From positions 8,928,001 through 8,992,000 of the forward strand of contig NC_088319.1 in assembly GCF_910592395.1 (NCBI RefSeq): 64,000 nt of DNA. The letters run 5' to 3'. The DNA comes from Lineus longissimus (Eukaryota > Nemertea > Pilidiophora > Heteronemertea > Lineidae). Each line of letters starts with the position of its first letter. Position 1 is the first letter of the stretch. The notes under the pieces were generated by a model. That model was given only the letters and a program-made list of their open reading frames with translations. It was not told where the DNA came from and searched no databases. Shown here in pieces: positions 1-64,000 of this stretch. A program made the translations under genes and the position numbers.

Positions 1-2045
1 TGTCGCAGGTTTTGTGTTTCGAATTTGGAGAATCCTTGACTCTGAATGTTCGTCGGTGGAAAGTGTGGTTGTGTCAAAACCACCCAACGAATCTCTGGTT
101 GGGGTTAATTATAGTTGAACAACATAATAGTGACAGAAATTAGCAGAGTTTGTTAGAATTTAGGCGATATCCATCCCATATGATGATCCGAAAGTTCCGA
201 GAAATCGGCAATGGCGGATTGCCATTCAACAGAATACCGAATTCTGGCCAGAACTTTTCATCACAATTTGCGTGCAAGAGACCTACCTATGAATGACTCA
301 AAATCACCCAGGCTCTGCTCATGGGATGTACAGTCCTACAAGAAAGTAAATTTCCACTGTTTTTTAAAAGTATCGCAGAGATAATAAGATATTTGAATGC
401 GGTTTTTCAGCAGAGTATGGCATATTTAGTTGGTCATATATCTGTTGCATTTGGATGCACCTAATTCCATCCCTTCATTATGTAACATACATTTCAAAAA
501 AGGTCCAAAAATCGCTTATTTTATTTCATGTGCCTTTTCAAAATTTCTCATGAGCCCATGAACTGTGCTTTATGACCATCATTTTTTGGCAGGTGCAATT
601 CCATAGAGTGTGTTTGATAGTCGTGACAAATGCACATTTTTGCTTAGAATTTTCATTTTATTTTTTAATCTCTTCCATAACCTTTGATAAAGACCCGCAA
701 TCCTTGATGTATGATCTGAGTTGGCCATGAAGATCCTGACTGACTGCATTGCTGACTTTGTGGGTTGTTCTCAAAGGTCACCAGCTGTCTGAAAAAAACA
801 ATCACCTGTAGCGAGCTAAAAAACTAATTTTTTAAATGAAAGAATTAAGCAAGAATTTTCTAGTAATGAAAGCAAAAAAAACCTTTGTTGCATCATAGTT
901 CACCCGTACAGTGAAAAAGAACAAAAATGAAATAAAATAAAAAAGTGACTTTTTGGCCATTTTAAAAATGGCCTGATACATAATAAAGAGACAGGATTAG
1001 CTGGGTCAAAATACAACAGATACATGACCAACTAGATATACCATTCTCTACTGAAAAACGCATTCAATTATCTTATTCTATCTCTGTGATATAAAAAAAC
1101 CTGCGGACATTTACTTCCTGGTGGGACTGTACCTGCACAGAAAATAATTGCTGAAACCTCTGTAAACATGTCCTAAGTGCTGCACTCAACCATTTTAAAG
1201 ATCGTTTTCATCTCACTCAATCACCCCTGTAGAAGTGTCCCCGTACTGTATAGCATCAGAAGTGTATGACTGGTAAATGTACACACAAATGCAGTAGGCA
1301 GAAAATGCACGCTGATATCGTCTGCAGACTGGGGATGTTCTCAAGAGTCAATAGAATTTAGGTTATTATCTTAACCCTTTGGATGCCAGCTATTATGTAA
1401 ACACTGTGCCGAGGCTTTTTCAGGAAATTTAGGTTTTTTTTTGTCTTTATACTGTTACTATTACTATTACTACTATTTGGCGCCAGTGATCATGTGACAC
1501 AATCTGAAATACAGAGTCTTGCACACGTCTTTAGACATCAACACAAAAGTTGTCTCAGTGCTGCCATCTGAGAATTTTTACTGTAACTGTATTTTAGAAT
1601 TACCTATGTGCCATACGGGTGTACATGGAACGTCCAAATCAATGGTGTCAGAGCAGAGGAATTTTTTTCAAGAGAACAATGTCGGATTAGCTGGAACTTC
1701 AAGTCTTCGGGTGGACTTGGAAGTCAGTAATCTTGTTGAAACACAGAAAAAGTTCCAACAATTGGTGGACCGTATCTTTTCCGGACCTCTTACAAAATGC
1801 TATGAGGAACCTCGTCATGACTGACAATGAGACATAAATGCTCAAGAACTACTAAGATCGATTTTCAGCACATGTGATGCCAAATCATGTTTTGCAAGGT
1901 ACTGGTTGAACAACTGTGTGCAGCAAGTGTGAAAAGTTTTTCACAGACTCGGAACTTTGAGCTGCAAAGTGTGTTTTCAAGAAAACAGGATCAGATACAT
2001 CTTGATCAGATTGTGCTTGGCTTATCAATGCTGATTACATTTCAG
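1..2045. other. No gene recognised; probable PEX5 intron or upstream DNA
   Basis: I see no convincing coding exon here. Bases around 120-240 and 1110-1210 resemble a dispersed repeat seen again at about 6551 and 7889, sharing phrases such as GATCC(C/G)AAAGTT and the GTAAACATGTC neighbourhood. The reading frame at 1519-1824 has no recognisable domain. The acceptor of the PEX5 exon lies at 2043-2045, so at least the right-hand part should be intron. Confidence 0.5.
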
Positions 2046-2211
2046 TGAACAACACGGCGAAGTCCGAGACCTCTTCATAGCTGCTGCCCGATTATATTCT
2101 GCAGACCTCGACGCTGATGTCCAATGTGGTCTTGGGGTTCTTTTTAACCTGTCCGGAGAGTATGACAAGGCTGTTGACTGCTTTCAGGCAGCTGTGGGAA
2201 AACGACCGCAG
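2046..2211 (+). CDS. PEX5: PEX5 exon (TPR domain, PTS1 receptor)
   Basis: Exon of the peroxisomal targeting signal 1 receptor, which binds C-terminal SKL-type signals in the cytosol and delivers cargo to the peroxisomal docking complex. A CAG acceptor precedes 2046 and a GTGAGC donor follows 2211. The 166 bases leave one base of a split codon plus 55 codons. The translation contains [20 protein letters not shown], almost identical to the vertebrate TPR segment at this point, followed by [14 protein letters not shown]. This is a complete tetratricopeptide repeat. The next exon continues the same protein about 7.7 kb downstream after a repeat-filled intron. Upstream exons (N-terminal PEX14-binding region and first TPRs) are not in the window. 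Confidence 0.95.
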
Positions 2212-2719
2212 GTGAGCAAAACATCCATGAATTTAGCAAGCCTATCAGCATGGTCATGGAAGTGGTCAGGCCTATTTCACATGATGAATTAATTCCTCCC
2301 CTGTTAGCATTGCGTGGCAAGTTACATGCAATGTACCCAACGGCACTACAACCTCAGAGTCTGCAAAAACATAGGCTTTTGCTCCCCTCCCTTGATCATT
2401 GCCATCTAACAGCTGATTTTGGAAGAATTTTGCTCACTCAATACAACACCCCTTAATTTTCCCCTGGCCTCAGTCAGTATCAAGGGAGGCTGAATGAAAG
2501 GGTCCCAGGTCATTTATTAATCTGCTCTGAATAGCAGGCTCCCTTATCACCGGTTCAGCCTGGGCCATTCTTCTATGCTACATGAAATAATTCCTCAGGC
2601 AATGAAAATGTAGTGGTTTGGCGAAAAAGCAAATTCCTTTTAATTATCTGTTTGCTTACATCAAGAATTAATAAAGACTGAATAGAACACTACCAAGAAT
2701 CGATAAAGACTTGTCCTAT

Positions 2720-4065
2720 TAGCTCAGCTGACAAAAGGTCAGCGGAGCGATTCAAAAGTATGCTTATGTCAGTCAGTCAGCCAGGCCGTCTATCCGTTCA
2801 ACTTTTTGGCTTAATGCCCAACGTTTTGTAACCGTAAAACCTGGAGATCTCAACTTGATGTCTAATTTTGGGGAATATTTTTTCTCAACAAAAACAAAAA
2901 ATCAGCGCGATTTGACGTACATTCAGCATGCGAGACAGCTTTGACTATAAAGGCTATCTGGCTTTCTGGAGGAAGAATAGAGTTCATTCATCCTGGTGTT
3001 TCCACTTATTGGCTCACCGTCGTCGTCCATATCCTGTGTGGCACATTTCTTAACCGCTTGTGCTATGAACTTGAAACTTTGTACACATTATGACCTAGGT
3101 CACATGACCTCTGACAGCCAATTTCGGTCCGGTCTGATTCTTCACCTGGCCACCAGGGGGCTAAAACCAAAAACTTAAAAAATGCGATAACTCGTTGATT
3201 ACTGATTTGTTTTTGCTAAAAATGTTATGGTGGGTACCCCTAGCAAGGATACATCACATATCGAACGGGTTTTTGATTTGACCTACTTTTGAAGGTCACA
3301 GAGGTCAAATGGCGTAAATTGGCCGTTAGGATGTAACTATGGCACGTTTCTAAACTGCAATGACAATTCATCCCAAATTTGGTACACATGTACCCCTTAG
3401 TCAGGTGATCTCAGGGACCGAAGTTCGGTCCTACATGATTCACCGCTTGACCACCAGGGGGCAAAATCCAAAAACCTTAAAAATGTGATTATTCCTTAAC
3501 TTCTTCCCGATTGCCACCAATTTGATATCATGGGTACATCTAACCACCATTACAGTATATGGCACACAGTTTTTTAATTTGACCTACTTTTCAAGGTCAC
3601 AGAGGTCAAATGGCGTAAATTGGCCGTCAGGCCGTAACTATGGCACGTTTCCTAACCGGAATGACTATTGATCACAAATTAAGTACACATGTACCCCTTG
3701 GTCAGGTGATCTCAGGTACCGAAGTTTGGTGCGATCTGATATACCGTTTGGCCTCCAGGGAGGGGGCCAAATCCAAAATTCTTCAAAATGCTATTATTCC
3801 TTAATTACTTGCCCGATTGGCACCAATTTTATATCATAGGTACATCTAATTCTAACAACCACCCGTGTCACACGGGTCTTTTTTATTTGACCTACTTTTC
3901 AAGGTCACAGAGGTCAAATGTACTGTAAATTGGCCATTTTGGGGAAATTGTAATTGCTTGAACCTACTTCAAACCTAACACTACATGACACAATACCATG
4001 CTCTTCATCCATCTTTCCTCCACATGAGGTGAGCACAATGGCCCTGGCCATTTCATTGATTTTTT
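2720..4065. repeat. Dispersed repeat with nuclear-receptor half-sites (copy 1)
   Basis: Copy of a mid-repetitive family, seen inverted at 22080-23193 and in parts at 4671-5153, 9170-9215, 10200-11310 and 52520-53150. It contains internal subrepeats of about 300 bp. Each carries TTTGACCTACTTTTCAAGG followed by TCACAGAGGTCAAA, giving TGACCT and AGGTCA half-sites. Direct-repeat pairs spaced by three bases lie at 3293-3307, 3594-3608 and 3902-3916. The right end is AGGTGAGCACAATGGCCCTG then GCCATTTCATT. The left end near 2720 has another hairpin, TTAGCTCAGCTGAC followed by GTCAGCGGAGC. No coding capacity. Confidence 0.75.
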
Positions 4066-4670
4066 TCCGATGGACCTGAGCTACCTAGTCTCTCACACCA
4101 CTACACAGTGATGTTGTCCAACTAAATAACTTGTGTACCTAGCCATGGCCCACCAGCCGGGATATAACAGGCATGCTACCGGCCCTAAAATTACTAAAAA
4201 TCCCAGAATTTTTTTTCTCCCTAAAATACCCTAAAATTGATCTATTTTTAGGCATTTTCCTTAAAAATCCCCAAATTTCTCTTTTTCTGGTTAAAACATC
4301 GCTGGTGATTGAAGGTCGTTTGCTTAAAAGTGGAGTGTGGGTCTTTCTTTGTCCTGTCAAGTTCACCTGCCACAACACTGGAATCTTTTGGAAGTGTCTA
4401 GCGGCCTATGGATGATAGCTTTCATTACCTTCTGGTGTGGTGGTGCCAGGTGAACTTGATGGTTCAGATTCTGAAGACCTCAAAGCCAATTTCCAAGTGA
4501 CAGCAGACAACCATTTCAATATTGGCCCTTGCTAGAGGGACAGGACTCTTATCTCTAGGTCAAAATGCTGAAGGTGCGGGAGTTTTGCTCATACGCTCAC
4601 AATGCCCGCATCTCTAACCATCGTGGCAAGTTTTATTCGTACGGCATTTCTCCTCTACCTTTTTAGCTCA

Positions 4671-5153
4671 CCTGTCAGGTGAGCTTATACGATACCACGG
4701 CGTCTGGCGTCCGTCGTCGTCGTCCGTCGTTAACTTTTGAAAAAATCGTGGCACGTTTCTTAACCGCTTGACCCAGAAAGTTCATACTTGGTGTGTGGGT
4801 ACCCCTAGGCAAGACCTTCCTTCAGAATGAAAATCAGTGCAATTTGACTGCTGGTCTGCCATATAGGGGGCACTCTTTGAAAACCTATTTTTGTCATTTT
4901 GAAGCTTATGGTTAAAGCTAGAGCGATAAAAATTTTATGGTGGGTGTATCTAATAAAGGTACATCACATATCACACGGGTTTTTGATTTGACCTTCATTT
5001 CAAGGTCACAGAGGTCGAACTCTAAAATTTCTTTGATCATGGCACGTTTTTTTGCTATTGGTCATAGACTCTCTAAATTTGATATGTAGACACCTATTGG
5101 GCATCTCTACATGTTGACACAGATTTAGGTCAGTGTGACCTACTATTCAGGTA
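4671..5153. repeat. Half-site repeat, copy 2, interrupted by a pogo MITE
   Basis: Starts with the perfect hairpin AGCTCACCT-GTC-AGGTGAGCT (4672-4692). It continues with the family's variable text, including an AGGTCA-CAG-AGGTCG pair at 5003-5017. The family sequence is cut by the TIR element beginning at 5154 and seems to resume briefly at 5962 with TAAGTAGGTCAAGG. The MITE therefore inserted into this repeat later. Confidence 0.65.
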
Positions 5154-5959
5154 CAGTAGAACCTCCCTCAGCGGACACCTCTGCCAGGCGGACACCTCTA
5201 CATTACGGACACGTCCGGCCAGTCCCGATTTTTTCTAAGTCATTTCCAATAACAAAAACCTCTGTACGGCGGACACCTCTCTATTCCGAATTGCGGACAG
5301 GGCGATAGCCAATTTTTGGTCCAATTCCCTCCCAATTACGGACAGTAGGCAAAAACAATGGCTTCCCGCGTGCGCTTGGAGAGTCGAGTAGGCCCGACAG
5401 GTGTGATATTTGCGTAATTAATCAACGTAATTACCCCATGGCATTGTGTTTTTGTATCCTAATTAAGCCGTGGCATTTGTTTACTCATCTTTTCAACTAA
5501 TCACATAGGCCTATTGCATGTATTGTGTCAACGGACACTCATAAATCCACGCGGTTTTGTCAGTGTTGCGGCGAATATGCGTTAGTAGAGAAATTAGAAA
5601 AAATTAATTATTAATCAAAGGTGGCTGATGGACAGAAATTATGGTGTTTTTTCACACATTATGACATGTCGGGGAGATTTTGCAATACAAGGGGCACCTT
5701 TTACTAGAGAGATTATTCACGCTCTGAGTTCCAAAGTAGCTCACGTCATTCAACGCAACATCACAAGCAAATACTGATCAGCCAACAGGTTTAAAGTTTC
5801 TACGCTAGATGTCGACACAGAGAAAACCAAGACCTGCAAGGCGGGAACTTCAAATTCACCTATGGGACGATTTGGCATAACCTCTCTATTGCGGACACCT
5901 CTCTATTGCGGACACCTTGGCCCAGTCCCATGGGTGTCCGCAATAGAGAGGTTGTACTG
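5154..5959. mobile_element. Non-autonomous pogo/Tigger-like MITE
   Basis: An 806-bp element bounded by TA on both sides (5152-5153 and 5960-5961). Its imperfect terminal inverted repeats are CAGTAGAACCTCCCTCAGCG at the left and CAGTACAACCTCTCTATTGC (reverse complement) at the right. Subterminal copies of GCGGACACCTCT recur at both ends (for example 5180-5210, 5270-5300 and 5885-5920). A TA target and CAGT ends are typical of Tc1/mariner-pogo elements. It has no transposase ORF, so it would need a transposase in trans. Confidence 0.8.
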
Positions 5960-6309
5960 TATAAGTAGGTCAAGGTTAAAAAAGCCCATTTTCTTTATTC
6001 CAGCAGATTGAAGTTTGAAATGAAGTTTTAGAGGTCGGCCTGATATAGAGGTTTCGATATTAAATAGATTAATTTCGTTTCGTATCACTAGGTGGCGGTA
6101 TTGTGCAAAAATGTCAGTTGGCACATTGCCAGCAGTTTCGAATTTCGTGGTTCGAGGCAATCCGTCGGGTATCCCAGATGCGCAGTGTTGTACTGCGCCA
6201 CTAGATCTGCATACTACAAGTATGGAAGACAGCCATTTTATGAATTTGAAGTGAGAGGAAGAAGGAATTAAATCACCTTGAATCAATGCTAAAACTTAAT
6301 CATCCGCTC

Positions 6310-6830
6310 TTCGGATGAGGTCGTATGTGTTGATTACATTCTTGTGATTGGTTTGAGATTATTAGTTTGTCCTCATTGTCGGTTGTTTTAGAAACTTTTG
6401 ACTGTGATTGGAAGGTAAAATGAGAAACTTGTCACACTGTTCTTCAGCTTGGAATGGGGATAGTCAATGCAGAGCCAGTTGGTACAAGCTGCCTTGCGAA
6501 TCGGGGTGGCGTAATAATACTGTGAAAGAACAATAAAATGATGAATTGTAGCAGTGTGTGTCAGAAATATATGTGATTTCCATTGCATTTGACGATCCCA
6601 AAGTTTCGAGAGTATGGCAAAATGGCTGCTGCCGTCATTGGAGATTAGCGTCAAGCCGGAACCTTTCGTTACAGTGTGGGCTTTTAAACACAAGTTAATG
6701 GTTTATAATCACCCAGACGCTACTCATTAGGTAAACCTCTACTAAAAACACTTGCTTTAATTTTTGTAAACATGTCACGAGTGCTTAAAAAGAACCATTT
6801 TTGTGATCGTTTTTCGTCGCTGTTGAAATG
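6310..6830. repeat. Dispersed repeat, copy at 6.5 kb
   Basis: Shares long similarity with 7875-8180: CAGTGTGTGTCAGAAAT, TTTGACGATCC(C/A), ATGGCAAAATGGC and GAACCTTTCGTTACA, then GTAAACATGTC-like text followed by (G/A)CGAGTGCT. A weaker match lies at 120-240. The ends and class are undetermined, and small reading frames inside are not conserved between copies. Confidence 0.55.
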
Positions 6831-7045
6831 TACACAGAGTCAGTCAGTGTGTCAACACAACAACGGTGTTAGTATACACATGAATCCATGATACACGGAG
6901 ACACGAATGTAAACATTTGCCTGTTGGGTCGGAAGGAGTTCACCGTTACCGATCACTACCCCAAGAAAGGTCATCTGAGCTGGTAGACTAAAGTAGATGA
7001 TGATAATGATCAAAGTGTAGCACAGCTGTCATAGTTAGGCCTATA

Positions 7046-7569
7046 GTCGGATTCATAAGTAAATGTCACTGACACTGCCCTTCTGGGTCGCTGTGCAAAA
7101 ACTATTGGGCCGATTTCTTCAAAGTTTGGTTTTTCTTGAATCTAATTCCGGGACCCAACACAATTTCCAGGTTAGAGATTTGCAAATTATAAAGAAAAAA
7201 ATTGTCAACTTTGGAGCCCTTTGGGTTGGCCATTTTGGGGGAATCTGGAGGGCCCGATTTTTTTGATGGATAGTTCTAAATGAAACTTGGCAGCTTTAAA
7301 GATACACACGAAAAAAAATTAACCTGAACATTTCAGCAAAATGCATCCAGAAATAAGCAGTACAGAGGAGAAAATGTCAAAATCAATACACTATGTCAAT
7401 GTACACCAATACATACAAAAAAATTATTTCGTAACCATGGTTACTGAAATATAAAAATCCTCTTGGGTCCCGAAATTAGATTCAAGAAAAACCTAACTTT
7501 GAAGAAATCGGCCCAGTAGTTTTTGCGCAGCGGCCCAAAAGGGCAGTGACATTTACTTATGAATCCGAC
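7046..7569. mobile_element. Palindromic MITE with about 110-bp inverted repeats
   Basis: The left arm begins GTCGGATTCATAAGTAAATG and the right arm is its reverse complement, ending at 7569. Similarity extends about 110 bp inward, including GGGCCGATTTCTTCAAAGTT and GAATCTAATTCCGGGACCC in the left arm against their complements at 7455-7530. A non-coding core of roughly 300 bp lies between. I could not resolve a target-site duplication. It is a fold-back type non-autonomous element inside the PEX5 intron. Confidence 0.75.
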
Positions 7570-7874
7570 CATAGAGCTGTCTTGTAACTATGTTTTTTCA
7601 TATGTTATACTATAGCCTACTCTATATCAGTATAACAGTGATGGCATGCATGCATGGTCGGGACATGATGGCTGACTGCTGGATTTCAACATTATCTGAC
7701 CACATGACAATCAGAGATCACCTGGGGAGAAGGGCTGAGCTACACTCAATTCAGAATCGAACAAAAACCTTGCATCTACCATCCAACATCAGAGCTCCAG
7801 TCGATTCTCGTGATCACTCTTTGTCAATGAAATGCTTATCTTAATTTTGCCTAAGATGTCTTTATAATACCTCC

Positions 7875-8180
7875 ATGGATGAAGAAAACAGTAGCAGTGT
7901 GTGTCAGAAATTATAAGATGTCCATTCTATTTGACGATCCCGAAGTTTCGACATTATGGCAAAATGGCGGATGCCGTCATTGGATTGAGATTAGAGTCAA
8001 GCCAGAACCTTTCGTTACACTATGCGCTTTTAAACTCATTTTGATGGGTTATAATGACATAGACACTACTCATCGGGTAAACATTCACTAAAAATAGTTG
8101 CTTTAACTTTTGTAAATGTGTCGCGAGTGCTCAAACAACCATTTTTCTCAGTGATTTCCATGCTTTGTTCACCCGCTGTA
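7875..8180. repeat. Dispersed repeat, copy at 7.9 kb
   Basis: Second good copy of the family at 6310-6830 in the same orientation. It includes the CAGTGTGTGTCAGAAAT start and the GGCAAAATGGCGGATGCCGT segment. No shared coding frame. Confidence 0.55.
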
Positions 8181-9966
8181 TAAATGTACAGAACTAACGT
8201 TGTAGCAAATGCATGCGGGAGACACATCCACTGACATGACTAAGTGTGTAGTACGTGAATCCAAAGTCCAAAAGTAAATAAGTTAACACACGATGTCAAC
8301 TGGTAATATGATAATATGATTGCTAACGGTGATCCAAGCTATTTGAATGTAATATTCATACGTAAACTCGTGATTGTTAGCAAATCTTTTGTAATAGATT
8401 AGGCCCCACAACCCAATTTTCACTTCGAGTACATGGAGTAGGCCTATGCACATTCATGCCATGTATGCCATTACAGCGGCCTACATACATGCACATTTTC
8501 GCTATCTGCTAATAGGACCAGGAGTATGAGTTGACTAAATTGATGATCTTTCTCTTCTTATAGTTATACTAGTCTTATATTTACTACCCAAGCCTTGGGC
8601 AGGGCAGGCTTTATTGTTGACGTGGCGAATTGGTGTGTCCATTGTGCCTGCTGAATGAAAAAAAAACATTCAGGGAGTGTCTTGACACTAATGACAGCTG
8701 TAAGTGTTGGACCCAATATTGTCATAACGTCTCGATGATGTCATGGTGTCCTGACCTATACTTAATCCTTAATCCCTCTTACTCATAGAATATATATTGT
8801 AGGTTGGCAATTTGTGTTTTGCACTTTACCTTTTGCAGCTCATGATAAGCCGAGGCTGATATTTCCCAGAGGTAGACCTAACTTAGTTGTGATGTTTTGA
8901 GTGACACTTGACAGTCATGACAGTGCATCATACAAAATGATGTCAAAACATGGTACCACTACAAGAATGAGAACCCAACTTTGGTGGAGAATTCGGTCAT
9001 TTCTCCAGAGGCTGCTGGTAGTGCTATTGCTAATGCTAAGTGTGTAATCTAAAGAACCTTTTCTTGGCAATGGTATGATTTTTCAAGACAAACCACACCA
9101 TCCCACAACTATTGCATGATCAACCCCTAACAATGACAAGTTCTTCCTCACACTCTCCCTTTCATATCGACAGGTGAGCACAATGGCCCTGGCCATTTCA
9201 TTCATAGTGCACTTTGAGTACGGAACTCGTAACTAATTTTGAATACCGGTATATATTTCGAATATTTACTGCACGTGTACGTGACAAGACTCAATTATGA
9301 AATGTTGTGGAAAATCCTACTAACTTTTTTAGATACAGAAGATGTATTATATTGTCCGTTATCGTGTGGAAATTTTGTACTGTGAATTCAAGGTTCGATC
9401 ATGTCACTCATAAGTGATACCTTAAAATCTGTAAACTTCGAAAACTATTCCCATGGTACTAACATAAATCAACAACTAACTTTCCTTTACTAGACATGCA
9501 GGAGTAATTGTCTTAGGGCTCAAAGCCCCATTTCAGGGAGAAATATGTGAATATAACCGAGGCCCGAAGCCAGCTTTTACACAAAATTAGAGGCGGCAGC
9601 ACTTTATGTTAGCTTATTAGCAGACACCGCTTCAGACCGCCGGTGCAATTTCCAACAAAAACCAAACTGTCATCATAAATCACACAAGTTTTTGGTTTGA
9701 CCTATTTTTAAAGGTCACAGAGATCAAAGTTAAAAAGTTAATGATGTGTCACTTGTCTATAAGGCTATTACTGGAGACTACATGTCCCTTCACATAATAT
9801 ATCAACAGTTTCAGGATTTTTTTATACATATGTGGTAAATGTGTAGCATATCAGTGGGTGCTGTTCACTATTCTAACCAAGGTTCATTGGGAAGTGCTTA
9901 TGTAATTGTGCATTATTGAGTCAGTTGACCTTGTTGAGCTCATTTGCCCCTATTTTATATCTGCAG
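8181..9966. other. PEX5 intron remainder with repeat remnants
   Basis: No gene seen. At 9170-9215 there is an isolated terminal piece of the half-site repeat family (AGGTGAGCACAATGGCCCTG then GCCATTTCATTC). At 9690-9730 there is a degraded internal piece with AAGGTCACAGAGATCAAAG. The rest is unremarkable AT-rich intron. Confidence 0.5.
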
Positions 9967-10124
9967 GATGCGTTACTGTGGAATAAACTTGGTGCTACAT
10001 TGGCAAATGGGAATCGAAGTGAAGAGGCGATCAGTGCGTATGATACAGCCCTTCAGCTCTCGCCTGGCTTTATCAGATCAAGATACAACCTCGGTATTGC
10101 CTGTATTAATCTCGGAGTACACAG
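9967..10124 (+). CDS. PEX5: PEX5 exon (TPR domain, PTS1-binding residues)
   Basis: Exon between a CTGCAG acceptor and a GTAAGG donor. It reads [20 protein letters not shown], then [15 protein letters not shown], then [18 protein letters not shown]. These correspond to the sixth TPR and the start of the seventh in vertebrate PEX5. The asparagines and arginine that contact the PTS1 peptide in the human receptor (Asn in WNK, Asn in LANGN, Arg and Asn in RSRYNLG) are all present. The exon ends inside an AG|G arginine codon, matching the phase of the next exon. Substitutions relative to human are conservative, so the gene appears functional. Confidence 0.96.
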
Positions 10125-11467
10125 GTAAGGTTATAAGACGGTCTACGCATAAAACGGTCTACACACCTTTTCAAAAAAGTGTATGGTGGCTGACAAGAGG
10201 TGTTTACACAGCAAACTTCAATTTTTGGCTCACCTCCAGCATCTGTTTTGTAACTACTGGAGCTATCAACTTGAAACTTGGTACATTATGTTCCCCTATA
10301 AAATGACACCTGGGAGACCAAATTTCAGTCCGATTCGACTCCTGGTTTGGCACTAGATGGCTTAAACTGGAAAGACAAAAAGGGCTATATGTCCCTAACT
10401 ATGGGCTCAATCATCACCAAATCTTGATCTTGGCACAACTAACGACGATACATGACATGTCACACAGGTTTTTGATTTGACCTACTTTTCAAGGTCACAG
10501 AAATCAAATAGCTTAAATTGGTCGATGGTGGCATGTTTCGTATTTTACTGGAGCTATTGACTTGAAACTTGGTACATTACATATGTTATGAAACCTTGTA
10601 GACTTAATTTCAGTCTGGTTCGATTCCTGATTTGGCCACCAGGTGGCTTGATCATTGGTAAATTTTTGGGCTCACCTTGGTGGAGTCCATACAATACTGC
10701 AGTGTCCAGCGTCCGGCGTCTGTCGTTGATCGTCCGGTGACATCTGTATCACTATCCTGTTTCAAAAACAGTAGCATGTTTCTTAACCTCTAGGCCTATT
10801 AACTTAAAACTTTGTACACAGGTCAGATGACCTCCGACACTAAATTTCGGTCCGATCTGATTCTTCACTTGGTGACCAGGGGATGATATCTCCCTTGAGT
10901 GACTCGTTTTCGATAAACTTTTGTGGTAGGTACTCCTAACAAGGATACACCACATAGCGTGCGGGTTTTTGTTTTAAACTATTTTCCAAGGTTACTGAGG
11001 TCAAGTGATGTAAATTGGCAATTTAACTATGGCACATATCTTAACCACTCAAGCTATGAAATTGAAATTTGGTACACATGGTCCCCTACGTCAAATAACC
11101 TTTTTACGAGGAATTTCGGTTCGATATGATTCTCGACTTGGCCACCAGGTGGCCAAAACTGAAAAGGTATTTAGTGCAACAACTCACTTATTAGTGACTT
11201 GTTTTCGATAATATTCTTATTGAAGGTACTCCAAGCAAGGGTATATCACATGTCGTATGAGTTTTTTATTTGACCTATTTTTCAAGGTCAGAAGTCAGAA
11301 TGTGGAATGGCATCAACCAACAATAATAATTCTATTTCTTAATGTTTTTTGTGGCATAGAGCAGATTCCACAAGCCTCTGTTAACTGACTCTAAATCTGT
11401 ATGTGTGTTTTTCATATTCAAACCAATTTAACGTTTCTGTTAAATTTGATGTTAATTCTGGTTTCAG
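10125..11467. repeat. PEX5 intron made of diverged half-site repeat
   Basis: From about 10200 to 11310 the intron is a diverged copy of the half-site repeat family. It shows recurring phrases such as ACTTGAAACTTGGTACA, GGCCACCAGGTGGC and TTTGACCTACTTTTCAAGG, with a TCACAGAAATCAAA variant at 10495. The nuclear-receptor pairs are mostly mutated here. No exon seen. Confidence 0.6.
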
Positions 11468-11669
11468 GGAAGCGGTCGAACATTTCTTGACAGCCCTCAA
11501 TCTACAGCGTGAAGGCAAGGGACCAAAGGATGAACATCAGGTGATGTCTGACAACATATGGTCAACGATGCGGATGGCCATCTCGATGCTTGGGCGGCCT
11601 GATCTTTATAAAGCGTGTGATAACAAGGACTTAGATAAACTTAAGCGGGAATTCAATGTTGAAAGTTGA
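11468..11669 (+). CDS. PEX5: PEX5 terminal coding exon
   Basis: Last coding exon after the GTTTCAG acceptor. It completes the split arginine codon and reads EAVEHFLTALNLQREGKGPK, then DEHQVMSDNIWSTMRMAISM, then LGRPDLYKACDNKDL, stopping at TGA 11667-11669. The segment SDNIWSTMRMAISMLGRPD is the conserved C-terminal helical region after the last TPR in PEX5, which packs against the PTS1-binding site. Length and end point match the family. An AATAAA signal lies 310 bases downstream. Confidence 0.95.
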
Positions 11670-11978
11670 CCGAACAGTTCTCGTTTCAAGGAAAACCTTT
11701 TTAACCATCATCTTGATAATCGGAGGACACCTTTGCTAGGAGTACTCTAATTGATTTTTGAAAACTGATTTGATGGAATTTGTTTCTTCATGTGCAATTG
11801 CAAGGATCAAGACTTTGTGAGGTCTAACCCTTGTCCATGGCAGGTTTTCAAATGCTGGCAAGATTGAATGGGATACGAAGTACATGTTTCATCAAAAGGT
11901 CACGTTTGACAATTGACCATAGTACTTGCTCATGGCATGTCGTCACACTAATAACATAAGTCATTTTTTCCACTTATG

Positions 11979-11984
11979 AATAAA
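11979..11984 (+). terminator. Likely PEX5 poly(A) signal
   Basis: AATAAA about 310 bases after the PEX5 stop codon, followed by an A-rich stretch and T-rich sequence at 12010-12030. It is the first canonical signal downstream of the stop. Confidence 0.6.
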
Positions 11985-12890
11985 TCAAAAAAAACATATT
12001 CATATTCTCAAAAACCTGTCTTTATTTTCAAATCTCCTTACAAAAGTATTTAAGAACTTTACAATAATGATGCACTAAATGATTTTGCTAAAGATGGTGT
12101 ACATAAGGCCTGAAATGACATAGGCATCAATGCCATTTAATGAAATTTGACATAGGCTAGGTATGTGAAAAAAACAATCAAAGTATCTTAAACCATACAC
12201 AACCTATTCCATCTGATAGAGCTTTTAAAAACATAAAAATAGACACTTAGATTGTTCAAATTGGTTGAGAAATAAGGGAGATATGATTTTTTAGCTCAGC
12301 TGACAAAGTCAGCGGAGCTAGTAGTATAGCTGTTCAAATGGTGTCCGTCCTGCAATCCATCCATCTAGGGACCCATCTGTGGACAAAATTGGACATTTCT
12401 GACCGGGAAGATCAGACAGAGCAAATATTGTTTTCGAATGTGGCTGAATATTTTTAAATATTTTTTCATTTTTTACTTTTAATGGAATTAATATAGTTTT
12501 CACCGCCAGTTGGCGCTGCAGGCACATTGCCTGAATTTTGGCGATTTCAAATTTGGCGGTGGCTTAACTTTTTTGCAAGCAGTGCCGCTGATTGGCCGAT
12601 CGATAGAAGAGATGCCACCATTTAAAAATGGCGGTAGTCGCTGCTTCAATGAAGGTGAGTGAACTTTCTCATGTTCAATCGGTTGATACTCTTTTAATCA
12701 ACATGACCATGTACCTGAAATTTGTTTAGGTACTGAAAAGAGTCTATATAATTCAGATTTATCAATAGTTTTTTATAATATTCCGGAAATTTTGTGCACA
12801 AATCAGCGGAAGTTGGTGCTCGTCTCATGTCATTTTAGAGCGAGAAATTTGTTTCCGTCGATCTCTACCACTGAAAAATCGCGGATCGTA
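11985..12890. other. Intergenic, with a hairpin-ended repeat fragment at about 12291-12660
   Basis: No gene recognised. At 12291-12318 the hairpin TTAGCTCAGCTGAC/GTCAGCGGAGCTA matches the left end of the repeat at 2720. The following text (GGTGTCCGTCCTGCAATCC) is not found at 2720, so this is a different member or a chimera. Confidence 0.45.
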
Positions 12891-13275
12891 CTAATGACCG
12901 ACAAGTAACATAATTGACCGTCAAGGACCGACAAGTGTCATAAAATGACCGACAAGTAGGATCAAATTTAATTTTAATGCTTGCAATGTGATTAAGAAAC
13001 AATTAACTACCAAACTTGTAAATATCTAACTAATTGGTCTTTTGATAGCTGAGATATGGAAAGATTTATACGCCGACAAGTAAAATTATCCGACGATGTC
13101 GGCCATTTTGTCGTTGGCTGTCATGCACCTGGTAGTGTCTAAAACGTGGATTCGACAGTTCAACATGGTTTTGGCATCTCGAGTTAGGGTGTGTCACTGA
13201 AGAGTTTTTCACTAGTTCGACATAGTTGCTCTAGATAAGTTTGAAGTCAGTTTTTCATAGTTCTACTGGTTTTAC

Positions 13276-13737
13276 ATCTCTCTCATCATATTTTTGCATC
13301 TATCAATTCCAGGTATAAGAGCTCAGCGTCGTTTAAATGTCCTGTGACACATGGCATAATCATAATGGTAAAGTCACCCACTCTGACAGGGTGCACTCAA
13401 GGGAAGATTTTTTTTCCAGGAGTTTTCAGTCCCCAACTTCCAGGAAATAACTTTGCAACCTCATTTGAGTAAAGATCACTAGTAAGCAACACCAATTTGT
13501 ACTGTAATCTCTCTCATCATATTTTTGCATCTATCAATTCCAGGTATAAGAGCTCAGCGTCGTTTAAATGTCCTGTGACACATGGCATAATCATAATGGT
13601 AAAGTCACCCACTCTGACAGGGTGCACTCAAGGGAAGATTTTTTTTCCAGGAGTTTTCAGTCCCCAACTTCCAGGAAATAACTTTGCAACCTCATTTGAG
13701 TAAAGATCACTAGTAAGCAACACCAATTTGTACTGTA
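13276..13737. repeat. 231-bp tandem duplication (two copies)
   Basis: The segment starting ATCTCTCTCATCATATTTTT at 13276 is repeated almost perfectly from 13507. Near-identity over the full 231 bp suggests a recent duplication inside the TIR element. Confidence 0.9.
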
Positions 13738-13879
13738 ATCAATATTAAAAAAGTATTTTTACACAACAATTATCTTGTCTTTTCTTGAGCTGGTTTCCAT
13801 ACACTCTTAAAACCAGTGTGTTTGCTGTTACACTTAAAGTGGGCTGTGAGTGACTGCTCTTCAGAGTGTTTATATTTTG

Positions 13880-14798
13880 ATTACTTGAAGTGCTGACTTG
13901 AGGAATCGACTGTATGTGTGATAGGTGGCATCCTCAATGTGATGATGTCGTCAACTTGTGGCTGTGGGTCCAGAGGGGTTTTCCTAATGATGTAGATTCC
14001 TTTCTTCTTCTCAATAAACACCAGCTGGATCAAGTGGTCCATTCATGGCGGGGTAGACAGAAATTATTGGTCTCTTTATAACGGTCGCCGCAGCCTCTAT
14101 TGTCCAAGATGATGAGTATTTCCCATGGATGCAGTCCATAATCGCCTCCTCGTATGATGGGCTAAGGGCAAACCACTCCGTGTGGTCTTCGTGTCGTTCG
14201 AGATACTTACTTTCCCCAAATATCAATTCAATACTACACCTGTAGCGAAGTTCCTCTGCCATGCCGTCAGTCCCCGTCATTGCTGTTGCGATGGAGTTGA
14301 AAAGGCAATCTCCATTTCCTTTCACATCTACTGGAATCTTGCTCTCACACTTTCCACCAATCATCTGTATTATGGCTCGGGCACTGTCGTCTTGTTGCAG
14401 ATTCCAATCAGATTCCAATCACTCGCACCATATCTCACAGAAGTACCATGATCAACATCGGGGACGTCACATATGCTTAGAAACAGCATCTCTCGTTTGG
14501 CCGCATCGATGAGATTCGCCTTCAAGTCTTCACCATTCTCTGTCGCCATCTGAAGCCGCCCTAGTCCTGCATTGTAGTTGAAGCTGCCATCTCTACACAT
14601 GCAACCCTTGCACCAGTATCCTAGATCTGTATTCTGCAGATAATCGAAATCTTTCTTCTCGATCGACTGACAGTTCTGGTGAAACCACTGCCGGCAGCTT
14701 TCGCAGTAAACGCAACACGTATCACTTGTCGTTGTCCGGCAATCCCCGCATGGCCATGGTACTCGAGCTGCTCTGGAGTTCTTCCTTTTTGCTGGCAT
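13880..14798 (-). pseudogene. Broken PHD finger + OTU-type cysteine protease gene
   Basis: The N-terminal frame (14798 downward) begins MPAKRKNSRAARVPWPCGDC. It continues with a zinc-binding pattern CxxC...CxxC...HxxC...WxCxxC (CCVYCESCRQWFHQNC and YWCKGC) typical of a PHD finger. A second frame (to 14011) contains VKGNGDCLFNSIATAM and later AATVIKRPIISVYP, the Cys-motif and core of an OTU deubiquitinase-like fold (GDCLF). The two frames meet at a tandem copy of an 11-base word, AGATTCCAATC, at 14399-14409 and 14410-14420. Eleven bases shift the frame, so this duplication explains the break. A second shift near 14020 throws the C-terminus out of frame. It lies inside the TIR element at 12891-16713 and is probably a passenger or element-encoded gene, now dead. 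Confidence 0.75.
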
Positions 14799-15749
14799 CT
14801 TGTCTGTCTCTTGAATCGTGGTGATGAGGTCTAGAATCGTGGTCCTCTCTGTAAAGCTGGTTCTTGGTTGAAGTCGGAAAATCTGTATTATACGCTCAGG
14901 TTCGCACCAAAGGTGAAACTGAATATCCTTAGTTTAAGGTCCCCTTTTATAGGACAAAGTTACAATAGAAGTAAACAATTAAAATGATGATTTGTTCATT
15001 TAATTGACATCAATTAGTCCGATGATCAGTTTATCTAATTAGTGTCAGTTGGTGACTTAAGTGTCTAATTAGTGCATGAGGAGCTAAGGCCTAACAATGG
15101 TATTTTAATTGTCGTCATCAATTAGACCGATGACTGCATAATTGAATAATTGAATACAATGTATTTTTCAACTGTATATTTTCTTATGCATGTATTGACT
15201 ATCATAAAAAAAGATAAGATACAACTTTAAAGTATTTTTATTATTATTATCATTTCAAAATCTTTATTTTCAGTACAAAACAAAAACATTTAAAATCATA
15301 AATATTGTTTCAAAAAAACCCATATTGACAATCTTTATATTTATATAACCTTCCTGTTGTCCGACTTGATTTGCCGACTTCACATAAGATGGTGCTTATT
15401 TTTGGTCCATTGCTCCAACACATGTTGATTTATTTTGATAATTCGGCATTGGATGGAACCTACATAAAATAACCTTTCTCATTATGTATAATATGTCTAT
15501 TTTCTTTTGACCAGTTTGGAGATATTTACTTAATTAGCCGTAGTGATTTTGATTGCGGCCGTGCGTATTGGGCTGTTGTCCCGTCAATAAGTGGTGTCGT
15601 TTTTTTTGTGAAACGAAATAATAGACCATGGGAATAAAGGTAGATTGCGCCTTAAATAATAAAAATATTTCAAATTTTATAAAGTTTATTCCCATTACTT
15701 TTTTTAATAACAAGGAGACAAACAAACATCTCAGTGATACGATTCATTC

Positions 15750-16245
15750 AAGTCAATTAGTGTCACCTCTGACACAAGTCAAATTAAAGGATGGACATGA
15801 CTAGAAAATCAAAGATGCTCATCAATTAGTGTCATCACACCTCTGACACAAGTCAAATTAAAGGGACAAGACTAGAAAATCAAAGATGTTCATCAATTAG
15901 TGTCATCACACCTCTGACACAAGTCAAATTAAAGGGACATGACTAGAAAATCAAAGATGTTCATCAATTAGTGTCATCACACCTCTGACACAAGTCAAAT
16001 TAAAGGGACATGACTAGAAAATCAAAGATGTTCATCAATTAGTGTCATCACACCTCTGACACAAGTCAAATTAAAGGGACATGACTAGAAAATCAAAGAT
16101 GTTCATCAATTAGTGTCATCACACCTCTGACACAAGTCAAATTAAAGGGACATGACTAGAAAATCAAAGATGTTCATCAATTAATGTCATCACACCCCTG
16201 ACAGGTCCATTTAATAGACTGACTTGACTTAAAAATATTTTTTTT
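15750..16245. repeat. 71-bp minisatellite, about 6-7 copies
   Basis: Units start CATCAATTAGTGTCATCACA at 15891, 15962, 16033, 16104 and 16175, an exact 71-bp period, with degenerate copies at both ends. The units are nearly identical and have no spacer/repeat alternation. It lies inside the TIR element, just left of its right arm. Confidence 0.9.
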
Positions 16246-16713
16246 CATCAATTAATGATATACCATGTCATGACAAGAAATTAAAACATCACCACAAAGT
16301 GTCACAATAAAGTCCAAGATTTACCGAGAATGTTTACTTTATTTTGATATTCCTATACTTATTCTACTAGTTATGACAAAATCAATTAATGTATATAATT
16401 TTTCCAAAACGAAAGAAGTGGGACATGTGCTGTTAAGGTGCCAATCATACACCATTGAATCCAGTTTTTATATCCAACCAAGCTCTGGTATCCAAAATGG
16501 CGACCATGGATTCACTTGTCGGCAAATGCATCTTACAAATCCTTCCATTTCTTAGCTATCAAAAGACCAATTAGTTAGATATTTACAAGTTTGGTAGTTA
16601 ATTGTGTCTTAATCACATTGCAAGCATTAAAATTAAATTTGATCCTACTTGTCAGTCATTTCATGACACTTGTCGGTCCTTGACGGTCAATTATGTTACT
16701 TGTCGGTCATTAG

Positions 16714-17946
16714 TAGGTGCGAAAATCGCTTGCATAGCTTCGAATTTTTGTGAAAATAAGTATCTGAACTTGGTTTCAAATAGTCTAGAGAGTTACCTTT
16801 GTGGTGATACATATGGTATGTGATAAATATTTGTGGAATTTGTGAAATTCGGTTTTCAAACGTGCCGATGATGCAAGCGATCTCGCGTGAATTTTGCAAG
16901 TCCTGATATGTCGACCGGGTGTCAAAAATCACTCGCCTAAATTCAATTCAAAGATCGAAAATGACATCCTGAACTTAGTTTCAAATAGCCTACGCAATTA
17001 TCATTTCGGTGATATATAATGCATGCCTGTAATAATTGATTAATCTACCTAAAACGCGCAATTAAAACGGCGAAAGATCGTGATAAACACTCTGGTGGCG
17101 GTCGCACTAAATAACGACCGGTAGGGCCCGGCGTGTGGCGGAGAAAAAAAGGTAGCGCCCGGAGGTTGAAACGGGGATTTTTATGCACTTTTAACTGTAT
17201 ATATATGTTGTTTAGATGTATTTCTAACAGTTCTGTAACTTTTATGACCAAGCTTGCACCCAAAGTTGGTAAAATTGATGCTTGTTTATGGACTGCGCTA
17301 GCGACCGGAGAATTCGCCGTCGGCCATTTTGGGACGGTCAACAAATCTCGCCATTTACGTTTGTTTACAATTATTTTGAAAGTCACATTAGGCCTATGAC
17401 ATCGTAGTATGAATTCCACTGCAGTTTCCTTACGCAGCAATGCTCATGTTTTTGGTTGGCAATCCTGTACTGTCTGTACACTGCGCTGTGCAGGCTTAGA
17501 GTATAACTCAACAGGCCCTCATGATTCATTTGATGGACACCTTATTTGATAGTACCTCATCATTAAGTCCACTAGATCCTGTTCTGTCACATGTCGTAGA
17601 CGATAGACAATTTTCAAAATGTAGTAAACCACTCGCTCACGGCTCACATCATGTGGGCACGGTTGGCTGTTGAGTGTTATGGTTCAGTCTGTGAGACTAA
17701 TTTAAAGAGGTTGCACTTTTATTTTGAATTGGAAAACAACCCCCAGGACTGAATTTTCACTGAGTGATAAGTGTGCCCTTCGAAGGTTAAGTCTCTTTCT
17801 GGATTTGCTTCCATAGATGCCTTGTTCAGGATATCATCTGACCGATGCCTGATCAAGCACAGACTGTATCCGGTGGTGTACATTTCCCCGTCTATGTCAC
17901 CCTTTTTTATTCAGTCAGTGTTAATTTCTCTTCTCTTTTTTTACAG
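16714..17946. other. No gene recognised
   Basis: No supported gene. Two short related pieces (TTGGTTTCAAATAGTCTAGA at 16769 and TTAGTTTCAAATAGCCTACG at 16976) suggest a degraded repeat. The frames at 17045-17440 have no domain and are ignored. Confidence 0.45.
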
Positions 17947-18027
17947 ATTAACTGTTGTTGGTTATTGCAAGAGGAGTCGTTGGCACATTTCAAGTCCAGG
18001 AAAGCACTTGCTGTTCCCACATTCAGA
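17947..18027 (+). CDS. Candidate isolated 81-bp exon, unknown protein
   Basis: A strong acceptor (pyrimidine tract CTTCTCTTTTTTTACAG) ends at 17946 and a consensus donor GTAAGG follows 18027. The 81 bases make a phase-0 exon reading INCCWLLQEESLAHFKSRKA, then LAVPTFR. I do not recognise the protein and found no partner exon with certainty. It may be a chance pairing of splice signals. No transposon hallmark lies next to it. Confidence 0.25.
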
Positions 18028-18755
18028 GTAAGGTGTGCTTACTCGTTTTACTTCTTTCCATTCCTGGAGAGCGTTATCAAATATCTGCCGCAAGGCAACA
18101 AATATCTGCCGCAAGGTGCTTCAATATCTGCCGAAAGGCATCAAATATCTGCCGCACCAATAAAGTTCATTTTGTTAACCAACTCTTTATCTTCTTCGTT
18201 GCCTCATAATAACGGTACCGACACACACTTGACCCTTGCCTTCACCTATCCATTTCAGCTGAGTGCCAGGCCCTTGGGCCTCTTGTTTAGTATTTTTATA
18301 AACGCCCTTTCATTTGTATTGTTTAAGCATAAGGGAGACAAAAAACTGTGATCGCTCCTGAGCTCGGTTAAGAAACAAATTACCATATCTTCCTTATTTC
18401 TCAAGATAATCACATGAAATTTGGAATGTGAATAGGATATGGCATGGTGAGGCCATTGCAGTACTCGGAACATAAATCTTATGATTAATTAATTAATTAA
18501 TTAATTAATTAAAATTAATTAATTAGTTATCATGGTTACCTTAAAAGGCTTTCCTGACCGTACCTGTACCCTCAGAAAGTTAAGCAGAGGAAAACTACAA
18601 TGTGTAATTTTACACTGGACATTATTATTATGATTCTTAAATTAACTAATTAATTAATTAATATTCAATTAATTAATAATGGACCTCCGATTACCTTTTT
18701 TGACGTACCTGAGTACACTGAAAGTATCCCAATTCACGAAATCTTGGAGCAATGT
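18028..18755. repeat. Short tandem repeats and ATTA microsatellites
   Basis: 18077-18156 holds about four copies of a 19-20 bp unit around AAATATCTGCCGCAAGGCA. 18484-18525 and 18641-18680 are (ATTA)n microsatellites flanking about 120 bp of unique sequence. No gene seen. Confidence 0.75.
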
Positions 18756-21140
18756 TCAGTCTGCAATTTCAAGGTCGCTATGCAGGAAGTCTGCTGCCAA
18801 TGCATACATGGACATATTATAGTCGGTGGCATCATCCAAGACTTCAGACTTTGACCAGTAGGCTACATTGTAGTTCTTATTTGCATAGAGTTTGCGAATT
18901 AATCCATTAGACACTACAAGACCATTGTCCCCAAACCACACATGGCAAATCCTCTTGCCAACAGCCTTTCCATCTAACAAGTCAGTGAGTCCTTGTTTTG
19001 AGCAGTCCAGATCTGGGAATTCTTTCTGAGTGGCATCCAACCCAGACTTTAGAACCTTTTCCAGTTTTTTTCTCTGTGTTTCATTGCGCATCTGTTCTTT
19101 CTGCTTTTGTCTTTTAATCAACCCTATTCTGAGCTCCTTCTGGGATTTCCTCCTCCTATCTCTTTGCAGTCTACCATACTTCACAGCCTTCCTCAAGACT
19201 TCTTCTCGCCTTTCCTCAGTTAAACCGTCAAGATATGCAGCAGTCTTGTTTTTACAGGCACGCATCCTGGAAGACAGAAAGCACAGTGTGGCATTCGGCG
19301 ATTTTTGCTGGGTGGCGCTAAACATGCCCATAATCTCTTCAGCGTCAATGTTGTGTGAGCGCGCCGATGCAGTCTGTTCCTTCAGTTTGTCGGTAACGTT
19401 CAGGGCGAAGTATTTGATGTATTGATGCTCAAGAACATCAATTACAGCCTGAAGGCAGCTCTTCATCATGGCAGAAGATTCAGGATGTTGTGGCAGAGAC
19501 CTCAGATTCAACAAAGTGCCATCCACCACAATCTCCACACCAAAGAAATCTGTTGTTGCTCTGAGAATTTTTGCTGGGTCCTGCAACATCTCCCGCAGTG
19601 AAACCAACACGTCTTGGACTACCCTGATCCCATCAATATTATTTATTTCCTTTTCAGCCGAGGTATAGAATTTCCTCATCCATTGTCCTGTTAGGTGCTT
19701 ACCGAGGAGGCCCAACACTTGCAGCTCATGCTTTGCTACCTCATTGGTAAAGTCTTGGTATATACCGGTATACACCTAATGATGTACCACTTCTTAATAG
19801 CTCAGTTAAGGCAGAATGGTGTTCAATTAAAACACCAGTAATGTGAAAGAGTACATGTAACCGATTGCCACGATATCGTGGAAGAAGTCCTTTTGGCAGA
19901 TTATTCTTTCCCAAGAATGTAACAAAACCTCTTGGATCTCCTTTGCCATCTTTATAACGCAGTCTATTCATTTGGTAAACAATATTACCAGCTATGGAAT
20001 CATTGCCAAATAATTTTCCTTTAGATTCCTCATGTTTTTTGAGAGTTGAACGACATGCTGTAGCGATAGAATCCAGGGGATGCAAGTGGCAGTTTGATTC
20101 ATCAAATTTCTTTTTCCATACACTGCCCACAATTCTGAGAGCAGCATGATTAGCAGCACACCTGTCTGTCATGGAGTTAGTGATGTTACTGATGAGCTTA
20201 GTCCGTGTGTCTGGGAAGTTCTTTCCTTCGTGAAAGTAAATGTCTGTCTCAGCCATGCTGTCTACGGATTTGCATATATGACCAGCGTAGTCATCTGCTG
20301 TTCCGCCTGGCAGTTCGTCAATTGCTGCAGCGACACATTCTTTTGAGGTCGTGAAATGGATGCTGTTGATGTGCGTCCCCTCCTGTGTGGTGGCAACAAA
20401 TCCTATTGTAGCGTCCTTGGTTTCTAAGAGCGTTTCCGCTGCTTGCAGTTCAGCAATAGCTCCCAGTTCTCGAGCCATCAACTCAACAGTAGACCTTTGA
20501 GGGACACTCTGGAGTTCGTTGCCAGACCGTGTTTTTCCAATTGCCTCACAAGCACAGGAATGTTGGCAGTTGGCACTTTGTTTACAATGCAGTCAAACAC
20601 CTTCAGAGGAGTTGAAGATGAGTAAGTTTTGCCATCAGCTTTGGCGTCAATGGATTCACTAGACGTTAACTACTCAATAGACTCCTCCAACAACAATTTC
20701 TGATGCTCCAAGTCCTTGATCACGTCATATTTTCTTTAAGTTGCCGTTTTAGTTTTTTGTGCCTAGCTAAATGAGCAGTTTTCATCTTTTTAGCCTTATC
20801 CTTTTTACATTTGAGAACTTTGTTATGTGCATGTTTCAACTTTTCCAATTCAAACTTAGTTCTTGCAAGCTCTTGTGCTAAAACATTACCTCTCAACTTC
20901 CCCTTAAGATCACTAATTGTTTTGTCCTTTTTTTTCAATTGTATCACACTTCCTTTGAATAGCCTGATTGATAACCCTATTTGGTGTTTTCAAATTCTTT
21001 TTCAAGTCCTTGATATCTCCTTGCAATCTTCTTTTCATCTTTGTGCTTGAATCTGCTAGATACTGAAGCCGCTTTTTCATCTTAGCTTTTCGAGGGGTAT
21101 ATTCACCACTCCTGGTCGACACAGTTGCGGTAGGTGGTTC
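18756..21140 (-). pseudogene. Decayed transposon-type ORF: coiled coil plus RNase H-like core
   Basis: Read on the minus strand from about 21140, one protein is scattered over several frames. It starts with a basic coiled coil (KMKKRLQYLADSSTKMKRRL and LRGNVLAQELARTKFELEKL). A helical segment with EHQKLLLEESIE follows. The middle has an RNase H-like look: KDATIGFVATTQEGTHINS, with later MTDRCAANHAAL and SNCHLHPLDSIATACR. The long basic C-terminal region ends LHSDLEIAD at 18756. Breaks are visible: a poly-A slip near 20930, stops near 20715 and 20650, and a 10-base insertion-like duplication near 19765 (GTATACCGGTATATACC). I recognise the type (multicopy transposon-like proteins of invertebrates) but not the superfamily. 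The N-terminal part of the same family is present at 38669-39298. Confidence 0.65.
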
Positions 21141-21490
21141 AGTCCTGTTTGTGTACCGAGCTTATTTGAAGTTGCCAACAATTATACCATTATAAAATAA
21201 TATGTCCGTGATATTGCTCTCAAAGGTTTACTATTTACATATTTACATTTCCCGTGCGAGATTTCTACTCCAATCAAACAAAGATACAAGGGTCAAAAAC
21301 TACTTCAACAAAAAACTGAGGAAAAACAACTGCCCACTTACACGACCTTGACCTAACAGTCTGTTTTGAATTCGTTTTTCAAACTCGTTCAGGCTATTGT
21401 CTTGATTCCCTCGCCAAATACTGGCTCGTCCCCCCCAAATAACATGTACATGTATATAAATTCCCAATGCACCCACAATGTTGTCTATTC

Positions 21491-23354
21491 TGTTACGAAT
21501 AACCAACTCAACTGAACCCAGAAGGCGAATAAACAATCAACTTTACTTCTTTATTAGATGTCAACAATTATTATATACTGTTCTGGGGGGTGATTTGGGG
21601 AAGAGTCAGCAGCAACGCAGCGGGTGCAGTCCAGACGTAATGGAGTGCAGCCAGGCTGGTGCTGATCTTATTCTAACTTAAACGCAACAAGGAAATGATA
21701 ATGATAATTAATGGCAAAGTGAATCTGCATTACCTTGGGATATAGGCTAAGGTCTGGATCGAGTTATCTAAGGTACTAAATGTGTTTTAAAGGAACTAAA
21801 GAATGAGACGGCCCCTGGCATAAAAGTGACGTGCGGAATCGTTATGAAGTTCCCGACCGTCTGCCAGTTCAAAGACGCCGCTCTTTTTAACACAGGACGT
21901 AACGTAAACACAACAGGCACGTGCGCCGCCCAATGACGCGAAAGAAAACGAAGTCACGTGACCTGCCGGCAACTTGGCCGGAATGATAAAAGATGCGAAG
22001 CTGAATCACGCATCAAAGTGAGTCTTACAAGGAATCGGAACCAAGGATAACTAAAACATAGACGCGGATGGAATATAAAAATGAAATGGCCTGGGCCATT
22101 GTGCTCACCTCATGTGGAGGAAAGATGGATAAAGAGCATGGTATTGTGTCATGTAGTGTCAGGTTTGATGTAGGTCCAAGCAATTACAATTTCCCCAAAA
22201 TGGCCAATTTACAGTACATTCGACCTCTGTGACCTTGAAAAGTAGGTCAAATCAAAGAAGACCCGGGTGACACATTGAATGGTTGTTAGAATTAGATGTA
22301 CCTATGATATAAAATTGGTGCCAATCGGGCAAGTCATTACTAGGAATAATGGCATTTTGAAGAATTTAGGATTTGGCCCCCTCCCTGGAGGCCAAACGGC
22401 AAATCAGATCGCACCAAACTTCGGTACCTGAGATCACCTGACCAAGGGGTACATGTGTACTTAATTTGTGATCAATAGTCATTGCAGTTAAGAAACGTGC
22501 CAGTCTTACGGCCTGACGGCGAATTTATGCCATTTGACATCTGTGACCTTGACAAGAAGGTCAAATTAAAAACCTGTGTGACATATACTGTATGGTGGTT
22601 AGATGTACCCATGATATCAAATTGGTGGCAATCGGGCAAGAAGTTAAGGAATAATCACATTTTTAAGGTTTTTGAATTTTGCCCCCTGGTGGTCAAGCGG
22701 TGAATCATATTGGACCAAACTTCGGTCCCTGAGATCACCTGACTAAGGGGTAAATGTGTACCAAATTTGGTATCAATAGTCATTGCAGTTTAGAAACGTG
22801 CCATCGTTACATCCTAATGGCCAATTTACACCATTTGACATCTGTGACCTTGAAAAGGAGGTCAAATCAAAAACTCGGAGGATATATGATGCACCTTTGC
22901 TAGAAGTACCTACCATATTTTTTTCAAAATTTCCCGACTACTATTAAGGGAGATATTGCATATTTTTACTTTTAACGTTTGGCCCCCTGGTGGCCAAACC
23001 ATGGAACGAATCGGACCGAAACTTGGTCTCCAAGGTGTCATTACATAAGGGTACATGTGTACCAAGTTATAACTCAATAGCTCTAACAGTTACGAAACGT
23101 GCCCTGCTAACGGACGACGGACAACGACGACGACGACGGACGACGGACGCCACGGTATGGGATAAGCTCACCTCTGCTAAGAGGTGAGCTAATGAAATGC
23201 TACATAATAACATTTACCAGGTTGGTTGTCAACATATAAAACTATAGGAAACAGCGGCCGAAGTGAGAGCATGGAAATCCCGGCAAGATACCATGCCCCA
23301 ATACACATGGAAAACAGTGTACAATCTACACGTGTCAATACTGGTTTCATTACA
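21491..23354 (-). repeat. 3' LTR of the gypsy element (with inserted repeat)
   Basis: Ends CGTAACA at 21491 in minus orientation and begins TGTAATG at 23354, directly after the polypurine tract. Removing the 1.1-kb repeat inserted at 22080-23193 leaves an LTR of about 750 bp. Its first 114 bases in plus orientation match 35116-35229 except for one G in a G-run. Confidence 0.85.
22080..23193. repeat. Half-site repeat (inverted copy) inserted in the LTR
   Basis: Full-looking copy of the family, inverted relative to 2720-4065. It begins AATGAAATGGCCTGGGCCAT then TGTGCTCACCTCATG, and ends with the hairpin AGCTCACCT...AGAGGTGAGCT at about 23166-23192. Three internal subrepeats carry GACCTCTGTGACCTTG-type half-site pairs (22221-22236 and variants near 22545 and 22845). 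It interrupts the 3' LTR and is therefore younger than that insertion. Confidence 0.8.
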
Positions 23355-23947
23355 TTACTCCCCCCTTGATAAAATTTGACGACCTCGTCAACAATATCCA
23401 TATAATCATAACATTAACCAAACAAGCGAAAACTTTCAACAGTTCAGCTTTAACATTTAAGTCCAGCTTAAAAAATTCTAACTGGTCAGCTTTAAGGAAT
23501 AAATAGATGGAAAACTCCAAGCACTCTAAATAATCACAGTAAGCTTTTGATATAGCCATCCATAAGTTGCAATGTTATATGTTATAATATTATTAGTATT
23601 AGTATATTCCGATAGAGTTGTACAAATTTAAGAAAATTTCCAAATAGCTCTTGATGTAGCCATCCAATATTATATATACAAATTTCAAAAGTTTGAAAGT
23701 AGCTCTTGATGCAGCCATCCAATAATACAGGTACAACTCTCAAAGTAAACATTTAGTGTTCATTAACTGGTTTGAGTAAGGACGCTATTTCAGCACTTCC
23801 GATCTCCATGTCATCTCTCAATTCCAGTTTCGCCTTCCGCCACTTTCTACATTCCCTGGTTCTCTTCTCTAAGGCCCTCGATAGTCGATCTATTGCTCTC
23901 GTCTGATCCTTACATTGCTCAGTGTTCTTATTTATGTTATTGGTCGG
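23355..23947 (-). other. Gypsy 3' region: end of the extra ORF, then UTR and polypurine tract
   Basis: On the minus strand, 23947 down to about 23760 reads as an open, charged frame: NKNTEQCKDQTRAIDRLSRA, then LEKRTRECRKWRKAKLELRD, ending SLLKPVNEH-stop near 23762. This resumes the frame interrupted at 27964, so it is the C-terminus of the ORF downstream of integrase. The rest to 23366 is non-coding and ends in the polypurine tract. Small direct repeats (CTCTTGATG(T/C)AGCCATCC) lie at 23647 and 23704. Confidence 0.6.
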
Positions 23948-24165
23948 GGACCTTATTCACAAAAGGCTCTTAGCGGTTAAGTGTCACTTATGTCTCTCTA
24001 CGGTCGACCATAATATTTATCGCACTATTCGCAAAGCCTGCGTAACTTTACGCAACATGTGTAAAGTCTTACTTAACTACGTGAGCTCGACAGCATGCGT
24101 AAGTCGTGCGGATGTCTTCAATAGTCATCTGATAGCTGAGCTTGCTGTACAAGACATGTGATGCT

Positions 24166-25594
24166 ATGGTGGCCGCGTTTTTCGCACTCGAAGAAGAGAA
24201 TCGTCCGGCACTACGTCGAGAACGGATCTTTCGTGACCGAATCCATCCATTTGACAAATATGACGATGTGGACTTGCTTAAGCGATATAGGATGCCATGA
24301 CCCGTGCTGATGCAAGGTGTTGACCTATTGTATGACGATGTCGCACACCCCACGAACCGTTCACACGCTGTCCCCGCCTCATTGCAAGTTCTTAGTGCTA
24401 TTCGGTATTATGCAACGGGCAGCTTTCAGTTGACGGTGATACCGTGCATCTGAGCCAGCCAACTTTGTCTAGAATTGTAACGCGTGTTACTGACGCGCTA
24501 GCTCACAAAGCAAGTATTTTCATAAAGTTTCCATTCGATGAGGCCTCGCTAGATAGGATAAAGGAGGGATTCTACACAGACCGGCACAGGATACCAAATG
24601 TTGTAGGCGTGGTAGACGGCAGCTTAGTTTAAATCAAAAGTCCATCTATCAACGAGCCGTCATATGTTTGTCGTAAGGGCTTTCACGCAATCAACATTCA
24701 AGGGATCTGTACCAACGACTTGAAGTTCACTAGCATCGTTTCGTCTTGGCCTGGCAGTACGCACGATGCATTCATCTTGTCGAACTGTGAATTAAATCGG
24801 AAGCTACAACGAGGAGCTGTAAACGACGGTTTCTTACATGGTGACAAAGCTTATCCATTGCGCCCTTGGCTGTTAACTCCTATTCGTAGACCAGAGACCA
24901 ACTCCGAACTTAATTACAACCGGCACCATCAAAGAGCACGACAGAGGATTGAAGCAACGTTTGGCAGGTGGAAGACAAGATGGCTTTGCTTGAGTAAGGA
25001 TGATAAGTTCACCCATCTACATTAATCCTTACCCACAATGTCCACAACGTTAAACTTCAACCACCACTTCAGCTCAGGCTACGCCTGATCTCTGAAAACT
25101 GTCAAGGAAAATGATTTGGGCTCAAAACACTTCAGATGCCCATGGACACCATGAACATTTATCTAATTCAAAATTTCATTGCGATCTACCCTAACGGTAC
25201 TGTCAGCAGCATAAACTGGACGCGGAGAGGCACTTACTTCCTTCACTTCGTTTATTTTCCACCCTCTAAATCAAGACTGACTTGTCCTCACAATAGTTTC
25301 AATAGTACAAAGTTTACAATTCATCCGACTATCCGGTATTTATTACGTTTTTCTAACAGACAAATATCCTATGTTTCAGGTGGGGCACTTACTCTAAAAC
25401 CCGACAAGTGCTGCAAAGTTATTGTTGCGACACCCGTGTTACACAACATATGTGAGGAGCATGGCGTCCCTGTTCCTCCTGACGAACCGGTGAATGATGA
25501 AGATGCGCAAAACCTAGACGATGATGAACCATTTGGCGATGAAGACCGAGACGGTCAAAGAAGGAGGGCCGCACTTATCTGTGAACAGTTCTAA
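24166..25594 (+). pseudogene. Harbinger DDE nuclease (HARBI1-like), broken
   Basis: Begins MVAAFFALEEENRPALRRER. A frameshift follows at about 24297, after RYRMP. The next parts read MHLSQPTLSRIVTRVTDALA (helix-turn-helix-like), NVVGVVDGSLV (first catalytic Asp), an in-frame TAA at 24630-24632, then SWPGSTHDAFI (second Asp) and ARQRIEATFGRWKTRW (Glu). Exon 1 ends at 24994 with donor GTAAGG. Exon 2 starts at 25380 after TTTCAG and reads GALTLKPDKCCKVIVATPVL, then HNICEEHGVP, with an acidic tail to the stop at 25594. The intron phase fits (A|GT). Order and motifs match PIF/Harbinger nucleases. The frameshift and nonsense codon mean it is not active. Confidence 0.85.
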
Positions 25595-25752
25595 ACTAAA
25601 TCAAAGAGAGAAGAAAAATATGAGGTTAGCTTGACAAGCATTTACCATTTTTTACAACAGGCCTACCAGTAATTTTTATCAAATAATCAATTACATGTAT
25701 ACTCGTATTTCAATTGCTATGAAAACATGGTCAGCAATACACTTGTGTTATA

Positions 25753-27708
25753 TTACTTTAAACCGAAAGTTTCAAAGAGACTCTGTTTTTCCACGCTCGA
25801 TAATGCTGAACCTTTCTTCGATTTGGAGTCATCTTGCAGTGTAAACCGTTCTAGCAGTCGTGCAATCCTTTCAGTTGCTGCTGTCCTTCTAATTTCTAGC
25901 TGAAGACGTTCTCGTTCTATTTCCAGGCGTTCTTTTTCCACATCCAGCAAATCATTTCCGCATGAAGATTTCTTTAACGGGGTCTGCTGACGGTTAGGAG
26001 TCGGCGTGGATTTAGTTGCAGCCGGTGCACTTTTGCGAGTCTTCGAGGGGCTGGAAAATATATATCTCTTTAATAGACAAATTGTTGTATGTTGCTTTCT
26101 TCTAATGGCAATAATCAAGGTCTTCTTAGTGACATGGTTGTTCATTTTGTTCTACTCCATTACCTGAGATCCAATGAGAGCCGCCTATGCCAAATGCCAC
26201 ACTTGACAAAAAAGTTTCTACGTTCAATAAGAAATCAAAATTATAAGAGGCAGCGAAAAATTTTCAACTGAATTCTCAATCACCGATGAAACGGAGTGTT
26301 TTTTTTCCACGACGGTCTTATCGGATTTAGGGTGACAATGATAAATATATTACATGTAATTAATCTATGAGAGTTGATGAGTTTTTTAGCAATGAGATTT
26401 GGTCATATCTCAAGAATAATGCCTACCTGACGAAGAATCTCGGAGTAGTGTAGTCGAAGGAGAACGTGTCTTTCTGCTGATCACCATGTTTCCGGTCAGT
26501 TGGCAGCAAGTTGATGACTTGGGTGGTTTTGGCGGTGACGGACGCGACCTTGCTGACATCTCGGTTCCTCTGCCTTGGAAAAGTGACTTTTTGGCAGTTG
26601 CAGGAGTTCGAGCCTGATTGGTCTTGAAGTTAAAGGTTATAGTCGGTGATGTTGGCGGGATCGGCGATCTTGGGCTGTAAGTCGCAGTTGATGTCTTTCT
26701 TCTGCCTTTCGACGAAAGTGGTGGCGATCCTTTCCGGTTCCCAAAGCAAACCTCTTCGTCTCGGAGGAAAGTCGGAGAAGATGGTGGGGTCGGATCTGGG
26801 GATGCACTTTCAGGAACATCACTCTCGAAAAACCTTGGCGAATGCGGCCAAATTCCATAGGCAACCTGAAAAACCGGACACTTTCAGATGTATGATCGAT
26901 ATTTTTCCCATGCAAAATTCAGTAGGCCTATTCTTTTAATTTGGCTACTCAATGGGAGTGGGTAGCAAAAAGTCCGGGGTGGGAGTGGGTAGGTACCACT
27001 TTTGCGAATTTATTTTTCGTTCAATGAAACACGTTTTTCATCAGCTGGCGGCATTTGCGCGCCCGCTAAACCTGCTACTTTGTATCTTGTCAAAGAGGAT
27101 CCATTGATATTATCTAACAGCAAGGGAATGCCACAACCTAAAGCCATTTAGGCCCTGTAGAATTTCACTGATATATGTAGATGACTTCAAAAGGTAGGCC
27201 TACCGATAACGATAAGCTAAATGTAGAATAGAAAATGCAAACAATTAAATGCTGTGAAAATCTTTGAAGGTCGGGGATCAGACAAACGTTTGTCAGTGTT
27301 GATTCCACTTTCAATTCCTTAAACAAGGTCATCGCCTGACAGGCCAATGATCCGTTCCTCCATTTCAGTTAATGCTTCAGATCCTTGGTCTTCATCTCCT
27401 GACAGCGGCAAGTTTCCCGTCTCGTTCCTGTTCCCTCGGAGCCTGTTTGCCTTCCGTTTGGCTTTTAGTTTTAGATCGTCCCATTTTTTACGAAAAGTAT
27501 CGGTTTTCCTAACTACATCAGAAATGGCATTTACTCCACGAGTGATTTCATTCCACACTTTCTTTCTTTTTTCACACGACACAGTGTCATTTAGTTTGCT
27601 TGAAATAACCATATAATTCAACTCTACCAAATCTACCAACTTCCCAACTTCCTTGCTGGTGAAGTTTGCTCCGCGGGCTCTCTTCCCTGCAGACATTGTG
27701 GCTGCCAA
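25753..27708 (-). CDS. Harbinger Myb/SANT-like DNA-binding protein (multi-exon)
   Basis: Exon 1 (27708 to about 27308) reads MAATMSAGKRARGANFTSKE, then VGKLVDLVELNYMVI, with TFRKKWDDLKLKAKRK. This is the Myb/SANT-like fold that directs Harbinger nucleases to their ends. A proline/serine-rich middle segment (about 26870-26440, FFESDVPESASPDPTPPSSP) and a C-terminal coiled coil (about 26055-25756, EKERLEIERERLQLEIRRTA, ending ETFGLK) follow. The exon boundaries are my inference. The exon 1 donor is weak, and an in-frame TAA appears at about 27318 if it is not spliced. Divergent or convergent placement opposite the nuclease gene is usual for this superfamily. Confidence 0.6.
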
Positions 27709-27966
27709 TTCGGAAATGAAACATATGTGCCAGAAATGAAGTTGAGTTGACGAGTTACATCATCTCACGGCTCGCAATGGGCGAATATCCGCATAAAGGC
27801 CAATAAAGTATTGAACATTTACGTGTGACTTAGTTACGCATTACACACAGCGGGTTTCGTGAATAAAGCGTAACTGATACGTAACTCTTGCGGAAAGTTA
27901 GGTTACGCATGACTTAAGTATGCGCAAATCACTCAATTTACGCAACCTTTGTGAATAAGGTCCCAG

Positions 27967-28479
27967 CTCTATTAGTATGGTTCGTTCGTTCTTGGATATT
28001 CTAGGAGTGCTGTCGGCATAGTTCTTTTCAGTAGGCGGAGGAGGGAGAAGAAGTTTTTCTATCATTGGACCAGCAGTTGCTATTGAGTCAGCGGGAGCAT
28101 CATAACCCAACGTCACGTCATCTTCTAAAGTACTGGTATTCTCGATTTCTATCTTAAGTCTCTTCTTTTCGGGTTCTTGTGTTTCGGGGTCCCCAACAGA
28201 TACCTCAACGTCGTCGGGGAGATCCTCCGACGTGCCAATATCTAACCCTAGTGGATCCCTCTGGTCGAGAATCCCTATTTCATTGAACTCTTCTTTGGTC
28301 AAAGTGGAGCGGACAGGGGACGAAACCTGTGCCCGGTCCACTTTGAGTATTCTGGACTCAAAGTCGGCGTTTGTCATAACTAGATGTGTCCCTCCCATCT
28401 TAGAAACGTTTTCTATGTCTACAGCATGAATCCGTCGTAAATGACGTTCTGCCCCTCCTCGGTACATATGCATCAACAA
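27967..28479 (-). CDS. Gypsy ORF downstream of integrase, N-terminal part
   Basis: Open frame just after the pol stop, beginning with the histidine/arginine-rich MYRGGAERHLRRIHAVDIEN. It continues with an acidic segment (PLGLDIGTSEDLPDDVEVSV) and NERTILIELG at the Harbinger junction. It has no transmembrane segment, signal peptide or CCHC motif, so it does not look like an envelope gene. The same reading frame continues on the other side of the Harbinger insertion (23947-23762), giving a protein of about 230 residues. The function is unknown to me. Confidence 0.55.
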
Positions 28480-28505
28480 AGAATTATGAATGCCACTTCA
28501 TTAAG

Positions 28506-31500
28506 TTAATGCTTAAGAGCCACCTTGGCCCATGACAGGATCTGCCTGCCTTGATAGGGTTTCAACCGATTATGGTGAAGCACTTTTCTCTTGCCCTCAG
28601 CATTTAATTGTATACTATAATCTAAATCATTTAATTTCTCTACCACTAGGTAGGGACCCTCGTATGGGCATCTCAGTTTTGGGGTGATATGTAATTGTGT
28701 CAGATCCGACAACACCCAAACCATATCCCCTTTTTTGTATTTGACAAGAGTGGACTTTGCATCATAAACTTCCTCTTGTCTTTTTGCCATCTTTTGTAAA
28801 TGTTCCCTTGCAAGATCATGGGCCTTCAGGAAACGCTCCTGAATAAGGGAAACATATTCTCCATAACTATTGATCTCTTCCTCTGGGTGCACCTTACCAG
28901 TACCAAACATGAGCTCAGCAGGCAAGCGAACCTCTCTGCCTAACATTAGCAGGTTGGGACTCATGCCAGTTGACTCATGAGGGGTGGCCCGGTAAGCTGC
29001 AGCCAGACATCCCAGATTTAAGTCCCAATTTCTCTGTTGGCCTTTTAGGTATGCTTTTATCATTCTAATCAGAGTGGAGTTAAACCTCTCGGTTTGCCCA
29101 TTATAGATTGGATGACCCGGCGAGGTCCTGGTTTTCCGAATTTCCAACAATTTGCATAACTCTGCAAAAAGATTGCTTTCATAGTTTCTACCTTGATCGC
29201 TATGTATATCTAGAGGACAACCGAACCTGGCAATCACTTCGTTCAAAATTCTATCTGCACATGTCTTTGCTGTCTGATCAGGAACTGCGAAAATCTCTAC
29301 CCATTTTGTAAAATGGTCATTAACCACTAGAACGAAGCAGTTACCCCGTTCTGTCTCTGGTAGTGGGCCTAGTATGTCTGTTGATAGACGATCGAGGGGA
29401 CCACCTACTGGCATAGACCCTAGAGGAGCCCTGGGTTTTTTGCCTGAAGGTTTTACCCTGGAACATGTATCACACTTAATAACCCATAGGTTAACGTCCT
29501 CACGGATTCCAAACCAGTAGAAATTTCTCAGTAACTTCTCACAGGTTTTCCTTCTACCTAGATGGCCTGAGAGGAGCCCATCATGGCAATGGTGAAGAAC
29601 CTCCGACTTAAGTGTTCTCGGGACAATAAGTTGAAGGTATTCTCCTGAATCGTCTCGTTTGGTAAACTTCCGGAACAGCACACCGTTTTGAACAACAATA
29701 ATTCCAGTAATGCCTGGTGGCATGACTGCAGGAACAAACCATGCTTCCAAAAGGGCGGTTGCCTTTCTCGACCCAAGTCAAAATTGGTCCTATGTCTGGA
29801 TCTCTCTTCTGCAAGTTACGTAGCTTGGTGTAGTCATAAGACACTGTCCAGGTAGGCAGGGCGTACAAACTGTCCTGTCTAGTGGTGGCACGCCTGGAGG
29901 TCTCTGGAGGTTTGTACCAAGAACTCTGCATGTCGATTGATCTTTTCTCACATTTCTTACATGGTCCACAGCTTAGTGTGTTATCTACATCTGGGCATTG
30001 GCAGTCTCTAGGATTGGGACACCTACTCAAACTATCAGCATTCTGATGTTTGCTTCCCTTTCGATACTCAATCGCAAAGTCATACTGAGACAAGATTTCA
30101 ATCCATCTGGCAATCATTCCTTTTGGCTCCTTCATGCTGAAAAGCCAGGAAAGCGCTTGATGATCACTTCTCACCAAGAAGCGTCACCCCAACAGATATA
30201 TTCGGTAGTGTTCAACAAAGTTTTTTATAGCTAGCAATTCCCTATGTGTAACGCAGTAATTCCTTTCTGCCTTGTTCAATGATTTACTACCGTATGCTAT
30301 GACCTTCTCATTGCCGTCTTGCTCCTGAGAGAGAACAGCCCCTATGGTGGAATCACTTGCATCAGTGTCTAGAATGAACAGACCCTCGTGCCGTGGGTAC
30401 GCCATGACATGAGGACTGGTCAGAACGGCCTTCAATTTCTCAAAAGCTTCGGTGCATTCTTCCGTCCAGCGGAAAGAAATACCGTCCCTAGTTAAGGCAA
30501 CTAGAGGTTGCACAATCTCCGAGTACCCTTTAATAAATCTACGGTAGTAGCTCCCAAGAGCTACTAGTCCCTTCACCTGTTTTGCATTTGTTGGGGTTGG
30601 CCAGTTTACCAACTTTGCCACATTGTCCGGATTCGGTAACATTCCCTTATCACTGATTATATGACCCAAAAATACTACCTCTGTTTTGAACAGAAAACAC
30701 TTTCTAGGTTTTAGCTTTAGGCCTGACAGTCTGATCCGCTGAAACACTTCCTCTAAACGCTCCAAGAGAGTATCAAAGTCAGGAGCATGTACTATAATAT
30801 CATCGAGATATATTACACACGTGGTCCACTGAAGGCCACCTAAAATGCACTCCATCAGTCTCTGGAAGGTAGCCGGTGCATTGAAAAGACCAAAAGGCAT
30901 TGTTGTGCACTCAAATAAGCCATATTTGGTACAGAATGCAGTTTTCGGTATATCACTAGACCTAACAGGTACCTGTTGGTACGCAGAAATGACATCAATA
31001 GTTGCAAAGACTTTTGCTCCCGAGAGCGAATCAAAACAGCTCTGTGCCAGTGGTAATGGAAATGAATCCTTAACAGTGACAGAGTTAACGTTGCCTTAAA
31101 TCAATACAAGTTCTCAGGGAACCATCCTTCTTCTTCACTAAAACAAGTGGACTAGCCCATGGAGAGGTCAAAGGCCTAGCTACCCTTTGACGCAACATTT
31201 TTTCACCACTTTTCTTCTCATCTGTTTCATAGGCCAACGGTGTCTTACGAGGAGGTTGTTTCTTGGGCCTAGCATTACCAGTATCTATGGTATGTTCTAC
31301 GAGATTAGTTAAGCCTAGGTCATCATCATCTTTAGAAAATATATCTTGCTAATCATGCAACAACTTGGCTACTTTTGCCCTTTCTTTACGGGTGCGCCCG
31401 TTCACCGCATCTTCAAATATAAGGCTACTAAATGAGGAGGTACTTTCTTAAGCTCCTCGTGCGAACTAGTATTCGTGCCTCTTACATTACAAGTTTTTAC

Positions 31501-32751
31501 CGCTATTTGTGGCAAAGGCTTTTCCTGCACCACCAGTCTCTGAGCATAATCAAAACTATCTCTTAGTTCAGGGTTTTCTTCTTTTACAATTGTACGTACA
31601 GTCTCATTTACCTCTTCCACAACACCTACGGTCATGTCTTGTTTAATGGATTGGTCAGAGCCAAGAGGGTTAATGATTCTCACTTTAACAGTAACGTTAT
31701 TATTTACATCATTAACAAGGCATTTGGCAGCAACAAGTCCAGTCCTCTCAGAGAAGAGTGGACATGCCTCCACCAAAAGACTACAATTGTCATTCTCACT
31801 TGAGCCCGTCTCAACAAAAGCATCAATGATGACTTCACTGAACCCTGGAACAACATAGTGATCCGCAGTGAACAATCTTCTTGCCCGGTGCGGAATCCCC
31901 ACTTGCTCCAGGGGAATGGTGACACCACCAAGGATGAGTTTGTCCTTGCTCAATAACAGGTCTGCGCGTCCAGTCGGATCCTGCTACAGCACATCAGCTC
32001 CTAACAACACTTCATCTTCGATGTCCGCAATGAGTAGCGTTTTCTCCATTCTCAAAGGTCCCAACATTAATTCAAATACGGCTTCACCATGATGGGGAAT
32101 TTTCCCCCCATCAGCATTGGTCATTATTATCTTACTACTGGTGCGTACCATTTTCGATCGTGTGTCAGAAGGTATTCGTTCAAAAACCTTGTGAGAGACG
32201 ATAGTCCTGGTAGCCCCAGTGTCAACGGTAAACAATACATCAGCTTCTTGAACTGATCCCCGAACATAAACACCATCAAATTTTGGCCTTTGACGTCTGA
32301 AAACTAGAATCTCTTCAACATGATCAGATTCCACTGTTACTGGACTAACAACTGTAGTATCGCAATCCTCAGCGCTTGGTGGAGGAGATAGGCCTCTGCT
32401 CTCGTCTCCACCCTCGCCCAAGGCATCCGAACTAGAGATATCTTTATTTACAACATTTGGACGCTCAAGTGGGCTTGTCTCCACCCCTTTTGGTCTAGGG
32501 TTTTCCATACTATCTAAGTGCGAAGCAGGGGAACCCCCAGGTGCCTCCACTGCAGTCATCCAATCAATCTTGTCTCTAACCCCTATACCCTCAGGTGGGC
32601 CTTGCGCCACCACTTTTGGTATTGGGCTTTCACTTAAACTACATGTACTAATAAGATCAACATTGTTATGAAAGTTGGGCCTGATTTCGAACACTTTATC
32701 ATTTGAACTAGTGTCTGCAGTAGTCCCGACTGTCCCACGACCCTCAGGCAC
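28506..32751 (-). pseudogene. pol: gypsy pol: protease, RT, RNase H, integrase
   Basis: The frame opens about 8 nt before the gag stop, one base forward of gag. Protease: LFTVDTGATRTIVSH (DTGA) near 32230. RT: MPFGLFNAPATFQRLMECIL and VIYLDDIIVHAPDF (YLDD) near 30900-30790. RNase H: FILDTDASDSTIGAVLSQ near 30390. Integrase: zinc-binding HCHDGLLSGHLGRRKTCEKL with CDTCSRVK, then DRLSTDILGPLPE, IHSDQGRNYESN and NGQTERFNSTLI (DDE). Visible lesions: TAG at about 31984 between protease and RT, a shift near 31410, TAG near 31347, TGA at about 30184 in RNase H, and a shift near 29770. Domain order (IN after RNase H) is that of Ty3/gypsy. The clade was not determined. Confidence 0.9.
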
Positions 32752-32755
32752 GGTC

Positions 32756-35044
32756 TCACCTAGTTAATACCGACGGTGGTTGCCCCACTCTGAAACCTGG
32801 AGCAGTGGCTGACAGGCTACTTGGCATGCCTGCAATCCCTGGTCCATATTCAGAGTTTCCTGGGTACACAAGATTAGTAGTGCCATTTGACCCATTTCTT
32901 TGAGAGTTCACCTGATTAATTGCCCCTGGCCTCAAAACCTGACTTGGTAGATTTGCAATCATCTGGTGGTACTGCTCACAAAATCGCGCTGTGTGCCCCA
33001 TGAGTCCACAAGTATAGCAAGGTACCAAAGTGGACCTGGTCCCCTGATGCCCGGAACCATTATTATCGTAATCTTGGTTTTTATAATTACTATTCTGCCG
33101 AATATCTTGGCTGCCATTCTGGCGATAGTTTTTTCTTCCACCTCCCCCCTTGGACTTTTCTTGATTCTGACTATGGAATCGAGAATCAGATTGACCTCCA
33201 CTTGGAGTCCCCACACCCTTTTCAAATATGGTGCCACCGATCTTACTTACAACTTTATCCAATGCTAATTCTACCTGAGAGACCAGTCCAGAGCGATCAG
33301 GCTGACTTTGTGATTGAGTCTGGGGTGCTGTCTGAGGTAAAGGTTTGCTGGTTATAGATGTACTCCCCTTAACTTCATTCTGATTGCGGGTTACCCTACG
33401 AACAGGTGCATCCTCATTATTTTCCCTTGTCTGCTCATCCCCTGACTCGTCTGTACTTTCCGTGTCGGGCCTTACCATGTCAAGCCTTCTAGCGGCGCGG
33501 CGCGAGCGTTTGCCTTCAGATTCTGTAGATGTACTGGAGCGACGGGTTTCAATGAAGTTAACCACATCAGCAACAGCCACGTCAATATCTGCGGGGGACT
33601 TAACAAATTCAACTTGTACTTTTACTTCTTCATCTTGCAGACCATCAAAGAAGCGCCTGAGGAGGTCCTCACGGCGAGTCTTGAGGTCTCTACCTGAGTG
33701 GGCCTTATCGTACAACCGCTTGAGTTCCGCTGCATAACCCTCTATGCTCTCTCCTGGCTTTTGGTTTCGGTTCGCGAATTGTAACCCATACGTCTTGGAA
33801 GACTCAACTTTCCTAAACCTATGGCCCAGTTCTTTCACTAACAAACCAAAGTTCCCCCTCACGATTTCACTAAGTTGTCCAAAAACAAAGTCTCCCGCTT
33901 TGCCTTGAAGCTTTGGCAAAATCTCATCTACTTTATCTTCATCGGACCACTTCATTCTATTTGCTATGTCGTTAAATCGGTTGATCCAAACCTCCCATTG
34001 CTCAGTGCCAGTGAACGATGGAATTTTGGGTCTTTTAAGACGCAAAGATTCCCTATTACTAGAAGATTTCGCGATGGAAGTGGAGGAGACAACACCACTG
34101 AGAGTCTTAGTTGAACTATGGTCAGAGGCAGAACTTTCATCATCAGAGTCATCAACATTTACTGCATGTAATGTCTTTGAGTCAGACTTTGAAATTGTGC
34201 TGTGATCACTCTCAAGCTGAAGTCTAGTCAGATGGGCATCTAATACCGTCTTCGAAATGGAGTCCAACTTTTTCTCAACCTCAGTAAACCCAGCCTTCAT
34301 TCCAAGAGATATGGCCTTGGTAACTGCCAATGTCTCATCCCCTTTAATAACACTATCTTGTGTAAGTTTGTATGTCAGTTTGGTTACATCTCGCACTTCA
34401 GTAACATTGTGACCAAGTTTATTCTGACCCTCACTCAAATCATGACTGAGTTCAGCCTGATGAGTCATAATTTCTACTTTGTCCTGCTTCCTATAGGCCC
34501 TGTGTTCTTTGTTAGCTTGCTGTATCTCCCTAAGTAATTCAGAATTGGCCTGCATTAATCCTCCCTGCACCACCATCAACTGTTCAAACCTTTGATCCTG
34601 CTTACTCTGCTGATCGATCTGGCGAGTTATTGCGCCACAAAGGTTGGTTAATAAACCTTGGAATACCTCCATTCCATTACCCACTGGTAGGCCTACAGAG
34701 TGATCATTGTCACTTACGTCAGATGAGCCTGTCCCAACTTCTGGGAGGTCTAGGCCTAGATTTGCATCGACGTCACCTGCACCAGTAGGCCTATTCGGCT
34801 CCTGATTACTTTTGACCGGTACAGAGACAGTGCCTTGATCACAAATGACAGTGTCCAATACAGCCAATTCAGGCCCCGCTAGCGTTTCATTCTCTTGCCT
34901 AGAAGTATCTGCAGTTTCTGAATTCTGTTTCTCAGTCTCACTGACCATTTCTATTGTCTCAACATCAACAAAATCTTCACAATCACTCTCAAGTATTTCC
35001 TTGTTTTCCCCTGCAATTTTATTTGTTCGCCTTCCCCTCGCCAT
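32756..35044 (-). CDS. gag: gypsy gag polyprotein (762 aa, intact frame)
   Basis: I chose the ATG at 35044 (MARGRRTNKIAGENKEILES) because the upstream extension lies in LTR and primer-binding sequence. An acidic N-terminus is followed by a long region with coiled-coil character (MQANSELLREIQQANKEHRA). The central capsid-like part reads EQWEVWINRFNDIANRMKWS, with LGHRFRKVESSKTYGLQFAN and KPGESIEGYAAELKRLYDKA, as in retrotransposon gag. A CCHC zinc knuckle CYTCGLMGHTARFC lies near the C-terminus. The frame is uninterrupted over 762 codons, in contrast to pol. It packages RNA in the cytoplasmic particle of such elements. Confidence 0.85.
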   Translation of the reverse strand: MARGRRTNKIAGENKEILESDCEDFVDVETIEMVSETEKQNSETADTSRQENETLAGPELAVLDTVICDQGTVSVPVKSNQEPNRPTGAGDVDANLGLDLPEVGTGSSDVSDNDHSVGLPVGNGMEVFQGLLTNLCGAITRQIDQQSKQDQRFEQLMVVQGGLMQANSELLREIQQANKEHRAYRKQDKVEIMTHQAELSHDLSEGQNKLGHNVTEVRDVTKLTYKLTQDSVIKGDETLAVTKAISLGMKAGFTEVEKKLDSISKTVLDAHLTRLQLESDHSTISKSDSKTLHAVNVDDSDDESSASDHSSTKTLSGVVSSTSIAKSSSNRESLRLKRPKIPSFTGTEQWEVWINRFNDIANRMKWSDEDKVDEILPKLQGKAGDFVFGQLSEIVRGNFGLLVKELGHRFRKVESSKTYGLQFANRNQKPGESIEGYAAELKRLYDKAHSGRDLKTRREDLLRRFFDGLQDEEVKVQVEFVKSPADIDVAVADVVNFIETRRSSTSTESEGKRSRRAARRLDMVRPDTESTDESGDEQTRENNEDAPVRRVTRNQNEVKGSTSITSKPLPQTAPQTQSQSQPDRSGLVSQVELALDKVVSKIGGTIFEKGVGTPSGGQSDSRFHSQNQEKSKGGGGRKNYRQNGSQDIRQNSNYKNQDYDNNGSGHQGTRSTLVPCYTCGLMGHTARFCEQYHQMIANLPSQVLRPGAINQVNSQRNGSNGTTNLVYPGNSEYGPGIAGMPSSLSATAPGFRVGQPPSVLTR

Positions 35045-35115
35045 TGTTACTCTGAGTTCACTCTCACAAGATCTCAAGATAAAAAAATCAAAAGATCCCA
35101 CCGCTGTCACCAAAA

Positions 35116-35229
35116 TGTTACGAATAACCAACTCAACTGAACCCAGAAGGCGAATAAACAATCAACTTTACTTCTTTATTAGATGTCAACAATTATTATA
35201 TACTGTTCTGGGGGGGTGATTTGGGGAAG
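35116..35229 (-). repeat. Truncated 5' LTR of the gypsy element
   Basis: Starts TGTTACGAATAACCAACTCA and matches the 3' LTR for 114 bp up to GGTGATTTGGGGAAGA. It then switches abruptly to LINE sequence (TGCCATGATCAATATGC). About 640 bp of LTR is missing, so the left flank and target duplication cannot be checked. Confidence 0.85.
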
Positions 35230-35365
35230 ATGCCATGATCAATATGCAGATGAGGGTGAAAAGGTAATTCATAATCTTAATATGCAGTTGTTTAATATTT
35301 GAAAGGCTCTCTTACCTGGCGAGGTACGCCTTGTTCGTGATGTCACTCCCAAGTTGGGCTTTTTG

Positions 35366-36601
35366 TTATTTTGTTTGTTTTGGGCCTTGTTTGTTAAGTC
35401 CTCTGGGCTTTTTCAACCCTATCATTTCCCCTCTTGACAGTGCCATCAAGCCGCTCGGCATCCCCGTCAGGAGTCGTCGGCCTACTACCTGCGAACCTTT
35501 CAAAATTAAATTGACATTGGTTGGAGAATCTAAGTCTATACTCAACGGCCTGAAAAGGTCTCTCACCTCGTCATCCGTGCTCTCCTCTACACTGTCCTTT
35601 GCTTCTTTGAGGCGGTTTGCCACCTCTGTGGGCGTGTCCCAAACTGACTGTTCTCCTCTCCTCCTAGCCTTCACCACACCTCGCCATTCTCCATCTCTAG
35701 CTGCCTCCTTCCCTGTTTCGTCACTATTCTCTTTCTCACCATCATCGACACTCTCTCCCATTTCCTCAGACCTGCCAGCTGCACTACTCTCACTCTCGTC
35801 GCGTAACTCCTTCTCACCATCTTCGACCCTTCCTTCCTTGTTCTCTGACCCGTCTACCACACTTTCGCTCTTCTCTCCTTCATACTTCTCTCCCTGCTCA
35901 ACTCTCTGCACTACACTTCGTACTCTTTCTTCCGTGTCGTCTTCCTTCTCATTCTCCTTTTCGTCTGCTCTATACCCAAACTGCTCTGTACATTCATAAC
36001 GATTGTGACCTTTTCTCCTGCAGCGAAAGCACGTGGCATCTCCCCTAAGCTCGTCTTCTTGGCCTCTATACCAAGTCCGAAATCTGTTACCCTTTATATA
36101 AATGACCTTCGGGACCTTAGCCCCCACATTCATAACAACTGTCACTGTGCCACTCTCCACCGTGTTGTACTCCCTCAACATCTCTCTCTTTGCTGCTTTC
36201 ACCAAGCCATACTTCTGTAATGTCTCTCTTACCCATCCAATATCACACTCTCCCGGGTAATTATGCACCTTCACATACCTACTCGTGTGGAACCTTTTGA
36301 TCTCAAAGTCAGCTGCCTTTTCAAGCCAAAATCCTACACCATCAATGTCCAAAACCGCTGGGACCTCATCCATTTGCGGGTCCCCCTTTTGAAACCTAAC
36401 ACTAAAGTGTCCTTGACCAGCTTTCAACACTGTTTTGATGCTTCCTATGGAGATCCCATTCTCAATTAGCGCCTTTACAATCATATGTTGTTTTATTTCT
36501 CCATCATCATGGTTCGTTCTGTTGTCTACTGATACCAAGCTTCGTTTAATGACGTCAACTACCTCTGCCTCATAGGGCACATCGTGTTGCTGCTGGGCCA
36601 C
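35366..36601 (-). CDS. LINE ORF1 protein, copy 1
   Basis: An approximately 400-aa nucleic-acid-binding ORF1. The N-terminal half includes DVPYEAEVVDVIKRSLVSVD and VKVHNYPGECDIGWVRETLQ. A CCHC knuckle CFRCRRKGHNRYEC sits near the middle, followed by a very acidic, low-complexity tail (EKENEKEDDTEERVRSVVQR onward). The frame is open throughout. The start is shifted relative to copy 2 because the region just upstream (36602-36630) differs: MASSYADDVAQQQ in copy 2 is disrupted here. ORF1 of this type coats LINE RNA. Clade uncertain. Confidence 0.75.
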   Translation of the reverse strand: MAQQQHDVPYEAEVVDVIKRSLVSVDNRTNHDDGEIKQHMIVKALIENGISIGSIKTVLKAGQGHFSVRFQKGDPQMDEVPAVLDIDGVGFWLEKAADFEIKRFHTSRYVKVHNYPGECDIGWVRETLQKYGLVKAAKREMLREYNTVESGTVTVVMNVGAKVPKVIYIKGNRFRTWYRGQEDELRGDATCFRCRRKGHNRYECTEQFGYRADEKENEKEDDTEERVRSVVQRVEQGEKYEGEKSESVVDGSENKEGRVEDGEKELRDESESSAAGRSEEMGESVDDGEKENSDETGKEAARDGEWRGVVKARRRGEQSVWDTPTEVANRLKEAKDSVEESTDDEVRDLFRPLSIDLDSPTNVNLILKGSQVVGRRLLTGMPSGLMALSRGEMIGLKKPRGLNKQGPKQTK

Positions 36602-36639
36602 GGTGCCGGCATACGATGATGCTTCCCCAAAGTTGCGAA

Positions 36640-37050
36640 ATTAAAGTCCCCCCTAGTATAAATTTTTCTCCCCTAAATTTCCTCAAATACTCCTTCAAGT
36701 TTTGGATAAACATAATAGCTTCACTATGATCATTACGATTTTGTGTTGGCACGTAAACAGAAAGTACATGTGTACCAGACTTCAAACCCACATGTGGCAC
36801 CCTCCCCTCCAAGCCCCCTGGAACTACGAACTCCCTTTCCACCGCAGTCTTGGTTATAATAGCTGTGCCAGCGTGAGCCTGGCCACTGCTGTAAAAATGA
36901 AGTCCATAGTTCCGAATTGTCCGGCACCACATGCACTTCCTGTAAACATGCCACATCACACTTGAGTCTTACAATTTTGTTTAAAACACTTATTCTCTTT
37001 TCATACAAACCATTCACATTCATTGTTACTACATTAGATGCCATGATCAA
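36640..37050 (-). pseudogene. LINE ORF2 endonuclease fragment
   Basis: Starts MASNVVTMNVNGLYEKRISV at about 37043 with CDVACLQEVH, the N-terminal signature of an APE-type endonuclease (Asn and Glu of the active site). After a one-base shift near 36905 it continues GQAHAGTAIITKTAVEREFV and HVLSVYVPTQNRND. It ends at FILGG, exactly where the catalytic GDFN motif should be, because of the duplication junction. No reverse transcriptase follows. Confidence 0.75.
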
Positions 37051-37201
37051 TATGCAGATGAGGGTGAAAAGGTAATTCATAATCTTAATATGCAGTTGTT
37101 TAATATTTGAAAGGCTCTCTTACCTGGCGAGGTACGCCTTGTTCGTGATGTCACTCCCAAGTTGGGCTTTTTGTTATTTTGTTTGTTTTGGGCCTTGTTT
37201 G

Positions 37202-38434
37202 TTAAGTCCTCTGGGCTTTTTTCAACCCTATCATTTCCCCTCTTGACAGTGCCATCAAGCCGCTCGGCATCCCCGTCAGGAGTCGTCGGCCTACTACCTG
37301 CGAACCTTTCAAAATTAAATTGACATTGGTTGGAGAATCTAAGTCTATACTCAACGGCCTGAAAAGGTCTCTCACCTCGTCATCCGTGCTCTCCTCTACA
37401 CTGTCCTTTGCTTCTTTGAGGCGGTTTGCCACCTCTGTGGGCGTGTCCCAAACTGACTGTTCTCCTCTCCTCCTAGCCTTCACCACACCTCGCCATTCTC
37501 CATCTCTAGCTGCCTCCTTCCCTGTTTCGTCACTATTCTCTTTCTCACCATCATCGACACTCTCTCCCATTTCCTCAGACCTGCCAGCTGCACTACTCTC
37601 ACTCTCGTCGCGTAACTCCTTCTCACCATCTTCGACCCTTCCTTCCTTGTTCTCTGACCCGTCTACCACACTTTCGCTCTTCTCTCCTTCATACTTCTCT
37701 CCCTGCTCAACTCTCTGCACTACACTTCGTACTCTTTCTTCCGCGTCGTCTTCCTTCTCATTCTCCTTTTCGTCTGCTCTATACCCAAACTGCTCTGTAC
37801 ATTCATAACGATAGTGACCTTTTCTCCTGCAGCGAAAGCACGTGGCATCTCCCCTAAGCTCGTCTTCTTGGCCTCTATACCAAGTCCGAAATCTGTTACC
37901 CTTTATATAAATGACCTTTGGGACCTTAGCCCCCACATTCATAACAACTGTCACCGTGCCACTCTCCACCATGTTGTACTCCCTCAACATCTCTCTCTTT
38001 GCTGCTTTCACCAAGCCATACTTCTGTAATGTCTCTCTTACCCATCCAATATCACACTCTCCCGGGTAATTATGCACCTTCACATACCTACTCGTGTGGA
38101 ACCTTTTGATCTCAAAGTCAGCTGCCTTTTCAAGCCAAAATCCTACACCATCAATGTCCAAAACCGCTGAGACCTCATCCATTTGCGGGTCCCCCTTTTG
38201 AAACCTAACACTAAAGTGTCCTTGACCAGCTTTCAACACTGTTTTGATGCTTCCTATGGAGATCCCATTCTCAATTAGCGCCTTTACAATCATATGTTGT
38301 TTTATTTCTCCATCATCACGGTTCGTTCTGTTGTCTACTGATACCAAGCTTCGTTTAATGACGTCAACTACCTCTGCCTCATAGGGCACATCGTGTTGCT
38401 GCTGGGCCACGTCGTCGGCATACGACGATGCCAT
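37202..38434 (-). CDS. LINE ORF1 protein, copy 2 (410 aa)
   Basis: Near-identical to the ORF at 35366-36601 but with an intact N-terminus MASSYADDVAQQQHDVPYEA, so this is the better start model. The same CCHC knuckle (CFRCRRKGHYRYEC) and acidic tail are present. The end differs by a frame change (GLKKAQRT) caused by one extra T at about 37220. The sequence 38440-38660 upstream is probably the LINE 5' UTR. Nearly all differences from copy 1 are single bases, so the duplication is young. Confidence 0.75.
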   Translation of the reverse strand: MASSYADDVAQQQHDVPYEAEVVDVIKRSLVSVDNRTNRDDGEIKQHMIVKALIENGISIGSIKTVLKAGQGHFSVRFQKGDPQMDEVSAVLDIDGVGFWLEKAADFEIKRFHTSRYVKVHNYPGECDIGWVRETLQKYGLVKAAKREMLREYNMVESGTVTVVMNVGAKVPKVIYIKGNRFRTWYRGQEDELRGDATCFRCRRKGHYRYECTEQFGYRADEKENEKEDDAEERVRSVVQRVEQGEKYEGEKSESVVDGSENKEGRVEDGEKELRDESESSAAGRSEEMGESVDDGEKENSDETGKEAARDGEWRGVVKARRRGEQSVWDTPTEVANRLKEAKDSVEESTDDEVRDLFRPLSIDLDSPTNVNLILKGSQVVGRRLLTGMPSGLMALSRGEMIGLKKAQRT

Positions 38435-38668
38435 GGCTGAATGCTAAGGTCTATGTACAGTGTATATGTAAGGGTGCGGTCGAAGTAAAAGCAAAGTATA
38501 CAAGTGCGGTCAACACAAAGGATCGAACACAAAGGATTCCCTCAACGAATAAGGACGAAATTCCAACGAGATTTCCACGAAAATCCAATGAATAAATGAA
38601 TATGGCACGTACGTGCTGCTCCCCGGTCCTTCTTTACGATATTCTTGTAGCAAAGATGAGAACTGATA

Positions 38669-39298
38669 CTAAACTTTTATGCTAGCCAATGGGCCGAGAA
38701 GCGGACTCCTGGTCAACACAGTTGAGGTAGGTGGTTCAGATCGAACAGAACCCTCTGGGGTAGTACTAGGTTCTGGGTCATGTTCAGATGAATCAGGCAC
38801 ATCACCACTTGGAGTCATTGGTTCAGGTGTTTGACTGTGAGGTGAATCAGGCTGGGGTACATCACCACTGGTACTTTGTTTCGGCGTCTGAGGTGGACCA
38901 GGCAGGGGCACATCACCACTGGTACTTGGTTCTGGTGAGATCAATTCACCACTGGTTGGTGCAATTGCTGGGAGAGAGATAAACTGTTTATCACATAGTG
39001 CTGACAAATTTTCTAACTCCTTTGGGTCACCTAGTTTTTTAAATTTTACGAATTTCCTTACAAGTCTTTTGATACTGGCATTCAGCGAAATCTCCTGTAG
39101 GGCTGGTAACTGGGTCTTCAAGTGTCTCTCTGTCTCTACTAAGCTGCTGTTGCCTGATGTAACATAAACATGGAGAATATGGCCATTTTTCAGATCAGTA
39201 GTGGATGGAAGTAATGGGAATTTCTCAAGCAGGAGCCTTTTTCCAATACCAGGTGCTGCCTCTGGATTCACTAATCTTCTTTTCTTCGTTGGAGGCAT
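38669..39298 (-). pseudogene. N-terminal half of the transposon-type ORF family seen at 18.8-21.1 kb
   Basis: Begins MPPTKKRRLVNPEAAPGIGK, a basic nuclear-localisation-like start. It continues with LHVYVTSGNSSLVETERHLK, then a low-complexity Ser/Pro/Thr stretch with repeated TSGDVP(L/Q)P units, to EPPTSTVLTRS. The nucleotides CTCCTGGTC(A/G)ACACAGTTG followed by (A/C)GGTAGGTGGTTCAG at about 38705-38737 match about 21113-21146. There the same protein continues EPPTATVSTRSGEYTPRKAK. This is therefore the 5' half of the family, ending abruptly after TRS. Confidence 0.65.
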
Positions 39299-40344
39299 AT
39301 TCCTGAAAATAAAAAATGTAATTCAATAAGAAACAGTCTAGTTTTATTGAAAAGGGCTGGGAAAATGCATGAATCAGCTAAGCGCGTGGCAGCTGTCAAG
39401 TTCTGTGTTTGTAAACAAACCCCTGCAGCCAATCAGATGGCACTATTAGGTCACGTGACCGAAGTTTGCCCAACAAACCGGCTGAAGACCGTTGGAGAGT
39501 GCTTCCAACATCCACAAACATCAAAATAAATATTACAATAAAAATAACTCGAATGGCGTTTAAAGACCGTTTCAGAACCATCTGAAGTAATATATTCATC
39601 TTGCAATAGACATGAAAGAGTTTAATCGAGCAAGTTTGATCGGCGATTTTTATAGATTTTCGGGCCGCCATGATGGATTCGCGGTATGACATGGTGACGT
39701 TCTGACTCTTATTAAACACTTATGAAACATAGATCATGACCAAACTTCGTCAGTTTCGAGTTTATGTATAGTATTATATGGCTACCTACCTTATAATAGT
39801 GGACGATCTTGATAAATAGTGTTTGAGTGCATTCGAACTTGAGGAATTTTTTCAAAGTGCAAGCAAATTGAGAAATTGTGATAATGAAAAAATTCGAAAA
39901 CGAGGTAAAAGAGGAAGCTTTTAATGACGTCATATCAAGAAATCACCGGGAAATCCCTTGCGCAAAGCCAATCAAACGCCGACTTTTAAGGATAGCCCCA
40001 GTCCGCATGACGCAGCCGCCATGCAGCAGGTGCACCTGGATAACATGGCGGCCGCAAATCGCTGGTTTTGTCACATACCTACATAGGCATTTTCCATAAC
40101 TGTCTTAGACATTTCTCCACAAATATATTGGGACATAGGCAGTTTTGCCTGTGGTAATCATCATAACCATAGAACCAACACACAACATATCAGCAGATTT
40201 GCACTGTTACAAGGACTTAATGCATTATTTGAGTGGAAGATTGTTGTAATAATTGTGGCAAACCTGTGGTAGGACATTTTTCATGGACTGCAAGTCGTTG
40301 TACTTGCGTGCCTTGATTGGTAGGGGACCATCAAATAACCTTAC
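39299..40344. other. No gene recognised; probable 5' part of the transposon and flank
   Basis: No convincing gene. The part nearest 39298 may be 5' flank of the transposon-type ORF. Frames at 39396-40099 have no recognisable domain. 40100-40344 would be intron of the candidate gene at 40345-40674. Confidence 0.4.
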
Positions 40345-40406
40345 CCATAAAAATGGATTTTGGTGAATGGTGACTCTCTGAGGCAGGTCTCCCCACTCAG
40401 ACTCTG
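40345..40406 (-). CDS. Candidate host exon b, unknown gene
   Basis: A 62-base exon with acceptor TTATCAG upstream and donor GTAAGG downstream on the minus strand. It reads ESEWGDLPQRVTIHQNPFLW after completing an Ala codon (G|CA) from the exon at 40524. Phase agreement with that exon supports a real two-exon segment. Not recognised. Confidence 0.35.
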
Positions 40407-40523
40407 CTGATAATTCTCTCTAATGCTCTCAAGTCGTGTAGCCTACTGTTGCATCGCCAGTTTTCTTACCAGGCCAGATACCAGGCCAGATACTATAGCA
40501 TACAATAACTATAACATACTTGC

Positions 40524-40674
40524 CTGGACGATGGCCTCCGCGTTTGCCACCCTGCCATGATCCACGACTACCACGGCGAATGACAAAATTTACTGCAGCA
40601 TCAGGTTTAGCAGATCCTCCGATGGCTCCACCTATGTTCAGGTCTTTCACAGGTGAAAATTGCTCGCTTCAGCA
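40524..40674 (-). CDS. Candidate host exon a, RG-rich protein, with GC-AG donor
   Basis: On the minus strand the open frame SPVKDLNIGGAIGGSAKPDA, then AVNFVIRRGSRGSWQGGKRG, then GHRP ends at AG|GCAAGT. This is the classic form of a GC-type donor and gives the phase needed for the exon at 40406. A GT donor two bases further in would put a stop in the next exon. The Arg/Gly-rich composition suggests RNA binding, but I do not recognise the protein. Its upstream end is masked by the LINE that begins at 40678. Confidence 0.35.
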
Positions 40675-40677
40675 GCC

Positions 40678-41560
40678 CTACATATAATAATAATAATAAT
40701 AATTTATTATTTTTTATAGCGCCACTTAAAAATTAATTGCCAGTAGCGCTTTACAAAAGTACATTCATACAGTAATAATAGGAAAGACATTTAAAACATG
40801 ATTAAAACAATTACAGGACAGTTTAAAACATAGTTAAAACAATCAGTGATAAAAGGCTTCCTTAAACAAATATGTCTTGATGCATTGTTTAAAACTTTTA
40901 AAACATACAATCTGCCTAAGATGTGTGGGCAATGCATTCCAAAGCCGCGGAGCAGAGACCCCAAAAGCTCTATCACCAGCAGTGACTTTTTTGGAACGTT
41001 TCCACGCCAGGGCAGGAGCCGAGTGAGCTCTGGTTCCCTGCCTAAGACGCTGGAGTGGAAGCTGAAGATAGTTGGGGCCGGTGCCCTGCACGGCTTTGAA
41101 AGCGAAGGTTAAAATTTTGAACTTAATACGTTGTTGAACGGGGAGCCAATGAAGGTCATATAAAACAGGCGTGATGTGATCATATTTTCTAGTACCCGTC
41201 AAGAGTCTGGCTGCTTGGTTTTGAAGTTTCTGGAGGCGGTTAATTTCACAGAGAGGGAGACCATAGTACAATGAGTTACCAAAATCGAGTCTAGATGTAA
41301 TAAAAGCATGTACAAGATTACCTAAAAGGTCTTCAGGTAGATATTTCTTGACTGACGCAATCTTGCGCAGGTAAAAGAACCCGGACGATACAACCTGTGA
41401 TATTTGTTTGTGAAAAGTAAGGTTATTGTCAAAAAGCACCCCGAGATTGCGCGCCGACTCGCTTGAACGAATTTCTGCATCACCGATTTGGGTACATACC
41501 CTGACAGCCCCATCTAACGTAAGATCTGGTTCCCGTAGTAATGTGACGGGGCACAATTAA
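40678..41560 (-). mobile_element. 5'-truncated LINE, 3' part of RT ORF
   Basis: Minus-strand ORF of about 238 codons (41556-40843). It contains GDAEIRSSESARNLGVLFDN, then VVSSGFFYLRKIA, RLQKLQNQAARLLTGTRKYD, HITPVLYDLHWLPVQQRIKF and PRLWNALPTHLR. These are the well-known thumb/C-terminal motifs downstream of the catalytic FADD in non-LTR reverse transcriptases. The element ends in GCGCTATAAAAAATAATAAA and (ATT)n at 40682-40710, as in CR1/L2-type 3' ends. The start near 41560 marks 5' truncation. The open frame is uninterrupted, so the insertion is fairly young. Confidence 0.8.
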
Positions 41561-41955
41561 CAGTGTCCATTATCATCCAACATTTATGTTCAAATCATAT
41601 CATCTTATATATAGTTAGTTTTATACCAGTTAAATGAGACTTCATTTAACTCAATGTCATATATTATACTTAGGTTAGTTAGTTCACTTTTTACCATAAC
41701 GTGTCAGGATATTGTTCTCACAAACAACCATCCCAACAGGACACAAGGTATAAGGAAGCTATCATATATTCTAAAACTTCTAAGAAACTCCGGATTGGTA
41801 CCAGTTGGTGACAGGTTTGGAGTGGTGCGTGGGCGTTTTAAGCCTATGAGATGATCAGCAAGAGGGAGAGTCTGGCACAGGAAGTTAACTTTTCCTGTCT
41901 CTGCCAGTTACAGTTTCTGGGAAATTGTGGAGTCATTCTCACATGGTCCTAAGAT
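41561..41955. other. No gene recognised
   Basis: AT-rich DNA between the LINE and the PIN-CXC element. Nothing supported here. Confidence 0.4.
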
Positions 41956-42087
41956 AGTCCGGGAGCCATGGGGTTGAACGTGGAAATGCTGGATGAAGTT
42001 TTTTTCTTTGCTGTTTTCAATAGTATAGGGGGTCCTCATCAAGATTCAAGAGGGTGCCCGATAATATCCCTTGAGCAATTTTCAAAA

Positions 42088-42480
42088 TATGCAAATTAGG
42101 TCCGCCATTACTGAAATTCCATTTATTGGCTATAACTCAAACATTATTAATGATAACATCATAAAAATTGTGTCGGCACCCATGTTTTCAGGGTATACGA
42201 ACAAGATAAGTCCATCACTACTCTATTTTAACGCCTTACAGTCGACTAATGACGTTAATTATGCTAATTAGGTCCGCGCGCCATTACTGAAATTCCGTTA
42301 ATTGGCTATAACTCAAACATAATTAATGATATCATCATAAAAATTGTGTCGGCACCCATGTTTTCAGGGTATACGAACAAGATAAGGCCATCACTACTCT
42401 ATTTTAACGCCTTACAGTCGACTAATGACGTTAATTATGCTCATTAGGTCCGCCATTACTGATATTTTGATTTTCGGAAT
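42088..42480. repeat. About 175-bp tandem repeats in the left arm of the PIN-CXC element
   Basis: Units begin ATGC(A/T/C)(A)ATTAGGTCCGCC and run through ACTCAAACAT(A/T)ATTAATGATA and TTTCAGGGTATACGAACAAG. Two full copies and the start of a third are visible. The right arm has only one diverged unit (44590-44740, inverted), so the arms are unequal. Confidence 0.85.
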
Positions 42481-42641
42481 ATCTCAGGAAATATGTAAGC
42501 AGATGTCAAAAACAAGTGTCCAATCATAGGTTATCTAGGCCTGTCTTTCAAGTAAGACTGTAACAGTATCGATTGCATGTGTTGCTGAACATTAAGGTAC
42601 CGGTATGCATAAATAAGATGCCGTTGTGGCAAATGGTAAGA

Positions 42642-44390
42642 CTACTTTACTCTAGCGCATACTATGGGGTAACATGCACAAAAGATAGTGCACTCCGAGC
42701 CATGACTGTTCACGCAACTACACCTTTTTGAACTACAAGGGTTCTTGCTCTTACAACCACAACGGATCACCTCCATTATGTAATCAGGGGCGAGTTTAAC
42801 ATCATCTGGAATGGCAGTTGGTGTTAATGACTTGTTGCTGGTATCCTTCTTCCATCCGAAGTCCTCTGGGTTTAGTTCGGGTAAATCATTTGTATCAAGG
42901 GTTCGCCACAGGATTGCTTGATAGTGGACTCTCTTCACATTCCCTTTAAATGCCTCTCTTGTAGGTGGAAGCGTAGACAGGTTTGGTGTGGATGTATGCC
43001 CCTTGCCATTCTTTTTCCCCCATACATATAGCCTGGTTTGTGACATGTCCTTTGTGTCCTTCACACCATAACAGGCAGACATGAAAGCGGTAGCTTGGTC
43101 CATGACGTCAGTAAAGGATGCATCTACAATCCCAATGGTGTTCAGCTTATATCCAGCCCTCAGGGATTTGACAACAGAACCCTTTCCTACTCCAAAACAA
43201 CATGCCACAGTGTCACAACCGGAAATAGCATGTGCAGGAAGGAGCTGCTTCACGATGTCGCGATGCTTTTCTACTGTCCGTTGTATATCTACTACTGCCC
43301 TGCCTTTACTAGGTGATTCCATCCTCATTGGTAGCTTCAGCTTTGCTTCCTCATAGTGGTGGACCAGAAGAACAAACACATCTGTGTCGTCTGCTACCAC
43401 TGCAAGTCTCCTGGCTTCACTTGCGCACTTCAACGCTTGTTGCACAATAATGATATCGGCTTCTTCGTGATATGTCTCCAGATCATATCTAATGCTGATT
43501 TCTTCCTTCTTGATTTCAGTGGGGCACGGGTCTTCTCCAGTGACAACTAACTTGTGTTTCTCAGTGCTCCGATTGTGAAACAATCTGTCTGCAGTAAGAT
43601 CACTACAGATGATTTTAATCAACTGCTTTTTGTTTTCAACATTTGACAAGATAACCTTCTGGGCAGGTAGTCTTGTCAACAAATAGCGATGTGCACGGCT
43701 GACACCAGTCTCCCTGCCATCCCTTGTGACAGATTTTATACTGTAGTCATCGTATCTATCAAAATCAGATAGACATCACTGTTCACCAGGTATGAAGCAA
43801 CTCGCTTTTTAACGTTGGTGACATAATCTTCCACAATACCATCTGCCAGCCAATGAATTGTCCATAAAAGCGCTGAGCCATCTATAACGGTTACATCTGC
43901 ATCTCCGGCATTCCTGCTGGACACCTCCACTTGAAGGGAGTTCTTCAGTGCTGATTTGCCTTTTGCAATACGCATCCCGTCTTTCTTGAACATTGACATT
44001 GAGGTTGGCACTGGAGCAAGTTCATATGAAAGAACATCCTTTATGTGTAAGTCACGGTCACTTGCCAGCAAGGCAATAACCCTAGCATATATTGCATTGA
44101 GATCATATGCTTTTGTGTCGGCAACCTGTTTAGACTTGTCCACTACGGCCATAGTTGTAACCTTTTTTGATATGGTGTTATAGAAGCCACTGGGCAAGTC
44201 CTTCTCAAAGTTTGCAAGCATCGTTTCTCCAATGGACACTGCATCGTGCACATTCACTGCAGGTATAGCCACCCTTCCACTGGCAATGTTCACTATTCCA
44301 TCGGGATGTTCTTTCGGGTCTAATGGATCGATGTACGCGTCCAACTTTTGACGGATTCCAGTCCTGTCTTTGCCATCAGATTAAATTCGA
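42642..44390 (-). pseudogene. FEN/PIN-like nuclease + C-terminal CXC domain (one frameshift)
   Basis: Two frames on the minus strand form one protein. The first (to 43736) ends in VTVIDGSALLWTIHWLAD and YLVNSDVYLI, the N-terminal strand of a FEN-type PIN fold with its Asp. The second (43682 to 42642) has DLETYHEEADIIIVQQALK, LAVVADDTDVFVLLVHHY and LPAHAISGCDTVACCFGVGK. These match the Glu-x-Ala-Asp, Asp-x-Asp and Gly-x-Asp plus helix-hairpin (GVGKGS) elements of FEN1/XPG nucleases. The C-terminus CGCKSKNPCSSKRCSCVNSH followed by CTIFCAC resembles a Tesmin/MSL2-type CXC DNA-binding domain. One missing base in a T-run near 43772 separates the halves. The N-terminus before 44390 runs into the inverted repeat, so it is incomplete. 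Expected activity is structure-specific DNA cleavage; this copy is inactive. Confidence 0.75.
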
Positions 44391-44880
44391 GCTTTTCCCT
44401 CTTCTTTGTGGTAGAGCTGACTGATGTGTGATGTCTCACCCTCCTCCATCTCGTCCAGGTTGGATAGACCCTGATAACCTAGGAATGGACACTTATTTGA
44501 TGAGATTATACTGCATATTTCCCACAATATTGCCAAAAAACTGAAATTTGGTAATGGCCGACCACACTTGCACAATTTGCATGCGTTCAAAACGTTTGAT
44601 TACTGCAATGATGGGCTTATTATGTTCGTAGACCCTGATAACCTGGGTATAGACACCAATTTCGTTATGGTATGATGCATATCAATTGAGATATAGTCAA
44701 TTAACGGAATTTCAGTAATGGCGGACCTAATTTGCATATTTTGAAAATTGCTCAAGAGATATCACCGGGCACCCTCTTGAATCATGATGAGCATCCCCTA
44801 GACTAGTGAAAACAGCAAAGAAAAAAACTTCATCCGGCATTTCCAGGTTCAGGTAAATATCAGCCTTTGGCTCCCGGACT

Positions 44881-46219
44881 AAGATATTTAGTTGGGGAAC
44901 AAGGGCCAAACATCACTTGCGTCTTGATCTCTTGCGATGCAAGACCGTTGTTTAAAGAGAACTCATCATTAGATTAGATCAGATTTATGGAATTTTGTGA
45001 GATCATTCAGGAGATTCCAGTATGCTCTTATGTAGACCAGGAGCAAGAGAAAGATTGGTTCAGGAGAATTTACATGTCATTGTAAAGGTAGGTGAATTGA
45101 GTTACTTCATCTTAATTCCGATTTGTTCTATTATATTATGTCTTTCAGTGCTTTGCCCAAGTATGGTCAAGATCTCCAGGCCCCATATCTCACTGCAACT
45201 CTCTTAAATTCACTCCATTTCTGATGCACCTGTTTTTATTTTACAATTGCTTAAAGGCGTAAATTTCATTACCGTATGAGTGTGACGGCATGGTGCTATG
45301 AAAATGATCCAAGATCACTGAATAGGATTTAAGTTGTGATTTCTTGTGACCCTTTCATTGATGATAATTACTCTCAGAGGCATGCATGTTCACACATTTT
45401 ACTGTCGAGGGAGAGCTTGTTTATCAGATGTTTCGGGAAGAAATGAGATAACTTTATTGTGTATTTTATCTATGAGCTAATTCACGTTAGTAAGATAAAT
45501 ATGTAACATTTAGGACTTAATGACTTGAAGCCAGTTTGGTTATCAAAGTAGTGATATTCCGTTGGTTATCTTTTTGTAGGAATAGAGGACCGTGTGATTG
45601 GTCAAAGGAAATAGACTGTGGAAAGGAGTATCCCACGTCTATGGTGAGTTTATTTCAGGAATTGTTCACACAATCTGAATATGGGCTCATTATCTTACAA
45701 ACTGATATTTGAGATGGCTTAGTATTAATTTCTAGGAAAGTTATGATTGTAATAATGATGCGATTATTATGATTTAAAGGTACTAAATGATTCGTGATTT
45801 GGATGCATTGATTCATGAGCCCATGAGGAAACTATGTTTAAGCATTGTTTAAGTCTTGTCTTGTGTTTAGATCAATAACTGATTGGAAGTGGAATTGACA
45901 TTAATTATGACTTGATATCAATGTTCATTATGTTCTAAGGTTATTTGTGCTGTGTAACTTTGACAGTGTTGAGTCACCAAGTAATTGATTTGAGATAGTT
46001 ATGTAGTAGAGTTTGCATAAGGTCTTAATTTTAATGTTTTACTCACAATCTGTGTTTTGTATTACAGGGATCGTAAGGTGACCTGTCATTGCCCTTTTCT
46101 TTCTTTTCTTTTTGTTCGGTTCTTTTGGTTGCGTGTGTAAACGTGTATATAACATGTTCCAGAATATGCTAGTTGAATAAATATACCATATCCGGAAAGA
46201 ATCTAGCCTTACTTTAATA
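44881..46219. other. No gene proven; splice-like signals present
   Basis: Candidate exon-like pieces exist on the plus strand (donor GTAGGTG at about 45087; TTTTTGTAG acceptor at 45580 with GTGAGT donor at 45647; acceptor TATTACAG at 46069; AATAAA at about 46177). The implied product is short and unrecognised (NRGPCDWSKEIDCGKEYPTS). It could be the 3' end of a host transcript or non-coding RNA. Confidence 0.3.
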
Positions 46220-46680
46220 CTGCTTGGCTATAGTAACCTCTCCTTCACTTCACAGCATTGTACACCTGATGCCAGCTGGTCCCGAATCAGTGACTCGCGC
46301 AAATCACCATAATTACAGTCTCCTAAGCTCAGTCACAAACTGATCTATTGTCTCATCACCACGTTGTACACGGCCTTTGAAGACATGCCATTCAAATGTC
46401 TAATTTTTCACGGGGTTACAGTGTGCGTGAAACTTCTCCATCTCTTTCTCTAGCTTCACTTCATCATCATCCACGTCCCACGTGAACGTGTTGCATACGG
46501 ATAGGCCTTCTAACCCAATTTGGTTCAACAGCAGCATGACCTTTCAGTGATCCGGCTTGTCGTCAAGCCCCGCCGCGACAAGAAATATCTCAAATTCTTG
46601 CCGAAAATGCTTCCATTGCTCGCTGACATTACCTTTCAACTGCAGTTTATTTGGCTTTCTAAAAGCACTCGAATTCATGG
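46220..46680 (-). pseudogene. Ty3/gypsy gag fragment with stops
   Basis: Read from ATG 46680: MNSSAFRKPNKLQLKGNVSE, then QWKHFRQEFEIFLVAAGLDD. After an in-frame TGA it continues KVMLLLNQIGLEGLSVCNTF, then after a TAG HVFKGRVQRGDETIDQFVTE, then GDLRESLIRDQLASGV after one shift. The motifs QRGDETIDQFVTELR and LRESLIRDQLASGV are typical of retrotransposon gag. No other part of that element is adjacent. Confidence 0.75.
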
Positions 46681-46769
46681 CGAATTTGGATTATTTTCTG
46701 ACACCATATAACATACAACAACACACAAGATGGATTCCATAACAAAGGCACTTAATTCTTGGAGCTGTA

Positions 46770-49700
46770 GGGGAGTGGGGGGCACAATGAGACACAAAAA
46801 ATTATTTATGCCATAGAGCCTTGGTGGATAGAAGGCTACTGCTCTAACTTCTATCCTGGGAATCTACTGCCCTCCTTATACATACCGGGACATAAAAGAA
46901 TGGGGAAATCAAATACCATGTGGCATTAGAGCACTTTGAAAAAAACATTTTTTGTCTCATTGTACCTCAGGGGTATGGGGCACTTTGAGACGATGGGTGG
47001 GGCACAATGGGACACCAGTTATATATACATGTTCAAAGAAGATTTTTCATGGGGCTCAATGCTATGAAGTGGAAAATTAATAAAGTAATGATGGAAATTG
47101 AACAAGTCTATATCAGAACAGGCTGAGAAATTGCTTTTATTGAATCAAATTATATCGTAAATCGACCAATTAGCAGGAACCTTTCAACTAGCACAATGGG
47201 CCAAATGAACTGGTGTTTGGGGCAACAGGTATTTCATGAATCTGTCAACGGAGGTCAATGTAGCCCAAACTGGACTTCAAATGAGTATTGAGAAAGTTGC
47301 CTCTTAGTACTGCCAAACCATGTTGGTCGTGGCAAAATCATCTTAATGACATCCTCATTGGCTATTTCTATTTTAGGGACAGGGGGCATTACAAACTTTC
47401 CAACCATTTTTTGGCTTCGTTTGAGAAAGCTTATCTCATAATCCCCAGATTTATCTTTTTCTCTAAGAACCTTTCCTATGTAATGGACTTTCTTCTTCTT
47501 TTCTGTTGTGTATTCGGTAAGCACATAGTCTCCTTCAGTGGCTTCACCTTCGAAATCATCAGCAGGATTGAACACCTGGATAACATCCTCATCATTGTCA
47601 TCAGTGTCCTGAAGGATTGACTCTTCATCTTTGTCTGTGTCTGATGAAGATTCAGAATTAACAACATTTTGTTCATCATGCGGTCTCCGTTTTGCAGGGG
47701 GCTGCTTCTTCTGGGTCTTTTTCCTCTTCTGAGAACTGCCTGTAGCTGTCTTCTTTAAAGCTATGGCTGTCCTTTCTGGGGTGTCAGTGGCAATTATGCG
47801 TTTTCCTTTGGTTCTACCCTTGGACTTTTCCTTTCTCATCGGAGCTTTTGGAAAACCTCTGAAGGATCCTGGGGATAGACATCTTTGAACACTAGGAGTT
47901 GATGACATGGAGGTACCTTGCTCAGGTTCGATTTCTTTAGCTGGAGTCTTGGAGGTGCTTGTATGAGGTTGGGCTTCTTCGGCGGGAGTTGGAAGCTCTT
48001 CTTCATCAGATGTGGCTTCAGGTAGTGGTCTGTCAGTGACTGCACAGCCGAGGAAATCTGCCTCTGTAAAGTCAGCTTCATCAAAAGGGTAAATACCACT
48101 CTTGCGGAATCCAGCAGTTATGTTGGAAGGAGTCATGGCCTTTTCATGAGCAATGCCAACACAATAGGCAATTTCATAGATCGAGATTGGTTTTCCTGGA
48201 TTTTGCATCATCCAAGAATCCATGGCTTGGCTGCAGTAGGTTTTAAAGGGTTTGAAAATCCCAACATCAAGTGGCTGCATTTTATTGCTGCTGTGAGGTG
48301 GGAGGGTGAGAATAGTAACACCATTCTCCTTAGCTTTATCAATAACCTGAAGTGACAAATGGCTTTCATGATTGTCATAAATTAGCAAAGACGGATTGTC
48401 CTTAGAGCTGTTTGTATGATGGATATAATGATCCATTACCTCAGAGAATAACTCCGAGTTCATCCGACCAGACTTATTGGCCAGTCCAAGGGTCCCTGTG
48501 GGGGCATCGTGGCGCATGTGCTCATTAAAATGCACACGGGGGAAAATCATTGCTGGTGGGATGGAGTTTCCTGAAGCACTAACTGTGCAGCATGTAGTTG
48601 TCAAGTCCCTGGTGCACTTGCTGACTTGTTTGACGCCTTTCTCTGCAAATATCTTTGATGGGTTGTGGACCGTAGTAGTTCCTGTCTCATCAAGATTGAA
48701 GATGCGTGTGCTTTCAGCAAACTTGGGTTCTCTTTGCATGATTGCCTTCAGATTGCTGAAGAAGACTGCAACATTATGAGGATTGAATGATGTTGCCCTT
48801 GAGAGACTACAGCCTTCTGGAGAGCGTAGAGAGAGGCGTGGGTGCCTTTTCATAAAGCCCTTGTACCACTCGATTCCAGCAGCCTCTTCATTTGCCCACT
48901 TTGGTGGACAAGGTATGGTATTAACCTTGGCCATTTCGAATGCAAGACGCCTACATTCAAGGCTGGTGAGCCCATAGAACATCCTCGAGGCTGTCACAAG
49001 GTACTCCGCTAGCGAATTCTCTTGCTCTTCACTGAAGATCTTTCGGCAGTCGTAATATGGCCTCATTCTGATCATTTCCTCAGGATGTTCTTTTTTGTTC
49101 TTGACATACCTAAAATGGAAAATAGGTAACCTTGGCATTGGGTTCCCTCCGCTACATAGCAGCAGCAACAAGTGATTGATATTTTAAAAGCCTGACCTAG
49201 GCCTTATTTAGCAAATCTTTTGCTTTAAAAAGTCAGCTTTAATCCATCACCCCACACACACACGATAGCCTAGCCTAGCCCTTCTGCTACATTTCGTACC
49301 TAGCCAATGTCTGAAATGAAACTTTCATTTGATCAGCTGCTTTTCTCAGGCTCAAACCATTCTCCACAAGTGCAACAGCTTCCCTCATTGTGTCCTCCTC
49401 GAAGGTTCCTCTTGTGGTTTTTCTCGGGCGGTTCCTCATACTTATTATTAGGCTACAAAACAAAAATATACCAATCAATGTAATTGCTCCATTCCTAGGC
49501 CAAATTACCTAACTAACTAACTCACTAACTAACTATATTTTTTTTAGAGATATTTGGCCATTCCGAAACAATTTTAAACATGCTAATTAATAATTAATTT
49601 ACATTGGGTTACATTGAGACAGCCTGGGGCACAATGAGACAGTGTATCAATGTGCTCCAAAGCCAACTGTCTCAATGTACCCCAACCACATGTTTACATG

Positions 49701-50032
49701 CAACATGGCCGTGCACAAAAATACATGCCAACACTAGCAAAACTTTGTTCTGCCTTTGTGGAGATTACCTTCAGGCTTTTAGCCAATATGAAAAACTCTG
49801 CCTAGGCCTTATGATTTATTTTGGATTTTGGTCGACATGTGTGGCGAAAATTTTACTTTGGGGTGAACATAATTGACTACTTAGAAGCATGTCATGTCCA
49901 AATGCAGTGCTGAAGAGGAGAGGTCAGGTGGTTCTCCCTTTACACTGTAAATGGCAGCACTCTCTTCCCTCTAGTTGTGGTAGTTATAGCAGGTGTCTCA
50001 TTGTGCCCCTTGTCTCACTGTGCCACTCCCCC
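46770..50032 (-). mobile_element. Tigger/pogo DNA transposon, apparently complete
   Basis: Inverted termini are GGGGAGTGGGGGGCACAATG (46770) and, reverse-complemented at the right, GGGGGAGTGGCACAGTGAGA (to 50032). GGCACAATGAGACA-type words recur inside both ends (for example 46779, 46960-47015, 49607-49680 and 49990-50020). TA precedes the left end. The right flank reads CA, so the duplication is not perfect or the end is off by a base. The only gene is the two-exon transposase on the minus strand. Confidence 0.8.
47255..49439 (-). CDS. Tigger/pogo-type DDE_1 transposase, two exons, no visible lesion
   Basis: Exon 1 is 49439-49300 (MRNRPRKTTRGTFEEDTMRE, then AVALVENGLSLRKAADQMKV), a pipsqueak-type helix-turn-helix. 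It ends AG|GTACGA. Exon 2 is 49109-47255 after CCATTTTAG, restoring an Arg codon and reading YVKNKKEHPEEMIRMRPYYD. A CENP-B-like second HTH (GIEWYKGFMKRHPRLSLRSP) is followed by the catalytic core: IFNLDETG, LLIYDNHESHLS and MQPLDVGIFKPF. This gives three acidic residues spaced as DD35D (residue numbers 161, 266 and 302 in the uninterrupted exon 2 frame). The C-terminal part is Lys/Ser-rich with an acidic stretch. The spliced product would be about 664 residues. It excises and integrates the element at TA sites in the nucleus. No stop or shift interrupts it. Confidence 0.88.
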
Positions 50033-50118
50033 ACGTGTAACGAGCAGAATGACCTAATACCGGCAGTTTTCTATTCAATTTGACACACACAATAGCCAGC
50101 AAAGTTACTGCCAACTTA

Positions 50119-51158
50119 GGGATCACGTCCAAAGTCCGCACGCGAATATTCGCTGCGCGAATCAGGGCGAAAATTCGCCTGGTCGAATATCGCCACACTC
50201 GTTCGCCTCCAAATCGCTCCCTGCTTCGGCGATTCTATTATGATCAGGCGAAAATTCAGACTGAATAAAAATCGCAGGCGAAAATAATAATCGCGCCTAA
50301 TTCGCTCTCACCAACCATCGGAACGAAGGGAATATTAGAGGCCTATATGTGTTGTAGTATGCGTTTTCCGACATCAGCTGATAGCAGACCGAACAAAAAC
50401 ACAAACTGGAATTCCCGGTCAACCTGACTGCAGTAATCATATACATCACATCTATCCACGAGGAGCTACACAAATTTGGCACAGAGGTTTGAGGTTCTTA
50501 GTATTATGGTATGTATTCCGAAGGATTGTGACGGAATGTACCGAATCATACAGCTAATCATAGTTAGGCTTATGTTTCCGAGTCTCAGCCAACCAATCAA
50601 GATCGTTGTAGTATCCGGTTATCCTAAACAGCGTCCACCAGCGCCCACCAGCGTTCACCAGGTTTTAAAGTCGGGTATAAAGTCATCAAAATAAAATTTT
50701 GTGGCCAAAACGTAATATGTACACCATACAAAATACATTTCCTGAAGATTTCATGCTTATTTCGTTTATGACCATCAGATTTTACTTTGATGGCTTTAAT
50801 GTATGTATGTATGTGTTTAAACCTGGTGGACGCTGTCTAGTATGACCCGATTTGTTTACGTGACTGCACTTTTCCGCCAATAAAACAAGACGAAAGTCGT
50901 TGCAAAATCGTTCCGAATATCGGACAAGCATGCAAGAGCCACCAATTTCGTAAAATCGCTCCATTATCGCCTGGAGCGATTTTTGGGGCGAAATCGAAGA
51001 ATTGGCGCGATTGTGGGCGAATTTCGCATCTGACATTCCGGCGATTTCATATTATCGTCTCACATTCGCCGGTCGATTTTCGGACAGATTTCGCAGGCGA
51101 AATACTGTAGGGTGAATTTCGCCGGCGAATATCGCGTGCGGACTTTGGACGTGATCCC
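50119..51158. mobile_element. Non-autonomous Harbinger-type element (TTA duplication)
   Basis: Perfect termini GGGATCACGTCCAAAGTCCG at 50119 and its reverse complement ending 51158 are flanked by TTA at 50116-50118 and 51159-51161, the usual 3-bp PIF/Harbinger target. Both subterminal zones (50135-50300 and 50930-51140) are packed with GCGAA/TTCGC words, such as GCGAATATTCGC and GGCGAAAATTCGCC. An inner pair of shorter inverted words (CCACCAGCGTTCACCAGG at 50647 against CCTGGTGGACGCTG at 50822) also occurs. No ORF of note. Confidence 0.85.
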
Positions 51159-51539
51159 TTATATCAGGGTCTTAACTATTTGATGAATGATATCCTTCCC
51201 GTTTTATGAGTAAAAAGGCTCAATGTTTACAAGTCAAAATGCAAGTTCACCCCGCTTGACGAAAATGGCGGGATTTCCTCTTATGACGTCACTACCTGTC
51301 AGATGAACAATAGGGGGCACTGTTTTATGAGAGTTGTGTATAGGCATGGCACTGGGGTGGCAGTTACCGCATGGCTGTCGATTTTGCCTTGAGTTGATGG
51401 CATCAATATTCGTCCTGGCAGTTGTCCCCGAGTCATGTGTGAGTGCTGAAGTTATACTCTTATGACCAGCAATTATGGCCTCATACTTGCAGCCCTCAGC
51501 AACAGCAGCAGCTAGAGTGATACTGCTGATGGTTTTGCC
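51159..51539. other. No gene recognised
   Basis: Short flank between the Harbinger MITE and the gag fragment; nothing supported. Confidence 0.4.
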
Positions 51540-51908
51540 CTAGAGAAAGTTCTGATAGTCCAAGATCGGTGTGCTAGCAGTTATCAATTCTATAATCCTC
51601 TCCTCTAATTCACATTTCGTGTCAAAACCACACTCGTTAGCTAAGGCACATGTCCTATTAACAAAGTCATCGAGGGTTTCATCCTTCTTTTGCAGATAGT
51701 TCCGTAGCTGGAGCCTCTTCACTCGAGGATTGACTGCTATGCGTAGCTGATCTTGAAGAAGTGCCCAAAGATTGCCTGGATCTTTCTTATGACCTGATAA
51801 TCCACTGGCATTCAGATGCCGCAGGCCTTCATCGTCCACGCCCCTTAAAACCTTTAGAGCTTGCTTCAGTTTGTCTGTTATCTCTTCATCTTCCAAGAAT
51901 ATCTCCAT
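51540..51908 (-). pseudogene. Retrotransposon gag fragment (122 codons)
   Basis: Open minus-strand frame with KDPGNLWALLQDQLRIAVNP, LQLRNYLQKKDETLDDFVNR and ECGFDTKCELEERIIELITA. The pattern DETLDDFVNR...C followed by LEERIIELI is the retrotransposon gag (capsid-like) motif. It differs from the gag at 46.2-46.7 kb. No protease or RT follows. Confidence 0.65.
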
Positions 51909-52500
51909 ATTCTGTCAAAATAACTTGAAAGATTCTGACTGGTCCGATTTGGACCAGTCCATTTGTGGTATCTTCCCACTAATGTCTTGAATAATGTTGT
52001 ATTTACTTATAACGTACTTAGGTCTCTAAATGATACAGGTCAGCGGTTCTGGTTCACTGTTGATCAGCCACAGTAGTTCCGCCGGAATCGTTCTGGTATT
52101 TATAGTAAGCCTTGCCAGTGCAGTATTGATGTACAGCGGCAGCGCTATGCCTTGGGATTCATCGATTCGGCAGATCACCAAGTGGCCGTGCGTGCTTTCG
52201 AAGGGCGTTTACCAGCAGGCATGTGCTCATATATCGTATAATACTTGATTATCGTGTTCTACAGTTTATATTTGATAGCTTTACCGCTGCCACCATGTTG
52301 TATTATGGATTTTCGATGAGGTAAACTAACATCTAGTGGTACTTTATTGTTGATACTAAATATTACAGAACGGCCATCTTTCCAACCCCCAGTCACATGA
52401 CGGATATCACAACAGGCACTTTAATGTTATTAGTGTGACGATGTATGAGATAACTGACTTTGGCATGAACATTTTAAGATTATATTACCCAAGAGGCCCT
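51909..52500. other. No gene recognised
   Basis: Nothing supported. 51909-52020 could be upstream sequence of the gag fragment. Confidence 0.4.
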
Positions 52501-52519
52501 GAAATTGCATGCATGTCGC

Positions 52520-53150
52520 CCGTTGTCTGTATTCTGTTTCAAACACAGTGGCACGTTTCTTAACCACTATAGCAATGAACTTTAGACTTTGTGCAAAGGA
52601 CCCCCCAGGTCAGGTGACCTCTAACACTGAATTTCAGTCTGATCGGATTCTTGACTTGGAAACCTAAAAACTATGATATCTCTCTTATAAGTGACTCGTT
52701 TTTGTTAACATCTTTATGGTTGGTTCTCCAAGCAAGGATACATCACATATCATATGGGTTTTTGATTAAACCTAATTTTCAAGGTCACAGAGGTCAAATG
52801 GGGTAAATTGGCCATTTGAGTGTAACAATGGCACGTTTCTTAACCACTTATGCTATGAACTTGAAACTAAGTACACATGATCTCCTATGTCGGATAACTT
52901 CTGACGCCGAAATTAGGTTCGATCTGATTTTTGACTCGGCCGCCAGGGGCCAAAACTCAAAAGGTAGAAAGTGCAATATCGTGCTTATAAGTGACTTGTT
53001 TTCAATAATATTTTTATGGTAGGAGCAAGGATACTTCACATGTCATACTGACTTTGATTTAACTATACATGTAGCATGTTTCTTAACCAGGATGAATTCC
53101 TAACCACCAAATATCTATACGGTGAGCACAATGGCCCTTGGCCATTTCAT
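52520..53150. repeat. Half-site repeat, truncated copy
   Basis: Shares GTGGCACGTTTCTTAACCACT and TTTGATTAAACCTAATTTTC, then AAGGTCACAGAGGTCAAATG (AGGTCA pair 52782-52796), and ends GGTGAGCACAATGGCCCTTG then GCCATTTCATTT at about 53148. Same orientation as copy 1. Confidence 0.7.
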
Positions 53151-53949
53151 TTAGAAGAGGTATCGGGCTCTAGCAGGACTGCCTGGAGTTTACTGTATTC
53201 ATGATGATAGTTTTTTCTGTGGTTTCGGAGACACTGATGAATTGCGTTTCCGATGGGAACCCACCCATCAAGAATGAACCTTCTAGGTCAAGTGGTTAAG
53301 AAATGTGTCACTCTTTTGTCAAAAGTCAATGACTGATGACACGGTATCATATAAGCTCCCCTGGAAAGGTGGGCTAAAAATGTGGAGCTGACCGAGTTTT
53401 ATGTTTTGAAAAGAAACTAACTTATGCTATGAAGCACTTTATTTGATAAAAGACAATCATTGCTGTTTAAAAATCATGTTGCATATGCTTAAGAAAAATG
53501 TTGCATATGAAAAATGAAGATTGCAGTCATTTATCTTGTAACGATGTTGCATATGCTTTAGAAAGACGAAGATTGCAATCATTTATCTTGTGACAAAGGT
53601 TTTGCGACTGATATAGTGAAAAATTGATAAGTTTTTCCAACAACCCATCATCTATGTAACAGAAATATATGGCTGGCAAGGGTTGCATTACCAAAAGTAC
53701 GGTCAAAACGCATTTGAAACTATGCATCTGGACTTCTAATGCCTGCATTTCACATGGGGATGAATGGGGTAACCCATGACTAGGTGGTGGAAAATAGTAA
53801 ATTTAGCAAATTTCATGGTTTTTCATGATTCTCGTATCCTACATTCATTTCTGTCTTTTTTATTAAAATAAATGAATCAAAACAATCCAGACTATTGATG
53901 TTTTTGTTTATTTTATATATCTTTATCAATATCCCACCAAGACATTGCT
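53151..53949. other. No gene; short direct repeats near 53470-53600
   Basis: GTTGCATATGCTT occurs three times and GAAGATTGCA(G/A)TCATTTATC twice within 53465-53600. The rest is unremarkable DNA before the LINE. Confidence 0.45.
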
Positions 53950-56940
53950 GTGCCTAACTTTAAAGATGTGTTCAGAAAGGACCTCACTGCTGCAAGTGGA
54001 GGCGTCTGTCTTCAACTGTCCGACAACCTCATCGGCGAACGTCTCGACCATCTAGAACAACCAGACCTTGAACTCCTCTGGGTTAAAGTAACGCACCAAA
54101 CGGACCACTTAATCATCGGCGTGGGCTACAGAAACCCTGTTCTTCCGGTCGCCTACTGGGACAAACTTCTCGCAAAAGTCTCAAATGTTGTCGGTATATA
54201 TGGGCAACAGAAGATTATGCTTGTTGGAGACCTTAACCAAGACTTACTCAACAACAACCCGTGTCACCTCTCCCGCTTGATCGACCCTCTCAATATGCAC
54301 CAACTAGTCAACGAACCAACTCACTACACCTCCCATAGTGAGTCCCTGATTGACCCAATAATAGTAGGACAGCCGGACATTTTCTCAGATGTAAACGTCC
54401 TTCCTCAGGGATTGAGTAACCATTGTCCCGTCGTAGTTGACATACTGAAAACAATCCCAAAATTCGCTTTCAAACGACCGATCTGGCAGATCAGCAAAGC
54501 AAACTGGAACAACCTCAAACACGAAGTGTCTCACGTTGACTGGGACGACCAGCTAAACACAGCCAACCTCAACACTGCGATAGAAACTTTACAACTATTC
54601 TACTTGAAGCAAGCAAAAGACACATCCCTTACAAACGGATCAAATTCTCCTCAACCGGCAAAAAATGGATAACGGCTGAAATCAAACTGGAAATGGACAA
54701 AAGAAATGCGCTTTTTATGAATGCAAAAGAAACCGGAGCTCTACTCGACTATAACACCTTCAAAAAACAACGCAACCACGTCATATCATTAATCAAGAAG
54801 GCAAAAAGTACCCACCTATCATCGATAGCTGACAAGTTGAAGAATGGCAAGAACGACAAGGATTGAGTAACCATTGGTACAAGGATGGAAACTTGCCAAA
54901 AGTGTCTGCGGTCTAGGTAAAGAAAACAAAACCCCATCCCTGAACGTCAACGGCATATCCATTGACGACTCTACAACCAAAGCCAATATCCTAAACTCAC
55001 ACTTTGCCGACATATGTAATGTCGATGAATCGAATATACCAACGCAAGAAGATCTCCCTAACATTACGAATGACGAGCTAAACCACATCATCATCTCTGA
55101 ACAGGACCTCGCTGATCAAATTTCCTTGATGGACACGAACAAAGCCACCGGCCCTGACGGCATCAGCCCACGCATTGTCCACTCATTGAAACTGCAGTTG
55201 ACTAAACCACTCCATATTCTATTCAACCGATCTCTAGATGAAAACACTTTCCCAGATCAATGGAAAAAAGCAAACATTACTCCAATCTTCAAAAAAGGCG
55301 ACAGGCACGACAAAAGCAACTATAGACCAATATCTCTTCTCAGCGTCATTGGCAAACTATTTGAAAAATTAGTCCACAAACATGTCTACAATCATACCCG
55401 CTCTCTCATCTCAAAAAATCAGGGTTCCTGGCAAATCACTCTGCAGTCACCCAGCTCCTTGAAATCAACCACCATATTCTCACGGACCTTGATGATAGAA
55501 AAGAAGTATTCTGTCTTTTTTGCGACATAGCCAAGGCATTTGACAAAACTACCCACAAGGGCATCGTATCCAAGCTTCACCAATTTGGCATTCGGGGAAA
55601 ACTCCTATCCTGGTTCACAAGCTACCTACAAAACAGACAGCAAATGGTAGTGATCGATGGAAAAACCTCAGAGTGGCTACAGATCCATGCCGGTGTCCCC
55701 CAGGGATCAGTCCTCGGCCCCCTCGTGTTCCTGATTTACATAAATGACGTAACGGAAGAAACCGATGGCAGTACGAAACTCTTTGCCGACGACACATCAC
55801 ACATAGTATCATCAGTAGACCTCCCAGCATGCACACCAGAAATCCAACAGGACATAAACAATATATCTGCATGGGCTACCAAATGGGCCATAACATACAA
55901 CCCCACGAAAACAGTTTATATGGTCACGAGCAGACGAATATTACCATCAGAAATCCGCTGTCACCTTAACAACACAGAAATTGAAAAAGTTCATAACCAT
56001 AAACATCTCGGATTGATATTCAACGACAAAGCATCCTGGGACGACCACATCCAATCGATCGTATCGACTGCAAACCGCAGACTTGGCGTACTTCAAAACC
56101 TACAAATTAGATAAACAAACACTGTTAATCCTCTACAAGACCTTTGTCAGAAGTAAACTCGAGTACGCAGATGCAGTCTGGGACGGTCTACCACAGCACC
56201 TAGCCGCCAAAATCGAGAAGACACAAGCAAATGCAATGCGTCATTGCATCACAGGACTAACCGTCAGCTCTCACCACCGCGATCTTTATAGAGAAACGGG
56301 TTTACTACCACTCGAAAAGTGCAGAAAATTCAACCGACTTGTGATGTTCTACAAAATCCTGACGGGGCTTGCTCCTCCGTACCTCAAAGATTTCATCCCA
56401 GAGTTAGCAGCCAATAGACACAATCACAACACTCGCACAACAGCAAACAACGCCATAACCCCTTTTCAGTGCCGCACAAACAGTCTATACTCAAGCTATT
56501 TCCCCTCTACAATCCGCGACTGGAATGCTTTAAATATAACAGTTCGTAACAAGCCAACCCTTAGTTCTTTCTAATCCTCTTTATCAAAACTTCCGGAATT
56601 CTCTAGCAAACCCTCTCCTTCCTGGCTTCACATCGGCCCTCGCCCACTTAACATCATTCTTGCACGCATAAGAAATAAATATAGCGGACTCAACGCAGAC
56701 CTTTTTCTAAACCACGTTTCTGATCACCCCACATGCCCTCTTTGTCGCATGGATGTCCCGAAAACTACTTCACACTTTCTACTTATATGTCCCAACTACG
56801 ATAACCCGCGTCATTCTCTAATAGCAAATACCCTCCAAATAATACAACGCCACAATATAACTATGACTTCAAACATCCTGCTCAACGGACACCTCACCCT
56901 CTTGGACAGCGAAAATTCTATTCAGTAATAAAATCTACAT
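53950..56940 (+). pseudogene. Non-LTR retrotransposon (LINE) ORF2 with several frameshifts
   Basis: Endonuclease part, 53950-54672: KIMLVGDLNQDLLNNN (GDxN), ESLIDPIIVG and LSNHCPVVVD (SNH). RT part, 54874-56114: NKATGPDGISPRIVHSLKLQ, FKKGDRHDKSNYRPISLLSV, VPQGSVLGPLVFLIYINDV and KLFADDTSHI (the catalytic FADD). Thumb part, 56083-56574: ANAMRHCITGLTVSSHHRDL and PSTIRDWNAL. A final segment in another frame (about 56600-56940) has CPLCRMDVPKTTSHFLLICP, a C-x2-C...H-x4-C zinc-knuckle-like end. Frame changes at about 54665, 54865, 55440 and 56090 and a stop near 56572 make it inactive. The 5' end and N-terminal EN residues are missing. Confidence 0.88.
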
Positions 56941-57887
56941 TAAACTTCATTGCAGCAACTAACCGCTTTCCAAACTTAATGCCTCAATAAACAAATCTAA
57001 GATCAGCCCGAAACCCATCGCCCCCACCCGCACCGCACCGCACACATGCACTCGATATTAGTGAGCTTTCGCAGCCGCCCGGTTGGGTCCTAGGACGGCG
57101 TTTATATATTTTTCGGGTAAACTCACACAATCGATAAACGTGGTCGTGGGGCCCAGACGGGTTGAAAAGTTCTCGTTCCTTTTCCGCAACTCGATTACTT
57201 CTGCCTTCTTCCAGGCTACGTGGGGTTACCACGATTTGATTACAAGGACGTAGTCAAAGCCGAAACATTTCTAAAGCTTTCTCCAATCTAACTGTTTATT
57301 CACGCAAAGGCATCAGTATTGAATACAAATTTTCTAACTGCATGCAATTACAAAATTATAAATCTATTTCTGTACCCACGTTCCATAATAATTCTCTCTG
57401 TATAATTCTGTAAAATTCTGTTAAGTTACCACATTTTGTAGGGGTTTAAGCCTTTGGCTTTTGTCTGCAAAATAGCCTTTTTCTATGTATCATTCTATTA
57501 GCTAGTAAATAAATCACCCATTTGTGAAAAATATCCCATAAGTATTTCTTGAAGAAAAAGGTGTTTTGAAAAAAGTGAACTGGAAAAGACCAAACAATTG
57601 GCTTTCGTTCCTGTAGTCCATTCCACAATTTAGAGCTGCCCAGTGTAATGAGTAATAGGATAATGCGATCTACGAATATCTATGATTTTGCGTAGAAAAA
57701 AGGGCCAAAATCAATGAGGGAAAACACAAGTTTTTTCCCATTAAAGTTGCCTTAATTCCATTACAAAACCGAGTAATCTAGCACCCATTATCCTATTTCT
57801 ACAACCTGTACTGTCTGTAAGAAGTAACATAACTGGAATGCCATAACTGGAATGAGTGAAATTTAATAAATCTTTTTAATCTAAATA
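56941..57887. other. LINE 3' region and unassigned AT-rich DNA
   Basis: The part to about 57260 may be LINE 3' UTR (GTAGTCAAAGCCGAAACATT at 57250). No gene is seen from there to 57887. Confidence 0.4.
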
Positions 57888-58850
57888 ATGAGTGATAGAA
57901 ACCAAAAGGTTCACTGTCCTACTTGTGATAAATACGTTTCATACAGCAATATGGCAGCTCACAGGAAGACTAAGAGACATTTAGATAAACATATGAGTAA
58001 GTTAGGGGTACAAGTACAGCCTCCTCTTCCTCTTCCCTAAAGGTGTAGATAAGAAGCTTGCCTTTGAGACTGATGAGCTTGATGGCATAAAGGAAGTGGA
58101 AGGAATTGAAGTAGTAAAGGAGTTTGGTAAGCCTGTGGTTACTATTAAAGTTGATACTGGGAGAGAACCTAAACAGGTGTATGAATACAGAGATAACTTA
58201 GAGGAGGTCCTTTTTCAACTCCATGATTACCACCACAAAATAAGCATATCAGTGTTCACCCAGTTCAATCGACCTTTGGTCGCAGAGCAGAGCTTGAATC
58301 GGCCGCAGATCAGAGCTTGAATTGGCAAGGTGGCAATGTCACACACCCAATTCAGTCTCCAATGGGAAGCATAATTTCAAGTAATCAGGCAATCTATTCA
58401 GTAACCAACCAGCTTAACTACATTAACACACAGATTGAAGAGAGGTACTTTCAAGGATCTGGCTTGTCTCTTAACATAATAGAGTCCTGTGACATGACAA
58501 TATGTTCTTACAAGAGGTGCAAAGGTGGTCATTACATTAGATTACCAATTACAGTCATCGCATTAGATTTAACACTCAAGCTGTAATCAATGTAATGTCA
58601 CAGGAACAGGGAAATGATCAGAAGTGTTTGCTCTGGAGTCTACTGGCTGCTAGATATGTCAAGGAACATAAAATAGAACTTCAAGAAGATGCGGAGCTTA
58701 CTATTGAAATGTTAGAAAAGATGTATGAAAATAATATTAAGATAAATTCCTTTCCTGTTTGTACTCAAAAGGATATCCCTAAAATCGAGAGTGACAAAAA
58801 ATCTTAAGATCAATGTGTTCAAGTTACAGAATGAAGCTGCTAAAAACATA
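57888..58850 (+). pseudogene. Decayed C2H2-finger / Polinton-like polymerase-region fragment
   Basis: Starts MSDRNQKVHCPTCDKYVSYS and has one C2H2 zinc finger (C-x2-C-x12-H, followed by KTKRH). Three further pieces lie in three different frames. One holds KPVVTIKVDTGREPKQVYEY (58096-58320). One holds LNIIESCDMTICSYKRCKGG (58317-58586). One holds NDQKCLLWSLLAARYVKEHK and PVCTQKDIPKIESD (58595-58807). The last combination (KCLLW ... DIPKIE) reminds me of N-terminal regions of Polinton/Maverick-type B-family polymerases, but no polymerase motif is present. It ends where the tandem array begins (58857). The call is a resemblance only. Confidence 0.4.
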
Positions 58851-58940
58851 CGTGATGGCTCACCTCTGCTCTTGACTTCGTTTTGTTCCCGCATCGCCGC
58901 CACAGTTGCTAGCCAAAGAAAACGAGGCTGGGCCTGTCGG

Positions 58941-58971
58941 TGACGTCATCACAGACGGACCAATGACGTCA
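58941..58971. promoter_or_regulatory. Paired CRE-like sites with CCAAT (unit A)
   Basis: Two perfect TGACGTCA palindromes (58941-58948 and 58964-58971), the second preceded by CCAA. Present again in unit C (63582-63589 and 63605-63612). In unit B the first is intact (60916-60923) and the second mutated to TGACGTCT (60939-60946). CREB/ATF-type sites often occur in promoters of small RNA and housekeeping genes. Which gene they serve here is not shown. Confidence 0.6.
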
Positions 58972-59216
58972 CTAAGAGAATATCATCCCAGTTGACCGCA
59001 AGTTGTCTCTTCGGGAAATAATCTTAGGCCTATGAACAAACATTTAATAGTCGGTCTACGAACAAACTTTTAATACTCGCCAAGGCAAATCATTCTTCAG
59101 TGTGCGACTAAATTCTCTATTGGGCGGTGATGACGGTGGTTGTTGGGAGGGGGCAGCTTATCAGTTTATACCTTTGAGGTATGAGGTTGATTGGATTGGA
59201 GTCACTTTGGCATTAA

Positions 59217-59566
59217 CTACCCTGCGATGGCAGGGCTGCAAAAATGTCTATAGACTCTGTCGTGTTCACATGGTCACATCCTGTCTTCGTGTCTTCGGCG
59301 ACCCTTAAGATGGGTCCGGCCCAGGTGGAGTTGGTGAGTTGGCGCCGCACGATTGGAAAATATTAATAATCATTGTTGTAATTCGGTCAATAAACGTCGT
59401 TTTAACGAGTAATAAACGGACAAGACAAGTTAACGCAAAGCCGAGTTCGACATTATATTCTTCCAACGTGATAACGCGACAGACTCATTAGAGTGTTCCT
59501 CTCTACGGAAATCTTTAGTAAAAGGCGAAAAATGTATGCGTGGAATCGAAGAGAAACCAAAGTGAT
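59217..59566 (-). pseudogene. U5 snRNA copy A, split by a solo LTR
   Basis: Same sequence as the U5 genes of units B and C, with loop I (CGCCTTTTACTAAAG) preserved. A 224-bp LTR (59258-59481) is inserted between the stem (AATGAGTC) and the Sm site (ACATTTTTGC). A transcript could no longer present the Sm site and 3' stem at the right distance. The 5' end also carries changes (CCAAAGTGAT versus CCGGACTGAT in plus orientation). Confidence 0.85.
59258..59481. mobile_element. Solo LTR inserted in U5 copy A
   Basis: A 224-bp insert absent from units B and C. It starts TGTCG and ends CGACA, and is flanked by the 5-bp direct repeat GACTC (59253-59257 and 59482-59486). It contains two AATAAACG poly(A)-type words. 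TG...CA ends, an inverted TGTCG/CGACA pair and a 5-bp duplication are the signature of an LTR left by recombination. The parental family is not present in the window. Confidence 0.88.
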
Positions 59567-59960
59567 GTTGTCCAGCCCGAGTTGGCTAGAGCTTGCCAAG
59601 TTCTTCATGTGTTTGATTTTGGAAAATGGGATGCCGAGTAGTTCTTGAGTCTGTAGACAAAAGAAATGTATTGCAAAATATCTGTAATGATCTGATGAAC
59701 ATATCATTCAGCTCGTCGTCAGTTATCGCCAAATCCATGTAGGACATTCCAATTGTGGATCATCGAGAAAAAGTCAAGGAAATACAAAAAATGACCACGC
59801 TTACGTTATCTAGCCTTGACTTTGGATCACCAATATGGCAATTAATAGGCCTAATTAATAGACCTCACCGAGTGATTGTGAGAAGAGTAAAAAATCCAAA
59901 TCAACTCACTATATCACCATTAATTCATCGACCATCGGGTCAACTTGAAAATTACCAACC

Positions 59961-60245
59961 ATGAAAACCACGATTGACCAGAGATTGCGAGCGGTTGAGA
60001 GAAAGTTTAAAACATCGGTGCGAATAGTCGGCGTCCTCGATAGACAGATTGACAGACTCCAAGCCCGATACAAGAGAGCCTACAACAGCAAGACCAAGGC
60101 CGTGTTCAACAGCTTTCGTCTTCAACTTTCAACTCTAGAAGGTGTGCGTCAAGTGTTTTACCTCTATGCATGCGAAAGAGCCGCCGAGAAGAGTCGACTA
60201 GAAAAAGAAATGCAAGAGGAGCTTAGGAGCAAAACAGTAGAATGA
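59961..60245 (+). CDS. Small stem-loop-mRNA protein, plus-strand gene, unit A (94 aa)
   Basis: Starts MKTTIDQRLRAVERKFKTSV and ends ELRSKTVE. It is basic, almost wholly alpha-helical by composition and has no signal or membrane segment. The core FRLQLSTLEGVRQVFYLYAC is shared with the minus-strand paralog of unit B (RLQL-TLEGVR). The stop is 20 nt before a histone-type stem-loop. It differs from the unit B copy by I22Q and R28K plus one silent change. Its TATA box and octamer are mutated (TAAAAAA and ATCCAAAT at 59888-59901), so this copy may be poorly expressed although the frame is intact. I do not recognise the family; it is not a histone. Confidence 0.8.
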   Translation: MKTTIDQRLRAVERKFKTSVRIVGVLDRQIDRLQARYKRAYNSKTKAVFNSFRLQLSTLEGVRQVFYLYACERAAEKSRLEKEMQEELRSKTVE

Positions 60246-60265
60246 GTCTTTATAATAATTAAAAC

Positions 60266-60281
60266 GGTTCTTTTCAGAACC
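60266..60281 (+). promoter_or_regulatory. Histone-type mRNA 3' stem-loop (unit A, plus gene)
   Basis: GGTTCTTTTCAGAACC: a 6-bp stem with a 4-nt loop TTTC between GGTTCT and AGAACC, flanked by AAAAC and ACCAATC. Size, loop and 5' flank fit the replication-dependent histone stem-loop bound by SLBP. It lies 20 nt after the stop codon, and no poly(A) signal lies near. Confidence 0.9.
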
Positions 60282-60686
60282 AATCAAAATATAGTAAAAT
60301 GAGATAATTCTGTGCAATCAGTTTGCTTCGATGTTAAAAGAAGGGGCGAAAGTCTCCCTTGAAATAGTCCCTGGTCGGCAGGACTACAGTCACACTGTGG
60401 CTTTATTAAACCAGCCGTATCCGTATTTCAATTAAAATATTACACAAAAGTGCATGGGCTGTGAATAACAGCGTCCTGCATCCACCACTTCCTTGAGACT
60501 AATCCCCGACACGGCCGTTTCGGCGTGCTGTTCAAGAGACCGCTTCATTATGTATCTCTGAAATGCGAGGTCTGAGACAATTGTGCTTGGTGCGTGGTTG
60601 GACTGATCGTCTAGGCTTTTCGCAATTCAAATTTGGTGATCACAGCCATTCAAGTTCACGAGAACTTTCCATGGAACCTGGGGTTT

Positions 60687-60878
60687 TTATCGGGACAAAA
60701 AGATGCGCCGGCGCCAACAAATGCCCATTACTGAAGGGGGCGAAGAAGTTTGATACTGCGGCACCGGCTGTTGGGCCTGAGGGTATGTACCAGTAATTGC
60801 ATTCGCATAATGCAGGCCTAAAAGTGGAGAAGGCTCACCTCTGCTCTTGACTTCGTTTTGTTCCCGCATCGCCGCCAC
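60687..60878 (-). CDS. Possible small P/Q-rich ORF at the unit junction
   Basis: Open minus-strand frame preserved at the A/B and B/C junctions. It reads MREQNEVKSRGEPSPLLGLH (from the inner ATG at 60869), then TGTYPQAQQPVPQYQTSSPP. The CRE/CCAAT block lies just upstream, as for a promoter. It differs between copies by a few substitutions and is cut at the left edge of unit A (58857). No histone stem-loop follows. A potential donor (AGAGGTGAGC) lies after codon 10, so a spliced transcript leaving the unit is an alternative. Weakly supported. Confidence 0.3.
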   Translation of the reverse strand: MAAMREQNEVKSRGEPSPLLGLHYANAITGTYPQAQQPVPQYQTSSPPSVMGICWRRRIFLSR

Positions 60879-61192
60879 CGTTGCTCGCCAAAGAAAACAA
60901 GGCTGGGCCTGTTGGTGACGTCATCACAGACGGACCAATGACGTCTCTGAGTGAATATCATCGCAGTTGACCGCAAGTTGTCTCTTCGGGAAATAATCTT
61001 AGGCCTACGAACAAACCTTATTTAGTCGGTCTACGAACAAACTTTTAATACTCGCCAAGGCAAATCATTCTTCAGTGTGCGACTAAATTCTCTATTGGGC
61101 GGTGATGACGGTGGTGGTGGGGAGGGGGGCAGCTTATCAGTTTATACCTTTGAGGTATGAGGTTGGTTGGATTGGAGTCACTTTGGCATTAA

Positions 61193-61313
61193 CTATCCTG
61201 CGATGGCAGGGCTGCAAAAATGTCTATAGACTCATTAGAGTGTTCCTCTCTACAGAAATCTTTAGTAAAAGGCGAACAATTTATGCGTGGAATCGAAGAC
61301 AAACCGGACTGAT
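61193..61313 (-). ncRNA. U5 snRNA gene, unit B
   Basis: The minus strand reads GTCCGGTTTGTCTTCG, then CGCATAAATTGTTCGCC, then TTTTACTAAAGATTTCTGTA, then GAGAGGAACACTCTAATGAG. The universally conserved U5 loop I (CGCCTTTTACT) is intact. Its closing strand GAGAGGAAC, an Sm-type site (ACATTTTTGC) and a 3' hairpin CCTGC-CATC-GCAGG (61197-61210) follow. About 121 nt is the normal U5 size. U5 is the core snRNA of the U4/U6.U5 tri-snRNP that aligns exons in splicing. It sits upstream, in the same orientation, of the unit-junction block and downstream of the 5S gene. Confidence 0.92.
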
Positions 61314-61643
61314 GTTGTCCAACCCGAGTTGGCTAGAGCTTGCCAAGTTCTTCATTATGTGTTTGATTTTGGAAAATGGGATGCCGAGTAGTTCTTGAGT
61401 CTGTAGACAAAAGAAATGTATTGCAAAATATCTGTAATGATCTGATGAACATATCATTCAGCTCGTCGTCAGTTATCGCCTCATCCATGTAGGACATTCC
61501 AATTGCGGATCATCGAGAAAAAGTGAAGGAAATACAAAAAATGACCACGCTTACGTTATCAAGCCTTGACTTTTGACCTTTGGTCAGTTCCAGCCGTCCC
61601 AACCGTGCAGTGATATTGGAAGAATTATGAGAAAAAAATAACG

Positions 61644-61650
61644 AAAAAAA
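61644..61650 (-). terminator. Pol III T-run after 5S
   Basis: Seven Ts on the minus strand directly after the 5S 3' end, with a second T7 run a few bases further on (61632-61638): a normal RNA polymerase III stop. Confidence 0.85.
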
Positions 61651-61652
61651 TG

Positions 61653-61772
61653 AAAGTTACAACACGTGGTATACCGAGGTGGTCACCCATCCATGTACTA
61701 ACCACGCTCGACGTTGCTGGGCTTCGGTGATCGGACGAGAACCGGTGTTTTCAACATGATATGGTCGTAGTC
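61653..61772 (-). rRNA. 5S rRNA gene, unit B
   Basis: The minus strand reads GACTACGACCATATCATGTT, then GAAAACACCGGTTCTCGTCC, then GATCACCGAAGCCCAGCAAC, with GGATGGGTGACCACCTCGG and a GTTGTAACTTTC end. The internal control elements (AGCCCAGCAACG and GGATGGGTGACC) are present. The terminal helix still pairs (TACGAC with GTTGTA), although both strands differ from the usual bivalve or vertebrate text. Compensated change argues for function. It is absent from unit A. Confidence 0.93.
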
Positions 61773-61873
61773 ATCAGAGGCCGACTTTTTGGGCTAGTTA
61801 TAACAGTAGGCCAGCGACATAATTACAAACTGCATACATTTAATTTCTGTTGACATGTTATATTGTGACAGGT

Positions 61874-61912
61874 TGGTCTCTTTGGAAATATTTTGTGGTT
61901 CTGAAAAGAACC
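61874..61912 (-). promoter_or_regulatory. Histone-type 3' stem-loop and possible HDE (minus gene)
   Basis: On the minus strand GGTTCTTTTCAGAACC (61897-61912) is preceded by CCAAAC and followed about 14 nt later by CCAAAGAGACC (61874-61884), resembling the purine-rich U7-binding downstream element of histone pre-mRNAs. The loop starts 12 nt after the TAG stop (61924-61926). The 16-nt core is identical to the one of the plus-strand gene. Confidence 0.9.
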
Positions 61913-61923
61913 GTTTGGTGTAA

Positions 61924-62268
61924 CTAGCAATCACTGTCGTACTCATCGTCTTGAAGTAGAATCTCGTCGCCCAACAGCTCGCATCTCAACTCTGTCATCT
62001 TGTTTGCAGTGAGTTCGGCAAATTTGTAATATGCGGCCCTGACACCCTCAAGGGTTACAAGCTGGAGTCGCCTGTTGTAGCGCATCGAGCGGTGACCCTC
62101 CTCGTTAGCATGGTTGTACCGGAGTGTTATGTCTTGAAGCTTTCTGTCTATCATCACGATCTGGTCGCATGCCTCATAAAACTTTTCTTCAAGTTGGTGG
62201 AGTTGCGCTGACTTGGTTGAGTTTTCCATGTTTTCTTTGGTATCGGTTTGATATGTTCCGATGTTCAC
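61924..62268 (-). CDS. Small stem-loop-mRNA protein, minus-strand gene, unit B (114 or 101 aa)
   Basis: The first ATG gives MNIGTYQTDTKEN before a second Met. Starting at Met14 (62229) gives MENSTKSAQLHQLEEKF, which lines up end-to-end with MKTTIDQRLRAVERKF of the plus gene. The only TATA (62306-62312) leaves an extremely short leader for the first ATG. The body has QIVMIDRKLQDITLRYNHAN, then RLQLVTLEGVRAAYYKFAEL, then an acidic tail QDDEYDSDC that the paralog lacks. About 30 percent of aligned residues are shared with the plus-strand protein, densest at RLQLxTLEGVR. Predicted helical, soluble and mildly acidic. Divergent from the plus gene, like an H2A/H2B pair. Function unknown. Confidence 0.8.
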   Translation of the reverse strand: MNIGTYQTDTKENMENSTKSAQLHQLEEKFYEACDQIVMIDRKLQDITLRYNHANEEGHRSMRYNRRLQLVTLEGVRAAYYKFAELTANKMTELRCELLGDEILLQDDEYDSDC

Positions 62269-62620
62269 AGGTTGAATAGTGAACTGGGACGGGTTATCTC
62301 GTCCAATTTATACTTGTGCGGTCGCGTATCACCCGGCAACGTAATTGCCATGTCAACTCGAGTTGACATTACTCATTCAGCCGAACTTGATTGATACATC
62401 TCACCCGCCAAGCAATATCGCCTTGATTGTAATCAAATAATTGTGTAGGCCTGGGCTCAATGTATCTGAGGAGTGAGTTAAAATCGCCAATATGGCAATT
62501 AATAGGCCTAATTGGCACTTTTTCTCACCGAGTGATTGTGAGTAGAGTATAAAATGCAAATCAACTCACTATATCACCATTAATTCATCGACCATCGGGT
62601 CAACTTGAAAATTACCAACC
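62269..62620. promoter_or_regulatory. Divergent promoter between the two stem-loop genes
   Basis: 352 bp separate the start codons. For the minus gene: TATAAAT (62306-62312, complement) overlapping an ATTGG (CCAAT) box. For the plus gene: TATAAAA at 62548-62554 running directly into the octamer ATGCAAAT at 62554-62561, with ATTGG at about 62511 and the start codon at 62621. Octamer plus TATA is the classical H2B promoter arrangement. An inverted GTCAACTCGAGTTGAC palindrome lies at about 62353-62368. Confidence 0.75.
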
Positions 62621-62905
62621 ATGAAAACCACGATTGACCAGAGATTGCGAGCGGTTGAGAGAAAGTTTAAAACATCGGTGCGACAAGTCGGCGTCCTCGA
62701 TAAACAGATTGACAGACTCCAAGCCCGCTACAAGAGAGCCTACAACAGCAAGACCAAGGCCGTGTTCAACAGCTTTCGTCTTCAACTTTCAACTCTAGAA
62801 GGTGTGCGTCAAGTGTTTTACCTCTATGCATGCGAAAGAGCCGCCGAGAAGAGTCGACTAGAAAAAGAAATGCAAGAGGAGCTTAGGAGCAAAACAGTAG
62901 AATGA
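62621..62905 (+). CDS. Small stem-loop-mRNA protein, plus-strand gene, unit B (94 aa)
   Basis: Best-preserved copy: intact TATA/octamer promoter 60-73 nt upstream, intact 94-codon frame (MKTTIDQRLRAVERKFKTSV, then RQVGVLDKQIDRLQARYKRA), and a stem-loop 20 nt after the stop. Heptad-like spacing of hydrophobic residues suggests two long helices around the conserved RLQLSTLEGVR segment. Rich in Arg/Lys (basic), but without histone-fold or H1 motifs. The mRNA would be non-polyadenylated and S-phase-restricted if the stem-loop works as in histones. Possible roles (chromatin, cell-cycle or gamete-specific packaging) are speculation. Confidence 0.85.
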   Translation: MKTTIDQRLRAVERKFKTSVRQVGVLDKQIDRLQARYKRAYNSKTKAVFNSFRLQLSTLEGVRQVFYLYACERAAEKSRLEKEMQEELRSKTVE

Positions 62906-62925
62906 GTCTTTATAATAATTAAAAC

Positions 62926-62941
62926 GGTTCTTTTCAGAACC
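62926..62941 (+). promoter_or_regulatory. Histone-type mRNA 3' stem-loop (unit B, plus gene)
   Basis: Identical GGTTCTTTTCAGAACC with flanks AAAAC and ACCAATC, 20 nt after the stop at 62905. Downstream, ATGAGATAATTC could serve as a weak purine-rich element. Confidence 0.9.
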
Positions 62942-63228
62942 AATCAAAATACATGTATAGTAAAATGAGATAATTCTGTGCAATTAGTTTGCTTCGATGT
63001 TAAAAGAAGGGGCGAAAGTCTCCCTTGAAATAGTCCCTGATCGGCAGGACTACAGTCACACTGTGGCTTTATTAAACCAGCCGTATCCGTATTTCAATTA
63101 AAATATTACACAAAAGTGCATGGGCTGTGAATAACAACGTCCTGCATCCACCACTTCCTTGAGACTAATCCCCGACACGGCCGTTTCGGCGTGCTGTTCA
63201 AGAGACCGTTTTATTATGTATCTCTGAA

Positions 63229-63497
63229 ATGCGAGGTCTGAGACAATTGTGCTTGGTGCGTGGTTGGACTGATCGTCTAGGCTTTTCGCAATTCAAATTT
63301 GGTGATCACAGCCATTCAAGTTCACGAGAACTTTCCATGGAACCTGGGGTTTTTATCGGGACAAAAAGATGCACCGACGCCAACAAATGCCCATTACTGA
63401 AGGGGGCGAAGAAGTTTGATACTGCGGCACCGGCTGTTGGGCCTGAGGGTATGTACCAGTAATTGCACTCGCATAATGCAGGCCTAAAAGTGGAGAA
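63229..63497. other. Unit spacer (no supported gene)
   Basis: About 560 bp between the stem-loop and the next unit (62942-63497) is nearly identical to 60282-60831. A 77-codon frame (MRGLRQLCLVRGWTDRLGFS) is present in both but carries no domain, and a competing minus frame overlaps it, so I do not call a gene. It could hide a further small RNA that I do not recognise. Confidence 0.45.
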
Positions 63498-63858
63498 GGC
63501 TCACCTCTGCTCTTGACTTCGTTTTGTTCCCACATCGCCGCCACCGTTGCTCGCCAAAGAAAACGAGGCTGGGCCTGTTGGTGACGTCATCACATACGGA
63601 CCAATGACGTCACTAAGTGAATATCATCGCAGTTGACCGCAAGTTGTCTCTTCGGGAAATAATCTTAGGCCTACGAACAAACCTTATATAGTCGGTCTAC
63701 GAACAAACTTTTAATACTCGCCAAGGCAAATCATTCTTCAGTGTGCGACTAAATTCTCTATTGGGCGGTGATGACGGTGGTGGTGGGGAGGGGGGCAGCT
63801 TATCAGTTTATACCTTTGAGGTATGAGGTTGGTTGGGTTGGAGTCACTTTGGCATTAA

Positions 63859-63979
63859 CTACCCTGCGATGGCAGGACTGCAAAAATGTCTATAGACTCA
63901 TTAGAGTGTTCCTCTCTACAGAAATCTTTAGTAAAAGGCGAACAATTTATGCGTGGAATCGAAGACAAACCGGACTGAT
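63859..63979 (-). ncRNA. U5 snRNA gene, unit C
   Basis: Same as the unit B U5 across the gene, with loop I CGCCTTTTACT, the Sm-type site and the 3' hairpin (63863-63876). No LTR inserted. The 5' flank continues to the window end, so the 5S and protein genes of unit C would lie beyond. Confidence 0.9.
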
Positions 63980-64000
63980 GTTGTCCAACCCGAGTTGGCT

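What the first reader, a model, noticed from the sequence alone, without database searches (positions are those of the whole stretch)
58857..64000. Tandem array linking histone-style small genes to 5S rRNA and U5 snRNA
The sequence shows repeated units combining a Pol III 5S gene, a spliceosomal U5 gene and two protein genes whose mRNAs end in the histone stem-loop, with no core or linker histone in the complete unit. Histone/5S and snRNA/5S linkages are known in invertebrates. A unit in which non-histone proteins take the histone place is not something I know. This is the best candidate in the window for an undescribed system.
Basis: partly seen in the sequence, partly recalled or inferred. 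Interest (0 to 1): 0.93.

Follow-up and report, generated by a model that had tools for sequence, protein, structure and literature searches.

The report
Non-histone genes with histone-type RNA ends
This animal genome carries a large, so far unnamed family of small non-histone genes, in tandem arrays and scattered over many chromosomes, whose messages appear to end in the RNA hairpin thought to be reserved for histone genes, which would mean that a second set of proteins is made in step with DNA copying.

Summary
The window cuts into the first of two tandem arrays on one chromosome of a 391-Mb animal genome. Array 1 has 10 units (~2.67 kb), array 2 has 30 full-length B genes (~2.81-kb spacing). 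Complete units hold 5S, U5 and a divergent pair of intronless paralogues, B (101 aa, acidic) and A (94 aa, basic), each followed by a histone stem-loop. No histone was found in the window. Neither protein has a Pfam or PDB relative above chance. Both model as helical hairpins. Forty-five homologues exist, one named (clam Mya arenaria).

Key test: relatives in the same genome were found by protein similarity alone (24 places outside the arrays, 13 contigs). Of 12 then read, 11 carry the stem-loop just after the gene, most with an AAAGAGA-like element. Papers seen in passages call histone mRNAs the only ones of this type (PMC6303110, PMC2642717).

Most likely: a non-histone family using the histone mRNA 3'-end machinery, made in S phase. 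Processing, timing and protein function are inferred, not shown. The linked 5S and U5 are partly damaged.

The parts
58854..64000 (.). Left end of tandem array 1 (continues to about C12:9013152 outside the window): unit 1 58854-60828 (short, damaged), unit 2 60829-63494 (complete), unit 3 63495-64000 (cut by window end)
62621..62905 (+). Gene A (94 aa, pI 10.1), unit 2
   Evidence: homologues; AF2 hairpin pLDDT 93
62921..62966 (+). Histone-type 3' stem-loop after A, unit 2 (31.5 bits, under the Rfam cut-off of 34)
61924..62229 (-). Gene B (101 aa, pI 4.9), unit 2
   Evidence: homologues; AF2 hairpin pLDDT 89
61872..61917 (-). Histone-type 3' stem-loop plus downstream element CAAAGAGA after B (36.9 bits, over the Rfam cut-off)
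62230..62620 (.). Shared 391-bp divergent promoter region; TATAAAA at 62548-62554 (for A) and TATAAAT on the minus strand at 62306-62312 (for B)
   Evidence: read by eye
61654..61772 (-). 5S rRNA gene, array-1 type (85.6 bits; outer stem partly unpaired; T-run downstream)
61195..61312 (-). U5 snRNA gene, unit 2
63861..63978 (-). U5 snRNA gene, unit 3
59961..60245 (+). Gene A, unit 1 (98% identical protein; TATA box altered)
60261..60306 (+). Histone-type 3' stem-loop after A, unit 1 (33.0 bits, under the Rfam cut-off of 34)
59475..59565 (-). U5 gene of unit 1, its 3' part separated by the insert at 59258-59481
59258..59481 (.). 224-bp insert in U5 of unit 1, TG...CA ends, gactc on both sides (solo-LTR-like)
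   Evidence: alignment; reading

Best explanation
A and B belong to a non-histone gene family whose mRNAs end like replication-dependent histone mRNAs. Transcription starts at TATA promoters, in array units from a divergent A/B region. The pre-mRNA is cut after a stem-loop by the SLBP/U7 machinery, guided by an AAAGAGA-type downstream element, and gets no poly(A) tail. Protein output is therefore tied to S phase. High demand, as in cleaving embryos, would explain the 39 full-length B copies in two arrays kept uniform by concerted evolution, as for histones. The products are two-helix hairpins, one basic (A) and one acidic with an acidic tail (B). I think they most likely form A/B heteromers that act in the nucleus in amounts matched to newly made DNA, for example as a chromatin-associated or histone-handling factor. 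SHOWN by sequence: genes, stem-loops, downstream elements, paralogy, arrays, conservation. INFERRED: processing, S-phase timing, heteromers (about 0.5), nuclear or chromatin role (about 0.3). The 5S and U5 genes are linked passengers, as in other invertebrate arrays.
For: Stem-loops in the window: RF00032 after B and both A copies. In the sampled array loci (L031-L039, 90 kb) the exact core GGTTCTTTTCAGAACC lies within 90 nt of the stop in 10 of 10 array-1 and 15 of 16 array-2 A copies, and in 9 of 9 array-1 and 12 of 16 array-2 B copies; of the other 4 B copies 2 have one changed stem base and 2 are broken genes.
Test by protein only: 12 dispersed relatives; 11 of 12 have RF00032 at E 2.4e-5 or better just 3' of the gene, about 8 distinct sequences. 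Of 24 places outside the arrays (E <= 1e-3) 20 were read and 19 have the stem-loop; 8 of the 19 were reached through the stem-loop itself.
Downstream element: in 7 of 8 of those genes an AA(G/A)A(G/T)AGA-type element starts 12-14 nt after the stem.
Pair architecture recurs: divergent pairs with outward stem-loops on C17 and C1 (gaps 1002 and 550 bp). In the C1 pair the basic member groups with A (83/75), its partner on the B side (80/82).
Coding: A open in 10 of 10 array-1 and 12 of 16 sampled array-2 copies; B in 9 of 9 and 14 of 16. B between array consensuses: 1 synonymous, 0 amino-acid changes. 45 homologues; A and B separate clades (100/99 and 89/85).
Another genome: homologue P0006 ends in KRFFSEPQNV; KRFFSEPQ is the translation of AAACGGTTCTTTTCAGAACCACAA.
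A rows have pI 9.6-10.5, most B rows 4.7-6.8.
Against: No RNA or protein data: processing, lack of poly(A) and S-phase timing are not shown. The A stem-loops fall under Rfam's cut-off, as do 9 of the 11 dispersed ones, and the A downstream element is weak (AATGAGATAA). Histone-like stem-loops also occur in a dispersed repeat with no clear gene: 13, perhaps 14, of 28 sampled stem-loop sites, so a stem-loop alone is no proof of use. A between the two arrays shows 6 amino-acid and 4 synonymous changes (dN/dS about 0.4). One of 12 relatives (L069, C4) has no stem-loop in the 140 bp after its stop. Four of the 24 places were not read, all with in-frame stops; other copies have stops or broken frames too. 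The acidic/basic contrast is not clean in the dispersed pairs: the C1 partner has pI 7.9, the C17 pair 4.8 and 8.0, both on the B side of the tree. U7 snRNA and SLBP were never searched genome-wide. The chromatin role is a guess from charge, fold and supply logic.
Confidence: 0.74

Rival explanations
1. A and B are divergent histones or histone-fold proteins.
For: Size, basic charge of A, divergent pairing, stem-loop, 5S linkage.
Against: No histone among Pfam hits for the array genes or for six dispersed relatives, while a true H1 of the same genome scores 4.2e-19. Models have two long helices, 2-44/47-86 and 2-43/46-93. True histones sit elsewhere, on C6 and C1.
Confidence: 0.03
2. The stem-loops are inherited decoration: the family once captured a histone 3' end, spread by retroposition or tandem duplication, and now uses ordinary poly(A) signals or is largely non-functional.
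For: A dispersed repeat carrying a histone-type stem-loop exists in the same genome. Some family members are near-copies on several contigs (L072/L073, L074-L076) and some have stops.
Against: The stem-loop is kept in 11 of 12 relatives, and the downstream element at similar spacing, although the dispersed proteins are mostly 25-49% identical to B. The protein core is conserved among homologues. B shows no amino-acid change between array consensuses.
Confidence: 0.15
3. The array is primarily a 5S/U5 array and the protein genes are passengers without importance.
For: 5S is linked to histone or snRNA genes in several animals (PMC5011920 and PMC6204057, passages). The 16 array-2 5S copies sampled score 100-105 bits.
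Against: RNA genes are among the damaged parts: array-1 5S has outer-stem mismatches, the array-2 U5 consensus is split by an insert, unit-1 U5 by another. A and B mostly stay open, and the 12 dispersed stretches read show no 5S or U5 (only stem-loops and one sub-threshold snoRNA hit; stretches are only about 310 bp).
Confidence: 0.05
4. A/B are true S-phase genes but act outside chromatin, for example in cleavage-stage cytoplasm, cytoskeleton or membranes; the hairpin also resembles ESCRT-III, prefoldin and seryl-tRNA synthetase arms. (Shares the 3'-end part of the best explanation.)
Confidence: 0.3

Closest known systems
Replication-dependent histone gene clusters with 5S rRNA and snRNAs (Hydractinia echinata: H1, H2A, H2B, H3, H4 + 5S + U1 + U2 + tRNA-Arg; PMC5011920, passages seen)
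   Same: Tandem units, intronless genes, TATA boxes, stem-loop plus purine-rich downstream element, linked 5S and snRNA genes.
   Different: Protein genes are not histones; snRNA is U5; no core or linker histone found in the window's unit; the same genome has histones elsewhere (C6 cluster, H1 on C1).
Replication-dependent histone mRNA 3' processing (SLBP/U7); PMC6303110 (abstract and passages) and PMC2642717 (passages) call histone mRNAs the only known ones of this type
   Same: Six-base-pair stem, four-base loop, AAAGAGA-type element at similar spacing; the genome's own H2A and H1 genes share the element.
   Different: Clients are a non-histone family; processing not yet shown.
5S-snRNA and U2-U5 linkages (oyster 5S-U2, fish U2-U5; PMC6204057 and PMC3464664, passages)
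   Same: 5S or U5 inside tandem units with other multigene families.
   Different: Here with protein genes bearing histone 3' ends.
Mya arenaria hypothetical protein MAR_007846 (P0038)
   Same: Homologous protein, 43% identity to B.
   Different: No function or 3' end seen; lies outside the A and B clades.

Membership tests
Replication-dependent histone genes | Encodes a core or linker histone | tested here: not met
   No Pfam histone match; tblastn of the window with histone queries negative; hairpin models
Replication-dependent histone genes | 3' stem-loop | tested here: met
   RF00032 and core check; A copies and 9 of 11 dispersed genes score under the curated cut-off of 34 bits
Replication-dependent histone genes | Purine-rich downstream element 3' of the stem | tested here: met
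   clear for B and most dispersed genes, weak for A
Replication-dependent histone genes | Intronless short gene with TATA box | tested here: met
   single open frames covering the homologous protein; TATA read by eye; no transcript seen
Replication-dependent histone genes | mRNA not polyadenylated, S-phase restricted | not testable with these tools
   no RNA data
Invertebrate 5S/snRNA/histone composite arrays | Intact 5S and snRNA genes in the units | tested here: inconclusive
   9 array-1 5S copies, 8 at 85.6 bits and one at 91.0, window copy with outer-stem mismatches; 16 sampled array-2 5S at 100-105 bits; array-1 U5 in the window keeps its 3' hairpin, array-2 U5 consensus split by an insert
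ESCRT-III / prefoldin / Rad50 hairpins | Fold match well above background | tested here: inconclusive

The most novel reading that the evidence does not exclude
Animals have a second class of replication-dependent genes besides histones: an old, multi-copy family of helical-hairpin proteins, made through histone-type mRNA 3' ends in step with DNA synthesis, forming basic/acidic A/B heteromers that are a bulk component of newly replicated chromatin or of its assembly in embryos. It includes a member (L069) that has left the stem-loop, as replacement histone variants did.
Probability: 0.28. Interest if true: 0.97.

Novelty: categorically new. Interest (0 to 1): 0.9.

Why it matters
The rule that only histone mRNAs in animals end in this hairpin is part of how replication-dependent genes are defined, and research papers state it as fact (PMC6303110, PMC2642717; passages). 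A whole non-histone family with the same stem-loop and downstream element would break that rule, point to proteins that cells need in proportion to DNA, and give a direct test of what the SLBP/U7 pathway is for. Poly(A)-selected RNA-seq may have hidden such genes from annotation. The machinery is known; what would be new is the class of genes that uses it.

Tried and rejected
Divergent-histone reading: rejected (Pfam, model shape, true histones found elsewhere). Artefact reading: rejected (two arrays in a chromosome-scale assembly). Further RNA gene in the spacer 60310-60830: Rfam at E <= 1 gave none; the array-2 consensus lacks most of that stretch. Relatives in viral and prokaryote contigs: none confirmed (25 and 11 pattern matches). 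Stem-loop pattern in viral contigs: 0. PDB by sequence: best E 0.059 and 0.079, chance level. Pfam: best E 0.011; one dispersed relative (L042, minus gene) gave DUF1392 at E 0.0016, 19.1 bits, under its cut-off of 25. VIA-align: no row stands above the helical-hairpin background. Foldseek search never ran. A and B on the same metagenome contig: 7 A/B pairs share a source and longest-contig length (P0007/P0021, P0004/P0024, P0014/P0028, P0015/P0033, P0010/P0043, P0003/P0027, P0012/P0032); suggestive only, the contigs were not seen. Organism not identified. Genome-wide searches for core histones (76, 106), U5 (77, 107, 130, 135) and protein A (108) were asked and not answered; 5S, U7 and SLBP were never asked.

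Ascertainment: one search gave 74 stem-loop hits (75 of 64572 candidates scored, so a lower bound; among its 14 control genomes 1, Lactococcus lactis, rang, none over the cut-off). 40 of the 74 lie in the arrays. I read 28 of the other 34 (all 25 outside C6, 3 of 9 on C6): 8 family, 1 weak family (L049, E 0.0023), 1 B-type stem-loop without frame (L046), 4 histone or histone cluster (L048, L064, L066; L065 without identified gene), 13 dispersed repeat, 1 unclear (L060). Of the 12, L078 is a remnant of an array-type A gene and L068 is close to the C17 gene L042. Trees left out P0018, P0039, P0040 and P0043 and trimmed P0001 and P0016; the second tree used 20 of the 45 homologues. In one search three partial BLAST pieces (1 A, 2 B) were dropped before counting; the two B pieces are second halves of the two broken copies counted. 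Unit consensuses rest on 8 array-1 and 6 array-2 units.
Full report
WHAT IS THERE. The right end of the window (from 58854) is the start of a tandem array. The one complete unit, 60829-63494, holds U5 (-), 5S (-), gene B (-, 101 aa), a 391-bp divergent spacer with a TATA box on each side, and gene A (+, 94 aa), with a histone stem-loop after each protein gene. A and B are paralogues: about 30% identity, tblastn E 2e-8, shared core RLQL-TLEGVR. Unit 1 lacks 5S and B, and its U5 is interrupted by a 224-bp element. No histone was found in the window by tblastn.

IN THE GENOME. The window is C12:8928001-8992000 of a 391-Mb assembly in 30 contigs; C12 is 18 Mb. Array 1 runs to about 9013152 with 10 A and 9 B copies, all open. 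Array 2 lies at 9.367-9.483 Mb with 30 full-length B genes, spaced mostly 2801-2818 bp with a few longer or shorter gaps. Units differ by 0.5-0.7% within an array and 3.2% between array consensuses (8 and 6 units): concerted evolution. In the sampled 60 kb of array 2, 12 of 16 A and 14 of 16 B copies are open. The broken copies lie towards the ends of that array. The exact stem-loop core is present after 25 of 26 A copies and 21 of 25 B copies; two other B copies have one changed stem base and two are broken genes.

RNA GENES. Of 9 array-1 5S copies 8 score 85.6 bits and one 91.0; the window copy has mismatches in the outer stem. The 16 array-2 copies sampled score 100-105. Array-2 U5 genes have a good 5' domain, but in the consensus of 6 units a 712-bp element with 20-bp inverted ends (1 mismatch) and an ATA duplication separates the Sm site and 3' hairpin. 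So the linkage is real, while the function of these RNA genes is in part doubtful. U5 elsewhere in the genome was asked for but not answered.

PROTEINS. No Pfam family matches above chance (best E 0.011), and no PDB relative is found. AlphaFold2 gives two-helix hairpins for B (pLDDT 89) and A (93). A comparison of B with PDB structures shows only the usual helical-hairpin crowd. A is basic (pI 10.1), B acidic (4.9) with an acidic tail; the contrast holds in most homologues. The database has 45 homologues at E <= 1, nearly all on short contigs, one named (Mya arenaria hypothetical protein). A and B form separate clades. One homologue, P0006, runs on after the usual end into KRFFSEPQ, the translation of the stem-loop letters, so the stem-loop very probably sits at the same place in another genome; its DNA was not seen.

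THE TEST THAT MATTERS. A stem-loop in an array could be chance or hitch-hiking. Protein B was therefore compared with the whole genome; 109 of 109 candidates were scored and matched at E <= 1. Outside the two arrays 24 places reach E <= 1e-3, on 13 contigs, at 25-49% identity except the near-copy at C12:9100571. Twelve of the 16 not yet seen were read as stretches of about 310 bp; the 4 left out have in-frame stops. Eleven of 12 have RF00032 just after the gene, 28.8-37.5 bits, E 2.4e-5 or better; two reach the curated cut-off of 34. Most show an AAAGAGA-type element at similar spacing. L078 is an array-type A remnant, L068 is close to L042, and L072/L073 and L074-L076 are near-copies, so the independent count is about 8. 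The exception, L069, has a long acidic tail and no stem-loop in the 140 bp after its stop; by eye it resembles the P0034-type outgroup. Eight further family genes were found from the stem-loop side, one of them with an in-frame stop (L059). Among them are two divergent pairs with outward stem-loops. In the C1 pair the basic member (pI 10.0) groups with A (83/75) and its partner (pI 7.9, acidic tail) lies on the B side (80/82); in the C17 pair both members (pI 4.8 and 8.0) lie on the B side. Thus 19 of 20 places read have the stem-loop, 11 of them chosen without it.

RESULTS AGAINST. A dispersed repeat in this genome also carries a histone-type stem-loop (13, perhaps 14, of 28 sampled sites), showing that the element can travel. 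A evolves loosely between the arrays. Nine of the 11 dispersed stem-loops and those after A score under Rfam's cut-off. Four of the 24 dispersed places were not read. Several copies contain stops. There is no RNA evidence at all. These keep my confidence at about three in four for the 3'-end statement and far lower for a protein function.

WHAT IS KNOWN. 5S with histones and snRNAs is known; the closest is the Hydractinia cluster with 5S, U1, U2 and tRNA-Arg (PMC5011920, passages), with further linkages in PMC6204057 and PMC3464664 (passages). PMC6303110 (abstract and passages) calls replication-dependent histone mRNA the only known metazoan mRNA with a 3' stem-loop; [quoted passage not shown] Ten searches of the open-access library listed no paper on a non-histone family of this kind. 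I saw listings only, several of them cut (20 of 27, 20 of 36, 15 of 69, 15 of 24 and 15 of 2,024 papers), and most subscription journals are not held.

HOW IT WORKS, MOST LIKELY. Transcription from TATA promoters, cleavage after the stem-loop by the SLBP/U7 complex, non-polyadenylated S-phase mRNA, high output from tandem copies, and an A/B pair of hairpins needed in proportion to DNA. Steps up to the cis-elements are shown by sequence; the rest is inference from established histone mRNA biology.

On re-reading the calls I mended the array stem-loop count (new), the element length, the spacing of the downstream element, the charges of the dispersed pairs and the description of the papers.

Noticed in passing
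L043, L050-L055, L057, L058, L061-L063 (C1, C2, C3, C4, C7, C8, C9, C11): A dispersed repeat family carrying a histone-type stem-loop (AAGGCCTTTCTAAAGGCC and variants) plus AAAGAGA, close to the stem-loop of the C6 histone H2A genes, without a clear open gene; possibly a captured or retroposed histone 3' end.
   Followed up: partly
array 2 units, e.g. L036/L037 (C12:9434000-9453999): A 712-bp element with 20-bp inverted ends and an ATA duplication sits inside the U5 gene in the consensus of 6 array-2 units, apparently spread by concerted evolution; a solo-LTR-like insert hit almost the same U5 position in window unit 1 (59258-59481).
   Followed up: partly
L069 (C4:3624220-3624540): Family member with long acidic tail and no stem-loop in the 140 bp after its stop; candidate replication-independent variant.
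   Followed up: partly
C12 array 1 versus array 2: Two 5S types: 9 array-1 copies (8 at 85.6 bits, one 91.0), 16 sampled array-2 copies at 100-105 bits.
   Followed up: partly
window 58000-58850: Broken frames left of the array resemble a Polinton-like or adintovirus-like polymerase (recalled resemblance, no call).
   Followed up: no
L049 (C8:10118700-10119900): 226-aa frame with T/A/D-rich repeats and a weak family-like helical end (HMM E 0.0023), just under 100 bp before a histone stem-loop.
   Followed up: no
window 5884-5966: Two-strand match to microRNA family mir-4818 (36.4 and 30.9 bits, cut-off 92); likely a hairpin repeat.
   Followed up: no
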